A stretch of DNA of 53,693 nt, from assembly GCA_022843175.1 (NCBI GenBank), contig JALHOE010000034.1:1-53693 (forward strand), written 5' to 3'. This DNA comes from Deltaproteobacteria bacterium. GTDB taxonomy: Bacteria; Myxococcota_A; Polyangia; Polyangiales; JADJMO01. The position numbers were made by a program, and so were the translations under genes. The notes under the pieces are model-generated. The model was not told the DNA's origin, searched no databases, and saw only the letters and a program-made list of their open reading frames with translations. This document shows, piece by piece, positions 1-53,693 of the stretch; the stretch's first letter is position 1; every line of letters starts with the position of its first letter.

Positions 1-71
1 ACAGGCGCGCGCGTGAGCGAGCGCCTATCGATGTCGATCGGACAGGCGCGCGCGTGAGCGAGCGCCTATCG
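1..71. repeat. Two identical 30-bp direct repeats, period 41
   Basis: Positions 1-30 and 42-71 are identical 30-mers separated by 11 bp. Each carries AGGCGC at one side and GCGCCT at the other, so each copy can fold on itself. The array may continue outside the window. The reverse-complement core (AGGCGCTCGCTCACGCGCGC) recurs near 17777 and 43520, so this is a dispersed intergenic repeat. It lies just downstream of the stop of the minus-strand hydrolase gene at 98. Confidence 0.8.
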
Positions 72-97
72 CCGCCCATCGCCGAAGACCCGGGCGA

Positions 98-2056
98 CTA
101 CTCCGGATCGCACGCGCCGTTGCAGGTCTGCTCGATCTTCCCCGTGCGGAAGAAGATGTCGGCCTGCTTCTGCGCGGCGTCGAGGCTGCGGATCACGCCG
201 TGGGGGTCGTCGCCCTTCTTCTCGGGCGGGACGTTCGTCTTCGGCGCCTCGGGCGTCTTGGTCTCGAACTCGATGAGGCCCGAGCCGCCCTCGGCGGGAT
301 ACGCCTGCTCGGTGACGCCCCATACCGGGCGCGCCGCGGGCGTCATGAGCTTCGCGTCGAGCATGCGCGCCATGTAGTGCGCGCCGAGCGGCGTGACCTG
401 GAAGTCGCCGATCGCGACGTGGAGCAGCACCTCGTGCTTCGGCGTGCCGGGGAGCATGTCCTTGTTGAGGTACGCCATGTACCCGCCCGGCTCGGTGCGG
501 TCCCACATCATCTGCACGAGACCGAGCACGATCTTCATGTCGATGTCGGTGTTGTAGGGAAGCCCGAGCAGGAAGTGGAACGGCGTGAAGTCGACGCTGC
601 GATCGAGGAGCATCGAGTACGGCGCGCCGGGCACGCTGAGCAGACCGCGGGTGACGTCCGTGGAGATGCTCATGTAGACGCCGCCGAAGATGCCGCCCTG
701 GCTGTCGCCTCGATAGAAGCAGCCCTTGGTCGGGTCGATCGCGCTCTTGCCCTCGAACTGGACCGCCGGATCGTCCTTGAAGCGCCCCTTCATCATGCGC
801 ATCGCGAGGAGCTTATTGATGTGGCCCTGGTGCTGGCGGTCCACCGCCGCGCGGAAGCCGCCGATGTCTCCGGCGATGGCGTCGGTGATCGTCTGCCGGT
901 CCTCGCCGGCCATGCCGACCCAGTCGACCGCGAACGCGACGTAGTTGTACTTGTTGGCGAAGTTCGTGAGGTAACCGCCGCCGCCCTCGCCCTGCCCGCC
1001 GAGGAGGCCATGACCGTTCTGGAGGAGCGGCGCAGGCGTCTTGGTGGCGGAGTGGGGGATGTAGACGGTGAAGGGGAACTCCGCGGTGCCGTTCTGTTTC
1101 GGCAGCTTGGTCGCCGGATCGAGGACCAGGCGACCGCCCGGCTCGGCCTTCGTGAGGTAGAGCGGGACCTTCATGAACCCCTTGATCCGCCGCTTGACCG
1201 TCGGATACGGGTCCTCGTCGATTTTGTCGATTCGGTACTCCGGGCCCTGCTCGCCGACCGTCTTCAGCGCGTCGTCGCGCATGGCGATGAGGGCGCCGGT
1301 GATGTTGTCGCGGCTCGCGGTGCGGTAGTCCCACGCGAGCTGGAGGTCGCCCTTCTTGACGCCGGCCTTCTCGAGCTTGGCGAAGATGTCCGCGTAGAGC
1401 GCGCGGCGCGCTTCGATCGACGGGTGGTTGAACGAGCCGCCGTCGCGGAGCGCCTTGAACGCGGGGGACGGGGGGATGACGTCGCCCTCGGGATCGACCA
1501 CGCCCTTGAACGCCACGATGTAGCGCGTGTTGTCCTTGAGGCGGACCGCCGGGTGGATCATCAGCGAGCGCTCGTCGTCCTGCTTGGCGAGCATGTCGAT
1601 CTCGCTGATGTGCGGGACGAGCTTGCCGGTGTCGGCCTCCATCAAGATGGTCTTGGACTCGGGCGTGATCGAGCGCGCGATCTCGTCCTGGCTGTTGAGC
1701 CCGGTGGCCGTCGCGCGCCACATGTACGTGGTCACCGTCATGTTCGGCGAGAAGCCGTCCATGTCCGCCCACGTCTCGGGCTTGGTCTCCTTGCCGCCGT
1801 TCAGGGGCAGCGTCGTGCCCTTGAAGGCCACGCGCTTCTTGGTCGGCGTGCTCGGATCGTCGACGAGCGACGTGCTCGAGGGGAACGGGAACCCGCAGTG
1901 CCAGGGCACGATCGGATCGCAGTCGGCGTTCCACCGCTCGGGCTCGGGCGCCTGCGGCTTGTTGGCCGTGGTGACCGGCGCGTCCTCTTTGGAGGAGCAG
2001 GCCGAGAGGACGGTGTTGAGGGCTAGGGCGAGGAGGAGGGGCGAGCGGAAGCGCAT
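98..2056 (-). CDS. Secreted alpha/beta-hydrolase-fold lipoprotein
   Basis: 652 aa. The start was placed at the ATG at 2056 because it begins directly with a lipoprotein signal peptide ending in LSAC (residues 14-17); the open frame continues upstream but would bury that signal. An acidic, proline-rich linker follows. The C-terminal half looks like a serine hydrolase: NGHGLLGG resembles an oxyanion-hole loop, RGDSQGG is a G-x-S-x-G nucleophile elbow, and a later GDFQVTP Asp and DPHG His could complete a triad. Large lipoproteins of this lipase-like type are known in myxobacteria; the substrate is unknown. The gene is divergent from the SUMF1 gene, with about 64 bp between starts. The fold is fairly sure, the activity is inferred. 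Confidence 0.75.
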   Translation of the reverse strand: MRFRSPLLLALALNTVLSACSSKEDAPVTTANKPQAPEPERWNADCDPIVPWHCGFPFPSSTSLVDDPSTPTKKRVAFKGTTLPLNGGKETKPETWADMDGFSPNMTVTTYMWRATATGLNSQDEIARSITPESKTILMEADTGKLVPHISEIDMLAKQDDERSLMIHPAVRLKDNTRYIVAFKGVVDPEGDVIPPSPAFKALRDGGSFNHPSIEARRALYADIFAKLEKAGVKKGDLQLAWDYRTASRDNITGALIAMRDDALKTVGEQGPEYRIDKIDEDPYPTVKRRIKGFMKVPLYLTKAEPGGRLVLDPATKLPKQNGTAEFPFTVYIPHSATKTPAPLLQNGHGLLGGQGEGGGGYLTNFANKYNYVAFAVDWVGMAGEDRQTITDAIAGDIGGFRAAVDRQHQGHINKLLAMRMMKGRFKDDPAVQFEGKSAIDPTKGCFYRGDSQGGIFGGVYMSISTDVTRGLLSVPGAPYSMLLDRSVDFTPFHFLLGLPYNTDIDMKIVLGLVQMMWDRTEPGGYMAYLNKDMLPGTPKHEVLLHVAIGDFQVTPLGAHYMARMLDAKLMTPAARPVWGVTEQAYPAEGGSGLIEFETKTPEAPKTNVPPEKKGDDPHGVIRSLDAAQKQADIFFRTGKIEQTCNGACDPE

Positions 2057-2120
2057 CGGCGCCCGAACTCTACCAGTCCCCCTCCCGATGTCCCGTGCGC
2101 CATGCCAAGATCTGTGCGCC

Positions 2121-3095
2121 GTGCGCGCCCGCTCCCTCCTCGCCGCCGCCCTCGCGTTGGCGAGTCTTGGGAACTCCAAGGACAAGGGCCCCCCGGCCCC
2201 ACCCCTGCCCACGTCGAAAGAGGCGCCGGCCGGCAAGGGCGCGGCGACCCTCAGCTCGCCCCTCGACCAGATGGTCCTGCTCGGAGCCGGCGCCTTCACG
2301 ATCGGCAGCGGCGGCTTCGAGGTGAGCGAGGCGATCGACCTCTGTCGCACCGAGGTGCTCGGCCCGTCGGCGTGCCCGTCGGATCCGACCCGGGCCTACC
2401 CCATCGTCTATCCCTTCGCCTACGAGTACTACGCCCACACCGCGCACCTCGACGCGTTCTATCTGGATCGTACGGAGGTGACGGTCGCGGCTTACCGCCG
2501 GTGCGTCGCGGCCGGCGACTGCTCCACGCCCACCTTCACCAGCGGCGATCCGAAGTTCGATCGCGCCGACTATCCGGTCACCCATGTCAGCCACGACGAC
2601 GCAGCCAAGTACTGCGCCTTTCGCAAGGGGCGGCTGCCGACCGAGGCCGAGTGGGAGCGCGCCGCGCGTGGTTCGGCCGGTCGCCGGTTTCCCTGGGGGA
2701 ACCTGCCGAACGGCAAGCTCGGCAACCACGGCGCGCTCGACGTCGGCTCCATGTTCCTGCCGCAGACCCTGGAGCCGATCCTCGGCATCGCCGACGCCTC
2801 GGACGGGTATTCCGGGCTCGCGCCGGTCGGGAGCTTTCCGAGCGGGGCGACCCCCGAGGGGATCCTCGACCTCGCCGGCAACGTCAGCGAGTGGGTTTCC
2901 GACATCTGGGGCGGCCAATACGCCAACGCGACCGTCGGAAACCCGAAGGGACCGCCGGTCGGGACGCTGCGTGTGCTGCGCGGAGGCAGCTATCGCCACG
3001 CGATCGCGATGATCCGCGGCGCCTCGCGCGATCGCCGTCCGCCCTCCTCGCGCGAGCCGTACATTGGTTTTCGCTGCGCGCGCGACGCGACATGA
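2121..3095 (+). CDS. Exported formylglycine-generating-enzyme (SUMF1/FGE) domain protein
   Basis: 324 aa from a GTG at 2121, chosen because it gives a compact signal peptide (RSLLAAALALASLG); an in-frame ATG at 2088 would add 11 residues. The FGE-sulfatase domain runs from MVLLGAGAF to the C-terminus. Family signatures are EVTVAAYRRC, RLPTEAEWERAARG, FPWGN, DLAGNVSEWV, VLRGGSY and the terminal GFRCA. Members oxidise a sulfatase cysteine to formylglycine or serve as binding modules; GFRCA keeps the cysteine position of true FGEs. No sulfatase gene is visible nearby. It precedes a Ser/Thr kinase on the same strand by 45 bp, a pairing common in myxobacteria. Whether it is catalytic is not decidable here. 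Confidence 0.85.
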   Translation: MRARSLLAAALALASLGNSKDKGPPAPPLPTSKEAPAGKGAATLSSPLDQMVLLGAGAFTIGSGGFEVSEAIDLCRTEVLGPSACPSDPTRAYPIVYPFAYEYYAHTAHLDAFYLDRTEVTVAAYRRCVAAGDCSTPTFTSGDPKFDRADYPVTHVSHDDAAKYCAFRKGRLPTEAEWERAARGSAGRRFPWGNLPNGKLGNHGALDVGSMFLPQTLEPILGIADASDGYSGLAPVGSFPSGATPEGILDLAGNVSEWVSDIWGGQYANATVGNPKGPPVGTLRVLRGGSYRHAIAMIRGASRDRRPPSSREPYIGFRCARDAT

Positions 3096-3140
3096 GCTTG
3101 ACCACACGAGACGTGGGTGGGAATCTGCGGAAACCAGCGG

Positions 3141-4511
3141 ATGGCGAGCGGCAGCGACCAGAGATACCGCGTCATTGATCGCCTCGAGTCCGGCGGCATG
3201 GCCGAGGTGTTCCGCGCCGAGGCGCTGGGACTGCAGGGATTCAAGAAGCAGGTCGCGATCAAGCGCGTCCTCGCGCACCTCGCGAGCAAAGAGTCCTTCA
3301 TCAAGATGTTCCTTGATGAGGCGCGCCTCTCCGCGCGGCTGTCGCACAGCAACTGCGTGCAGGTCTTCGACATCGGCGTCGGCGACGGCACCTACTTCAT
3401 CGTCATGGAGTTCGTCGACGGGGCGAACCTCCGCGGCATCATCGACACGCTGAAGGCGGCCAACCGCCCCTTCCCCGTCGAAGAGGCCTGCTACATCGCG
3501 ATCGAGCTCGCGAAGGGCCTGCAATACGCCCACTACCTCCTCGACGAGAACAACCAGCCGCTCGGCATCGTCCACCGCGACATGTCGCCTCCCAACGTGC
3601 TCATCACCAAGCACGGCGAGGTGAAGATCGTGGACTTCGGCCTCGCCAAGGCGCACACGCAGCTCGAGAAGAGCGAGCCCGGCGTCATCAAGGGCAAGTT
3701 CAGCTACCTCGCCCCCGAGGCCGCGCGCGGCCAAGAGGTCGACGCCCGCGCCGACATCTTCGCGATCGGCATCATGCTGTGGGAGCTCCTCGCCGGGAAG
3801 CGCCTCTTCCTCGGCAAGACGGACCTCGAGACGGTGCAGATGATCCAGCGGGCCATCGTCCCGCCGATCACCCGCATCCGCCCCGACGTGCCGCCCGAGC
3901 TCGAGCCGATCCTCGCCCGCGCGCTCGCGAGCGATCCCAACCAGCGCTACCAGACCTCGCGCGATCTCGGCGCCGACCTCAACGCGTTCCTCTATCGCTT
4001 CGGCCAGCACCCGGTCTCGGACTTCGAGATCGGCGACCTCGTCAACAGCGCGATGGAGCACCGCCGCCGCGAGCGCGAGGCGCAGCGCGGCACCGGCGTC
4101 GAGCAGTTCCTCCAGTGGGCCGAGGCCGCGGTCTTCCAGTTCCAGTCGCTGCAAACGGGCGAGCACACCGGCGCGCGCGCGCTCGACGTCGGCACGCTCG
4201 GGTTCGGCGGGTCGCAGAGCTTCGGCTACGGGGGCGATCTCCGCGGCACCAGCGGCGGCGGGCGCGCGCCGATCGCCACGCCGGGCGATCTCTCCGCCCT
4301 CGAAGACGACGAACCGCCAGCACAAGGCTACGGCGAAGCCCCCGCGCCACGGCTCCCCACGCCGGCGCCGCAGCACCAGCCCGCGCCCGAGCCGGCGATG
4401 CTCGCCCCGCAGCCCAAGAAGGGCTCGCTGGCGACCAAGCTGCTGCTCGTGCTCTTCGCCCTCGCGGCGGCCGCCGGCGGCCTGTGGGCGTCGGGCATCA
4501 TCAAGCGTTAG
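3141..4511 (+). CDS. Membrane-anchored Ser/Thr protein kinase
   Basis: 456 aa from ATG 3141 (an ATG 24 nt upstream is also in frame). The N-terminal Hanks-type kinase domain (about residues 8-290) shows a glycine loop (LESGGMAEV), VAIK with the ATP-binding Lys, a catalytic loop HRDMSPPNV, VDFGLAKA and an APE-type motif LAPEAARG. The catalytic loop has Ser where the usual HRDxK lysine sits; this variant recurs in myxobacterial kinases and may still be active. A long Gly/Pro/Gln-rich linker (about 330-430) leads to one C-terminal transmembrane helix (TKLLLVLFALAAAAGGLWAS). The kinase is therefore probably cytoplasmic and tail-anchored in the inner membrane. Its substrate is unknown. Confidence 0.9.
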   Translation: MASGSDQRYRVIDRLESGGMAEVFRAEALGLQGFKKQVAIKRVLAHLASKESFIKMFLDEARLSARLSHSNCVQVFDIGVGDGTYFIVMEFVDGANLRGIIDTLKAANRPFPVEEACYIAIELAKGLQYAHYLLDENNQPLGIVHRDMSPPNVLITKHGEVKIVDFGLAKAHTQLEKSEPGVIKGKFSYLAPEAARGQEVDARADIFAIGIMLWELLAGKRLFLGKTDLETVQMIQRAIVPPITRIRPDVPPELEPILARALASDPNQRYQTSRDLGADLNAFLYRFGQHPVSDFEIGDLVNSAMEHRRREREAQRGTGVEQFLQWAEAAVFQFQSLQTGEHTGARALDVGTLGFGGSQSFGYGGDLRGTSGGGRAPIATPGDLSALEDDEPPAQGYGEAPAPRLPTPAPQHQPAPEPAMLAPQPKKGSLATKLLLVLFALAAAAGGLWASGIIKR

Positions 4512-4544
4512 CAACCGCGGCCTCGCCCCGGTCGACCTGCCTTC

Positions 4545-4856
4545 ATGATCGAAGGTCACAAGGTCACTCTCTCCGCCGTCGCGCCCTCCGCACCCGCGGC
4601 GCCGGTCGCCGCTGCGAAGAAGCCGGAGGGTTCCTCGTTCAAGGAGGTCCTCTCAGCTCTCGGAAACGAGGCCAAGCGCGGCGAGGCGCTCGTCGAGCGC
4701 GCCGTTCACGGGGCGGGTCGCGAGATCTCGCCGGCGGAGCTCATCGCCCTGCAGGCGGGCATCTACCGCTACACCGAGGTGGTGGACCTGACCTCGAAGC
4801 TGATCGATCGCGCGGCGCAATCCGTGAAGACCGTCACGCAGTCGAACGGCGGGTAG
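4545..4856 (+). CDS. Small protein resembling type III secretion inner rod SctI (EscI/YscI/HrpB)
   Basis: 103 aa. An Ala/Pro-rich N-terminus precedes SSFKEVLSALGNEAKR and a C-terminal helix with pattern ELIALQAGIYRYTEVVDLTS, then SKLIDRAAQSVKTVTQ. The C-terminal 40 residues match the shape of YscI/HrpB rod proteins (p..L..lQ..i.......eL.sK......q.v..l), and the length fits. In that family the protein polymerises into the rod inside the secretion needle base. No other type III gene is in the window, so function is inferred from pattern alone; a FliE-like or unrelated helical protein remains possible. It starts 33 bp after the kinase gene on the same strand. Confidence 0.45.
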   Translation: MIEGHKVTLSAVAPSAPAAPVAAAKKPEGSSFKEVLSALGNEAKRGEALVERAVHGAGREISPAELIALQAGIYRYTEVVDLTSKLIDRAAQSVKTVTQSNGG

Positions 4857-4873
4857 AAGCTCCTCCTTCTTCC

Positions 4874-4894
4874 CCGTGCACGGGCACGGGCACG
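4874..4894. repeat. Short GC palindrome plus GGGCAC microsatellite
   Basis: CCGTGCACGG (4874-4883) is a perfect 10-bp palindrome and runs into two or three copies of a GGCACG hexamer. It sits between the SctI-like gene and the ccmC start. It could be part of a weak hairpin but has no T-tract. Confidence 0.4.
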
Positions 4895-4949
4895 GCGGTT
4901 GGGGTGGGGCTATTTCCTTTGCGGGCCGGTCGGCACTAAGGTCTCCGGC

Positions 4950-5657
4950 GTGGCGCGCTCGGATGTCTTTTTTACGACCGCGGTGGTGATCACCGCCGGC
5001 CTGTTCGGGATGGCGCTGTATCAGATCTTCTTCGTCGCCCCCGTCGAGGTGGTGATGGGCATCGTGCAGAAGATCTTCTACTTCCACGTCCCCTCCGCCT
5101 ACGTCATGTACATCGGCGCCACGGTCTGCTTCGTCGGCAGCGCGTGGTACCTCGCCACCGGCAACCTCAAGGGCGACGCGCTCGCGCACGCGGGCGGCGA
5201 GATCGCGGTGGCGTTCGGGGCGATCGTGCTCATCACGGGGCCGCTCTGGGCGCGCAACGCGTGGGGCACCTACTGGACCTGGGATCCGCGGCTCACCACC
5301 ACGCTCCTCGCGCTCCTCATCTACATCGCCTACCTCGTGCTCCGCGCGTTCGGCGGCGACGGCGAGGCGGAGCGAAAGTTCGCAGCGGCGCTCGGCATCC
5401 TCGGCATCGCCGACATGCCGATCATCCACTACTCCGTGCGCAAATGGTCGGGGCAGCACCCCACGGTCATCAACAAGGGCGGCGGCGGCATCGCCCCCGA
5501 GATGGTGCCGGCGCTGCTCTGGTCGCTCGCGGCGTTCACCATGTTGGCCGTCGTGTTGATCTGGGTGCGTGCGCGCGGCGAAATCCTCGCGCAGCGGCTC
5601 GCGAGCACGCGCGAGTCGGCGATTGAAGCGGGTCTCGTCACCGAGGAGCAGCTGTGA
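4950..5657 (+). CDS. ccmC: Haem exporter / cytochrome c biogenesis protein CcmC
   Basis: 235 aa from GTG 4950, preceded by an AAGG Shine-Dalgarno-like stretch; an ATG 51 nt upstream is in frame but adds an unlikely leader. Six hydrophobic helices surround the periplasmic tryptophan-rich haem-handling motif WGTYWTWDPRLT (about residues 107-118). The flanking histidines in FHVPSAY and IIHYSVRKW correspond to the conserved haem-ligand His pair of the family. CcmC presents haem to CcmE for cytochrome c maturation in the inner membrane. The next gene starts inside its stop codon. No ccmA, B, E, F, G or H gene follows, unlike typical system I operons. Confidence 0.93.
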   Translation: MARSDVFFTTAVVITAGLFGMALYQIFFVAPVEVVMGIVQKIFYFHVPSAYVMYIGATVCFVGSAWYLATGNLKGDALAHAGGEIAVAFGAIVLITGPLWARNAWGTYWTWDPRLTTTLLALLIYIAYLVLRAFGGDGEAERKFAAALGILGIADMPIIHYSVRKWSGQHPTVINKGGGGIAPEMVPALLWSLAAFTMLAVVLIWVRARGEILAQRLASTRESAIEAGLVTEEQL

Positions 5658-5887
5658 TTCAGCAAGCGAGCGCGGCGCCGTCGGCCTCCACCGTCGAGGA
5701 CCGCTCCACGAGTTTTCAGGGCAAGGGCCCGTCGAACGAGGCGGTCCCCGGGGGCAACCTCCTCATCACCGCGTACATCCTGGTGTTCCTGGTGGTGCTG
5801 CTGATGGTTGTCCGCGTGTTCCAGCGTCAGACGGCCGTCGCCAAGAGGCTCGACGAGCTCGAGGCCGATCTCAAAAAGAAGAAATGA
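5654..5887 (+). CDS. CcmD-family small membrane protein
   Basis: 77 aa from a GTG that overlaps the ccmC stop (GTGA), implying translational coupling. A polar N-terminal 35 residues precede one transmembrane helix (LLITAYILVFLVVLLMVVRV) and a charged coiled-coil-like tail (AKRLDELEADLKKKK). This one-helix topology with a basic tail directly after ccmC is that of CcmD, which holds CcmC-CcmE and the haem ABC transporter together. The N-terminal extension is longer than in E. coli CcmD. The call rests mainly on position and topology. Confidence 0.75.
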   Translation: MIQQASAAPSASTVEDRSTSFQGKGPSNEAVPGGNLLITAYILVFLVVLLMVVRVFQRQTAVAKRLDELEADLKKKK

Positions 5888-6009
5888 CCGTCGAGCACTT
5901 CATCTTCATCCCGTGCGTCCTGCTCGTGGGGCTGGTGATCGGCTACTCGCTCGGCGGCCGCGCAGCGAAGAGAGAGATCGAGGAGCGGCGGGCACGATTG
6001 AAGGAGTGA
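5884..6009 (+). CDS. 41-aa single-helix membrane protein in ccm cluster
   Basis: 41 aa, ATG overlapping the previous stop (ATGA). One transmembrane helix (FIFIPCVLLVGLVIGYSLGG) is followed by a strongly charged tail (KREIEERRARLKE). It is too short to recognise by family, but the overlap, the topology and the clean stop support a real gene translated with the CcmD-like protein. It may be another assembly factor of the haem exporter; that role is a guess from position. Confidence 0.6.
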   Translation: MTVEHFIFIPCVLLVGLVIGYSLGGRAAKREIEERRARLKE

Positions 6010-6173
6010 CGACTCCTCGCGCGTGGAACCCGACGCCGTTTCGGGTTTGCGACTCGCTGCTTACAGACTTGCCGACGAGACGCCGGGAGTGTCTGCCGGG
6101 TCTCGGGGAGATCGCGGCGCCGATCATCGCTCTCGCCCCCGGCTCTTTTCTCCGCGTTGGTCCATAAGGGCTG

Positions 6174-6284
6174 ATGCCGCCCATGCGCGCCGCGACCATG
6201 CTGCTCGCCGTGTCGCTCGGCTTGGCCGTGCTCGCGCACGCCGACGTCGCGCGCGCCCCGGCGCGTTCGTTGCTGTTCCCGTGA
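6174..6284 (+). pseudogene. Signal-peptide stub of a lost exported protein
   Basis: A 36-codon ORF (ATG 6174, TGA 6282-6284) encodes little more than a textbook signal peptide (RAATMLLAVSLGLAVLAHA) and about a dozen further residues before stopping. It looks like the 5' end of an exported-protein gene cut by a rearrangement, with the next gene fused just behind it. The preceding 160 bp (6010-6173) holds no supported gene. Confidence 0.4.
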
Positions 6285-6286
6285 CG

Positions 6287-6970
6287 ATGGCCGACAGGCT
6301 CTCGACGCTCGGCGGCGCGATGTTCATCGCGAGCGGCAGCCTCTTCGCCCTCAGAAGTCTGCTCGAGTGGGGGACCGGTCCGCCCCCGTCGACGGGCACC
6401 GAGATCCTCGCGTGGATCGCCCACCACAACCAGCCGCTTGCGTTCGTCAGTGAAGTGCTCTTCTTCGCGACGGGCGCGTTGGTGCCCGCGCTCTTCGCCC
6501 TGTACGTGCGCGTCTCGAGGGCACACCCGCTACGTGCGGTCGTCGGCTGCGGCGCGTTTGCGATCGCGGTTCCGCTCCTCGCGATGCTGCTGGTGGTGCA
6601 CGGCCGCCTCATCTACCCGGTGTTCGAGCTGCGTGTGCGCACGCCAGAGCTCGCCGAGCTCGTCGTCGCCACGTACTTCGGTGGCATCCATGCCGTCCTT
6701 TTGCTCTTCGCCCTGGGGACCGCCGTGCTGAGTACGGCCATGCGCGGCTCCGTCGCGGCGTACGTCGGCCTCGTCACAGCAGCGCTCGACGTCGCGGGCT
6801 CCTATCCGGATCGCATCGGCCCCGTCGCGACGCTCGTCTGCGGGCTGGTCCTGGCGAGCTGGTTCGTGCTCGTCGGCGTGCACTTGCTCACGACGGCCTC
6901 CGACGCTCGCCTGCGCTACCTCACGGGCGCGTCCCCGCAGGGAGCGTGCGCGTCGGGCACCGGGAACTGA
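6287..6970 (+). CDS. Multi-pass membrane protein of unknown function
   Basis: 227 aa from ATG 6287 (GTG 6281 is an in-frame alternative). Six hydrophobic segments can be seen (for example [87 protein letters not shown]) with few charged residues between them. The layout recalls DUF4386-type proteins, but I do not recognise a specific family. It sits at a junction between a signal-peptide stub upstream and an antisense GH15 remnant overlapping its end, so it may have arrived by a local rearrangement. Confidence 0.6.
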
Positions 6971-7178
6971 CCTCGCACCACGCATTGCGGCGCCTGGTTA
7001 CGGTCTGCTCGAGCGCGCGGTCAACGTTGTCGGCGGCGCTGATCGACGCGAGGTGGGCGAATGCCTGCGGGAAGTTCCCCAGTCGTTCGCCACTCATGCC
7101 GATCTCCTCGGCGTACAGCCCGAGGTGGTTCGCGTAGCCCATCATGCGCTCGAAGATGAGCCGCGCTTCGTCGAGCAT
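6921..7178 (-). pseudogene. C-terminal remnant of a GH15-type (glucoamylase/trehalase-like) enzyme
   Basis: Read on the minus strand, the fragment contains [25 protein letters not shown] and [17 protein letters not shown], the C-terminal signature of GH15-family intracellular glycosidases (LGLxxEExD...GNFPQAFxHxALI). Full enzymes have about 600 residues; only about 58 recognisable ones remain. The frame is closed upstream by a TAG three codons before the Met, and nothing GH15-like is readable above it. The last 27 codons are out-of-family and overlap the convergent membrane-protein gene. This is a dead fragment rather than a small gene. Confidence 0.65.
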
Positions 7179-7342
7179 GGCCGGCTACGTTTCGAGGTGC
7201 CCTCGTATCTCGAAGTTCTGGCGCACGAGATCCACGAGATCAAGCCGACGGAATTGCGGCTTGCCGGACGGCGGGATGGCTCTGCCGCGAGCCAAGAGCG
7301 CCGCATCTCCGGCGAGACCACGAGGATACACTGTCACCTCCG

Positions 7343-9120
7343 ATGCTCGTCCTCTCCGCCGACGCGCGGCGCGCCATCGCGGCCGTTCTCGCGACGGACC
7401 GCACGGCGCATGTTGCGCTCGAGAGCGCGGCGGCGTTGCACCTCGGCCGCGCCGCGAGCCCCCCGATCGTCGTCGCGACGCGCGGCGCCGAGCCCCAACC
7501 GCTCCTGCGCCTCGTCGCGATCGAGTCGACCGCGCGAGCGCGCCCGGTGACGCTCGCGAACGAGGGACTCCGCGTCGCGAGCCTCGAGGCGACGCTCGTT
7601 CAGCTGTGCTCGCGGCCCACGAGCTCAGCCTCGACGAGCTCGAGCGCGGGCTGTCGCGGCGCTCGGACCCGCGGCTATCGATCGAAGCGCTCCTGCTCCG
7701 CGCAGCGCTCTCCGTCGAAGCGGGCGCGCATGCGCGGGCGCATCGACTGCTCTCGCGTGCGATGCGCGCAGCCGAAGCTACCGGACGCGACCTCGATCGC
7801 GCGCGTGCGCTTCATCGAATCGGCACGATCGAGGCGCGGCAGGGGCGTCCTGTCGAGGCAAGCGCCGCGTACCGCGCCGCGCTCGAGGCGCTCGGACCGA
7901 AGACCACGAGCGCGCGCGCGTTGCACGGGATCCTCGAGAGCAACCTCGCATTGACCGCGTCGTGGCTCGGCCGATGGGACGAGGCGGCGGAGCGCGCAAA
8001 CGCCGCGCTCGTCGACAAGCTCGCGGCCGGCACGTTCGCCGAGGTGGTCAGCACGAAGGTGCTGCTCGCGCGGATCGCGCGGGCTCGCGGCCTGTCGCTC
8101 CCAGCCGGCGGGCGCATTCCGCCGCTGATCGACGAGGTCGAACGCACTCGCGATCCACGGCTTCGCGTCGAGGCGTTCCTGGATCTCGTCGAGGAGCTCG
8201 CGCGCGAAGACGACCTTCCCGCCGCCGAGCGCGCCCTCGAGCAGGCCCGAACTGCGCTGATCGCGCTCGACGCGAGTGAGCCGATCCTCGTCGCGCTCTT
8301 CGACCACGTCGACGGTTTGCTCCGCGGATTGTCGGGCGATCACGAGGGCGGGCTCGCCACGATCGATGCCGCAGCGCGCGCGCTGGATCGACTTCAGGGC
8401 GCGTTCTGGGCCGCGCGTGCGCGCCGTGACGGTGCAGCGATCGCCGATGCCGCAGGCCGAGAGCTCGAGGCACTCTCACGCCTACGCGACGTCGCGCACG
8501 CGTGCGCCCAACACCGATTCCTCCTCGGCGAGGACGAGACCCACGTCGCCACGTACGCGCTCGCCGCGACGGCCGGCGACGATCAGCTACGTGCGTTCGC
8601 CGAGCGTGCCATCGCCGCGATCGGCCCCCTCGCCGCGCGGGAGCGGTTGCTTCACTTGGGCCTGCGCGATCGCGCCGATGCGCTCCGCGCCCGCTCGATC
8701 GGCGATCCGACGCGCGCCGTCGCCAGGCTCATTGCCCCCGACGGCGTGCGCGCCATCGACGCACGCGAACGCGCGGGGCTGCTCCGCGGCGTCGAGGGCG
8801 CGATCGTGATCGACGAACGCGGCCCACTCCTCGTACGTCCCGACGGCGTGCGCGTCGATCTCTCTCGTCGGCGGCTGCTCGTCCCGCTGCTCCGCGCGCT
8901 CGCCGCACGCAGCGGCGAGCCGGTCTCGATCGACGAGCTCGCGCGCACCGTGTGGGAGCGGCGCGACGCGTCGTCGCGCGGGGCCGTGAAGATGTCGATT
9001 TCGCGCCTCCGCGCGCTGCTCGGGCCCGTCGGCGACGCGCTCGTCGCGGTACGGGTCCAGGGCGCGCTCGCGTACCAGTTCCGTAGGCCGATTCCGCTGC
9101 TGCTCCTCCAGCCGGCGTGA
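7343..9120 (+). pseudogene. Frameshifted regulator: N-terminal domain, TPR-like helices, C-terminal winged helix
   Basis: An ORF starting at ATG 7343 (LVLSADARRAIAAVLATDRT ... LRVASLEATLVQL) loses coding character near 7606, where the -1 frame takes over with VLAAHELSLDELERG and runs to 9120. The downstream part has helical repeats resembling TPR/MalT-type sensor segments and ends in an OmpR-like winged helix (residues around VSIDELARTVW ... AVKMSISRLRALLG). The N-terminal piece vaguely resembles AbiEi-type antitoxin/regulator domains. One missing base (or two extra) would restore a single protein of about 590 aa. Alternatives are a sequencing error, or a separate gene starting at the in-frame GTG 7606. 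No canonical slippery heptamer is visible. Confidence 0.6.
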
Positions 9121-9140
9121 TTGTTACCGGATTGTTATCG
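9119..9140. repeat. Tandem 11-bp repeat GATTGTTACCG/GATTGTTATCG
   Basis: Two adjacent 11-mers differing at one base overlap the stop of the regulator gene and lie 60 bp ahead of the vWA lipoprotein gene. They are AT-rich compared with their surroundings. They could be regulator half-sites; this is speculative. Confidence 0.35.
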
Positions 9141-9199
9141 GCACGCTCTCAAGATGCCCATCGCTGACGCCGAAGAGCGTCGCAGCCGGAGGGTTCGAT

Positions 9200-9919
9200 A
9201 TGGACGTGCGCTTGGGGCTCTTGGCCGGTGTGTGGGCGTGCAGTGTGGCGTGTTCCGCGGCGAGCGAGCGTGACGCGGCGAGCGCCCCACCCGACGGTGC
9301 TGGTCTGCAGATCGATTCGGGCACCGGGTCGGGGCTCGGCGGTGACGCGACGCCGTCCGACGCACCCGGGATCGGCGACGACGCAGCCTGCCTGACGACC
9401 AAGACGGCCGCGAGAGCAACGCCCGCACGGCTGTTGTTCCAGCTCGATGTCAGCGGCAGCATGAACTGCCCGCCGACCGACGGCGTCTCGGCATCGTGCG
9501 CCGCGAGCTCGAGCTCGCGTTGGTCGATCTTCCGCGCCGAGTTGAAGAAGGCGCTCGCCGCGCTGCCCGAGCACAACTCCGCCGGTCTGATGCACTACCC
9601 GACCGGAACCGGGCTGTTCTCGGGCGATCCGACCGGGTGCATCCCCGCGACACCGGACGTCGCGCTCGGGCTCTTGTCGACGACGCGCGCCACGATCGGC
9701 AGCGCGCTCGACGCGCGTACCCCCGCGGGCGGAACGCCCACCCACGACGCGGTGAAGGTCGCTCTCTCCGCGCTCGAAGCGGCGAAGGTCGACGGAAACC
9801 GTTTCCTGGTGCTCGCGACCGACGGCAACGCCACGTTCTGCGCCGGCTGCGATATCTCGTGCAACAGCCCCGTCACGCCTGAGGTGAGCACCGCGCGTCG
9901 CGATAGAATCGAGCCATGA
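9200..9919 (+). CDS. vWA-domain lipoprotein, C-terminally truncated
   Basis: 239 aa, ATG 9200 with a GGAGGG Shine-Dalgarno 6 nt upstream. A lipoprotein signal ends at VWAC or SVAC (residues 14-18), then comes an Asp/Gly-rich linker. The von Willebrand A domain starts near residue 78 with the MIDAS motif DVSGSM (Asp83) and continues with AGGTPTHDAV and LVLATDGNATFCAGC. It stops about 25 residues later, where the family normally has another hundred. The last codons run through what looks like the promoter of the next gene (a GATAGAAT stretch) and end inside its start codon (ATGA). I infer that a deletion removed the 3' part. It may be inactive. Confidence 0.7.
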   Translation: MDVRLGLLAGVWACSVACSAASERDAASAPPDGAGLQIDSGTGSGLGGDATPSDAPGIGDDAACLTTKTAARATPARLLFQLDVSGSMNCPPTDGVSASCAASSSSRWSIFRAELKKALAALPEHNSAGLMHYPTGTGLFSGDPTGCIPATPDVALGLLSTTRATIGSALDARTPAGGTPTHDAVKVALSALEAAKVDGNRFLVLATDGNATFCAGCDISCNSPVTPEVSTARRDRIEP

Positions 9920-10242
9920 AGTACAGCTGGAGCGACTTCGCCGACGCGGCGGTCGAGCACATCGTCGAGACGATCGTCAGCCAATCGCCGTACCTCGCGC
10001 GCCAGACCATTCGAGAGCTCGTCGAACGGATCAAAGAGCTCGAGGCGGAGAACGCGCGGCTGCGGGGCACGCTCCAGAGCCCGCGCCGTCACGTCGCGAC
10101 CCCCACGCGAGCGGAGCAGCCACTCGAGCCCGAGCCGCCGACGCCCCGTCCCAAACCGCCGGGCGATCCGTGGGCGATACCTGCCGAGCCCGCGGAGCGC
10201 GAAGCGGACGACGATCCCGTCAAGAGCGGACGTTATCGATAG
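9916..10242 (+). CDS. Small coiled-coil protein, unknown function
   Basis: 108 aa. An N-terminal amphipathic region (SWSDFADAAVEHIVETIVSQ) leads into a leucine-zipper-like coil (TIRELVERIKELEAENARLR), then a Pro/Arg/Glu-rich disordered tail. There is no signal peptide or membrane helix, so it is probably cytosolic. The start overlaps the truncated vWA stop by 4 nt, but this looks like an accident of the deletion rather than an operon. No family recognised. Confidence 0.6.
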   Translation: MKYSWSDFADAAVEHIVETIVSQSPYLARQTIRELVERIKELEAENARLRGTLQSPRRHVATPTRAEQPLEPEPPTPRPKPPGDPWAIPAEPAEREADDDPVKSGRYR

Positions 10243-10261
10243 CAGGCCGCAGCGCACCCGG

Positions 10262-10657
10262 TCACTTCTTCGCGTCGACCTCGTCGGCGAAGGGGCAGGT
10301 CATGACGCCCTGCTCCTCCGCCTCTTTGCGGAGCGCCCCGCCGCGCTTGCCGGGCTCCATCGCGCCGAGGCTCGCCGCCAGATCCTTCGCGCGCTTCGTC
10401 TGGAGCTGCGCGGAGATCCACTCGGCGATGAGGCGCGGACGGGCGTCGGGCGCCGCGGTCGACGCGCCGGGCGCGCGCGAGGGGGCGTTGCACCAGTTCT
10501 CGAGGTCCGTCTTGTAGGGATCGGGCTTCGCTTCCGCGGTGGGCTCGGCAGCTGCGGCGGGCGGCGCGCTCGGAGGGGTGGTTGGAGCCGGCCCGCTCGA
10601 GCCGCAAGCGACAGCGAAGAGCCCGAGGAGGGAGAAGGCGGCGAGGTGCAAGCGCAT
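10262..10657 (-). CDS. Small lipoprotein, unknown function
   Basis: 131 aa from ATG 10657; the open frame extends further upstream, but this start gives a clean lipoprotein signal with lipobox VACG at residues 16-19. A Pro/Ala-rich linker (about 20-50) precedes a small helical domain with two cysteines (NWCNAPSRAP and VMTCPFAD) that could pair. It is divergent from the next lipoprotein across an 85-bp promoter region with a palindrome. It converges with the coiled-coil gene, with 19 bp between stops. The function is unknown. Confidence 0.7.
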   Translation of the reverse strand: MRLHLAAFSLLGLFAVACGSSGPAPTTPPSAPPAAAAEPTAEAKPDPYKTDLENWCNAPSRAPGASTAAPDARPRLIAEWISAQLQTKRAKDLAASLGAMEPGKRGGALRKEAEEQGVMTCPFADEVDAKK

Positions 10658-10694
10658 GGCGCACGGGTCTACGCGCGCGCTCGCGTATGAGCAA

Positions 10695-10708
10695 AGGAAA
10701 GTTTTCCT
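10695..10708. promoter_or_regulatory. Palindrome in divergent promoter region
   Basis: AGGAAA-GT-TTTCCT is a perfect 6-bp-arm inverted repeat and the only AT-rich stretch between two divergent lipoprotein genes (starts at 10657 and 10743). A TGTATAG stretch near 10730 could be a -10 element for the plus-strand gene. This is an operator candidate only. Confidence 0.35.
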
Positions 10709-10742
10709 CGTGACCGCGAACGATGCGTGTATAGCCTCGTTG

Positions 10743-11087
10743 ATGAGGCACCACCTTACTTGGCTGTTCGCGGCGTCGGCGCTGCTCACGGGTTGCGCCA
10801 CCGCGATCGAGGCCAATCAGGCCGACGGCGCCGACTGCAACTACGGGCTCACCGACTCGGCCTGCGGCAAGGCGTCGTTCTGCGATCCCGGCGAGGCGAA
10901 CGCGGCCGGCATCTACCCGCGGCTGCGTGCGTACGGTGCCACGCGCGACAAATCGCATGTCGTCGGCACGTGTCGCGCGAAGGGCGTCGCTGGCGCGGCG
11001 TGCCTCGGCAACCCGCAATGCGCGAGCGGCGAGTGCGTGCACGCGAGCGCGGCGCCCGCCCTCGGCGCCAAGGGCGCCTGTCGCTGA
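10743..11087 (+). CDS. Small cysteine-rich lipoprotein
   Basis: 114 aa from ATG 10743. The lipoprotein signal ends in LLTGC (Cys18). The mature part has eight or so cysteines (ADCNYGL, SACGKASFC, GTCRAKG, AACLGNPQC, GECVHA, GACR) arranged like the disulfide-rich Cys modules common in myxobacterial surface proteins ('dickkopf-like' C-x-C-x-S-G-x-C). It is likely exported to the outer membrane and disulfide-stabilised. No enzymatic motif. The 87 bp after it hold no supported feature. Confidence 0.7.
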   Translation: MRHHLTWLFAASALLTGCATAIEANQADGADCNYGLTDSACGKASFCDPGEANAAGIYPRLRAYGATRDKSHVVGTCRAKGVAGAACLGNPQCASGECVHASAAPALGAKGACR

Positions 11088-11174
11088 GCATCACCGCCCG
11101 ACGATGAAATGCCCACGCCGCGGTGACCCAGCGCCGCGTCGTTCGGAGCTGCCTGCGCGCGCTAACCTGCGCCC

Positions 11175-11678
11175 ATGGAAACCTATCGCGCCGCGCCGAT
11201 GGGGCGGGACGAACGAAGCGCCCTGGTCGCCCGCGGCGCCGTGCTCGTGCTCCTCGCTCTGCTCCTGTGGTCGGTGGTCGACCTCGCCGCGGCGCTGCTC
11301 GAAGCGTGGTGGATCCGTCGAGGAACGGTCCCGTCGCTCGGGGCTCGACTCGGCGTGATGATCGGCGCCGGCGTCACCCTCTCGCTCGCGGCGATCGCCG
11401 CCATCCGCAGCGGGATCCGCGTCCCGGCTGCGGCGATCGTCGCCGCAGCGATCGCCGCGCTCGCCAGCGCCCACCACTCGCAAGACGTCATCGCGGACAT
11501 GGCCCGTTCCATGACCATGGAGCAGCTCACGCAGTGGACGCAGGGGCTCGAGACGCTGTCGCGCACGAGCCTTCTCGTCCGGCCCGGCGCGGCGCTGATC
11601 GCGATCGCGTACGCCGCGTCACACGCGCGCGGCGCTGCGCCAGCCGCCCGGTGCCCGCATTGCGGCGAAGCGATCTGA
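11175..11678 (+). CDS. Membrane protein with C-terminal zinc-ribbon stub
   Basis: 167 aa, ATG 11175. Four hydrophobic segments can be seen (ARGAVLVLLALLLWSVVDLA, LGVMIGAGVTLSLAAIAAI, PAAAIVAAAIAALASA, PGAALIAIAYAASHA). The protein ends in a cytosolic CPHCGEAI, half of a zinc-ribbon knuckle that could bind metal as a dimer. Not recognised as a named family. The surroundings are small lipoproteins and decayed genes, which gives no functional hint. Confidence 0.6.
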   Translation: METYRAAPMGRDERSALVARGAVLVLLALLLWSVVDLAAALLEAWWIRRGTVPSLGARLGVMIGAGVTLSLAAIAAIRSGIRVPAAAIVAAAIAALASAHHSQDVIADMARSMTMEQLTQWTQGLETLSRTSLLVRPGAALIAIAYAASHARGAAPAARCPHCGEAI

Positions 11679-11704
11679 GGGGAGCGGTCGGGTGCTCGAA
11701 AGAT

Positions 11705-11722
11705 CGCTCCCGCCCGGGAGCG
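11705..11722. terminator. GC hairpin downstream of membrane-protein gene
   Basis: CGCTCCCG-CC-CGGGAGCG has perfect 8-bp arms and lies 27 bp after the stop at 11678. It lacks a following T-tract, so it is at best an atypical terminator. Confidence 0.35.
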
Positions 11723-11819
11723 CCGCCCACGGACGCCGGCCCGACGTGTATCCTTGCGTTCGTTCACGGAGACCTCGCGGCGTCCCCCGGGCCGAGGTGC
11801 AGATCGGAGAGGGGGTTCT

Positions 11820-11915
11820 ATGGACAACTCGACGACTGGAATTCTCCGCGGACGCTTCGGATTCCCACCCCCCGACGAGGACGGCAGCCAGGTCGTTCAC
11901 ATCGAGAAGCTCTGA
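11820..11915 (+). CDS. Possible 31-aa ORF with strong ribosome-binding site
   Basis: ATG 11820 to TGA 11913-11915 is preceded by GAGAGGGGG at good spacing, the best Shine-Dalgarno in this stretch. The peptide has an acidic/proline middle (RFGFPPPDEDGSQVVHIEKL). The same frame continues after the TGA into the decayed ORF at 11928, so this may be the 5' end of that gene cut by a nonsense mutation rather than a free peptide. Confidence 0.35.
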   Translation: MDNSTTGILRGRFGFPPPDEDGSQVVHIEKL

Positions 11916-11927
11916 CCCGACGTCGCC

Positions 11928-12190
11928 ATGCGCAATTGGAAGGTGCCGACGCGAACGCTGCCGATGCCGCCGGCGGAGAGTCGCTTTCGCGTGAAGGGCC
12001 ACGGCCTCCGCGCACGCATGGCGGTCTACGATCGAATCATCCCCGGTGGTCGGGCGGCAGTGCTCGCGGCGATCGACGATCCCGTGGTGCGCGAGTATCT
12101 CGGCGCGCCGCTCCTCGCTGCGAGTTGGTACGACTGTTTCGCGCACAGTTGGGCCTCGGGAGCTTCGCGGTCGACGCGCGCTGGGATTAG
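11928..12190 (+). pseudogene. Remnant of a myxobacterial 'KG...SWY' family protein (DUF2378-like)
   Basis: The readable part is RVKGHGLRARMAVYDRIIPG followed by AVLAAIDDPVVREYLGAPLL and AASWYDC. It resembles the N-terminal half of roughly 190-residue myxobacterial proteins that begin with a KG motif and carry a S-W-Y-p/d motif after about 45 residues (my comparison is from memory and weak). After WYDC the frame turns into Arg/Ser/Gly-rich noise and runs into the convergent GFA gene. An upstream in-frame TGA separates it from a well-initiated 31-codon ORF. It is probably both nonsense-interrupted and 3'-truncated. Confidence 0.4.
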
Positions 12191-12615
12191 CCCGGGAGCA
12201 CGAGCTCCGCGGGGGTCCACGCGCGCGCGCGTCGCGCGGTACGTGTAGCTTCGTCCTCGGTGTCGTAGGCCGTGAACATGGTGGGCTCGGCGACGAGCTC
12301 GGGAGCGCGCGCGAGGACTGCGAGGTTCACGACGGCGCGGCCGGCGGGATCGTACGCCGCGACGAACACGCCGCACGTTCGGCAGATCAGGAAATCGGCG
12401 AGCCGGAGCCCGAACCGATAACGACCGAGGGCCGACGCGTCGCCGACGCGAATGACGACGCGACCCGCGGGATCGGACGTGTAGCGGGGCCGGTGACGCG
12501 CGCAGAACGAACAGCCGCAAATACGGACCGGCAGCTCGGAGGGCGCGCGGGAGGTCTCGAGCTCGATCGTGAGCGCGCCGCAGTGACAGCTACCGGTGAA
12601 CTTCGACGACTCCAT
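12187..12615 (-). CDS. GFA/CENP-V-domain zinc protein (glutathione-dependent formaldehyde-activating-like)
   Basis: 142 aa, ATG 12615. The zinc-binding cysteines of the GFA fold are all visible: SCHCGAL near residue 10, CGCSFC near 33-38 and ICRTCG near 77-82. Family members include S-(hydroxymethyl)glutathione synthase (Gfa), which condenses glutathione with formaldehyde, but most relatives have no proven activity. It is cytosolic, has no signal peptide, and appears intact in a neighbourhood of broken genes. No formaldehyde dehydrogenase lies nearby. Confidence 0.85.
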   Translation of the reverse strand: MESSKFTGSCHCGALTIELETSRAPSELPVRICGCSFCARHRPRYTSDPAGRVVIRVGDASALGRYRFGLRLADFLICRTCGVFVAAYDPAGRAVVNLAVLARAPELVAEPTMFTAYDTEDEATRTARRARAWTPAELVLPG

Positions 12616-12619
12616 GCGG

Positions 12620-13056
12620 TCACTTGGGGGCGAGGGTGTACTTGGCAGACGTGAGGCTCGACGCGCCGGTACAGAACTTACAGGCGACTGCGCGGATCTG
12701 AACGCCGCTGATGGTGGGCTTTACGGTGATCGGCGTTGAGTACCTCGTTCCAGCGGTGCACCGGCGTCTCGGAGTTCGATCGCGACAACCTCGGGTTGCG
12801 CGCCGGTGTCGGCTGCCGAGGCCGAACTCGGACCGGTGGTCGCACGATTCTCGAGCGGGGACGAAAGAGTCGAACCTCGCGCGATGCGCTCGAGCTGGAT
12901 GGGACCTCGACGAACGTCGAGGATCGTGGGGACGCCTCGGTCGCCGCTGGAGGTTCGGCGTGAACGCCACTCCCGCGATGGCGCCGAAGCCCATCGTCCG
13001 ACGACGCAGACGACACCGTCTCGGATGTGAACGTTGGTGGGACCGACTTTTCGCAA
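12620..13056 (-). pseudogene. Frameshifted remnant of an unrecognised gene
   Basis: On the minus strand, protein-like sequence switches frame. One frame reads QPEVVAIELRDAGAPLER and then stops at 12721. A second frame reads STPITVKPTISGVQIRAVAC and ends cleanly with SAKYTLAPK at 12620. The two join near 12745 with one indel. Further upstream a third frame has a plausible MGFGAIAGVAFTPNL. No single frame shows coding bias across the region, so I read it as a decayed gene. The family is unknown. Confidence 0.35.
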
Positions 13057-13125
13057 CTGCTGAAGATGGCTTGATACGCGACACGAGCGCTCCCTACGCT
13101 GCGGCGCTCACCTCGGAGGTCTCTC

Positions 13126-13830
13126 ATGCCACTTGTTCGGAATCTCGTCGCTCTCGCGTTCTCCTTCGCCCTCGCCGGCACGGTTGCCTGCAAGAAGGAC
13201 GAGCCGGCTCCGGCGCCCGCCGCCAAGAAGGAAGAGCCCGCCGCCAAGAAGGAAGAGGCCAAGAAGGACGACAAGCCGGCCGCGGCCAAGAAGGCGAAGG
13301 CCACCAAAGAGGCCCCCAAGAAGCTCGACATCCCGGCCGACAAGAAGCCGAACCCTGTTCCGGCCGACTGGGTCCGCAAGGAGAATGCGGCGATGGGCTT
13401 CGCCTTCTCCGTGCCCAAGGACACCAAGGACCACCAGGACAAGAAGGGCGGCAGGGACATCTTCGTCGCCGTCACGCCGAAGCCGCACGAGATCCTCGTG
13501 TACATCGCGGCGTGGAAGGACGCGTCCAAGACCAAGGACGACCTCCTCAAGGAAGTGACCGCGATCCTCGAGGCCGAGGGCGAGAAGGACATCGCGCAGT
13601 CCGCCATCACCGAGCTCAACTCCGACTACAGCATCGCTACCGTCACCTCGACCGACGAGAAGGGCACCAAGACCAAGTGCCGCGCGCTCGTCGCCATCGA
13701 CGTGACCGACAACTACGTCACCCTCGTCTGCACCCCCGAGGCCGACTTCAAGACCAACGAAGCCACGGTCGACGAGATCTGGGGCAGCTTCGAGATGTAC
13801 AGCGGCGGCGCGAGCGGCGAGAGCAAGTAA
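13126..13830 (+). CDS. Lipoprotein with Lys/Glu/Ala-rich linker
   Basis: 234 aa, ATG 13126. The lipoprotein signal ends in GTVAC (Cys22). Residues 23-75 are a highly charged K/E/A/P linker, probably an extended tether. The C-terminal 150 residues form a compact alpha/beta domain (FSVPKDTKDHQD, EILVYIAAWKDASKT, DDLLKEVTAILEAEGEK, CRALVAIDVTDNYVTLVCTP) with the flavour of myxobacterial stress or secretion-reporter lipoproteins (PsbP/DUF1795-like topology). The role is unknown. A strong intrinsic terminator follows 16 bp after the stop. Confidence 0.8.
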   Translation: MPLVRNLVALAFSFALAGTVACKKDEPAPAPAAKKEEPAAKKEEAKKDDKPAAAKKAKATKEAPKKLDIPADKKPNPVPADWVRKENAAMGFAFSVPKDTKDHQDKKGGRDIFVAVTPKPHEILVYIAAWKDASKTKDDLLKEVTAILEAEGEKDIAQSAITELNSDYSIATVTSTDEKGTKTKCRALVAIDVTDNYVTLVCTPEADFKTNEATVDEIWGSFEMYSGGASGESK

Positions 13831-13846
13831 GCGACGCGACGTGAGG

Positions 13847-13884
13847 GGTGCACCGCGGGACTCTCGCGGTGCACCTTGTTTTTT
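13847..13884 (+). terminator. Intrinsic (Rho-independent) terminator
   Basis: A perfect 11-bp stem GGTGCACCGCG / CGCGGTGCACC (13847-13857 and 13865-13875) with a 7-nt loop is followed by TTGTTTTTT. It is the clearest canonical terminator in the window and ends the lipoprotein gene at 13830. Confidence 0.9.
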
Positions 13885-14165
13885 GTCGATTTACACGAGC
13901 CGCGATGACCGACGCCGGCGACTTCACGTCGGAGACGTCATGATCACGCGCGACCCGACGTTGGAGGCGGACCACGCCGCTGAGATCGACGAACTCGCCG
14001 GCGCCGCCGTTTGCGCACGGAACGAAATGGGACTGTGGCGCAGCCGTTCATGAGCGCACCTCCTCGATGGAATTGCCGTCGTTGCGCGATCTCCGCCGTG
14101 AGCCCGCAGCCGTGCGCGACCGCTATGCGCCCTCGCCGCGACGCAACTTCTGTCATCATCTTGGC
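13885..14165 (+). other. Intergenic region with a doubtful 37-aa ORF
   Basis: The 281 bp between the terminator and the next lipoprotein hold one short ORF, ATG 13940 to stop 14053, with GGAGA upstream (ITRDPTLEADHAAEIDELAG then a ragged end). Its first half looks protein-like and its second half does not. No RNA gene or promoter motif was recognised. Confidence 0.3.
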
Positions 14166-14666
14166 GTGCTGAACCGCTGGGCTCTCGCGCTCACGCTCGT
14201 CGCGCTCGGCTGCGGTCCCTCCACGGCGCGTCCACCGCGCGCCTATCACGCCGCGTCGCTGTGGGGCATTCGCGCGTCGTCCAAGCACAAGTGGAAGCGC
14301 GTCGATGGCGACGCCGAGTTCGCCTACTACGTCATCTACCTGAAGGCGTACGGCCGCATCGCGCTGCGCACCTGGGACATGAGCTGGCCCGACAACCCCG
14401 ACGCGTTCCGCGAACAGCTCTCCGACCCGCGCTTCCTCCACAACGGCTACCGCTACGCGATCACCACCACCGAGATCATCGGCGACGACTGGCTCTTTCG
14501 CGGCAAGCGCCTGCCCGCGGGCCCCGGGCCAGCCGTCCGCGCGTTCGTGATGGTGCGCACCTACGAGGGCGCGCGCTTCGTCTGCCTGAGCGTGTCCGAG
14601 GCCGGCGACGAGGACGACATCGAGGTGGAGCTCGAGGGGTGCCGCACGATGCGCGTGAAGGAGTGA
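14166..14666 (+). CDS. Lipoprotein, unknown function
   Basis: 166 aa from GTG 14166, chosen because it begins the signal peptide (NRWALALTLVALGC, Cys16); the frame is open 33 codons further up but that leader is not signal-like. The mature domain is a mixed alpha/beta module with many aromatics (AEFAYYVIYLKAYGRIALRT, GYRYAITTTEIIGDDWLF, FVMVRTYEGARFVCLSVSEA) and a late cysteine pair. It is probably exported to the outer membrane. No enzymatic motif or family recognised. Confidence 0.7.
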   Translation: MLNRWALALTLVALGCGPSTARPPRAYHAASLWGIRASSKHKWKRVDGDAEFAYYVIYLKAYGRIALRTWDMSWPDNPDAFREQLSDPRFLHNGYRYAITTTEIIGDDWLFRGKRLPAGPGPAVRAFVMVRTYEGARFVCLSVSEAGDEDDIEVELEGCRTMRVKE

Positions 14667-14733
14667 GCTCAAGCCCACCGCTCGCGGACCCGCGTGATGT
14701 GACCAAGTAGGCTAGCCCCCGCGCACCACTGCA

Positions 14734-15786
14734 TCAGTCCTGCTGGAGCGTGCAAACGACGTTCTTCAGGTCGTCCTTCTTGCCGAAGTACCAACGCGAG
14801 GTCTCATCGTCACCCTCGGCGAATCCGATGCGATGGTCGGTGTCGAGCTGCGCGAGGAAGGGTCGGCCCTCCATGCCATAGGCGGTACCGTAGGACGGGT
14901 ACCCGAGCAGCAGGTGAAGCGGGTTGTCCGGGTACGCGGCGAGGAAGACCTCGTCGTGGTACGTGCTCGCCTCGTCGCTGGTGAGCTTGAGCTTCCTGAA
15001 ACCCTCATCATGGTAGTAGGGCAGCGTCAGGAGCGGCTTGGGCGTGATCAGCCCAATGGACTCAAACGACTTCGGCGCCCCCCCGGGCGGATCGACGCGT
15101 GTCGTCCGCTCCGTGGAGTGAATCACTTGCCCGATCTCACCGTACGAGTCTCGATTGGGATCGAGCTGCGCGAAGAAGGAGAGCAGACCCTTCTTCGGAA
15201 GCACGCCCTCGACGTCGAGGGCGGCGACGTCCGAGAGGAGGATCTGCGCGACGAAGGCGAGCGGCTTTCGGCCATGTTCCGGCCACGCGACCGACGCCGG
15301 CAGATCCGGCGAGCCGCCGAACCGCGAGAGGACGCCTTTCGGCGCCGACTTCGTTGCTTTGACCATGAGTTGAATGCCGAGCCGCGCCAACGCTTCGATC
15401 TCGGGCCAGCGGTGTTCGAGGCCGGCCTTCTTGGCGAGCGCTGCCAGCTTCTTTCGCTGCGCCGCGGCCGGGGCGGGGAGCTTGGCGAACCACGCGGGAG
15501 CGCGAACGTCGCGCGCCTTCGATGATGCCTTCGGCTTCTCGGCTGCCTTCTTGGTCGGCGCCGGCACGGGCTCATCCTCGCGCACGTAGCCGTTCTTCTC
15601 GAGCTTGGCGACGGTGGCCGCGAGCATTTCTTCGGCCTTGGCGACGGTCGCGCACGGCGTCTCCTTCACCTCGGTCGCGCGTGCGTAACCAAACATCCGG
15701 ACCACCCGCAGCGTCGTCCCCTTGATCTCGAGCACGTACTCCTCGAGGCCCTTTGGCGTCGACTTGCTCAGCTCCGCTTGATTCAT
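14734..15786 (-). CDS. WGR-like plus DUF1963 (YwqG-type) protein
   Basis: 350 aa, ATG 15786. Residues about 10-70 form a WGR-like domain (YVLEIKGTTLRVVRMFGYAR ... TVAKLEKNGYVRE; the W-G-R core is changed to F-G-Y-A-R). A Lys/Pro/Ala linker follows. Residues about 140-345 are a DUF1963/YwqG domain: SRFGGSPDLPASVAWP, PLAFVAQILLSDV, LLSFFAQLD, HLLLGYPSYGTAYGM and FLAQLDTDHRIGF are family hallmarks. DUF1963 proteins are cytosolic and of unknown biochemical role. WGR domains bind DNA or nucleic acid in PARPs and helicases, so the fusion may link the two. No operon partner. Confidence 0.85.
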   Translation of the reverse strand: MNQAELSKSTPKGLEEYVLEIKGTTLRVVRMFGYARATEVKETPCATVAKAEEMLAATVAKLEKNGYVREDEPVPAPTKKAAEKPKASSKARDVRAPAWFAKLPAPAAAQRKKLAALAKKAGLEHRWPEIEALARLGIQLMVKATKSAPKGVLSRFGGSPDLPASVAWPEHGRKPLAFVAQILLSDVAALDVEGVLPKKGLLSFFAQLDPNRDSYGEIGQVIHSTERTTRVDPPGGAPKSFESIGLITPKPLLTLPYYHDEGFRKLKLTSDEASTYHDEVFLAAYPDNPLHLLLGYPSYGTAYGMEGRPFLAQLDTDHRIGFAEGDDETSRWYFGKKDDLKNVVCTLQQD

Positions 15787-16004
15787 GGTGGTCCTGTTCA
15801 GAGGTCGTCCGGCCAGCCCGCTGGCGTCCTCGTCACCGTCGCCCTTCCCGGCGCCCTTGGGTAGTCGTCATGAGATGACCGGCCCCGATTTGGCGGCGAC
15901 GTAGATTGCGGGTTCCACTCGGCGAGTACACGGCGCCGGCACGCGGTATCGATGGCCATCCCGAGTCGTGCCGGAGCTGCCGCGCGCGACGCCGTGAGTC
16001 GCCG
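15787..16004. other. Intergenic region, nothing recognised
   Basis: The 218 bp between two minus-strand genes hold only Arg-rich shadow ORFs. No terminator, repeat or RNA gene was recognised. It should contain the promoter for the WGR/DUF1963 gene. Confidence 0.5.
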
Positions 16005-17492
16005 CTACTTTGCGAGCGTGATCTCCTCGACATACGTCGTGACCTCGTAGTCGATCGGCGCGGGAGTGGGCGCGGGCGGGCCGCCATAGCCGCATCCAGA
16101 AGACGGCTTGCCGAGGCCGCCGCCGCTCAGCGCGACACCGGTCTCCGACCCCGCGGCGCTGGTGGCGGTCACGGTCGACCAGCCGGTGTCATATGCGTCG
16201 GGCGTCGCGGTCGGGTGCCACGGGAGCGCGCTGCTGTGCTGCACGTCCGAGCCGGGCGTGACGGCGCCGAATTGGATCGCGCTCCCCGGCGGCAGACCGC
16301 CGCCACCGTAGCTCGACACGCGCTTTCCGACGGCACGCACCAACGCCCGGGCGCTGCCCGAGCCGGCGAAGCGGGCAGCCACCCCCCCGGCGCTCCCGTA
16401 CTGACAGTACGACTGCTTGTAGGGCCCGATCTGCAGACACTTCGCCGCCGACTTGCAGCCGGTCGTCACGATCTTCGCGTCGCCCCAGAGCAGCGGCGAC
16501 ACCGGGCCGTCGAAGCGAAGGACATCGCCTGCGAGCTTCGGCACATCCACGACCGAGGGGAACGACTTCGGCTCGACCGCAGCGACGTTCCCGGCGAGAT
16601 CGCGCGGCGCGCCGAACGTATAGGCGAACCACGTCGACGCCGCGTCCCACTCGAGCAGTCGGAAGCGCACGCCACGACCGCGCGGGGCGCTCGACCAACC
16701 AGCCTGCGAGAGCAAGGTGTCCTTCACCTTCGCGGTGAAGGCCGGCCCGAGGAGATCCTTGGTCGACAGCTCGCCCTCGTACGGCTCGCTCGCCTCGTAG
16801 ACGCGCTCGTCCCACGGCAGGGACACGCTCGCGAACGCGGTGCTCGCCGTCGCGCGAAAGGTCGGCTTCGTCGTGTCGGGCGTGAGCTTGATCGTCGCGG
16901 TCAGCTCGGCCTCGTAATAGGTGCCCGGGTAGGTCCCGCGGCTCCTGCCCCGCGCCGTCGCTGCGACGGGCGCGCCGTCGCTGCCGAAGGTCACGGTGAG
17001 GCTCTCGTATTCATCGCTGCGCGCGCCGTAGGGTGCGGCGGGCCCGCTGACGCTGAGGAAGTGGAGCGGCGCGTCGGACTCCTTGCCGCGCGTCAGCGTG
17101 ACGGAGCTGCCGCAGCATCCCTTGAGGGCGACGAGGTCGCGGAAGGGCGCCATGATCTCCGCGCGCGTCTCGCCCGTGCCGCCCGCAGCGATGTCGATGC
17201 GTCCGATCCATCCCATCGAGGGCGACGGACCCGTCGGCTCTGGCGCGCCGCCGCCGCTGGTCGACTTCGCGTCGACGCTGACGATCGTCGCCGTGTAGCT
17301 GCGGAAGCCCGTGACCGGGGGCGGCCCGTCGTCGCGGGCGCCGGTGTCGCGATCGAGGCCGCCGGTGTCCACGAGCTCGGAGTCGGTCCCGCTGTCGTGC
17401 TGGACGCCGGGATCCTCGTACTTACCGCCACAGCCGGTGATCAAGATGAACGCGAGGGAAGCCCGCGCGAAGCCAAGGTGTGCCATCGACAT
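16005..17492 (-). CDS. Large lipoprotein with Asp/Gly linker, unknown function
   Basis: 495 aa (ATG 17492, or ATG 17486). The signal ends in ILITGC (Cys21). The linker is rich in Asp, Gly and Thr (HDSGTDSELVDTGGLDRDTG), typical of myxobacterial surface lipoproteins with calcium-binding-like spacers. The rest is mostly beta-strand-like with scattered Cys (LKGCCGSSV, TTGCKSAAKCLQ, SYCQYGS), including a segment reminiscent of bacterial Ig-like domains (APRDLAGNVAAVEPKSF). It is probably surface-exposed. No homologous catalytic motif recognised. Confidence 0.75.
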   Translation of the reverse strand: MSMAHLGFARASLAFILITGCGGKYEDPGVQHDSGTDSELVDTGGLDRDTGARDDGPPPVTGFRSYTATIVSVDAKSTSGGGAPEPTGPSPSMGWIGRIDIAAGGTGETRAEIMAPFRDLVALKGCCGSSVTLTRGKESDAPLHFLSVSGPAAPYGARSDEYESLTVTFGSDGAPVAATARGRSRGTYPGTYYEAELTATIKLTPDTTKPTFRATASTAFASVSLPWDERVYEASEPYEGELSTKDLLGPAFTAKVKDTLLSQAGWSSAPRGRGVRFRLLEWDAASTWFAYTFGAPRDLAGNVAAVEPKSFPSVVDVPKLAGDVLRFDGPVSPLLWGDAKIVTTGCKSAAKCLQIGPYKQSYCQYGSAGGVAARFAGSGSARALVRAVGKRVSSYGGGGLPPGSAIQFGAVTPGSDVQHSSALPWHPTATPDAYDTGWSTVTATSAAGSETGVALSGGGLGKPSSGCGYGGPPAPTPAPIDYEVTTYVEEITLAK

Positions 17493-17612
17493 TCTCCGGG
17501 CAGACCATCAGCATCGTTCGTGCCACTGGAGTGGCGCGCAACACATGGACGTCGAGGCGTGTGATCGGAGAGGGCATCCCATGTCCACTCGCGCTTCGAG
17601 CTCCCAGCCCCC

Positions 17613-17777
17613 ACAGTCGCTCGAGCGCGTGGCGAGGCCGAGCTCTTTCGCGTCGACTACAACGATGTCCGCCCGCACAGCGCGCTCGCCCACGCGACGC
17701 CAACCTCGTTCGCCGCCGTCGCTCGCGAGCACGCGAGTAGAGTCGGCAAGCCCGAGCGGAGGACCATTCATACGTGA
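17613..17777 (+). mobile_element. C-terminal remnant of an IS3-family transposase (frameshifted)
   Basis: In one frame QSLERVAR (from 17614) matches the 'SLexAr' step of IS3-type OrfB integrases. After a shift, the next frame reads ELFRVDYNDVRPHSALAHAT then PTSFAAVAREH and ends at TGA 17775-17777. The DYNxxRPHSAL...TPxxFA signature is diagnostic for the end of the rve catalytic domain. Only about 55 of some 280 residues remain and they are out of frame, so it is a dead scar. No terminal inverted repeat was found; a dispersed repeat begins at the stop codon. The bases from 17493 to 17612 hold nothing else I can support. Confidence 0.7.
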
Positions 17778-17798
17778 GGCGCTCGCTTACGCGCGCGC
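17777..17798. repeat. Copy of the dispersed AGGCGCTCGC repeat
   Basis: These 22 bp match the left arm of the hairpin at 43520 at 21 of 22 positions, and match the reverse complement of the repeats at 1-71. The copy abuts the transposase remnant. The bases that follow, up to 17874, hold no recognised feature. Confidence 0.6.
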
Positions 17799-17874
17799 AT
17801 GCTCGGCCCTGCTTCCAACGGAAGACGCCCTCGCGAGCAACGTCCACGACTCGACCACCGACCGCGGTAAGTGT

Positions 17875-18465
17875 TTAGGGCACCACAGTGACCACCACGT
17901 GGTCGAGGCCGAGCTTGACGGTGTTCTTCGACGAGGTGCTGACCGCCACGAAGTAGGTGACGTCGTCGCCCGTGGCCGTGAACTGGATGGAGTACTGCTT
18001 CCACTGGCCGTCGACCGGCAGCACGATCGCCTTCACGACGTTCGGCCCCGAGCTCACGCCCATCACCAGCTCGAGATCGATGTTCGTGTCGAGCGTCTTG
18101 ACGTAGAGCGTGGCGACGAGCGTCTGGCCCTTGGCGGGCAGCGGATCGATGCGGAAGTCCTGGCCCCAGTAGACGGGCATGCCCGTGGCGCTCCGGAGGT
18201 GCACCTCCGCCCACGACGCGCAGTGCACGGCGCCGCCGGTTCGCGGCGCGACGAACTCCGCCGCCTCGTCCCAGTTGGTGATGACGTTCATCACGGACTG
18301 CTCGAAGGACGGGTTGCGCACGACGTTGCCGGCGACCGGCGCGCAGCTGCCCGTGTCCATGACATCCGACACGGCCGAATCCGTGGGCGGGCCGCCGTCC
18401 GCCGGCTCCGAGACGACCTGCTCGCCGGTGCACGCGACGAGCATCAGGGCGGCGAGCGACCTCAC
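17875..18465 (-). CDS. Lipoprotein with carbohydrate-binding-like beta-sandwich domain
   Basis: 196 aa from GTG 18465 (GTG 18495 would add 10 residues and also fits). A short lipoprotein signal (RSLAALMLVAC) is followed by an Asp/Pro linker and a domain opening with VVRNPSFEQ and continuing with WDEAAEFVAPRTGGAVHCAS, TLVATLYVKTLDTNIDLELV and GQWKQYSIQFTATGDDVTYF. The 'N-x-S/G-F-E ... W' pattern is that of CBM4/CenC-like jelly-roll modules that bind sugars. It is likely surface-exposed. Divergent from the acyl-CoA dehydrogenase gene. Confidence 0.75.
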   Translation of the reverse strand: MRSLAALMLVACTGEQVVSEPADGGPPTDSAVSDVMDTGSCAPVAGNVVRNPSFEQSVMNVITNWDEAAEFVAPRTGGAVHCASWAEVHLRSATGMPVYWGQDFRIDPLPAKGQTLVATLYVKTLDTNIDLELVMGVSSGPNVVKAIVLPVDGQWKQYSIQFTATGDDVTYFVAVSTSSKNTVKLGLDHVVVTVVP

Positions 18466-18524
18466 GCTGCGAAGATACACCGGCCGGGCTGACACGCGGT
18501 GGCCCCTGCGCTACGTGGCCTGCC

Positions 18525-19667
<1,143 letters not shown>

Positions 19668-19802
19668 ACTCCCTCGCCCTCTCCTTCCGCCCGGCACTGC
19701 TCGGACCGCGGGAATGGACCGGCTCGCCCCCCGGTTCGCCTTGAATCCTGCGGACCGTGCTGCGCATCGCACCTACGCAAAGCCTTGACGGCAGGGCTGC
19801 TC

Positions 19803-20249
19803 ATGCGAGGCTTCAGGGAGTCGATGGCCGAGGTCCGAGACGAAACCCCCGATATTCCCGCGGCGCGCGTGAGCGATGCGCCGCCGCTGCCGCTCGATCG
19901 CCTCGTCGCCCTCTTGCCCGACGAGGGCGAGCTCGACGCGCGGTGGGGCGCGAGGCGTCAGGGCGAGCGCATTCCGTTCTGCAAGCCGGTGGCGATCAGC
20001 CGCGTCGAGAAAGAGGGCAGCAAGGTCTCCGAGGTGGAGATCGAGGCCATCTTCGAGGGCTGGGCGCTCAACGTCTGCCATGGCGGCATGCGCATCATCA
20101 CCGAGGAGCCGCTCAAGAAGGGCGACTCGATCCAAATCGAAGTGAACAGCGCGGGGAAGAACTACACCGGCACGGCCGTGGTGCAGTGGGTCCGCGAGCA
20201 GGCCGACGGGGTCGTCGCCGGGCTGCAGTTCACGAAGATGGACGACTGA
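19803..20249 (+). CDS. PilZ-domain protein
   Basis: 148 aa from ATG 19803 (TTG 19785 and ATG 19824 are alternatives). The C-terminal 100 residues are PilZ-like: RRQGERIPFCKPVAIS supplies the basic N-terminal switch region, WALNVCHGGMRI matches the (D/N)-x-S-x-x-G loop with Cys for Ser, and PLKKGDSIQIEV plus AVVQWVREQADGVVAGLQF complete the barrel. PilZ domains bind cyclic di-GMP and control motility or polysaccharide. The Arg spacing and the S-to-C change make binding uncertain. No partner domain is fused. The 135 bp before it hold no clear terminator. Confidence 0.8.
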   Translation: MRGFRESMAEVRDETPDIPAARVSDAPPLPLDRLVALLPDEGELDARWGARRQGERIPFCKPVAISRVEKEGSKVSEVEIEAIFEGWALNVCHGGMRIITEEPLKKGDSIQIEVNSAGKNYTGTAVVQWVREQADGVVAGLQFTKMDD

Positions 20250-20265
20250 CGAGACCGCGTACGAC

Positions 20266-20345
20266 GGGGCCGCGCTCGTAAGAGCGCGGTTGCCCTGTCC
20301 ACGTCTCGGCAGCTCGGGCAACCGCGGGCTTACGCCCGCGGCCCC
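20266..20345. repeat. REP-pair (BIME-like) element / bidirectional terminator
   Basis: Two 30-nt arms (20266-20295 and 20316-20345) are inverted copies of each other, and each arm is itself a hairpin: CCGCGCTC-GTAA-GAGCGCGG on the left and CCGCGGGC-TTAC-GCCCGCGG on the right. The arms differ only at stem positions that change in compensating pairs, which indicates selection on folding. The element fills the gap between the convergent PilZ and lipoprotein stops, so it may end both transcripts. There is no T-tract. Confidence 0.8.
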
Positions 20346-20355
20346 TTCGTTTGGA

Positions 20356-21357
20356 TTACTTCGGGTTGTGCGGCTCGAGTAGCTGCGTGGTGATGATGCC
20401 GTCGTGGACGACGACATTGCGCCACGAGACGTCGTACTTGCTGCCGTCTTCCTTGTGGCCGACCGCGACGACCCGCAGCTTGCGGTTGAGCGGCACCTCG
20501 AGGAGCGTGAACAGAGAGGAGCGCGACGTATAGGTGCGGCCCACGTCGGGGAGCTCGGAGTCGGTGAGGAAGACGCTGCAGAAGCCCGCGCCGCACTTGC
20601 CGGGCTTGAACACCTCGCCGGTGACCGCGTCGCGGAGCTCGATCTCGGCGTACTGCATGTAGCGGCGCTGGCAGTCGAGCACACGACCGGCGACGATGCC
20701 GGTGCCCGGCGGGGGCCGGTAGCTCTTGTCGCCGGTGAGCGCGAGCTTGAAGAAGTCGCTGCGCTCGAGCGTCACGCCCTGCCAGCGGATGGCCTCTCTG
20801 CCAGCGAGCTTGATCGGCACGTGAAGGTCGTCGAGGCCGTAGTAGTTGTCGAGCTTGTCGCTCGCGCGCACGCGGTAGGCGACGCGCACGCCCTGGGGCA
20901 GGAGCGTCTTGAAGAGGCCCTTGTCGTCCGTGGTGATGGTGGCGCTCGGCGGGGTGCTCGGGTCGTTGTTGAAGAAGATGTCGACCGTCTGGTTCGCGAG
21001 CTTGTCGGCGCCGCCGGTGCCGAAGCCGATGAGCTCGATCTCCTTCTCCTGCAGCGTGCCGGGCGGGACGGCCGCGTCCTCGGCGCCAGCCTCTACGCCG
21101 CCGTCGAGGATCATCGGGGTCGTGCGCTCCATGCCGAGACAGGAGAGATCCGCGGGCTTGTCCTGGCTGTCGATCAGCACCGTGACCGGCGGGGTGGCGC
21201 CCTTGGAGTCGAGCTCGACGTCGATCTTCGGCGCGTCGACGACGGGGGGCGGCGGCTCGCGGTCGTGCACGCAGCCGCCGGCGGAGCCGAGCGAGACCAT
21301 CAACGCGGAAGTAAAGACTGCTGCCGTCGAACCAACGATAACGAAGCGTCGCAACAC
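20356..21357 (-). CDS. Surface lipoprotein A (paralogue of the 21510 gene)
   Basis: 333 aa from GTG 21357, preceded by a GAGAGGAG Shine-Dalgarno. The signal ends at GGC (Cys29), then a Pro/Asp linker. It shares a run of motifs in the same order with the next gene: ADLSCLGM, a beta-sandwich-like middle with YRVRAS, FKLALTG ... GTGIVAGRVLDCQRR, AEIELRDAVTG, LTDSELPDVGRTYTSRSSL. The module resembles carboxypeptidase-regulatory/transthyretin-like folds (TITTDDKGLFKTLLPQG, RVAYRV). It is probably exposed on the cell surface. It is the last gene of an apparent three-gene minus-strand unit. Function unknown. Confidence 0.75.
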   Translation of the reverse strand: MLRRFVIVGSTAAVFTSALMVSLGSAGGCVHDREPPPPVVDAPKIDVELDSKGATPPVTVLIDSQDKPADLSCLGMERTTPMILDGGVEAGAEDAAVPPGTLQEKEIELIGFGTGGADKLANQTVDIFFNNDPSTPPSATITTDDKGLFKTLLPQGVRVAYRVRASDKLDNYYGLDDLHVPIKLAGREAIRWQGVTLERSDFFKLALTGDKSYRPPPGTGIVAGRVLDCQRRYMQYAEIELRDAVTGEVFKPGKCGAGFCSVFLTDSELPDVGRTYTSRSSLFTLLEVPLNRKLRVVAVGHKEDGSKYDVSWRNVVVHDGIITTQLLEPHNPK

Positions 21358-21366
21358 GTAGGGGTC

Positions 21367-21380
21367 TCCTCTCGAGAGGA
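21367..21380. promoter_or_regulatory. 14-bp perfect palindrome overlapping the RBS of lipoprotein A
   Basis: TCCTCTCGAGAGGA is fully self-complementary and contains the GAGAGGA used as Shine-Dalgarno by the minus-strand gene starting at 21357. It could be an operator or an RNA hairpin hiding the ribosome site. The 129 bp between it and the next stop at 21510 show no other feature. Confidence 0.35.
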
Positions 21381-21509
21381 CCCATCACCCCGCTGCTCCC
21401 GCCCGGTGAAGAGTCCGTGATCGAGCTAGCACCAACAGAACAAACGTCAACGGAACCCTACGCCAACAACGGAAGCGCGGTCGAGAACTTCGAGCGCTAC
21501 CGTGGCGGT

Positions 21510-22508
21510 TTACTTCACCTGAATCGTTCGGAAATTGACCGCGGACGCGGTGATCTCGAGGTTGGCCTCGGCGAACTTGCGCAGCTCGCTCGAGCCCCCG
21601 TAGAGCCCCTTGGCGATGGCCTTGATGGCTTTGCCGCCCGCCTTGGTCTCGGGGACGTTGATCGCCGCGACGAGGCTCGATCGGGAGGTCCAGTAGCGCC
21701 CGGTCGACGGCAGGTCGTTGTCGCTCAGGTAGTGGATGGGCTTGAGGTCGGTGTCGCCCGGCCCGGTCGGGAGCGGCGCGCCGCTCGCGGCGTCGACGAG
21801 CTCCACGACGGCGTTGGAGATGTGCCGACCCTGGCAGTCCTGGACGCGCGCCGAGTAGATGCCGGTGCCGGCCGCCGTGAGGAAGCCCGTCTTGCCGGTG
21901 ATCGCCAGCGCGAACTGGTCGTACTTGGACTTGGTGATCGCGGTGAGCTCGTAGTTGCCCGTGAGCTTGGTGACGGGGTCGCTGTCGAAATAGACGAACG
22001 TACGAAGGTTGGTGTTCGGGTTGACCCGATAGGTGAACGGCTTGCCGAACGGCACCTTCAGGACGGCGATGCCCTTGTCGTCGGTCTTGCCCTTGATCTC
22101 CGGATCCCCCATCAAGAGCGTGTTCTTGTGGAAGAGATCGACGTCGGCGCCGACGACGATGTCCGAGCTGCCGCCGCCGAACTCGAGCACCTTGAACGTG
22201 ATGTCGACGAGGTCTCCGACCATCGGCGACGGGCCGCCGTCGACGCCCGCGTCCGTGGGGACGCCCGCGTCCGGCACGCCCATGCCGAGGCAGGAGAGGT
22301 CGGCGTCGACGTCCTCTTTCATCGAGTTGAGGACCTTGAGCGGCGTCGTCGGCGAGGTGGGGCCGGTGTCCGTGACCGTGTTGGTGTCCTTGCCGGCGTC
22401 GGCGACCGTGGCCGGCGGGGACTCTTCGCTGCCGCCGCAGGCCTGCATCGCGAGCGCGACGACGGGGACGGCGCAGAGGGCGAGGAACGTGGAACGAATG
22501 GCGGTCAC
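21510..22508 (-). CDS. Surface lipoprotein B (paralogue of the 20356 gene)
   Basis: 332 aa from GTG 22508 with GGAGG 6 nt upstream, which fixes the start although the frame stays open far upstream. The lipobox is MQACGG (Cys at about residue 20). An Asp/Thr-rich linker is followed by ADLSCLGM, a KTDDKGIAVLKVPFGKPFTY transthyretin-like strand pair, FALAITGKTGFLTAAGTGIY, DCQGRHISNAVVELVDAASG and LSDNDLPSTGRYWTSRSSLV. These align in order with lipoprotein A, showing tandem duplication. It lies 44 bp behind the ceramidase-like gene and is likely cotranscribed. Function unknown. Confidence 0.78.
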   Translation of the reverse strand: MTAIRSTFLALCAVPVVALAMQACGGSEESPPATVADAGKDTNTVTDTGPTSPTTPLKVLNSMKEDVDADLSCLGMGVPDAGVPTDAGVDGGPSPMVGDLVDITFKVLEFGGGSSDIVVGADVDLFHKNTLLMGDPEIKGKTDDKGIAVLKVPFGKPFTYRVNPNTNLRTFVYFDSDPVTKLTGNYELTAITKSKYDQFALAITGKTGFLTAAGTGIYSARVQDCQGRHISNAVVELVDAASGAPLPTGPGDTDLKPIHYLSDNDLPSTGRYWTSRSSLVAAINVPETKAGGKAIKAIAKGLYGGSSELRKFAEANLEITASAVNFRTIQVK

Positions 22509-22519
22509 GGGAGCCTCCG

Positions 22520-22549
22520 GGGCAAGGGCAAGGGCAAGGGCAAGGGCAA
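22520..22549. repeat. Hexanucleotide repeat (GGGCAA)x5
   Basis: Five perfect GGGCAA units fill the gap between the ceramidase-like stop (22553) and the lipoprotein B start. The length could vary by slippage and change the spacing or the messenger structure ahead of lipoprotein B. Confidence 0.85.
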
Positions 22550-22552
22550 GGG

Positions 22553-24304
22553 TCAGCGCGCGATCGGGGTCTTGGTGTTCTTGAGCATATCGCGGATCGG
22601 ATCGATCACCTCGGCCTCGACCTTCGGGCCGACCGAGTTGGTCTCCTCGTAGTGATCGCCGGGCGCCTCTTCGTAGTACGGGTCGTTGGGATCGACCTCG
22701 TAGTTCCAGCTCGGAACGAGGTAGCCCATCTCGTCGTTGGCCATGCCGAGCGTCCACTTGAACTTCGCCGTCTTGTCGGCGAGCTCCCACAGGTGACCGG
22801 TGGTCGGCGCCTTGTCGAGCTTCGGCGGGTTCTTGTTCAGCGGATCGACGCGCACGTAGGGGGCGGGCGTGTGCTCGGGCGCCATGCCGACGACGAGCTC
22901 GGGGTGGATCTCGCCCGGCACCGCGATCATTTGCGTGGGACCGATGTCGATCACGGCGATCTCGGTCTTGATGTCGGGCTGATTGGCCGCGCTGATCGGC
23001 AGCTTCTCGTCGAAGTGGTAGCCCTGGCGATCGAACAGCCGCGACGCGATGGCCACGTGGTAGGCGCGGTTCTCGACGCTCGCCCAGATCTGGCGGGCGC
23101 GGACGCCGATGCGCGCCGTCTCGCGCGTCTCTGCCCCCTGCCCGGCCTCGAGCGAGGTGAGCGCGTAGTAGGCGTAGTTGACGCCGATGGTCTTGGCGCG
23201 CGCGAGGCCGATCGCGGGCTCGGCGTCGGTGGGCTCGGGGTAGAGCTTGCCCTCGAAGTCGTGCACCTCGACCTGGCCGGGACCGATCTGGCCGCCACAG
23301 GCGCCCTGAAAGAACAGCGCGAGCCCGCCGACACCGGGCTTCTTGAGGCCGCCGGAGTCGACGCCCTTCTCGATGCCCTCGCGGAGCGTCCACGCGAAGT
23401 CGCTCGAGAGCAGGACGTTCTTGTCGTCGGCGAACTCGGGGTGGGAGCCGAAGTTCACCAGCGTGGCCACGGTGCTCTTGTCTCCGCCGGCACGGGTGAG
23501 CTGCATGGTGTTCATCGTGAGGTCGATGATCACCGGATCGCGACCGTCGCTGACGTAGGCCTTCGCCCCCTTCTTCGCCGGGTCGGTGCCCGCGAGGTGG
23601 CCGTCGACCCTGATCGCGCCGAAGGTGACGTTGACCCGCTCGAGCTTGCCGAGCGCGTCCCTGATCGCCTTGACCGTCTGGTTGCGGACGAAGGTGTTGT
23701 AGGCCTTGTCGAGGCCCGAGGTGGCGTCGTCGACGCCCCAGATGCCCATCGTGTCGCGCGCCTCGTGCACGTGGGTGGACGCGATCATCACGTAGGAGAG
23801 ATCGACGCCCTCTGCCTTCAGCTGCGCGCGCGTGCGCTCGACCTCTTCGTACATCCAGCCGACGCAGTCGATCGACACCATCGCGAGCTTGGTGTTGCCC
23901 TGCTTGAGGACGACGGCGCGCACGAACTGCTCGTCGTTCACGCCCGCGGCGGGGCGTCCGGTGCCGAAGCCGGCGATCCAGGTGCCGTCGAACGACCCGT
24001 TGCTGTTTGTGTCCTCGAACTTGTCGCCGCCGTTGGCCTTGAATTCCCAAGGCTTGTTGCGCGCGCTGAACGTGAGCTTCTCGGTGATCGGCGCGGTGAT
24101 CTTCTCGCTCGCGACGCCGGCGAAGAGGGTTCCGTCGTCGCTCGCGGGGCACGCCGCGGCGCCGGGACACACGAGGTCGGGCGGGAGCTCGCCGTTCTTG
24201 CTGTGACCCACCGTCGAACGCGGCGGCGTGGGCGCGGGCGCGTCGTCGCCCTTGCTACCGCATGCCACGAGCGTGAATGCGAGACCGAGCGCTACGAGTC
24301 TCAT
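22553..24304 (-). CDS. Neutral/alkaline ceramidase-superfamily lipoprotein
   Basis: 583 aa, ATG 24304, lipobox TLVAC (Cys15). The domain matches the neutral/alkaline ceramidase N-terminal family: FAGVASEKITAPITE, GFGTGRPAAGVNDE, KLAMVSIDCVGW, a zinc-site-like MIASTHVHEARD, ATLVNFGSHPEF, LALFFQGACGGQIGPG and MIAVPGEIHPELV. Such enzymes hydrolyse the amide bond of ceramide. The segment that carries the nucleophile Ser in bacterial ceramidases (GDVSP) reads GGQIGP here, so true ceramidase activity is doubtful and another amide or ester may be the substrate. It would act at the cell surface. It is followed by lipoproteins B and A on the same strand. Confidence 0.85.
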   Translation of the reverse strand: MRLVALGLAFTLVACGSKGDDAPAPTPPRSTVGHSKNGELPPDLVCPGAAACPASDDGTLFAGVASEKITAPITEKLTFSARNKPWEFKANGGDKFEDTNSNGSFDGTWIAGFGTGRPAAGVNDEQFVRAVVLKQGNTKLAMVSIDCVGWMYEEVERTRAQLKAEGVDLSYVMIASTHVHEARDTMGIWGVDDATSGLDKAYNTFVRNQTVKAIRDALGKLERVNVTFGAIRVDGHLAGTDPAKKGAKAYVSDGRDPVIIDLTMNTMQLTRAGGDKSTVATLVNFGSHPEFADDKNVLLSSDFAWTLREGIEKGVDSGGLKKPGVGGLALFFQGACGGQIGPGQVEVHDFEGKLYPEPTDAEPAIGLARAKTIGVNYAYYALTSLEAGQGAETRETARIGVRARQIWASVENRAYHVAIASRLFDRQGYHFDEKLPISAANQPDIKTEIAVIDIGPTQMIAVPGEIHPELVVGMAPEHTPAPYVRVDPLNKNPPKLDKAPTTGHLWELADKTAKFKWTLGMANDEMGYLVPSWNYEVDPNDPYYEEAPGDHYEETNSVGPKVEAEVIDPIRDMLKNTKTPIAR

Positions 24305-24338
24305 CGCGCCGAGCTACCAACGCTGCGCTGGCGGCGCT

Positions 24339-25073
24339 ATGGGGCACGGCGTGCGGACCGCGTTACGCGCTGCGTCGATTCTGCTGATCGCAGCGCCGGC
24401 GTCGGCGCACGTCGCGCCGCCGGTCATGCGCGCCGATCGCACGCTGACGCTGACCCTCGGCGATCGGGTGGTGCTCGAATACGTGGTGCGTCTGTCGGCG
24501 CCGGAACTTTCGCGCGTTCGACGGGACGGCGACACCGACCGCGACGGCGTGCTCTCGCGCGGCGAGGCGGACGCCGTCCTCGCCCGGTTTCGCAGCGCGC
24601 TCGGCGAGAGCGTGCGTTACGCCTCGGGCCGCGGCGGTCTCGGACCGTACGGCCGTCTGGCTGCGTCGCACGCCATCGGCACCGAGGCGTCGGGGTTCGA
24701 GGGGCCGGTCGACCTGCCCGAGCGCGCGCCGGGCGCCCGCGTCGCATGGTCGTTCGATCTGCGGATCGCGCCCGCCGACGATCGCCTCGCGGTCGAGGAC
24801 GCCTCGGCGTTCGTCTCCTTCGATCACTCCGAGGTCTTCGTGCGCGACACCGCCACGCGGCGGTTTCTCTCGCTCGGCGATGCCCCCGAGCGGATGAAGC
24901 CCGGAGCCCAGCTCGCGTGGGTCGACGCGGGGCACTCCGCGACCCACGCGATCCACGTGGCGTGGACGCCGCCACCGAGCGACAAGCGCCCGCTCCTCAT
25001 CATCGCCGTCATGATCGGCGGCCTCGCGATCGCGGCCGCCACGCTGCTCTCGGTTCGACGACGACCGCGTTGA
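24339..25073 (+). CDS. Exported membrane-anchored protein with an EF-hand-like loop
   Basis: 244 aa, ATG 24339. A signal peptide (RAASILLIAAPASA) precedes a predicted extracytoplasmic domain; one C-terminal transmembrane helix (LLIIAVMIGGLAIAAATLLS) ends in RRRPR. Residues about 66-77 form a canonical EF-hand loop (DTDRDGVLSRGE, with Asp at 1, 3, 5 and Glu at 12), which suggests calcium binding. The rest is beta-rich (WSFDLRIAPADDRLAVEDAS, DHSEVFVRDTATRRFLSLGD). Type I topology is inferred. No family recognised. Divergent from the ceramidase-like gene with a 34-bp gap. Confidence 0.7.
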   Translation: MGHGVRTALRAASILLIAAPASAHVAPPVMRADRTLTLTLGDRVVLEYVVRLSAPELSRVRRDGDTDRDGVLSRGEADAVLARFRSALGESVRYASGRGGLGPYGRLAASHAIGTEASGFEGPVDLPERAPGARVAWSFDLRIAPADDRLAVEDASAFVSFDHSEVFVRDTATRRFLSLGDAPERMKPGAQLAWVDAGHSATHAIHVAWTPPPSDKRPLLIIAVMIGGLAIAAATLLSVRRRPR

Positions 25074-25097
25074 CCGGGAACAGGCTCTGCCCACACG

Positions 25098-25418
25098 ATG
25101 CTCGGCGTGGCCTACCTCGATTGGGACGAAGCGCTGAGCGACAAAAGGCGCGGCGATCCGGCCAAATGCCCCGAGTGCGGGACCGGGCGTGTCGAGTGGT
25201 GGCCGGTGGCGGACCCGCGCACCCGAGTCGGCTTCGCGGTCCTCTGGTGCGTCGAGTGCCTCGCCGGCATTCACATCTCGCGCACGGTGTTCCCGGAGGG
25301 CATCGCGTTCACCAACGCGCACGAGGCCAAGGTCGCCGAGGCCGGTCTGCCGGCGATCCGCTTCGTCGACCCGCCGCCATCGCGCCGCACCTCCCGTCCG
25401 CCGCCGTCGACCCAGTAG
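25098..25418 (+). CDS. Small zinc-ribbon protein
   Basis: 106 aa, ATG 25098, 24 bp after the EF-hand protein on the same strand. Two CxxC knuckles (AKCPECGTG and LWCVECLAG) about 27 residues apart form a four-Cys zinc ribbon. The tail is Pro/Arg/Ser-rich and probably disordered. It has no signal peptide, so it is cytosolic. The function is not evident; such proteins often bind nucleic acid or act as small adaptors. It converges with the phosphofructokinase gene, with 7 bp between stops. Confidence 0.7.
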   Translation: MLGVAYLDWDEALSDKRRGDPAKCPECGTGRVEWWPVADPRTRVGFAVLWCVECLAGIHISRTVFPEGIAFTNAHEAKVAEAGLPAIRFVDPPPSRRTSRPPPSTQ

Positions 25419-25425
25419 CGGAGCG

Positions 25426-26751
25426 TCACTTCGAACGCGGGCGGACCGAGGGGGCTGGGGCGGTGCGGGCGTGGTCCCCCTCGTCGGGGAAGAAGATGCG
25501 CGGCAGCGGCTCCTGCTCGACGAGGTACTTGAACTCGCCCTCGAACCCCTCGATCGGCAGCTTCACGACGGTGGCGAGCGAGGCGAGCATCTGGCCGTCG
25601 TCGAAGTCGTCCCGGCGGAGCCGCACCATGTAGCGACGCGCGATCATGTAGCGGTCGCTCGAGATGTCGACCATCCGAACCCGGGTGCGGCCGGTCTTGC
25701 GGTCCATGATGTCGTCGAACGCGACCGGCACGAAGCGGCTGTTCTGCATGCTCACCATCGCCGCGTTGCCGCCCTCGATGACGTATTTGGCGGCGCAGTA
25801 GCCGAGGTCGCGCGCGTATTCCATGTCCTGGGGGACGGGGTCGGCGCAGCGCAGCTCGTAGCCGATGTTGGTGGATTGGATGGTCGCCTTGACGCCGAGC
25901 GACGAGAGCCGGCGCTGCACCTGCTCCTTGAGGATGTCGCCGAACGGCACCTCGGCGATGCGCACGTGGCCGTGCGCGTCGCGTTCGACACCCTTGAGGT
26001 GGGCGAGATCTTCTTCGTCCATCCGCTCGACGAGGCCCTCGGCGATCACCGCGACGCCGTCGCTCCGTCCGAGCGCGAGGCGCTTGATGATCGCGCCGGC
26101 GAGCGTGTCGACGATCGTCTTGAGCCGGACCCGCGGCTCGGCGAACTCCTCGGGGATGAGGGAGATCGTCGCGCCGGCGGCCTTGCCGATCCCGAGCGCG
26201 AGGTGGCCTGCCTTCCGGCCCATCGCGATGACGAAGTACCAGCGGTGGGTGGTCTTGGCGTCGACCATGAGGTTCTCGACGAGCTCGCAGCCGATGTGCC
26301 GCGCGGTCTGGAACCCGAACGTGTCGACGCTGGAGGGCAGATCCAGGTCGTTGTCGATCGTCTTCGGCACGTGAACGACCCGCAGGCGGCCCTTGCTCTG
26401 GCGCTCGATCTGCGAGGCGGAGAAGCAGGTGTCGTCGCCGCCGATGGTGATCAACTTGTCGACGTCGAGCCGTAGCAACGAGAGCACGGTCTGCTCGAGG
26501 TCCTCCGGCCGCTTGGTGGGGTTGGCGCGCGAGATCCCGAGGTAGCTGCCGCCGCGGAAATGGATTCGCGACACCTCTTCGATCGTGAGGTGGCGGACCT
26601 TGCTGACATCGCCCTTGATCAGGTTGGAGAACCCGTCGCAAACGCCGACCACGTCGATGCCCGACAGCGCGGTGCGGATCGTGGCCGCGCCGATGACTGC
26701 GTTGATGCCGGGTGCGGGGCCGCCGCCGACGAGGATCGCGAGCTTCTTCAT
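25426..26751 (-). CDS. pfp: 6-phosphofructokinase, PPi-dependent type by active-site residues
   Basis: 441 aa from ATG 26751 (a GTG one codon earlier is possible). Phosphorylates fructose 6-phosphate in glycolysis, reversibly if PPi is the donor. The phosphate-donor loop GGGPAPGINAVI, the GGDDT motif (about 106-110) and PKTIDNDLDLP (about 130-140) are visible. GGDD rather than GGDG, and PKTIDND rather than PGTIDND, are the known markers of pyrophosphate use; the Lys fills the site ATP would need. MGRKAGHLAL and the substrate motifs IAEGLVERM and TNIGYELRCADP are present. The C-terminal 30 residues are an Arg/Pro tail outside the fold. Monocistronic by layout. Confidence 0.93.
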   Translation of the reverse strand: MKKLAILVGGGPAPGINAVIGAATIRTALSGIDVVGVCDGFSNLIKGDVSKVRHLTIEEVSRIHFRGGSYLGISRANPTKRPEDLEQTVLSLLRLDVDKLITIGGDDTCFSASQIERQSKGRLRVVHVPKTIDNDLDLPSSVDTFGFQTARHIGCELVENLMVDAKTTHRWYFVIAMGRKAGHLALGIGKAAGATISLIPEEFAEPRVRLKTIVDTLAGAIIKRLALGRSDGVAVIAEGLVERMDEEDLAHLKGVERDAHGHVRIAEVPFGDILKEQVQRRLSSLGVKATIQSTNIGYELRCADPVPQDMEYARDLGYCAAKYVIEGGNAAMVSMQNSRFVPVAFDDIMDRKTGRTRVRMVDISSDRYMIARRYMVRLRRDDFDDGQMLASLATVVKLPIEGFEGEFKYLVEQEPLPRIFFPDEGDHARTAPAPSVRPRSK

Positions 26752-26773
26752 CACCCGCGAGTTTATCGCGAGG

Positions 26774-27892
26774 CTATCGCTTCCGGTGCGCCTCTTCGAC
26801 CATGCTGTCGCTCACCACGACCTCCGAGGTCTCGGGGGGAGCGATCTCGTCGATAAACGAGAGCCCCATCGAGGAATCGAGGCCGGAGCGCTCGGCGCTG
26901 TTGTCGAAATCGAGGTCGACCGGCGGGATGGCGGGCGGCGCCGGCGCGGGCGGCGGCTCGGACGCGCCGAGGGTGCTCACGATGTGCACGCGCGCGTTGT
27001 GCACCGCGCCCTGCATCGTCGTGGCGTTGGGCCAGCGGTGGTCGCGCTCGAACGCGAGCGCGCGATCGACGAGCTGCACCAGCGCGGGGGGCGCATCGGG
27101 CAGGAGGACCGAGAGCGATCGCACCGGCATCGAGGCCGCGGAGATCATCCGGTCCATCGCGGTGTCGCCGTCGTGCACGTGCTGGCCGGTGAGCGAGGTG
27201 AAGAGCGTGGCGCCGACCGCGAACAGATCGGTGCGCGCGTCGATGTTCGCCGTCTTGCCCCGGGCCTGCTCGGGCGCCATGTAGTTGACGGTGCCCATCA
27301 CCACGCCGTCGCGCGTCTGCTTCTCCTGAAACGCGCTCGACTCGCGCACCCGCGCCAGGCCGAAGTCGAGCACCTTGACCTTGCGGTCGCGGGTCATGAA
27401 CACGTTGCCCGGCTTGATATCGCGGTGGACGATGCCGTTGTTGTGGGCGGCGATGAGCACGTCGAGGATGCCGTCGGCGATGCGGAGCGACTCGCGCACG
27501 GGCACCCGGCCGTCGCGCTTGATGCGCGCGTCGAGCGACTCGCCCTCGAGCAGCTCCATCACCAGGAACACGGCGCCGTCCTCGGTCTCGTCGTCGTCGA
27601 CGATGCTCACCGCGCCGGGGTGACCGACCTTGTTGGCGACGTAGCCCTCACGGAGGAAGCGAGAGCGCAGGTCTTCTTGCTTGGACAGGCTCGCATGGAG
27701 CAGCTTGATGGCGACGCGGCTGCCGTTTCGATGGGTGGCCGCGAACACCGAGGCCATGCCGCCCGTGTCGAGCAGCTTGTCGAGCTTCCACTTGCCGCGA
27801 AGGACGGAGCCGACCCGCGAAAGCGCCTGTTCTCTGGAGCGGTCCTCGGCCAACGTGAGGCGAAGCCTTTGCTTATGACGCGCGCAAGTCAA
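26774..27892 (-). CDS. Soluble Ser/Thr protein kinase
   Basis: 372 aa as drawn from a TTG at 27892; TTG 27853 is an alternative, and no ATG or GTG precedes the kinase fold, so the start is uncertain. The kinase domain runs from KWKLDKLLDTGGMASVFAAT through VAIKLLHAS, IVHRDIKPGNVFM, VKVLDFGLARV and NYMAPEQARG to about residue 300; all catalytic residues are intact. The C-terminus is a Pro/Ala/Asp-rich, probably disordered tail with many Ser/Thr. There is no transmembrane helix. It lies 24 bp downstream of leuS on the same strand and may be read from it. Confidence 0.88.
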   Translation of the reverse strand: MTCARHKQRLRLTLAEDRSREQALSRVGSVLRGKWKLDKLLDTGGMASVFAATHRNGSRVAIKLLHASLSKQEDLRSRFLREGYVANKVGHPGAVSIVDDDETEDGAVFLVMELLEGESLDARIKRDGRVPVRESLRIADGILDVLIAAHNNGIVHRDIKPGNVFMTRDRKVKVLDFGLARVRESSAFQEKQTRDGVVMGTVNYMAPEQARGKTANIDARTDLFAVGATLFTSLTGQHVHDGDTAMDRMISAASMPVRSLSVLLPDAPPALVQLVDRALAFERDHRWPNATTMQGAVHNARVHIVSTLGASEPPPAPAPPAIPPVDLDFDNSAERSGLDSSMGLSFIDEIAPPETSEVVVSDSMVEEAHRKR

Positions 27893-27916
27893 GGTGCGTC
27901 ACCGCAGAGGTTCCGC

Positions 27917-30367
27917 CTACCCGACGATGAAGTTGAGGATGCGGCCGGGGACGTAGACCAGCTTCTTCTCGGTCTTGCCCCTCGTGTGGGCGAGGACCGC
28001 CTCGTCGCTGGCCACCGCCGCGCGCGCGTCGGCCTCCGAGGCGTCCTTGCGGAGCTTCACCCGGCTGCGGACCTTGCCGTTCACCTGCACCGCGATCTCC
28101 ACCTCGTCGTCGACGGTGAGGGCCTCGTCGAACGACGGCCACGGCTCGTAGGCGAGTGACCGCTGCCCGCCGAGGCGCTCCCACAGCTCCTCGCCGAGGT
28201 GCGGCGCGAACGGCGAGAGGATGAGGGTGAACGCGCGCGCGGCCGAGACCGGCACCCGGTCGAGCTCGGCGAGCCGGTTCACCAGGATCATCATGGCGCT
28301 GATCGAGGTGTTGAAGTGCAGGCCCTCGATGTCCGCGCCGACCTTCTTGATGGTCTTGTGGAGCAGGCGTTGGGACTCGTCGTCGAGCGGCGCGTCGCCC
28401 TCGGCATACGCGAGCGTGCTCCACACGCGATCGAGGAAGCGTCGGATGCCGACCACGCCGTTCGTTTGCCACGGCTTGGTGGCCTCGAGCGGGCCCATGA
28501 ACATCTCGTAGAGACGCAGCGAGTCGGCGCCGAACTGTTTGACGACGTCGTCGGGGTTGACGACGTTGCCGCGCGACTTCGACATCTTCTCGTTGTTCTC
28601 GCCGAGGATCATCCCCTGGTGCACGAGCTTGTGGAACGGCTCGGCGTGCTTGACGATCTTCGCGTCGAACAACACCTTGTGCCAGAAGCGCGCGTAGAGC
28701 AGGTGCAGCACCGCGTGCTCGGAGCCGCCGACGTAGAGGTCGACCGGCATCCAGTCGTCGTAGGCCTGCTGCGAGAAGATCTCGCTCTGGTTTCCCGGAT
28801 CGAGGAAGCGCAGGTAGTACCAACAGGAGCCGGCCCACTGCGGCATCGTGTTCGTCTCGCGCGCGAACCACTTGCCGTCCTTCTGGAAGAACCGCCAGCC
28901 CTTGGCGCGGGCCAGCGGGCCCGTTGGGTCGTCGCTCGGCTTGAAGTCCTCGAGGTCGGGCAGCTTGACGGGGAGATCCTGCTCGTCGACCGCGATCGGC
29001 TGGTCGTAGCGAATCTTCCCGGTCTCGGGATCGCCGTCGACGGGGAAGTAGATCGGAATCGGCTCGCCCCAATAGCGCTGCCGCGAGAACACCCAGTCGC
29101 GGAGCTTGTACTGCACCTTGCGAGTGCCGAGCTTGCTGGACTCGAGGTGGTCGATCATCGCGGCCTTCGCCGCGGTGGTGCCCTTGCCGTCGAGGAACTG
29201 GGAGCGGACCGCGACGCCATCGGCGTCCTCGGCCTCGGTCCAGGTCATCGCGTCGTGGAGCTGCCCGTCCCTGCTCACGACCTCGACGATGGGGAGCGAG
29301 AACTGCTTGGCGAACTCGAAGTCGCGCTGATCGTGCGCGGGCACGCTCATGATCGCGCCGGTTCCATAACTACCGAGGACGAAGTCGGCGACCCAGATCG
29401 GCAGCTTCTCGCCGTTGAGCGGGTGGATGGCGTAGCTGCCGGTGAACGCGCCGGTCTTGGTCTTGGCGAGCGCGGTGCGATCCATGTCGCTCTTGCTCGC
29501 CACCTCGTCGCGGTACTTCATCACCGCCGCGCGGTGCTCGCCGATCGCCAGCGACGGCACGAGCGGGTGCTCGGGCGCGATGACCATGTACGTGGCGCCG
29601 AAGAGCGTGTCGGGGCGGGTGGTGAAGATTCGCAGCTTCTCGCTGTGGCCCTCGATGCCGAAGTCGACCTCGGCGCCCTCGCTGCGACCGATCCAGTCGA
29701 CCTGCTTCTTCTTGGTCTCGGGCCACTCCAGGCCCTCGAGCTCGCTCGCCAGGCGATCGGCGTAGGCGGTGATCTTCAGCGTCCACTGGCGGAGCGGCAG
29801 GCGCACCACCGGGTGACCGCCGCGCTCGCTCTTGCCGTCGACGACCTCTTCGTTCGCGAGCACGGTGCCGAGCACCGGACACCAGTTCACCGGCGTCTCC
29901 GACTGGTAGGCGAGGCCGCGCTGGAACAGCTTGAGGAAGATCCACTGCGTCCAGCGGACGTAGTCGTTGTCGGTCGTCGCGAGCTCGCGCGACCAGTCGT
30001 AGGAGAAGCCGAGCGACCTGAGCTGACGCTTGAAGGTGGCGATGTTGCTCGCGGTGGTGACCGCCGGGTGGGTGCCCGTCTCGATCGCGTATTGCTCGGC
30101 CGGGAGACCGAACGCGTCCCACCCCATGGGGTGGAGGACGTCGAAGCCGCGCATGCGTTTGTAGCGCGAGACGATGTCGCTCGCGGTGTACCCCTCGGGG
30201 TGGCCCACGTGGAGCCCCGAGCCCGACGGGTAGGGAAACATGTCGAGCGCGTAGAGCTTCGGCTTGCCCGGCGTGCGCTTGGCCTCGAACGTGCGCTGCT
30301 CTTCCCAGCGCTGCTGCCATTTCGGCTCGATGGCGGCAGGATCGTACTTGATTCGCTCGATCGACAT
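27917..30367 (-). CDS. leuS: Leucyl-tRNA synthetase
   Basis: 816 aa from ATG 30367, the normal start for the family (SIERIKYDPAAIEPKWQQRW). Charges tRNA-Leu with leucine in the cytosol. The class I signatures are the HIGH-type motif PYPSGSGLHVGHPEG (HVGH at 53-56) and KMSKSRGN near residue 595. The CP1 editing domain is present (TTRPDTLFGATYMVIAPEHP, SYGTGAIMSVPAHDQRDFEF), as are the anticodon-binding and C-terminal (VAVQVNGKVRS-type, here IAVQVNGKVRSRV) domains. Length is slightly under E. coli LeuS (860). Essential housekeeping gene. Confidence 0.98.
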   Translation of the reverse strand: MSIERIKYDPAAIEPKWQQRWEEQRTFEAKRTPGKPKLYALDMFPYPSGSGLHVGHPEGYTASDIVSRYKRMRGFDVLHPMGWDAFGLPAEQYAIETGTHPAVTTASNIATFKRQLRSLGFSYDWSRELATTDNDYVRWTQWIFLKLFQRGLAYQSETPVNWCPVLGTVLANEEVVDGKSERGGHPVVRLPLRQWTLKITAYADRLASELEGLEWPETKKKQVDWIGRSEGAEVDFGIEGHSEKLRIFTTRPDTLFGATYMVIAPEHPLVPSLAIGEHRAAVMKYRDEVASKSDMDRTALAKTKTGAFTGSYAIHPLNGEKLPIWVADFVLGSYGTGAIMSVPAHDQRDFEFAKQFSLPIVEVVSRDGQLHDAMTWTEAEDADGVAVRSQFLDGKGTTAAKAAMIDHLESSKLGTRKVQYKLRDWVFSRQRYWGEPIPIYFPVDGDPETGKIRYDQPIAVDEQDLPVKLPDLEDFKPSDDPTGPLARAKGWRFFQKDGKWFARETNTMPQWAGSCWYYLRFLDPGNQSEIFSQQAYDDWMPVDLYVGGSEHAVLHLLYARFWHKVLFDAKIVKHAEPFHKLVHQGMILGENNEKMSKSRGNVVNPDDVVKQFGADSLRLYEMFMGPLEATKPWQTNGVVGIRRFLDRVWSTLAYAEGDAPLDDESQRLLHKTIKKVGADIEGLHFNTSISAMMILVNRLAELDRVPVSAARAFTLILSPFAPHLGEELWERLGGQRSLAYEPWPSFDEALTVDDEVEIAVQVNGKVRSRVKLRKDASEADARAAVASDEAVLAHTRGKTEKKLVYVPGRILNFIVG

Positions 30368-30454
30368 CGTCCGCTCCCGATAGCACTGCGCGAACGCCGC
30401 GACACGCAAAGTGCGCTTGCCGAACCGCGGTCGGCGCGGTTCACTTGAGGGGAA

Positions 30455-30958
30455 GTGGGCTCCGGCACTCGTCCCTCGGTGGATTCAATCCTGGTCGTCG
30501 AGGGCGACGACGAGACGCGCGACGCCGTGCGCGCCGTCCTCGAGGACGCCGGGTTCGCGGTGCACACCGCGCGCGACGGCAGCGAGGCCCTCGCGCTCCT
30601 GCGCAGCGAGCGGATCGCGTTGATGCTGTTCGATCCGGCCGGCATCAACGGTCGCGAGCTCCGCCGCCGCCAGCTCGAAGACGAGGCGCTGGCGGCGATC
30701 CCGGTCGTCGCCCTCACCAGCGAACCAGCGGCCGGCGTGGACCCGGTGATGGTCGTCCGCAAACCGTTCGAGGGCGACCCGCTGCTCCACGCGATCCGCG
30801 CCGAGCTCGACGCCGCGGCCGCGGCCAGGCACCGCAGCCTCCTCGCGGCCGTCTCCGGCGTGCGCAAGCAGATGGAGAAGACGATCAACGACCTCGAGTC
30901 GGTGCGTCGCACCTCAGCACCCGAGATCAAGCGCTCCGAGATCAAGCGCCGCCGCTGA
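30455..30958 (+). CDS. Single-domain response-regulator-like protein with altered acidic pocket
   Basis: 167 aa from GTG 30455 behind GAGGGGA; GTG 30479 is a shorter alternative. The receiver fold is clear: SILVVEGDDETRDAVRAVLE, ALMLFDPAG with the phospho-acceptor position Asp60, VVALTSE (Thr88) and VVRKPFEG (Lys103). The usual Asp-Asp Mg site after the first strand is Glu-Gly here, so phosphorylation may be weak. A basic helical tail (about 115-167, ending SEIKRSEIKRRR) has no known DNA-binding domain. It is upstream of argB on the same strand; no kinase is adjacent. Confidence 0.75.
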   Translation: MGSGTRPSVDSILVVEGDDETRDAVRAVLEDAGFAVHTARDGSEALALLRSERIALMLFDPAGINGRELRRRQLEDEALAAIPVVALTSEPAAGVDPVMVVRKPFEGDPLLHAIRAELDAAAAARHRSLLAAVSGVRKQMEKTINDLESVRRTSAPEIKRSEIKRRR

Positions 30959-30985
30959 TCGCCTGGTGTAGAGTGCGCGTCCCCG

Positions 30986-31855
30986 ATGCGCGAGCTGATC
31001 GAGAAGGCCAACGTCCTCCACGAGGCCCTGCCCTACATCCGCCGTTTCCACGGCAAGACGTTCGTCATCAAGTACGGCGGTCACGCGATGATCGAGCCGC
31101 ACCTGCGAGACGGGTTCGCGCGCGACGTCGCGCTCCTCAAATACGTCGGCATCAACCCGGTCGTCGTCCACGGCGGCGGCCCCCAGATCGACCAGATGCT
31201 CGCCGCGATGGGCGTCGTGAGCGAGCGGATTGACGGCCTGCGCGTCACCGACGACCGCACCATGGAGGTCGTCGAGATGGTCCTCGGCGGCAAGCTCAAC
31301 CAAGAGATCGTCTCGCTCGTCTGCCAGCACGGCGGGCGCGCCGTCGGCCTCTCCGGCAAGGACGACGGCTTCATGCGCGGCACGAAGGTCGCCGAGATGA
31401 GGACCAAGAAGGGCGCGCTGGTCGACCCGGGGCGCGTCGGCGAGATCTCGCGCGTCGACCCCACCGTCATCCTCCAGCTGATGGGCGGCGGCTTCATCCC
31501 GGTGATCGCGCCCATCGCGGTCGACGATCGCGGCGAGTCGCTCAACGTCAACGCCGACACGGTCGCGGGCGCGGTCGCCGTCGCGCTCCGGGCCGAGAAG
31601 CTCGTGCTCATGACCGACATCGAGGGCGTGCGCGGCCGCGACAAGGCGCTCGTCCCGTCGCTGACGGCGGCCGAGATCGGGCGCCTGCGCGCCGAGGGCG
31701 TGATCGAGGGCGGCATGATCCCCAAGGTCCAGTGCGGGCTCGACGCGGTCACCGCCGGCGTGGGCAAGGCGCACATCATCGACGGGCGCGTCGAGCACGC
31801 GGTGCTCCTCGAAATCTTCACCGATCAGGGCATCGGCACCGAGATCGTCGGCTGA
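30986..31855 (+). CDS. argB: Acetylglutamate kinase
   Basis: 289 aa, ATG 30986. Second step of arginine synthesis, phosphorylating N-acetyl-L-glutamate with ATP. Amino-acid kinase signatures are FVIKYGGHAM, NPVVVHGGGPQI, GLRVTDDRTMEVVEMVLGGK, VGLSGKDDGFM, LNVNADTVAGAVAVAL, LMTDIEGVRG and GGMIPKVQCGLDAV, all in order. The N-terminal helix (IEKANVLHEALPYIRRFHGK) is of the type that makes hexameric, arginine-inhibited enzymes, so feedback control is likely. Other arg genes are not in the window. It follows the receiver gene by 27 bp. Confidence 0.97.
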   Translation: MRELIEKANVLHEALPYIRRFHGKTFVIKYGGHAMIEPHLRDGFARDVALLKYVGINPVVVHGGGPQIDQMLAAMGVVSERIDGLRVTDDRTMEVVEMVLGGKLNQEIVSLVCQHGGRAVGLSGKDDGFMRGTKVAEMRTKKGALVDPGRVGEISRVDPTVILQLMGGGFIPVIAPIAVDDRGESLNVNADTVAGAVAVALRAEKLVLMTDIEGVRGRDKALVPSLTAAEIGRLRAEGVIEGGMIPKVQCGLDAVTAGVGKAHIIDGRVEHAVLLEIFTDQGIGTEIVG

Positions 31856-31918
31856 CACTGCTGGGCCACCCGCGGAGGCCGAGTGGACGGCCGGCCGCGG
31901 AGCGTCACAGGATACGGC

Positions 31919-32782
31919 ATGATTCAGTGGTACCCGGGCCACATGCGCAAGGCCGTGCGCCTGATGGAGGAGTCGATCGCCGCGCACGACATCGTCATCG
32001 AGGTGCTCGATGCGCGCATGCCGCGGGCGAGCGAGAACCCGGTCGTCACCCAGCTGCGCAAGCACCGCGCGTGCGTGAAGGTCCTCACCAAGAGCGACCT
32101 CGCCGATCCGAAGGTCACCGCGCAGTGGATTCGCTACTTCGAGGAGCACCGGAGCGAGCGCTCCAAGGAGCACCCCGAGGGTCACGTGGCGGCGATCGCG
32201 ATCTCGACCGACAAGCGACAGGAGATCCGCAAGAAGATCCCCGAGCTGTGCAAGAAGCTCGTGCCGCACCGGAGCAAGGCGGGCCGCAACGTGCGCGCGA
32301 TGGTGCTCGGCATCCCCAACGTCGGAAAATCCACGCTCATCAACGTGATCGCCGGGCGCCGGGCGGCCAACGTCGGCGACAAGCCCGCGGTCACCAAGTC
32401 GCAGCAGTACCTCGAGCTCGAGGACAACTTCTCCCTCTCCGACACCCCCGGCATCCTCTGGCCGCGCATCGACGACGAGCGCCACGGGCTCCGCCTCGCG
32501 TTCGCCGGCTCCATCCCCGACACCGCGATCGAGTCCGAGCCGGTCGCGCTGTTCGGCGCCAAGTTCCTCCTCGACCACTACCCACAGCTGGTGGTCGCCC
32601 GCTACAAGCTCGAGTCGGTCCCCGAGAGCGCCGACGCGCTGCTCGACGAGATCGGCCGTCGCCGCGGCGGCCTGCGCGCGGGCGGTGTGATCGATCGCGA
32701 CAAGGCGGCCGACATCCTCATCCACGACTTCCGCAGCGGCGCCCTCGGCCGGATCTCGCTCGAGCTCCCGCCGAAGAAGTAG
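31919..32782 (+). CDS. rbgA: Ribosome-assembly GTPase RbgA/YlqF
   Basis: 287 aa from ATG 31919 (IQWYPGHMRKA, the canonical N-terminus; a GTG-like longer frame exists). It is a circularly permuted GTPase: the G4 motif TKSD (about residue 60) precedes G1 GIPNVGKST (about 137-145), the threonine of PAVTKS, and G3 SDTPGILWP. The C-terminal ANTAR-like RNA-binding helix region ends in GRISLELP. In Bacillus RbgA matures the 50S subunit. It follows argB by 63 bp and converges with the PAP2 gene with a 1-bp gap. Confidence 0.92.
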   Translation: MIQWYPGHMRKAVRLMEESIAAHDIVIEVLDARMPRASENPVVTQLRKHRACVKVLTKSDLADPKVTAQWIRYFEEHRSERSKEHPEGHVAAIAISTDKRQEIRKKIPELCKKLVPHRSKAGRNVRAMVLGIPNVGKSTLINVIAGRRAANVGDKPAVTKSQQYLELEDNFSLSDTPGILWPRIDDERHGLRLAFAGSIPDTAIESEPVALFGAKFLLDHYPQLVVARYKLESVPESADALLDEIGRRRGGLRAGGVIDRDKAADILIHDFRSGALGRISLELPPKK

Positions 32783-32783
32783 T

Positions 32784-33644
32784 TCAGAACGCGCCGAGCA
32801 GCTGCGCGCCGAGCGCGCTGCCGAAGCTCGCGGGCACCACCGCCGCGCGGACCTCTTTCGTCCTCCACGTCCACGAGCCGTAGTGGAGGCCGTACGCGAC
32901 GCCGAAGCCGCTGAGGAGCCCGATCCCGGCGCCGACCACGACGTCGGTCGCCCAGTGGCGGTCCATCCACAGCCGCGTGACGGCGGTCGTGGTCGCGAGC
33001 GTCATTCCGGCGACGCACGTCGCGATGTCGGCGACCTTGCTGTCCCAGAGCTTGAGCTGAAGGTGGTGGGCGCAGGAGAGCGCCGCGCCGGTGAACGCGA
33101 ACGAGGTGTGGCCGCTCGGGAAGCTCGCGTTCGCGCCCGCGAAGCACTTGCCGTGATACTCCGGATCCTTGCGGCACTCGATGGTGTCGGGGCGCTCGCG
33201 GCCGATGAGATAGAGCGGAAAGCGGGTGAGCACGCCGGTGATGCCGGCGCCCATCGCGCTCATCATCTCGATGTTCCACGCGGTCTCGAACGAGCCGCGT
33301 GCGAGCGCGATGCCGGCGTCGATCACCACCGGCTGGAACTGCGGGACGTGCAGGGTGATGTCGGAGAAGAGCTCGAGGCCGTCGCGCTGCTCGCGACGGG
33401 GGAGACGGAACAGCGAGCGTGCGCCCTCGTCGAAGAGGACGGGCCCCGTCCAACCCGCCTCGCGGGGCAGCTTCATCCCGAGCTCGATGTACAGGTTCGC
33501 CGCGAGCAGCACGCCGATCGAGACGTACTCGGCGGCGTGGATCCCGGGGTACCTCTCGGGCCACTTGAAGGACTCCGCTCCGGCCGCCGGCGTCGACAGC
33601 AACGTCGCCACCGCGCCGGGGATCAACGCTCTAACGAAGCTCAC
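32784..33644 (-). CDS. PAP2-family membrane phosphatase, exported
   Basis: 286 aa from GTG 33644, which overlaps the upstream stop (GTGA). A signal peptide (ALIPGAVATLLSTPAAGA) is followed by an extracytoplasmic/membrane domain with the three PAP2 motifs: LIGRERPDT, SFPSGHTSFAFTGA and TRLWMDRHWATDVVVGA, all catalytic Arg/His retained. Extra Cys (IECRKDPEYHGKCFAG, ALSCAHH) may form a disulfide. Such enzymes dephosphorylate phosphatidic acid, undecaprenyl pyrophosphate or related lipids. It is translated together with the lipoprotein upstream. The substrate is unknown. Confidence 0.88.
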   Translation of the reverse strand: MSFVRALIPGAVATLLSTPAAGAESFKWPERYPGIHAAEYVSIGVLLAANLYIELGMKLPREAGWTGPVLFDEGARSLFRLPRREQRDGLELFSDITLHVPQFQPVVIDAGIALARGSFETAWNIEMMSAMGAGITGVLTRFPLYLIGRERPDTIECRKDPEYHGKCFAGANASFPSGHTSFAFTGAALSCAHHLQLKLWDSKVADIATCVAGMTLATTTAVTRLWMDRHWATDVVVGAGIGLLSGFGVAYGLHYGSWTWRTKEVRAAVVPASFGSALGAQLLGAF

Positions 33645-34255
33645 TTCTTCTTGAAGATGAGCTTGCCCTTCTTCGGATCGCTCATCGCGACCGTGCTCTC
33701 GTCGGTGACGTCGACGACGACCTCTTTGGGCAGGGTCTTCATCGGCTTCTTGCCCTCGTCCTTGCCCTCGGGTGTGAGGGTGAGCTTGTCGTCCGCCTCG
33801 AGCGCGATCTTGAACTTCACCTTGTTGTAGACGACCTCTTTGTCCTTCTCCTTGCCGAAGGAGACCCACCACCAATCGCCCTTGGCGTCCTTCTCGAAGC
33901 GGATGCCCTCGCCCGCGGCCGCGACCTCCGCCTCCTTCTTGCAGGCGTCGAGCTTCTTCTCGTCCTTCTTCGCGGTCTTGGCGCAGGCCTCGTCGGCGAG
34001 CTTCTTTGCGTCCGGGCTGTCTGCGAGGGAGAACATGAAGACCGCGCCCTCGGCGGTGACGACCTCCTTGGCCGTCTTCTTCTTCGGCGGCGGCTCGTCC
34101 TTCTTCTTCGGGGGCGCCTCGGTCGTGGTGGGCGGGGGCGCATCGGGCGTCTCGACCTTGGTGGCGGTGACCGTCGACTCGGCGGTCTTCGGTTCCTCCT
34201 TGGTGCCGCCGCAGGCGACGAGGGAGGCACAGAGCATGACGAAGAGGGTTCGCAT
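33641..34255 (-). CDS. Lys/Pro-rich lipoprotein coupled to PAP2 phosphatase
   Basis: 204 aa, ATG 34255. Lipobox SLVAC (Cys15). A Thr/Pro/Lys linker (about 20-65) leads to a charged domain (AVFMFSLADSPDAKKLADEA, RFEKDAKGDWWWVSFGKEKD, KEVVVDVTDESTVAMSDPKK). It resembles other K/E-rich lipoproteins of this genome. The stop overlaps the PAP2 start by 4 nt, so the two are coupled, perhaps a lipid phosphatase and a surface partner. It is divergent from the large kinase gene with 30 bp between starts. Function unknown. Confidence 0.78.
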   Translation of the reverse strand: MRTLFVMLCASLVACGGTKEEPKTAESTVTATKVETPDAPPPTTTEAPPKKKDEPPPKKKTAKEVVTAEGAVFMFSLADSPDAKKLADEACAKTAKKDEKKLDACKKEAEVAAAGEGIRFEKDAKGDWWWVSFGKEKDKEVVYNKVKFKIALEADDKLTLTPEGKDEGKKPMKTLPKEVVVDVTDESTVAMSDPKKGKLIFKKK

Positions 34256-34285
34256 GGCGCCTACTCTACCTATACTCGGTGCGGG

Positions 34286-36505
34286 ATGGGCGACCGCACC
34301 ATCGCGACCGCACCGACCGAGGCGCTGACCGCCGACGAGCTCGCGCCCGGCGTGCTGTTCGCCGACCGGTACGAGGTGCGCGCGATGCTCGGTCAGGGCG
34401 GCATGGGCGCGGTGCATCGCGTGCTCGACCAAGAGCTCGGCGAGGAGATCGCGCTCAAGGTGCTCAAGCCCGAGGTCGCCGCGGTCGAGGGCGCGCTCGA
34501 GCGGTTTCGCCGCGAGGTGAAGCTCGCGCGCCGGGTCACCCACGTGAACGTCGCGCGCACCTACGACCTCGGCTCGTTCGCGGGCGTCCGCTACCTCACG
34601 ATGGAGCTCATCGCGGGCGAGCCGCTGTCGCATCGGGTCCGCGCCGCGCGCCTGCCGCTCGGCGAGGCGCTGCGAATCATCGCCGAGATCGCGCGCGGAC
34701 TCGCCGCTGCGCACGCGGCCGGCGTCGTCCATCGCGATCTCAAGCCGGACAACGTCATGCTCGCCGGTCAACGCGTCGCGATCACCGACTTCGGCATCGC
34801 GCGGCTCGCGGAGGGCACCGAGCACAACCGCACCGTCGGCGTGGCGCTCGGCACCCCGGCGTACATGGCGCCGGAGCAGGTCGAGGGACGCGATCTCGAC
34901 GGGCGCGCCGACGTGTACGCGCTCGGCATCGTCCTCCACGAGCTGCTCACCGGCCGGCTCCCCTTCACCGGCGACACGCCGTGGGCCCTGGCCGCAGCGC
35001 GCCTCGAGGACCGACCGATCGATCCCCGCGCGCTCGAGCCCAACGTCCCCGCCAACGTGGCCGAGCTGGTGATCGCCGCGCTCGCCCGCCGGCGTGAGCA
35101 GCGGCTCGACGCGGCGCAATTCGTCGCGCGCCTCGACGCGATCCGCGGGCAGGTCGCCGAGCCCGCCTACGTCACGCCCGCGCGCGGCGGCGAGCGGTCG
35201 ATGGTCACCCCGTCCGTGCGCACCGTCGGGCTCTCCCCGCTCTCGGGCAACGAGGCGCTCGCGCGCGACATCGCCACCGCCCTGGCCACGGCGCTCGCGA
35301 AGGTGCGCGGGGTGCAGGTGCTGATGGGAGAGCGCGGCGATCTCTCGCTGGTCGGCTCGGCGCGCGTGTCCGGGGCGCGCGCGCGCGTCGGCGTGTCGCT
35401 CGTCGACAGCGCCACCGGCGCCCAGGTGTGGGCCGAGGACTTCAACGGGACGCTCGAAGACCCGTTCGCGCTCGAGGACGCGGTGTCGACCGGGGTCGTC
35501 GCCGCGGTGCGTGCGCGCGCATCGCGCGACACCGGCCCCGCGAACGACACGGTGCGCAACACGCTGACCCGCGCGCGCGAGCTCATGCGTTGGTACACGC
35601 ACGACAACCTGAAGCGCGCGATCGACATGCTCCGCGCCGCCCACGCCGACACGCCCGACGATCCGCACATCATGAGCGTCCTCGGCGCGGCCCTGGTGCG
35701 CGCGTCGCGCAACGCCGGCGGCACCGACCCGTCGCTGCTCGCCGAGGCCGAGGAGATGACGCTGCGCGCGCTCGCCCTCGATCCCACCAACGGCGAGACG
35801 TTCCTCACCATCGGCACGCTGCGCGCGTCGAAGGGTGAGCTGCGCGCCGCCGTGCGCGCGTTCGAGGAGGCCACGCAACGGTCGCCGCGCCTCGCCGAGC
35901 CGCACGCCTGGCTCGGACGGCTGCTCTTCGAGTCGGGCCGCGTCGACGAGGGCGAGCGACGCATCGAGCACGCGCTCAAGCTCGACCCCGAGTCGGTGCA
36001 GGCGATCGGCGAGCGAATCCGCATCTGGGGCCTCACCGGCCGGCACGAGAAGGCGGTCGCCACCGTCGAGGCCATGCCCTCGCTCGGCTCGGTCTACCTC
36101 CGGAGCCGCCTCGCGTTCTGGCACCGCGACCGAGCCCTCGCCGCGAGCACCGCGCAAATCATCGCAGACAACCCGGAGAGCAGCGGCGAGCTCACCCTTC
36201 GCTACTTCGCGCCGGTGCTCCTCGGCATCGTCGCGGGCGACGTCCCGACCGAGCCCGCGCGCGCGTGCGCCGCGGCGATGGCGCGCGGGCGTGCGAGCGG
36301 CTCCATGCAGGCCGTCACGCTCGACCTCTTGCTCGTCGCCGGCCTGCACGAGGAGGCGCTCGAGCTGCTCGCGGCGAACGCGACGGAGCTCCTCGACCTC
36401 GGCTGGATGGACCACTGCCCGCTCACCGAGCCGATTCGGGACGACGCGCGGTTCGGCGTCGCGCGCGCAGTGATGGCGGGACGGGCCGCGGAGCTATGGA
36501 AGTGA
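34286..36505 (+). CDS. Ser/Thr kinase fused to TolB/FlgO-like and TPR segments
   Basis: 739 aa, ATG 34286. The kinase domain spans about residues 28-290: YEVRAMLGQGGMGAVHRVL, IALKVLKPE, VVHRDLKPDNVML, ITDFGIARL, AYMAPEQVEG, all catalytic residues present. Residues about 310-430 (VRTVGLSPLSGNEALARDIA, VGVSLVDSATGAQVWAEDFN) match the TolB-like/adenylate-cyclase-associated module that often follows such kinases. Residues about 440-739 are TPR repeats (EMTLRALALDPTNGETFLTI, EPHAWLGRLLFESGRVDEGE). There is no transmembrane helix. Likely a cytosolic signalling scaffold that binds protein partners through TPRs. Its 3' end overlaps the convergent PEP-domain gene by 12 bp. Confidence 0.92.
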   Translation: MGDRTIATAPTEALTADELAPGVLFADRYEVRAMLGQGGMGAVHRVLDQELGEEIALKVLKPEVAAVEGALERFRREVKLARRVTHVNVARTYDLGSFAGVRYLTMELIAGEPLSHRVRAARLPLGEALRIIAEIARGLAAAHAAGVVHRDLKPDNVMLAGQRVAITDFGIARLAEGTEHNRTVGVALGTPAYMAPEQVEGRDLDGRADVYALGIVLHELLTGRLPFTGDTPWALAAARLEDRPIDPRALEPNVPANVAELVIAALARRREQRLDAAQFVARLDAIRGQVAEPAYVTPARGGERSMVTPSVRTVGLSPLSGNEALARDIATALATALAKVRGVQVLMGERGDLSLVGSARVSGARARVGVSLVDSATGAQVWAEDFNGTLEDPFALEDAVSTGVVAAVRARASRDTGPANDTVRNTLTRARELMRWYTHDNLKRAIDMLRAAHADTPDDPHIMSVLGAALVRASRNAGGTDPSLLAEAEEMTLRALALDPTNGETFLTIGTLRASKGELRAAVRAFEEATQRSPRLAEPHAWLGRLLFESGRVDEGERRIEHALKLDPESVQAIGERIRIWGLTGRHEKAVATVEAMPSLGSVYLRSRLAFWHRDRALAASTAQIIADNPESSGELTLRYFAPVLLGIVAGDVPTEPARACAAAMARGRASGSMQAVTLDLLLVAGLHEEALELLAANATELLDLGWMDHCPLTEPIRDDARFGVARAVMAGRAAELWK

Positions 36506-37276
36506 GCGCGTGATCGGGCGCCGCTGCAGGAGCCAGATCTTTCGCTCGTAGAACGCCCACTCGACGTCGTGCGGATCGCTCCACACGCGGTCGCACTGGT
36601 CGGCGAGCGCGCAGATGGCCGCGATCGTCTCGGGGTCGAGGCAGGACCGCGCGCGCAGCTCGTCGAGCGGGTGCTCCTCGGTGCCCTCGCTGGTCATCCG
36701 GATCGCGACCGGCTTGTCGCCGACGGTGTGCTCGAGCACCTCGCCGCTCCGCGCGACCCGCGCGCGATCGGGATCGACGAGCCCGGACACCACGGCCTCA
36801 CCGAGGCCCCACGCGCCCTCGATGAGCCGCTCGTCGGCGCCGGTGACCGGGTGGCGCGTGAAGAGCACGCCGGCGCGCTCGGCGTCGACCATGCGCTGCA
36901 CCACGACCGCGATGCGCGGCGCCTCGTCGACCCCCATTCGCGCGCGATACGCCCGCGCGGCCGGCGTGCGTGCCGAGGCGTGCACGCGGTGGATCGCCGA
37001 GACGAGCTCCTCGTGGGTACGCACGCCGAGCACCGTGAGGTGCTGACCGGCAAAGCTCGCGGTCCTGCCGTCTTCGCCGATCGCCGATGACCTCACGGCG
37101 ACCGGGCCCGAGAGCTCGAGCGCGACGGCGGCACCGGCGACGATCGCGTCGACGGCCTCCGCCTCGATCGCGTGCCCATCCGGCACCGGCAGCCCGGCGG
37201 CCATCGAACGCGCGAGCTGCGCGGCCTTGCCGCCAAAGCGGCGATCGTCCCCGGCGTCGAGCAGGCGCGTGATCAC
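36494..37276 (-). CDS. PEP/pyruvate-binding (PPDK_N) ATP-grasp subunit of split phosphotransferase
   Basis: 260 aa from GTG 37276, overlapping the previous stop (GTGA). The PEP-synthase/PPDK N-terminal fold is evident: DDRRFGGKAAQLARSMAAGL, PVAVRSSAIGEDGRTASFAG, IAVVVQRMVDAERAGVLFTR, LIEGAWGLGEAVVSG and VEWAFYERKIWLLQRRPIT. This domain uses ATP to phosphorylate the swivelling histidine, here on the protein encoded just upstream. At 260 residues it is shorter than the usual 320-340; the N-terminal part is compressed. The pair resembles the two-protein split of phenylphosphate synthase more than single-chain PEP synthase. The target substrate is unknown. Confidence 0.88.
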   Translation of the reverse strand: MITRLLDAGDDRRFGGKAAQLARSMAAGLPVPDGHAIEAEAVDAIVAGAAVALELSGPVAVRSSAIGEDGRTASFAGQHLTVLGVRTHEELVSAIHRVHASARTPAARAYRARMGVDEAPRIAVVVQRMVDAERAGVLFTRHPVTGADERLIEGAWGLGEAVVSGLVDPDRARVARSGEVLEHTVGDKPVAIRMTSEGTEEHPLDELRARSCLDPETIAAICALADQCDRVWSDPHDVEWAFYERKIWLLQRRPITRSLP

Positions 37277-38940
37277 GCGAGCACCCGGACCAGGCCGCTC
37301 CCGCCGTCCACCTCGACGCGCGAGCCCTCGCGAATTTCGCTGGTGGCGCCGCGGGCGCCGACCACCGCGGGAATGCCATACTCGCGGCTGATGATCGCCG
37401 GGTGCGAGAGGAGGCCACCGCGATCGGTGACGATCGCGCCGAGCAGCGGCAGGACGACGTTGTAGGTCGGCGACGTGATCGGCGCGATCAGCACGTCTCC
37501 GGGGCGCACCCGATCGAAGTCCGTCGCGGTGCGGACGATGCGCGCGGTGCCGGTGTATTTGCCGGGGCTCGCGCCGACGCCCTGGAGCGAGCGGGGGTCG
37601 GTCGAGGCGTCCTCGTTCAACATGCCGATGTAGACGTCGAAGGCGCGGGCGATGCGGCCGGCCGCGCCGGGGATCCACTCCGACGGCGGCGGCTTGCCGG
37701 GCGTGCCTCCGATGAACTGCGGCGCCGCGGTGACCGAGCCCTCCGCGCGCCACGCCGCGCGCTCGGCGAGCTCGCCGGCGCCGACGGCGGGCCGGCCGAG
37801 GAGCAGCGACTCGAGCTCGCCCGAAGACAGCTCGAAGACGTGATCGAGCGCGCGGATCGCGCCGCGCTCGACGAGCCGCTTGCCGGCCTCGATGAACGCG
37901 CGGCGCGCGAGGCCGAGCGACCACCAGTCGATCGCCATGCGCGCGTCGCGCAGGCCGTACACGCTGCGGGCCTCTTCGAGGAGGGCGTCGAACTCGGCGC
38001 GATGGGCCGCGGGCACGCGCTCGCGCAGCTTGCTCGGGTCGGCGACGGCGCGCGGGCTCTGTCCGGCGAGCCGCGCGCGGAGCGTCGCGATGAGGGTCGC
38101 CGGGACCTCGATCGCGCGACGGTCGGTGAGGTCGTGACCGCCGACGAGCCGGTCGCCATGGCGTGCGAGCCAAGCCTCGACCGCGGGGCCCACCGGAGCC
38201 GGCGCGCTCCTCAGGCGGGCGAGGATCGCCGCCGCGTCGTCCCCCCCCTCGACGTCGCCGAGCAGCGAGGGATCGCCGCGGAGCGACGTGGCGACCCGAT
38301 CGACGTCGGTGACCGCCGAGACCGACTCCGGCGAGGACCCGCGCAGCAGCTCGATCGCCTCGGGCGCCGCGCAGCCGGTCCAGTCGCGCGCGTGGACGAT
38401 GAAGTCGCCGACGGGCAGCATCGCCGACGAGGCGCGATAGAAGTGATCGTGCATCGCCTCCTTGAGCAACGTGAGGAGGCGCGCGAGGTGTGCGACGAGG
38501 CCGGCGTCGTCGAACGCTTCGATCGGCTCCCTGCCGAGCGCGCCGAGGCGCTCCTCGAACCGCGGCAGCACCTCCTCCACGAAGGCGCGCCGGTCTTCGC
38601 GCCATGGCTTCTCGATGAGCACCTGTTCCGCGCGCGCGCGACGCTTTCGCAGCGCGGGGTGAAGCCGAAGGAGCAGAGAGAAGATCAGCTTCGGCGGCGT
38701 GCCCTTCGCGTCCGGCGGCGCTCCGAGCGGGCGCACCGCGATGTAGGGGAAGCCCTCGATCGCGCGGTACTCGATGGTGTCGAGCAGCGCTCCGTACCGC
38801 GCGAACCCCTCCCGGAAGCCCGCGGCGTACGACTGCTCCATGAGCTCGTTCAGCCAGCGCGAGCGCGGGCGCTGGCAGTGCGTGACGTCGAGCATCCACA
38901 CGCCGGGGCCCGGCGCCACGAACTTTCGCTGCTCTCCCAT
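37273..38940 (-). CDS. Acceptor plus swivelling-His subunit of split PEP-utilising phosphotransferase
   Basis: 555 aa, ATG 38940, with an excellent GGGAGGA Shine-Dalgarno; the ATG shares a base with the TetR stop (TAATG). The C-terminal 100 residues are the mobile phosphohistidine domain of PEP-utilising enzymes: GKYTGTARIVRTATDFDRVR, GDVLIAPITSPTYNVVLPLL, GAIVTDRGGLLSHPAIISRE, YGIPAVVG, with the catalytic His at about 513. The first 450 residues (FVAPGPGVWMLDVTHCQRPR and onward) are mostly helical and probably bind the acceptor, as in rifampin phosphotransferase or phenylphosphate synthase subunit 1. With the ATP-grasp protein downstream it should move phosphate from ATP to an unknown small molecule. 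Regulated by the TetR gene in the same operon. Confidence 0.85.
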   Translation of the reverse strand: MGEQRKFVAPGPGVWMLDVTHCQRPRSRWLNELMEQSYAAGFREGFARYGALLDTIEYRAIEGFPYIAVRPLGAPPDAKGTPPKLIFSLLLRLHPALRKRRARAEQVLIEKPWREDRRAFVEEVLPRFEERLGALGREPIEAFDDAGLVAHLARLLTLLKEAMHDHFYRASSAMLPVGDFIVHARDWTGCAAPEAIELLRGSSPESVSAVTDVDRVATSLRGDPSLLGDVEGGDDAAAILARLRSAPAPVGPAVEAWLARHGDRLVGGHDLTDRRAIEVPATLIATLRARLAGQSPRAVADPSKLRERVPAAHRAEFDALLEEARSVYGLRDARMAIDWWSLGLARRAFIEAGKRLVERGAIRALDHVFELSSGELESLLLGRPAVGAGELAERAAWRAEGSVTAAPQFIGGTPGKPPPSEWIPGAAGRIARAFDVYIGMLNEDASTDPRSLQGVGASPGKYTGTARIVRTATDFDRVRPGDVLIAPITSPTYNVVLPLLGAIVTDRGGLLSHPAIISREYGIPAVVGARGATSEIREGSRVEVDGGSGLVRVLA

Positions 38941-39599
38941 TACTTCCTCCCTTGCTCGCGAAGGCGCTCGGCCCTCGCGCGTAGTTTCTCGTCGACGATG
39001 GTGCGCGCGCCGTTCTTCTTCTCCCGCCGGAGGGCCGAGAGCATGGCCCGCACCGCCCACGCCATCGCGAAGCCGGCGCGCTCGGGATCGATGCCGTGCA
39101 CGTCGGTCATCTCGAACCACGACTCGGCCCGCATGAGCGTGAGGAACAGCGCCTTGATCGCGTCGGCGTCCTTCTTCTCGAGGTGCGCGGCCGGCTCCTC
39201 GAGCAGCGCGCGCATGCGATCGACGCGCCGCTTGCGGCCGTGCTCGCGCACCTCGCGCGACGCACCGCTCCGCAACGCGGCGCGGAGCATCTCGGGGTTC
39301 TCCTGGAAGTACTGCGCGGTCGCGACCGCGCCGGCCGGGAGGTCCTCGGGATCGTCTGGGAAGGTCGGGCCGCGGAACTGCTCGGAGACCCGCGCTGCGA
39401 TCGCCGCGACCAGCGCCTCGCGGTTGGGGAAGTTGCGGTAGACGGTGGGCTCGGAGACGCCGGCGCGCTCGGCCACCCGCGCGAAGGAGAGCGGCTCGTC
39501 GCCGTGGCTCCCCACCAGGGCCACCGCGGCGTCGAGGATGAGGGTGCGGGTCTGCTGCGCCTGCGCCTCGCGCAGGGTGCGGTCGTAGGTACGAACCAT
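38940..39599 (-). CDS. TetR/AcrR-family repressor
   Basis: 219 aa from ATG 39599; upstream in-frame ATGs at 39644 and near 39620 fall inside palindromic operator-like DNA and are unlikely. The N-terminal helix-turn-helix is typical: RTLILDAAVALVGSHGDEPL, SFARVAERAGVSEPTVYRNF, PNREALVAAIAARV. The C-terminal ligand domain (about 70-219) is variable, as expected. TetR proteins repress until a small molecule binds. The stop overlaps the phosphotransferase start (TAATG), so it probably controls its own operon and may sense the substrate of that enzyme. Confidence 0.92.
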   Translation of the reverse strand: MVRTYDRTLREAQAQQTRTLILDAAVALVGSHGDEPLSFARVAERAGVSEPTVYRNFPNREALVAAIAARVSEQFRGPTFPDDPEDLPAGAVATAQYFQENPEMLRAALRSGASREVREHGRKRRVDRMRALLEEPAAHLEKKDADAIKALFLTLMRAESWFEMTDVHGIDPERAGFAMAWAVRAMLSALRREKKNGARTIVDEKLRARAERLREQGRK

Positions 39600-39618
39600 T
39601 TGATGAGTGAGTCTACCC

Positions 39619-39645
39619 ATTGATGACAGCGTTACCATCATCAAT
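39619..39645. promoter_or_regulatory. Operator-like palindrome upstream of tetR
   Basis: ATTGATGA-11 nt-TCATCAAT is a perfect 8-bp-arm inverted repeat 20-46 bp before the TetR start, in unusually AT-rich DNA. A further TTGATGA half-site lies at 39600-39606. This is the size and position expected for a TetR operator that autoregulates the operon. Confidence 0.6.
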
Positions 39646-39655
39646 TAGGCAGACA

Positions 39656-39670
39656 CCAATATCAAATTGG
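39656..39670. promoter_or_regulatory. Second AT-rich palindrome upstream of tetR
   Basis: CCAAT-ATCAA-ATTGG is a perfect 5-bp-arm inverted repeat 10 bp beyond the first palindrome. It may be part of the promoter or a second operator. It also lies 30 bp after the stop of the minus-strand pilT-like gene at 39700. Confidence 0.4.
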
Positions 39671-39699
39671 GACCGCCGTCGACCGGAGGACGGAGGACG

Positions 39700-40758
39700 C
39701 TAGAACGCCATCGCCGCGCGCCCGATCTCCTTGTCGAGCAACCCCTGGGCGACGAGTTGCTTGAGGTGCATCTCGAAGGTCTGCATCCCGTACGGGTGCA
39801 CGCCCTTCTCCATGCACTCCTTGAGCGTCGGGTTCTGCTCCGGCCTCTTGATCGCCTCGCGCACCGTGCCGCTCGCGACGAGGACCTCGGCGGCGAGGAC
39901 GAGGCCGGTGCCGTCCTTTCGCGGGAGGAGGCGCTGGGCGACGATGCCCTGCAGGTTATCGCCAATCCGCTCGCGGAGCTCGTGCACGTCGGCGTTCGGG
40001 GCGAGGGCGAGCATGCGGCCCACGGTGCGCGCGACGTCGGGGGTGTGGAGCGTGGAGAGGACGAGGTGGCCGGTCTCGGCCGCCTTGAGCGCGATGTCCA
40101 TCGTCTCCTCGTCGCGGATTTCGCCGACGAGGATGACGTCGGGATCCTGACGGAGCGCGGCGCGGAGCGCGGAGGCGAAGTTGCCGGTGTCGAGGCCGAC
40201 CTCGCGCTGCGAGATGCTCGACATGGAGTCCTCGTGGAGGAACTCGATCGGATCCTCGACGGTCACGATGTGCAGCGCGCGGGTGCGGTTCATCTCGCCG
40301 ATCATCGCCGCAAGGGTCGACGACTTACCGTTGCCCGCCGCGCCCACGACCAGCACGAGGCCACGGTCCTTCTCGGCGAACGTCTTGCACGCGGGCGGCG
40401 CGCCGAGCTGCTCGAAGGTGGGGATCACCTGCGGGATCGCGCGCATCACGATCGCGAGCGTGCCGCGCTGGCGGTAGACGTTGACGCGGAAGCGCCCGGC
40501 GCCGCGCACCGAGTACGAGGTGTCGTGCTCCTTGAGGTTGGCGAGCTCGCGCTTGATGTTCGGGTCCTTGATGACGTGCTTGGCCATCGCCTCGGTGTCC
40601 TCGGGGCGCAGCCGGTCGGTCTTGAAGTAGACCATGTCTCCGCGGATGCGCGCGCCCGGCGGCTGGCCGACCTTGAGGTGCACGTCGCTCGCGTTGGCCG
40701 CGACTGCCTTCACGAGGATTTGCTGGAAGAACTCCTCCGAGTCGTACGGGGTCGGCAT
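39700..40758 (-). CDS. pilT: PilT/PilU-family twitching-motility ATPase
   Basis: 352 aa from ATG 40758. Type IV pilus retraction ATPase of the GspE superfamily. The N-terminal ASDVHLKVGQPPGARIRG is typical of PilT. Walker A is GAAGNGKSST (about 139-148), the Asp box is HIVTVEDPIEF, Walker B is DVILVGEIRD and the His box is HLVLSTLHTPD. The C-terminus has GTVREAIKRPEQNP and GMQTFEMHLKQLV where PilT has the AIRNLIRE retraction motif, so it may be a PilU-like or accessory paralogue. No other pil gene is near. It acts as a hexamer at the inner-membrane pilus base. Confidence 0.92.
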   Translation of the reverse strand: MPTPYDSEEFFQQILVKAVAANASDVHLKVGQPPGARIRGDMVYFKTDRLRPEDTEAMAKHVIKDPNIKRELANLKEHDTSYSVRGAGRFRVNVYRQRGTLAIVMRAIPQVIPTFEQLGAPPACKTFAEKDRGLVLVVGAAGNGKSSTLAAMIGEMNRTRALHIVTVEDPIEFLHEDSMSSISQREVGLDTGNFASALRAALRQDPDVILVGEIRDEETMDIALKAAETGHLVLSTLHTPDVARTVGRMLALAPNADVHELRERIGDNLQGIVAQRLLPRKDGTGLVLAAEVLVASGTVREAIKRPEQNPTLKECMEKGVHPYGMQTFEMHLKQLVAQGLLDKEIGRAAMAF

Positions 40759-40823
40759 CGGAGCGCGAGTGTAGCCGCGCGCGGCGTGGCCGTCGCCCAT
40801 CGGACGAGCTACAGACGCGGTCG

Positions 40824-42311
40824 GTGAAGGACCCGCGCGACGTCTCGACGATCGACGTCTTCGCGCCGCAGACGCGGAAGATCGTCACCGGCCCCCTCGG
40901 CTGGGAGGTGTTCCGCTTCGGCGCGCCGATCGCGGTCGGCATGGCGCTGCAGGTCACCTTCAACCTGGTCGACGCCTACCTCATCGCGCGCCTGCCGGCC
41001 GGTCGGGCCGGGCCGGCGATCGGCGCCGTCGGCATCTGCGATCAGATCGCCGCGGTCGGCACGATCATCAGCTACGGCATCTCCACCGCGACCGCGGCGC
41101 TGCTCGCCCAGCGCAAGGGCGCCGGCGATCTCGACGGCGTGCGGCGCGTCGGGTGGCAGTCGCTGCTGCTCACCCTCGGCCTTTCCATCCTCTACGGCCT
41201 CGTCGGCGTATTCGGCTCCGAGTTCCTCATGGTGAGCGTCGTCGGCGCCAAGGGCGAGGTGGCGCGGCTCGGCGTCGAGTACCTGCGGGTCATCGTCGCG
41301 GGCTCGTTCTCGATCTTCTTCCTCCTCCAGCTCACATCGATCATGCGCGCGCTCGGGTCGTCGAAGACCCCGGTGGCGATCCTGGTCGTCGGCAACGTCC
41401 TCAACCTGCTCCTCGCGATCCTCCTCGTCTATGGGCAGGGCGAACGACCGGCAGTGTTCGCCTGGTCGCTGCCGATCGCGCGGGCACTGCACGCGCCGCG
41501 GCTCGAGCTGGTCGGCGCCGCGTGGGCGACGGTCATCGCCCGCTCGCTCGCGCTCGTCCCGGCGTTCGTCTGGCTCGCCTCGGCGCGCGGCGATCGGATC
41601 CTTCGCCCGCGGAGGGAGTGGCGGGCGCCGCAGCTCGCCGAGCTCGGGGCGATCTGGCGGATCGGCTGGCCGATCTCGGCGCAGTACGTGGTCCGCGTCG
41701 GCGCGTTCGTCGCGACGAGCGCGCTGATCGCCCACGCGTTCACCTCGGCCACCGATCAGACCGCGAGCACCGCCTACGGGATCGTGTTTCGCGTCGAGAC
41801 CATGGCGCTGTTCCTCTCGATGGGCTGGGGCTCGGCCGCCCAGACCTTCACCGGCACCTGCATGGGCGCGGGCGACATGCGCCGCGCGGGGTGGGCCGGG
41901 TGGTGGGCGGCTGGCTACGACGCTGCGTGCATGGGCATCCTCGCCTTCGCGATGGGCTTGTGGGGCGCGCCCCTGCTCCGCTTCTTCGACGACACGCCGG
42001 AGGTCGTCGCCATCGGCCGCGAATACCTCGCCGCCGTCGGTCCGAGCTACATCACCTACGGCGCGGCGATCGTCCTCGGAAACGCGTTCAGCGGCATCGG
42101 CGCCACCCGCAAGACGCTGCGCCTCGACCTGCTCCTCGTCTTCGCCATTCAGCTGCCGCTCTGCCTCATCGCGGCGTTCTGGCGCGGCAGCCGCGAGGCC
42201 CTGTGGTCGGCGATCGCCACGGCCTACGCCGCGAGCGCGATCGTCTACGGCGTCGCCTACGCCCGCAGCCGCGAGTTCTGGCGCCGAAGCCCGGGAGAGG
42301 CCCCAACGTGA
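40824..42311 (+). CDS. MATE-family multidrug/metabolite exporter
   Basis: 495 aa from GTG 40824. Twelve transmembrane helices in two pseudo-repeats, beginning LGWEVFRFGAPIAVGMALQV and IAAVGTIISYGISTATAALL, with the second half at IWRIGWPISAQYVVRVGAFV. MATE proteins expel drugs or metabolites using Na+ or H+ gradients. The sequence has the family's small-residue-rich helices; specific cation-site residues cannot be assigned by eye. Divergent from pilT across 65 bp. It is followed at 52 bp by an acyl-CoA dehydrogenase, probably separately transcribed. Confidence 0.88.
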   Translation: MKDPRDVSTIDVFAPQTRKIVTGPLGWEVFRFGAPIAVGMALQVTFNLVDAYLIARLPAGRAGPAIGAVGICDQIAAVGTIISYGISTATAALLAQRKGAGDLDGVRRVGWQSLLLTLGLSILYGLVGVFGSEFLMVSVVGAKGEVARLGVEYLRVIVAGSFSIFFLLQLTSIMRALGSSKTPVAILVVGNVLNLLLAILLVYGQGERPAVFAWSLPIARALHAPRLELVGAAWATVIARSLALVPAFVWLASARGDRILRPRREWRAPQLAELGAIWRIGWPISAQYVVRVGAFVATSALIAHAFTSATDQTASTAYGIVFRVETMALFLSMGWGSAAQTFTGTCMGAGDMRRAGWAGWWAAGYDAACMGILAFAMGLWGAPLLRFFDDTPEVVAIGREYLAAVGPSYITYGAAIVLGNAFSGIGATRKTLRLDLLLVFAIQLPLCLIAAFWRGSREALWSAIATAYAASAIVYGVAYARSREFWRRSPGEAPT

Positions 42312-42363
42312 GGCCCACGGGTTGCCCCTACCCTCCTCCGCGCTCCTCCGGTAAGGAGCCGCC

Positions 42364-43509
42364 ATGGACCTCGAGCTGACCGAAGAGCAGCGCATGATCC
42401 GGGACACCGCGCGTGACTTCGCGGTCAAAGAGGTGGAGCCCAAGGCCGCCGAGCTCGACAAGACGGGGCGCTGGCCCACCGAGCTCGTGAAGCGCATGGG
42501 CGAGCTCGGGTTCATGGGCATCGCGGTCGACGACACGCACGGCGGCGCCGGCATGGACAACGTCTGTTACGCGCTCGCCATGGAGGAGATCTCCCGCGCC
42601 TGCGCGTCCACCGGCGTAATCATGAGCGTCAACAACTCGCTCTACTGCGATCCGGTGAAGAAGTTCGGCACTCCGGCGCAGAAGGATCGCTGGCTCACGC
42701 CCTACGCCTCGGGCGAGAAGCTCGGCTGCTTCGGGCTCACCGAGCCCATGAGCGGCAGCGACGCGCAGACGATGAACACCGTCGCCGAGAAGAAGGGCGA
42801 CAAGTGGCTCATCAACGGCAGCAAGAACTGGATCACCAACGGCCCCCACGCCGACACGATCGTCCTCTTCGCGATCAGTGAGCGGAACCCCGGCGGCAAG
42901 TCGAAGCACACCGCGTTCCTCGTCGACAAGGACACCCCCGGCTTCAGCCGCGAGAAGCCCGACGAGAAGCTGGGCATCCACGCGGCGCACTCGTGCACGG
43001 TGTTCTTCGAGAACGTCGAGCTGTCGGACGAGCACCGCCTCGGCGGCGTGGGAGACGGCTTCAAGGTCGCGATGTCCACGCTCGACGGCGGCCGCATCGG
43101 CATCGCTTGTCAGGCGCTCGGCATCGCCCGCGCGGCGTTCGAGAAGGCCGTCGAGTACAGCAAGGAGCGCAAGTCGTTCGGCGTCCCGCTGGCCAACCAC
43201 CAGGCGATCGCCTTCATGATCGCCGACATGGCCACCGAGATCGACGCCGCGCGTCTCCTCATCTGGCGCGCCGCGACGATGAAGGACAAGGGCGTGCGCC
43301 ACTCGCAGGAGTCCGCGATCGCCAAGCTCTTCGCCTCGGAGATGGCCACCCGCGTCACCCACAAGGCGCTGCAGATTTTCGGCGGCTACGGCTACTCCCG
43401 CGAGTTCCCGATGGAGCGCCACTACCGCGACGCGCGCATCACCGAGATCTACGAGGGCACCTCGGAGATCCAGCGCATCGTCATCGCGGCCAACGCGCTC
43501 AAGGGGTAG
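42364..43509 (+). CDS. Acyl-CoA dehydrogenase (short-chain-like)
   Basis: 381 aa, ATG 42364 behind TAAGGAG. FAD-dependent dehydrogenation of acyl-CoA. Motifs: GCFGLTEPMSGSDAQTMNTV, NWITNGPHADTIVLFAI, STLDGGRIGIACQALGIARA, RKSFGVPLANHQAIAFMIAD, QIFGGYGYSREFPMERHYRD and IYEGTSEIQR with the catalytic Glu at about 364. It is closest in feel to butyryl/short-branched-chain enzymes. The N-terminal FMGIAVDDTHGGAGMDNVCY is typical. A large hairpin follows the stop. The paralogue at 44361 lies two genes down. Confidence 0.95.
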   Translation: MDLELTEEQRMIRDTARDFAVKEVEPKAAELDKTGRWPTELVKRMGELGFMGIAVDDTHGGAGMDNVCYALAMEEISRACASTGVIMSVNNSLYCDPVKKFGTPAQKDRWLTPYASGEKLGCFGLTEPMSGSDAQTMNTVAEKKGDKWLINGSKNWITNGPHADTIVLFAISERNPGGKSKHTAFLVDKDTPGFSREKPDEKLGIHAAHSCTVFFENVELSDEHRLGGVGDGFKVAMSTLDGGRIGIACQALGIARAAFEKAVEYSKERKSFGVPLANHQAIAFMIADMATEIDAARLLIWRAATMKDKGVRHSQESAIAKLFASEMATRVTHKALQIFGGYGYSREFPMERHYRDARITEIYEGTSEIQRIVIAANALKG

Positions 43510-43519
43510 CTGCGGGGGG

Positions 43520-43582
43520 AGGCGCTCGCTCACGCGCGCGCCGATTTCGTGGGCGCACGGGCGCGCGCGTCGGCGAGCGCCT
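43520..43582. repeat. Large hairpin built from the dispersed AGGCGCTCGC repeat
   Basis: Left arm 43520-43542 and right arm 43560-43582 are inverted repeats matching at 21 of 23 positions, with a 17-nt loop. The left arm is the same element seen at 17777 and (as reverse complement) at 1-71. It starts 10 bp after the acyl-CoA dehydrogenase stop and could act as a terminator or messenger-stabilising hairpin; there is no T-tract. Confidence 0.75.
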
Positions 43583-43641
43583 GTTGTGCGTGGGCGCGCG
43601 CCGTCTTTGCGGCGCGGGTGATCCGTGGCATTGGGGCGGGG

Positions 43642-44352
43642 ATGTCCTCGCGCTGTCTCCTCGCCCTCGCCCTCATCGGCTGCGGCTCGACCCCGCCGCC
43701 CGAGGCCCCCAAACCCGAGCCCGCCGCCGACACGGCGAAGGTCGAGAAGACGTCGACCGGTCCCTCCATCGAGTACGACCTCGGGCCGGTCGATCCCAAC
43801 ATCTTCAAGAAGAAGGTCGAGGCGCTGCGTTCGTCCTGGAACGATTGCTACACCCACGCGCACGACAAGCAGGAGACGCTCGAGGGCAAGCTCACGTTCA
43901 CCGTCCGCACGAACAAGGACGGCTCGGTGAAGTGGGCCTACGTCAAGGACGCGGACCTCGGAAGCCGCGAGGTCGAGCGCTGCGTGATCGACTCGCTCAA
44001 GAGCACGAACTTCGGTCCGCCGACCGATGCGAAGGAGGGCGAGGTGCAGGGACACACGCTCGGCTGGGAGCTCGACGGCGACGCGCGCGCAGCAGACCCC
44101 GGCGCGCAGAGCAGCGTGCTGCCCTCGATCGAGAAGGCCAAGGGCAAGCTCGACGGCTGCAAGAAGGGCAGCAAGGGCAAGATGGTCGCGACCCTCTACA
44201 TCGCCAAGGGCGGCAAGCCGCTCTCGGTCGGCCTCGCCATCGACGACCCGAACGCCGATGCCGCGATCGACTGCGTCGTGAACGTGCTGATGGGCCTCAA
44301 ATACGTGAACAAGGCGTCGTGGCCCACCAAGGTCACCGTGCAGCTGCCCTGA
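43642..44352 (+). CDS. Lipoprotein with two AgmX/TonB-C-like repeats
   Basis: 236 aa from ATG 43642 with GGGGCGGGG just upstream; the longer open frame lacks a signal. Lipobox ALIGC (Cys14). After a Pro/Ala linker there are two copies of a module of about 85 residues: SWNDCYTHAHDK...LTFTVRTNKDGSVKWAYVKD...VERCVIDSLKSTNFGPP, then KLDGCKKGSKGKMVATLYIA...AIDCVVNVLMGLKY. This C...VxGxV...C...lrxwxFP-type layout is that of the AgmX/PglI C-terminal domain of gliding and polysaccharide proteins in myxobacteria. Conserved Cys pairs probably form disulfides. It lies between two acyl-CoA dehydrogenase genes. Confidence 0.82.
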   Translation: MSSRCLLALALIGCGSTPPPEAPKPEPAADTAKVEKTSTGPSIEYDLGPVDPNIFKKKVEALRSSWNDCYTHAHDKQETLEGKLTFTVRTNKDGSVKWAYVKDADLGSREVERCVIDSLKSTNFGPPTDAKEGEVQGHTLGWELDGDARAADPGAQSSVLPSIEKAKGKLDGCKKGSKGKMVATLYIAKGGKPLSVGLAIDDPNADAAIDCVVNVLMGLKYVNKASWPTKVTVQLP

Positions 44353-44360
44353 GACCGCGA

Positions 44361-45488
<1,128 letters not shown>

Positions 45489-45496
45489 CGCGCTCG

Positions 45497-45748
45497 CTAC
45501 GCGTCGCCCTCGAGCAGGCCGAAGTCCCATGTCTCGCCGGGCTCGCGGAGCGCGACGGTCACCTGTTCGAGCCGCGCCATCACCTCGCCCTGACCGTGGC
45601 CGGTGCCGATCTTCACTCCGACCGCGACGCGGTCGGGCATCGCCCAGACCTTGGCGGCGACGACGCCCTCCACCTGGTAGACGAGCTCCAGCGTGCGGCG
45701 GATGCGCGGATCGAGGTCGTCGCCAGGCTGATCTTCGCGCGACGTCAT
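45497..45748 (-). CDS. Small cytosolic protein, unknown function
   Basis: 83 aa, ATG 45748. A compact alpha/beta composition without a signal peptide (TLELVYQVEGVVAAKVWAMP, DRVAVGVKIGTGHGQGEV, RLEQVTVALREPGETWDFGL). The pattern of a helix, a glycine-rich strand and a helix recalls small regulatory domains, but I recognise no family. It is divergent from the methyltransferase gene, 29 bp between starts, so a promoter must be shared or very compact. Confidence 0.65.
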   Translation of the reverse strand: MTSREDQPGDDLDPRIRRTLELVYQVEGVVAAKVWAMPDRVAVGVKIGTGHGQGEVMARLEQVTVALREPGETWDFGLLEGDA

Positions 45749-45777
45749 GGCGATGCTCTTACCATGGCGGCACGGCG

Positions 45778-46596
45778 ATGGCAGGCGAGGACAAAATCGG
45801 GCCGACGGCTCACTACACGGCGTACGTCTGGTCGCGCCTGCGGCTGCCCTACTCCGAGCTGTTCGCGACGCCGAAGGGCGCGGCGCTGTTCTGGGGCTTT
45901 CGCCTCGCCGGCGAGTGGATCGCCGCGGTGACGCCCGGCGTCCCGTCCCTGCCGCAGTACCTCGCGCAACGCCACTTCGCGATCGAGCACGCGCTCGACC
46001 GCTTGAAGCCGGATCGGATCGTCGAGCTCGGAGCGGGCCTGTCGCGTCGCGGGCTCACGTGGGCGTTCGACCGCGGCGTCGACTACGTCGAGGTCGACCT
46101 CCCGCACATGGTCGAGGCCAAGCGCGCGCTCATCCCGGAGCGCCTCCGCACGCCGCGTCTCCGTCACGTCAGCCACGACGTGCTCTCGCCCTCGTTCCGC
46201 GAAGAGCTCCAAGCGCTGCTCGCCGGCAGCGAGCGGCCAGCGATCATCGCGGAGGGCGTGCTCGGCTACTTCGAGTCCGAGGCTCGCACGCGCCTCGCCG
46301 AGAGCGTCGCGTCCGCGCTCGCTCCGAGGGCAGGCATCTTCCTCGCCGACATCCGTCATCAAAAAGCGGGCATGCCGATCGGCGTTCACTTCCTCCGCGC
46401 CGGCATCAAGCTCGCTACCGGAGGGCGCGGAGCAAGCACAGATTTCCGCGACGAGCAGGAGATTCGCGCGTTCTTCCGCCAAGCCGGGTTTGCCGCCGCC
46501 GAACCGATGGATCTGCGCGACGTGGCGCGCGCACCGAGGGTGCCTTCGCCAGCGCGGGTCTGGCGCGCACGCGCGGGTGTACGCTCGCCCGAATGA
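45778..46596 (+). CDS. SAM-dependent methyltransferase of the LCM/PPM type
   Basis: 272 aa, ATG 45778. The LCM/O-methyltransferase layout is visible: HYTAYVWSRLRLPYSELFAT, LAQRHFAIEHALDRLKPDRI, the SAM-binding VELGAGLSRRGLTWAF, then VDYVEVDLPHMVEAKRALIP (acidic loop) and AIIAEGVLGYFESEARTRL (motif with IAEGVL as in PPM methyltransferases). These enzymes methylate carboxyl or hydroxyl groups of small molecules or proteins. The stop overlaps the start of the TPR/H1-tail gene (ATGA), suggesting the two are made together and may interact. Substrate unknown. Confidence 0.85.
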   Translation: MAGEDKIGPTAHYTAYVWSRLRLPYSELFATPKGAALFWGFRLAGEWIAAVTPGVPSLPQYLAQRHFAIEHALDRLKPDRIVELGAGLSRRGLTWAFDRGVDYVEVDLPHMVEAKRALIPERLRTPRLRHVSHDVLSPSFREELQALLAGSERPAIIAEGVLGYFESEARTRLAESVASALAPRAGIFLADIRHQKAGMPIGVHFLRAGIKLATGGRGASTDFRDEQEIRAFFRQAGFAAAEPMDLRDVARAPRVPSPARVWRARAGVRSPE

Positions 46597-48611
46597 GCTA
46601 CGACCTCTCGTTCGCCGTACGCCCCGGTCAGAGCGCCCCCTCGCTCGACTCGCTGCGCGACTTCTTCAGCACGCGGCCCCACTGGAGCCTCTCCGACGAC
46701 GGGGCCGAGTACCGCAACACGGCCACCGGCGTGGCGATCGACGTCTCGCTGCGCGAACGCTCCGCCGACGATCCGGAAGAGCGCGCCCCCGTCTCGCTGC
46801 GCATCGGACAGATGCGTCCGCACGTGACCGCCCTCGAGGCCGAGGACGAAATCGCGGCGCTGGTCCGCACCTTCGACCTCCTCGTCGACGATCCGCAGAC
46901 CGACGGCATGGGCCGCGGCGAGTTCACGCCGCTCGCGTTTCACCGTGGGTTCGAGGCGTTCAACCGCTTCGCGCACGAGGTGAACCTGCGTCGCATGGCG
47001 AACGATCCGCCGCCGGCGATGCCGCGCGAACGGCTCGAGCGGGTGTGGCGCTGGAACCGCGAGCGCGACTCGCTCGCCGAGCGCGTCGGCGACGACCTGT
47101 TCGTGCCGCAGATCTTCTACGCGCTCGACGACTCCGAGGTCCGTACATTCGTCGCGTGGGCCGATGACGTCGCGGCCCGCGTCCCGGAGGTCGACTCGAT
47201 CCAGACGACGCGCGCGCACGTCCCGTGGTCGGCGATCGCCGAGGCCATCGCTGCGGCGCCGCGCGAGGACGCTCCGATCCCGCACTATCACGTCGACGGC
47301 GACGTGCTCGCCGAGGTGTTCGCGGCGATCGGGCGCGCCGAGCCGCGGCCGAACCCGCGGATCCTGCCGCCGGGCATGGTCCTGACGAAGGAGCTGGTCG
47401 ACGAGTTCGCCCTCGAACCCGGCCTCCGCGCGCGCCGCAAGCGTGCGATGGAGCTGCGGATCGACGGCCAGATCGCCTGCAACACGGGCCGCGCGCGCGA
47501 GGGGCTGCGCATGTTGGCCGACGCCGCGGAGCTCTCGCCCGAGGACTACGAGCTGCAGCACGAGGTCGCCTGGACGGCCCACCAGAACAACCACCACGCG
47601 CTCGCGTTCGAGTGCGCTGCCCGCGCGTTCGCCGCCCAGCCGCGGCCGTTCGACGCGCTCCTCGCAGCGGCCAACGGGTGGTACGTGGCGCGCTTCGAAG
47701 AAGCCCTGGTGTTCGCCGATCGGCTCCTCGAGCTCAACCCCGAAGAACGCAATGGTCACCTGTTGCGCGCCTCGATCCTCACCGACCTCGCGCGCTACGA
47801 CGAGGCCGTCGAAGCGGCCGACCGCGCGCTCGCCGTGAAGTACGACGGCATGGCCGAGAACGTCAAAGCGTTCGCGCTCGCCGCGGGCGGTCGCGACGAC
47901 GAGGCGCGCGCGTCGTACGAGCGCGCGCTCGTGGCGCTCGCCAGCGAGGGCGACGCCGCCGATGTCGTCAGCCGTCGCGCCTATGCGCTCCTTGGGCTCG
48001 GCCGCGGCAAGGAGGCGCTGGCCGCCGCGAAGAAGGCCGACGCGCTCGAGAAGGACTCGTTCCTCACGCTCCAGAGCCTCGGCCGCGCGTACATGATGCT
48101 CGGCAAACCGAAGGAGGCGCTGGTGCCGCTGGCCAAGGCGATCCGCTCGCGGGCGGCGGCGCCGATGGCATCGTTCTACGCCGCCAAGGCGCACGCGCTG
48201 CTCGGCGATCGACGCGCGGCCGAGTCGGCGCTCGCCGCGGCCAGCGTGAGCACGCACTTCGCCGCGCTCGCCGCGCGGGACGCCGACCTGAGCAAGCTGG
48301 TGCGAACCGCGCCGGCCCCGACCGCCGCCCCGGCGAAGAAGGAGCCGGCGAAGAAGGAGCCGGCGAAGAAGGAGCCGGCGAAGAAGGAGCCGGCGAAGAA
48401 GGAGCCGGCGAAGAAGGCGGCGCCCAAGAAGGCAGCGCCGAAGAAGAAGGCAGCGCCGAAAAAGAAGGCCGCGCCGAAGAAGAAGGCCGCGCCCAAGAAG
48501 GCCGCGACAAAGAAGAAGACGGCGACCAAGAAGGCCGCGACCAAGAAGGCCGCGACCAAGAAGAAGAAGCCCGCCGCCAAGAAGAAGACGGCGAAGAAGC
48601 GATCGAAGTAG
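46593..48611 (+). CDS. TPR protein with a histone-H1-like Lys/Ala/Pro tail
   Basis: 672 aa, ATG 46593 overlapping the methyltransferase stop (ATGA). The N-terminal 170 residues are an uncharacterised domain (SYDLSFAVRPGQSAPSLDSL ...). Residues about 290-560 are tetratricopeptide-like helical repeats (ALAFECAARAFAAQPRPFDA, ARYDEAVEAADRALAVKYDG, AYMMLGKPKEALVPLAKAIR). Residues about 575-672 are a basic AAPKKK/AKKEP tail like eukaryotic histone H1, which in myxobacteria and Bdellovibrio often binds DNA. It lacks a signal peptide, so a cytosolic protein tethered to DNA through its tail is the simplest reading. The tail contains in-frame tandem repeats. Confidence 0.85.
   Translation: MSYDLSFAVRPGQSAPSLDSLRDFFSTRPHWSLSDDGAEYRNTATGVAIDVSLRERSADDPEERAPVSLRIGQMRPHVTALEAEDEIAALVRTFDLLVDDPQTDGMGRGEFTPLAFHRGFEAFNRFAHEVNLRRMANDPPPAMPRERLERVWRWNRERDSLAERVGDDLFVPQIFYALDDSEVRTFVAWADDVAARVPEVDSIQTTRAHVPWSAIAEAIAAAPREDAPIPHYHVDGDVLAEVFAAIGRAEPRPNPRILPPGMVLTKELVDEFALEPGLRARRKRAMELRIDGQIACNTGRAREGLRMLADAAELSPEDYELQHEVAWTAHQNNHHALAFECAARAFAAQPRPFDALLAAANGWYVARFEEALVFADRLLELNPEERNGHLLRASILTDLARYDEAVEAADRALAVKYDGMAENVKAFALAAGGRDDEARASYERALVALASEGDAADVVSRRAYALLGLGRGKEALAAAKKADALEKDSFLTLQSLGRAYMMLGKPKEALVPLAKAIRSRAAAPMASFYAAKAHALLGDRRAAESALAAASVSTHFAALAARDADLSKLVRTAPAPTAAPAKKEPAKKEPAKKEPAKKEPAKKEPAKKAAPKKAAPKKKAAPKKKAAPKKKAAPKKAATKKKTATKKAATKKAATKKKKPAAKKKTAKKRSK
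48333..48407 (+). repeat. Five perfect 15-bp in-frame repeats (AKKEP)x5
   Basis: GCGAAGAAGGAGCCG is repeated five times without error inside the TPR/H1-tail gene, followed by looser AAPKKK units. Perfect copies imply recent expansion and likely length variation between strains. Confidence 0.92.
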
Positions 48612-48677
48612 CGCCGAAGCTTGCACAACTCGCGCACGGCAAGTTGCGATCAACCGTGATTGCATAGGAGAACGCAC

Positions 48678-49634
48678 ATGGCCCGGCCGTTGCTGACGGA
48701 CCTGGCCATGGCCGAACTCAAGCCCCTCCAGCACGCCGACGCCGACAAGAAGGACGACGGAACGCTTCGCCGCGAGGCCGAGGCGCAGCTCTCACGCTTC
48801 CCCGCGCTGCAGGTCGTGGGGGATCTCCTCGCGCGGCTCCGCGCGCGGGAGCTCTCGTGGTGGTCGCCCGACGAGCTCCGCGTGCTCTGGCCGGCGCGGG
48901 AGCGGATGCGGTGGCTGCGCGATCGGCCGGATCTACGCGCGCAGATCGTCACCTCGCTGACCCAGCTCCCCGCGCGCGCTGCGCGCAAGAAGACCGCAGA
49001 GTTCCAGGCCGATCTGCTCGAGTCGTTCCTCGAGGACGGCGACATCACCGTGAAGCAGTTCGACGAGGCGTTCGATCCCTTCGATCTCGTCGTCTACGGA
49101 CCGGTCTCCGAGTTCTGGCGCAAGTTCCGCGAGCGGATGCCGTGGCACGACGACAGCAAGGCCAACCAGGACATCATCGGCGGGCTGCTGCGGTCGCTGC
49201 TCCTCCACGGGCCGATCAGCGCGCTCGACGTGCGCGCCGCGATCTCCCCGGCCGTCTTCCAGGCCAAGATCCCGCTCGACGTGCGGATCGCGATCGACGA
49301 GGCGCGCCTCCGCCGCGAGCGGAGCGGAGAGCCGTTCGGGGCCGCGCAGGAGCTCGCGGTCGCGACGCCGGAGGTCGTCGCCGCGAGCATGCCGATCCGC
49401 GAGCTCGCGCCGGTGTTCGACGTCGCGCAGAAGGCCCTCGGCTGGGACGGAGCGGCCGCGCCGCGGTCGACGCCGCTCCGGATCGTCGAACCGGGGATCG
49501 ATCCGGACGAGCTGCTCGCGTCGATCTCCCGCAAGGCGGCCAACACCTCACGCACGTCGAGCACGCCCCCACCCCCACGAGTCCGCGGCGACGACGACAA
49601 GACGCAGCCGAGGATCCAGGTCTTCGCGCGTTGA
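48678..49634 (+). CDS. Cytosolic protein of unknown function
   Basis: 318 aa from ATG 48678, fixed by AGGAG 7 nt upstream (an ATG 18 nt earlier would lack a ribosome site). It is mostly helical (QLSRFPALQVVGDLLARLRA, SWWSPDELRVLWPARERMRW, KKTAEFQADLLESFLEDGDI, DPFDLVVYGPVSEFWRKFRE), with a Pro/Thr/Ser-rich C-terminal tail. It has no signal peptide, no membrane helix and no catalytic motif I recognise. It is probably conserved among myxobacteria. It follows the TPR/H1-tail gene by 66 bp, in the same direction, and may belong to its unit. Confidence 0.75.
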   Translation: MARPLLTDLAMAELKPLQHADADKKDDGTLRREAEAQLSRFPALQVVGDLLARLRARELSWWSPDELRVLWPARERMRWLRDRPDLRAQIVTSLTQLPARAARKKTAEFQADLLESFLEDGDITVKQFDEAFDPFDLVVYGPVSEFWRKFRERMPWHDDSKANQDIIGGLLRSLLLHGPISALDVRAAISPAVFQAKIPLDVRIAIDEARLRRERSGEPFGAAQELAVATPEVVAASMPIRELAPVFDVAQKALGWDGAAAPRSTPLRIVEPGIDPDELLASISRKAANTSRTSSTPPPPRVRGDDDKTQPRIQVFAR

Positions 49635-49642
49635 AGAGACAA

Positions 49643-49808
49643 CCGGGCGCCAGGGAGAAGAGCCTCACGCCAAGGACGCCCGACAATTTCTCGGGGGCGA
49701 GCCTCGACCTTGCGGCTAGCGAGTCGCGGCGGAGACGAGGTCGCACGCATCGGCAGACCGCCTTGTCGCGGGCGCGCTTGGCGTGAGGCTCCTCTCCCTG
49801 GCGCCCGG
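49643..49808. repeat. 166-bp element bounded by 32-bp inverted repeats
   Basis: Left arm 49643-49674 and right arm 49777-49808 are inverted repeats matching at 31 of 32 positions and begin CCGGGCGCCAGGGAGA. The 102-bp interior has further partial symmetry (GACGAGG against CCTCG) but no gene. It fills the gap between the convergent stops at 49634 and 49826. The size and ends fit a MITE or a large bidirectional terminator; no clear target-site duplication was seen. Confidence 0.75.
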
Positions 49809-49825
49809 TCTCTCGTCCGAAGGCG

Positions 49826-51379
<1,554 letters not shown>

Positions 51380-51447
51380 CGCGCTCGGCGCTATACCGCA
51401 CCGGCCCAACCGCCGCGATTGCCAACTGCTGACGCGCTCTCGGCGTG

Positions 51448-53022
51448 TCAGCTGTCGGGGCCGGACACCGGAATTCGCACCACGAACGTGCTGCCCCCGC
51501 CGTGGGTCTCCTCGACGGAGACCTCTCCGCCGTGGGCGTTGACCACGTGCAGCACCAGGGAGAGCCCGATCCCGCTGCCGCGCACCTGGCGCTCGCTCGC
51601 GCGCTTGCCGCGGTAGAACCGCTCGAAGATCCGAGCGCGGTCGTCGGGGTCGATGCCGGGGCCGCGATCGATCACCCGTACGCTGACCGAATCCCCGCCG
51701 TTCTGCACCTCGACCCGCACCACGTCGGTGCCGGGGGCGTACTTGATGGCGTTCTCGACGAGGTTGATCACCGCGAGCTGCAGCGCCCGCTCGTCGACGA
51801 CCGCCTCGATGGGCGCGAGCGTCGTCTCGATCCGCATCCCCTCGGTCTCGGCGCGGTAACGGCACGCGTCGACGGCGCGCGCGACGACCATCCCGATGTC
51901 GGCGCTCGCGAAGTCGTAGGCGGCCTTCCCACGCTCGACGCGCGCGAAATCGAGCACGTTCTCGATCAGCGCCGTGAGGCGCTCGCTCTCGCGCACGATG
52001 ATCGAGAGATACTGCTTCTGCTTCTCCTCGGAGGCCACGCGGCCGGTCATCAGGAGCTCGCCGAACATGCGCACGAGCGCGAGGGGCGTCTTGAGCTCGT
52101 GAGACACGTTGGCGACGAACTCGCCGCGCAGGGCCGCGAGCCGCCGCTCCTGCGCGGTCGCGAGCAGGAGCGCGACGACGCCGGCGACGACCACGATGCA
52201 CGAGAGCGCGAGCAGCGACATCTCGAGCAGGCGGCGACGGCGCGCCTTCTCCGCGAGATCGGTGGACGCCGTCGGGGCGACCTGCAGCCGCCAGGCGTAG
52301 AGCGTCGTAGGGAACCGCTTGGCGACGATGAGATCGCTCTTGCCGAGGTGCGGCCCGAAGATCACCCGGTTCTCGTCGTCGACGATGTTGACCCTGGCCG
52401 TCGCGCTGCGTGGATCGGGCACCACGACCTCGAGCAGCTCGCGCGCCACCGCTTCGCGCTCGTGGTGCACGACCACCAGGCGCTCGGACGCGGTGCCGTC
52501 GGGGTGGCTCTGCACGGCGCGCCAGTACGTGATGAGAAAGAAGACGCCGTCGTACGCGCGATGAAGGTGTTTGATCTGCCCGAGGGGGAGCGTGGCGAGG
52601 TCGAGGTCGGGGACGATCCGGCGGAGGAGCAACATCCGCATCAGATCGTCGGAGGGGCTCGGAATGCGCGACGCGTAGGCGACGATCTCTCGCGCGCCCC
52701 CGCCATCGAACACCACGACGTGGGTGACCGTCGGGGTCTGACGCGCGACCTGCACCCGCCACCGGCGCGGGACCTCGTCGGGTCGACCGCCCTCGCCGAG
52801 CGCCATGATCGCGTCGTCGGCCTCGATGATCGCGCGATCGACGCGGTCGACCTTCTCGTCGGCGAGGCCGAGGGTCGCCTCGAAGACCGCCTGCGCGCGG
52901 ATGGTCTCGAGCTGGAAGGTCGTGCGATAGGTGACGACGGCGAGGATGATCGCGGCGACGACGATCGCGGACACGAGCAGGATCGAGCGTGCCCGCGCGA
53001 ACCGACGCTCCGACAGCTCCAC
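51448..53022 (-). CDS. Membrane sensor histidine kinase
   Basis: 524 aa from GTG 53022. Two transmembrane helices (about 13-31, SILLVSAIVVAAIILAVVTY, and about 267-288) enclose a 235-residue periplasmic sensor region. The phospho-acceptor is His308 in EFVANVSHELKTPLALVRMF. ATP-binding boxes follow: N box VINLVENAIKYAPG, G1 IDRGPGIDPDD, F box IFERFYRGK, G2 GSGIGLSLVLHVVNAHGG. It should autophosphorylate and pass phosphate to a response regulator, none of which is adjacent downstream. It is 6 bp behind the GAF protein and likely cotranscribed with it. Confidence 0.93.
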   Translation of the reverse strand: MELSERRFARARSILLVSAIVVAAIILAVVTYRTTFQLETIRAQAVFEATLGLADEKVDRVDRAIIEADDAIMALGEGGRPDEVPRRWRVQVARQTPTVTHVVVFDGGGAREIVAYASRIPSPSDDLMRMLLLRRIVPDLDLATLPLGQIKHLHRAYDGVFFLITYWRAVQSHPDGTASERLVVVHHEREAVARELLEVVVPDPRSATARVNIVDDENRVIFGPHLGKSDLIVAKRFPTTLYAWRLQVAPTASTDLAEKARRRRLLEMSLLALSCIVVVAGVVALLLATAQERRLAALRGEFVANVSHELKTPLALVRMFGELLMTGRVASEEKQKQYLSIIVRESERLTALIENVLDFARVERGKAAYDFASADIGMVVARAVDACRYRAETEGMRIETTLAPIEAVVDERALQLAVINLVENAIKYAPGTDVVRVEVQNGGDSVSVRVIDRGPGIDPDDRARIFERFYRGKRASERQVRGSGIGLSLVLHVVNAHGGEVSVEETHGGGSTFVVRIPVSGPDS

Positions 53023-53028
53023 GACGCC

Positions 53029-53693
53029 TCAGCGGCGCGGGCGCTGCGGCTCGATGACCTGGAACGATCCGGTCGAGTCGGCGCCGCGTTGGATCTGAAC
53101 CCCACGATCGCTGACGAACTCGGCGAACTGCTCGGCCACGTAGGCGAGCGCGTGGATCTCGTTGTCGCCGAAGGACTCACCGTCGGTGTGGTCGGCGAGC
53201 TCGATCGCGCCGAGGTAGCGACCGCCGAGGCGCATGGGGACGATGACGATCTCCTTCGGCGACGCGTGCCCCGCTTGTTGGTAGGACTCGCGCGACCACC
53301 GGGTGTCGGCCGCGGCGTTCTTGAGGTGAATCGGCTTGCCGGTCTTGAGCGCGTCGCCCACGAGGCCGGTGCCCTCGCGCTGGCGGGTGGCGACGCCGCC
53401 GCTCGGCGCGCGCGCTTTGACGACGACGAATTGCTTGGCGTTGATGTCGTAGAAGTGAACGAGCGCGACGAGCGTGGGGATCTTCTCGCGGAGGAGCTCG
53501 ACGACGAAGTCGGCCCCGTCGAGCGCGTCTCGCATGAAGTGGAGATCGTGCATCGACTCGAAGAGCTCGCTCGTGAGATCGTCGGGACGCGACGAGCGCG
53601 GCGCGCCCGCCGGCGGGGGGATCGACGCGGGCTTCTTCGGCGGCGGCACCGAAGCCGGCCTGCCCGCAGCGGGCGGCGGGATCGACGCGGGCT
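53029..53693 (-). CDS. GAF-domain protein, 5' end beyond the window
   Basis: The frame is open to the window edge: a Pro/Ala-rich N-terminus with PASIPPP repeats continues past 53693, so the gene is partial; a GTG at 53649 could be an internal start. Residues after that start carry a GAF-like fold: FMRDALDGADFVVELLREKI, TLVALVHFYDINAKQFVVVK, GTGLVGDALKTGKPIHLKNA, IVIVPMRLGGRYLGAIELAD, EIHALAYVAEQFAEFVSDRG. GAF domains bind small ligands such as cyclic nucleotides or haem. It lies 6 bp upstream of the histidine kinase and probably feeds it a cytosolic signal. Confidence 0.85.
   Translation of the reverse strand, partial: PASIPPPAAGRPASVPPPKKPASIPPPAGAPRSSRPDDLTSELFESMHDLHFMRDALDGADFVVELLREKIPTLVALVHFYDINAKQFVVVKARAPSGGVATRQREGTGLVGDALKTGKPIHLKNAAADTRWSRESYQQAGHASPKEIVIVPMRLGGRYLGAIELADHTDGESFGDNEIHALAYVAEQFAEFVSDRGVQIQRGADSTGSFQVIEPQRPRR

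Follow-up and report, generated by a model that had tools for sequence, protein, structure and literature searches.

Between two convergent genes in a 53,693-nt stretch of a deltaproteobacterial genome (the window) lie two inverted arms of 30 nt that differ from one another only where their stems are paired. The original prediction called them a REP pair and read the paired differences as covariation inside a single locus, and hence as strong evidence of selection on structure. The locus raises the question of what kind of element this is, why its two arms are unlike and whether it serves the adjoining genes as a terminator. The features concerned are the following.

19785 to 20249, plus strand: gene for a PilZ-domain protein (PF07238, E 5.3e-8; TIGR02266), start codon uncertain
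20262 to 20265, plus strand: CGAC, the arm 1 portion of the conserved 5' extension CGA[CA] of repeat family F1
20266 to 20295, plus strand: REP arm 1, family F1, CTC/GAG stem subtype (sequence, folding, covariance model); stem 20270-20277 with 20282-20289, loop GTAA at 20278-20281, 5' foot GGGG, 3' tail TTGCCC
20296 to 20315: spacer of 20 nt between the arms
20316 to 20345, minus strand: REP arm 2, family F1, GGC/GCC stem subtype (sequence, folding, covariance model); stem 20322-20329 with 20334-20341, loop 20330-20333
20346 to 20349, minus strand: CGAA, the arm 2 counterpart of the F1 5' extension
20356 to 21357, minus strand: gene for a conserved lipoprotein-like protein of unknown function (same-genus orthologue with 52% identity)

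Over positions 20261-20350 the inverted arms extend to 35 nt each, are 86% complementary and are separated by 20 nt. Read in a common orientation, arm 1 is GGGGCCGCGCTCGTAAGAGCGCGGTTGCCC and arm 2 is GGGGCCGCGGGCGTAAGCCCGCGGTTGCCC. They mismatch at positions 10, 11, 18 and 19 only, which make up the pairs 10-19 and 11-18. Each arm separately formed a stem of 8 bp closed by a GTAA loop and beat nearly all shuffles, with z-scores for the two arms of -2.95 and -3.09 as DNA and of -3.46 and -3.36 as RNA. When all 90 nt were folded as RNA, a single long hairpin was predicted (-62.5 kcal/mol, z -6.3) that is broken at the differing positions. Alignment and folding thus confirmed two inverted tetraloop hairpins of 8 bp whose differences are confined to paired positions. 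The predicted placement between convergent genes was also correct, since the arms begin 16 nt past the stop of the PilZ gene and end 10 nt from the stop of the opposing lipoprotein-like gene. Elsewhere in the window, a hexamer array (GGGCAA x5.5) is found at 22520-22552 between two minus-strand genes; TTGCCC, the tail of F1, is complementary to this hexamer, which may be a coincidence. Tandem repeats of 15 to 33 nt, rich in GAAGAAGGCCGCGCC, occupy 48330-48592 and resemble a Lys/Ala-rich protein tail.

Copies of the element were collected by pattern, covariance model and region from the genome, a fragmented assembly of 9.75 Mb in 470 contigs. The motif CCGCGNNCNTANGNNCGCGG occurred 33 times genome-wide, compared with 2 occurrences of the reversed control. 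The original prediction had named a genome-wide covariance-model search as its check and the lack of other copies as its refutation. With a model built from 15 seed units, the search returned about 100 units at E<=1e-5, both window arms included, and arm 2 shared the top score among the genome's F1 matches. From the motif and the model matches it follows that the window element is not a chance structure, and the refutation by a lack of other copies fails. A 30-nt F1 pattern with at most 3 mismatches gave 117 matches against 6 in the control, some of the weakest being F2 (see below) or chance, so that the genome holds about 100-117 copies of F1. In F1 the 5' extension CGA[CA] stands ahead of the foot GG[GA]G and carried 1.1-1.5 bits per position in 91 copies. 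F1 therefore has the first trait of a REP, a palindrome of 20-40 nt in many copies per genome.

A sister family, F2 (about GGAGCCGCGRNCGTNAGNGAGCGGGTTGTC), was matched 257 times in the genome and never in the control. Both families have the head GGRGCCGCG and a GTNA loop in common, and the F2 foot is GGAG. In the F2 stem, pair 9-20 is a G.A mismatch in 53 of 54 units and pair 10-19 is mostly A.G (37/54), so F2 alone folds less stably. The G.A mismatch of the F2 family, seen for example in loci L141-L155, is often a tandem mismatch, and the adjoining pair is either G-C or C-G through compensated changes. In the sampled loci, F1 and F2 units were neighbours within 120 nt in 16 cases, with about 0.6 expected from their densities.

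Covariation was then assessed in the sampled loci, 525 kb chosen around F1 copies with 91 F1 and 54 F2 units. Among the 91 F1 units, pair 10-19 was GC in 51, CG in 34, TG in 4, AT in 1 and unpaired in 1, and pair 9-20 was GC in 83 and CG in 5. Some double changes were seen at pairs 11-18 and 12-17, and compensatory changes were visible in the 15 seed units as well. These counts show that hairpin pairing is maintained across the F1 population, and at the scale of the genome they support either hairpin selection or templated correction. The compensatory variation that had been predicted is real across the genome's copies, but it is not covariation that arose within a single locus. The two arms of the window are standing subtypes seen elsewhere, the CTC/GAG subtype at one other site (C20:19936). 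The reading of one locus as strong evidence of selection did not hold up: since the subtypes are standing and doublets prefer unlike arms, a locus by itself says little on selection.

Templated correction, by intrastrand quasi-palindrome repair or by gene conversion among copies, could have made the compensated changes in place of selection on the hairpin. Templated mutagenesis at quasi-palindromes is established. Pairing is nearly universally perfect in F1 copies whose spacers are unlike, as such correction would give, and copies within a genome share descent, so that the counts are not independent. However, correction should have removed the imperfect F2 stem, which persists in a large population, unless F2 is very young. 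We consider templated correction in place of selection improbable as the source of the changes.

The arrangement of the units accounts for the unlike arms. In the sampled loci, 38 of the 56 neighbouring pairs were head-to-head and 3 were tail-to-tail. Inverted doublets with a short spacer, by which REPs and REPINs are recognised, are therefore the common form here. The doublet spacers were 1-48 nt long, mostly 4-32 nt, and dissimilar in sequence between doublets, and the spacer was rejected as a conserved part of the element. Of 28 F2 doublets, 26 combined an arm of the GACC/GGGA type with one that was non-GACC (14.3 expected, p<5e-5), and 13 of 18 F1 doublets combined a G10 with a non-G10 arm (8.5 expected, p=0.03). 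The free loop base was equal in only 2 of the 26 heterotypic F2 pairs, where 9.0 were expected (p 5e-4). All these p-values are optimistic because the copies are related by descent. Further loci were likewise heterotypic, including BIME-like alternating arrays at L152 and L158. At L152, positions 45-194 hold the array GCGC(+) GACC(-) GCGC(+) GACC(-) with two identical inner spacers of 7 nt, suggesting that a whole heterotypic doublet was duplicated. In the window, a CTC/GAG arm faces a GGC/GCC arm, which is a heterotypic doublet; its arms differ since doublets here typically join two hairpin subtypes, with each arm retaining its own palindrome and no long perfect palindrome between the two. 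This rule of unlike-arm pairing is well supported and is the most interesting aspect of the system. Heterodimers of REPs whose stems or loops differ have been described before and are called unexplained (PMC3733652).

The rule may be active or passive. If active, subtypes that differ in compensated stem pairs and in the loop base are obliged to pair face to face: a transposase would accept heterotypic doublets only, or like pairs would be purged. We regard this as a possibility on the unlikely side. Alternatively, doublets that form long perfect inverted repeats are lost by SbcCD cleavage or replication slippage, and the arms need not differ functionally. Such a loss has been proposed earlier for other REP dimers (PMC3733652). 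The longest run shared by partner arms was indeed shorter than after random re-pairing, at 12.5 against 14.7 in F2 (p 0.0016) and at 11.1 against 12.5 in F1 (p 0.10). However, the loop base also differs in heterotypic F2 pairs, which hardly changes the longest run, and descent from a few ancestral heterodimers would explain the run length and the loop base equally well. The loss of perfect repeats as the cause is to us likewise rather unlikely. Whichever applies, the heterotypic doublet remains the preferred description of the window element.

The genomic context was compared with that of all neighbouring genes in the sampled loci. F1 groups lay between convergent genes in 26 cases, between tandem genes in 27 and between divergent genes in 4, compared with 87, 263 and 81 gene pairs, respectively. 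This is an enrichment between convergent genes (odds 4.3, p 3e-6) and a depletion between divergent ones (p 0.017). The majority of the F1 groups were at most 25 nt from a stop codon, and between tandem genes the distance from F1 to the stop of the upstream gene was smaller than that to the start of the downstream gene (p 3e-4). The same context, near stop codons, has been published for other REPs (PMC3733652). Like REPs, the groups were mostly extragenic: 15 of 89 overlapped a crude gene call, and the others were intergenic or at a gene edge. Genes were called by a simple codon model, so single cases may be wrong. With many copies, mostly near gene ends and often in inverted doublets, the label of a REP pair proved apt, and the window element is very probably a REPIN, that is, a head-to-head REP doublet, whose arm difference comes from heterotypic pairing.

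The placement raised the possibility of a bidirectional terminator, common to both convergent genes and selected at the locus for termination. The short distances to both stops, the stability of the RNA hairpins on both strands and the enrichment of F1 between convergent genes would all suit this function. However, a scan for intrinsic terminators found no T-tract after either hairpin and no terminator-like site, so that termination, which had been put forward as a check, is unsupported for these G+C-rich hairpins. F1 also lies between tandem genes and, by the crude calls, in some cases within genes. Moreover, orthologues of the PilZ and lipoprotein-like genes are near each other and convergent in a same-genus genome, and no REP was found at that locus; it is not a clean empty site, as other genes intervene. 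One relative of the PilZ gene was found in a groundwater deltaproteobacterial assembly. A scan of the window against Rfam gave no match above the gathering threshold. We conclude that a bidirectional terminator selected at this locus is very unlikely, although Rho-dependent or some other termination is conceivable. Some genuine effect on the 3' ends of both mRNAs at this locus, as suggested by the position and the hairpin stability, is plausible, if somewhat less likely than not.

A search of the genome with the RAYT profile gave six matches, all below the cut-off. Five of these Y1 transposases (C367, C139, C15:70243, C46 and C187) were rejected as mobilisers; none had flanking F1 or F2 units, and the closest such unit lay at C139, at a distance of about 1.8 kb. 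The sixth is the following.

G000:C15:18297-18797, minus strand: candidate Y1/HUH transposase gene (RAYT-profile match, F2-flanked)

Five tandem F2-like units follow this gene on the 3' side, and its putative TTG start is overlapped by an F2 unit in inverted orientation. The gene lies directly behind another that reads as LexA-like from its translation (L055 1325-1978, about 18.17-18.82 kb of C15). The flanking hairpins have the foot GGAG or AGAG. The C15 protein gave weak matches to Y1_Tnp and REP_Tyr_transpos, below every curated cut-off, and no relative with a solved structure was found in the PDB by sequence. Its motifs EHVH, WA and YVLYEQ resemble NHVH, W[TA] and YV[VI][AENY]EQ of TnpA-Y1 class 3 (PMC6006769), being one residue off in two motifs. 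Genes of that class are reported to be flanked by high-copy REP-like structures (PMC6006769), and the C15 protein is likewise a stand-alone HUH protein whose flanking hairpins are high-copy in the genome. The foot CnGA reported for class 3 (PMC6006769) is absent from the C15-flanking hairpins and from F1 and F2. Distant homologues occur in a single further genus of the order, with one weaker match in another family, and they sit partly among repeat arrays of their own; in that further genus they lie inside tandem arrays of other palindromic units (L067, L068 and L069).

Since F2 lies on both sides of a divergent class-3-like Y1/HUH transposase, F1 and F2 probably form a REP/RAYT-type system. 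It is a fair inference from this arrangement that the C15 protein mobilises F2. None of the Y1 genes found in the genome is flanked by F1, and the connection of the C15 protein to F1 comes from the similarity and the clustering of the two families; that the protein also acts on F1 we rate at slightly below even chances.

The elements were compared with known systems. Like the REPINs and head-to-head REP dimers of Pseudomonas and Stenotrophomonas, they are short palindromes in inverted pairs with at least 100 copies, are lineage-specific, lie beside stops and are enriched between convergent and tandem genes. In contrast to REPINs, F1 does not flank a transposase gene that would be its own, the feet are CGA[CA]GG[GA]G in F1 and GGAG in F2, and the 5' tetranucleotide GT[AG]G of the refined REP definition (PMC3686654) is absent from both. 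F1 is therefore a REP in the broad sense and not a strict GTAG-REP. E. coli BIMEs similarly combine two opposed palindrome subtypes, Y and Z (PMC2817692, PMC8266576), at times in alternating arrays, whereas sequences, feet and spacers differ, and BIME units are distinguished by loop length where the subtypes here are told apart by compensated changes at stem pairs and by single bases of the loop. The activity of E. coli REPs depends on a conserved mismatch in the stem (PMC8266576), which recalls F2, and the E. coli RAYT gene is REP-flanked in a way comparable to the C15 gene. CGTC-tagged REPs (PMC3733652) have an 8-bp stem, a 4-nt loop, head-to-head dimers and no dedicated flanking transposase, as does F1, but carry A/T at the first two stem pairs where F1 has G/C. 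Membership of F1 in this group, which is marked by an unpaired CGTC at one end and a stem of 8-9 bp, was rejected: F1 does have an 8-bp stem, but all 91 copies begin it with C-G pairs, and the letters CGTC are found in F1 nowhere but in the 5' extension when the opposite strand is read.

Of 37 further genomes sampled from the order, all but two lacked the F1 core, and these two had a single match each. A same-genus genome gave one weak partial match to the F1 model. In genome contigs of 84,980 species, from which the nearest records were possibly left out, the 28-nt F1 core had no match. From this near-absence we infer that F1 is most likely a young, lineage-specific expansion. A literature search found no relevant description of REPs in myxobacteria and no paper on RAYT and Sorangium; the repeat is of an ordinary kind but seems to be undescribed in this genome.

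Taken together, the following course can be proposed. A Y1/HUH transposase acting on single-stranded DNA, for which the class-3-like C15 protein is the best candidate, would recognise the folded hairpin by its foot, stem and GTNA loop and copy or move the doublet as a non-autonomous element. Insertions would survive chiefly just past stop codons, as neither genes nor promoters are disrupted there, and would accumulate between convergent genes or after the upstream gene of a tandem pair. Transcription probably enters the doublets from at least one side, if not from both, and the mRNAs would gain a stable 3' hairpin that may alter decay or read-through.

With these results, REP/REPIN biology reaches into a lineage of Deltaproteobacteria, probably a myxobacterial one. 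Two families exist there side by side, the perfect F1 and the mismatched F2, and they appear to be tied to a rare class of HUH transposase. They also advise caution, since a compensated difference between nearby repeats may reflect two standing subtypes and not local covariation. For the question why REP dimers are so often heterodimers, the unlike-arm rule supplies a countable data set. If the rule is active, this genome would put the reasons for the existence of REP heterodimers to a natural test.
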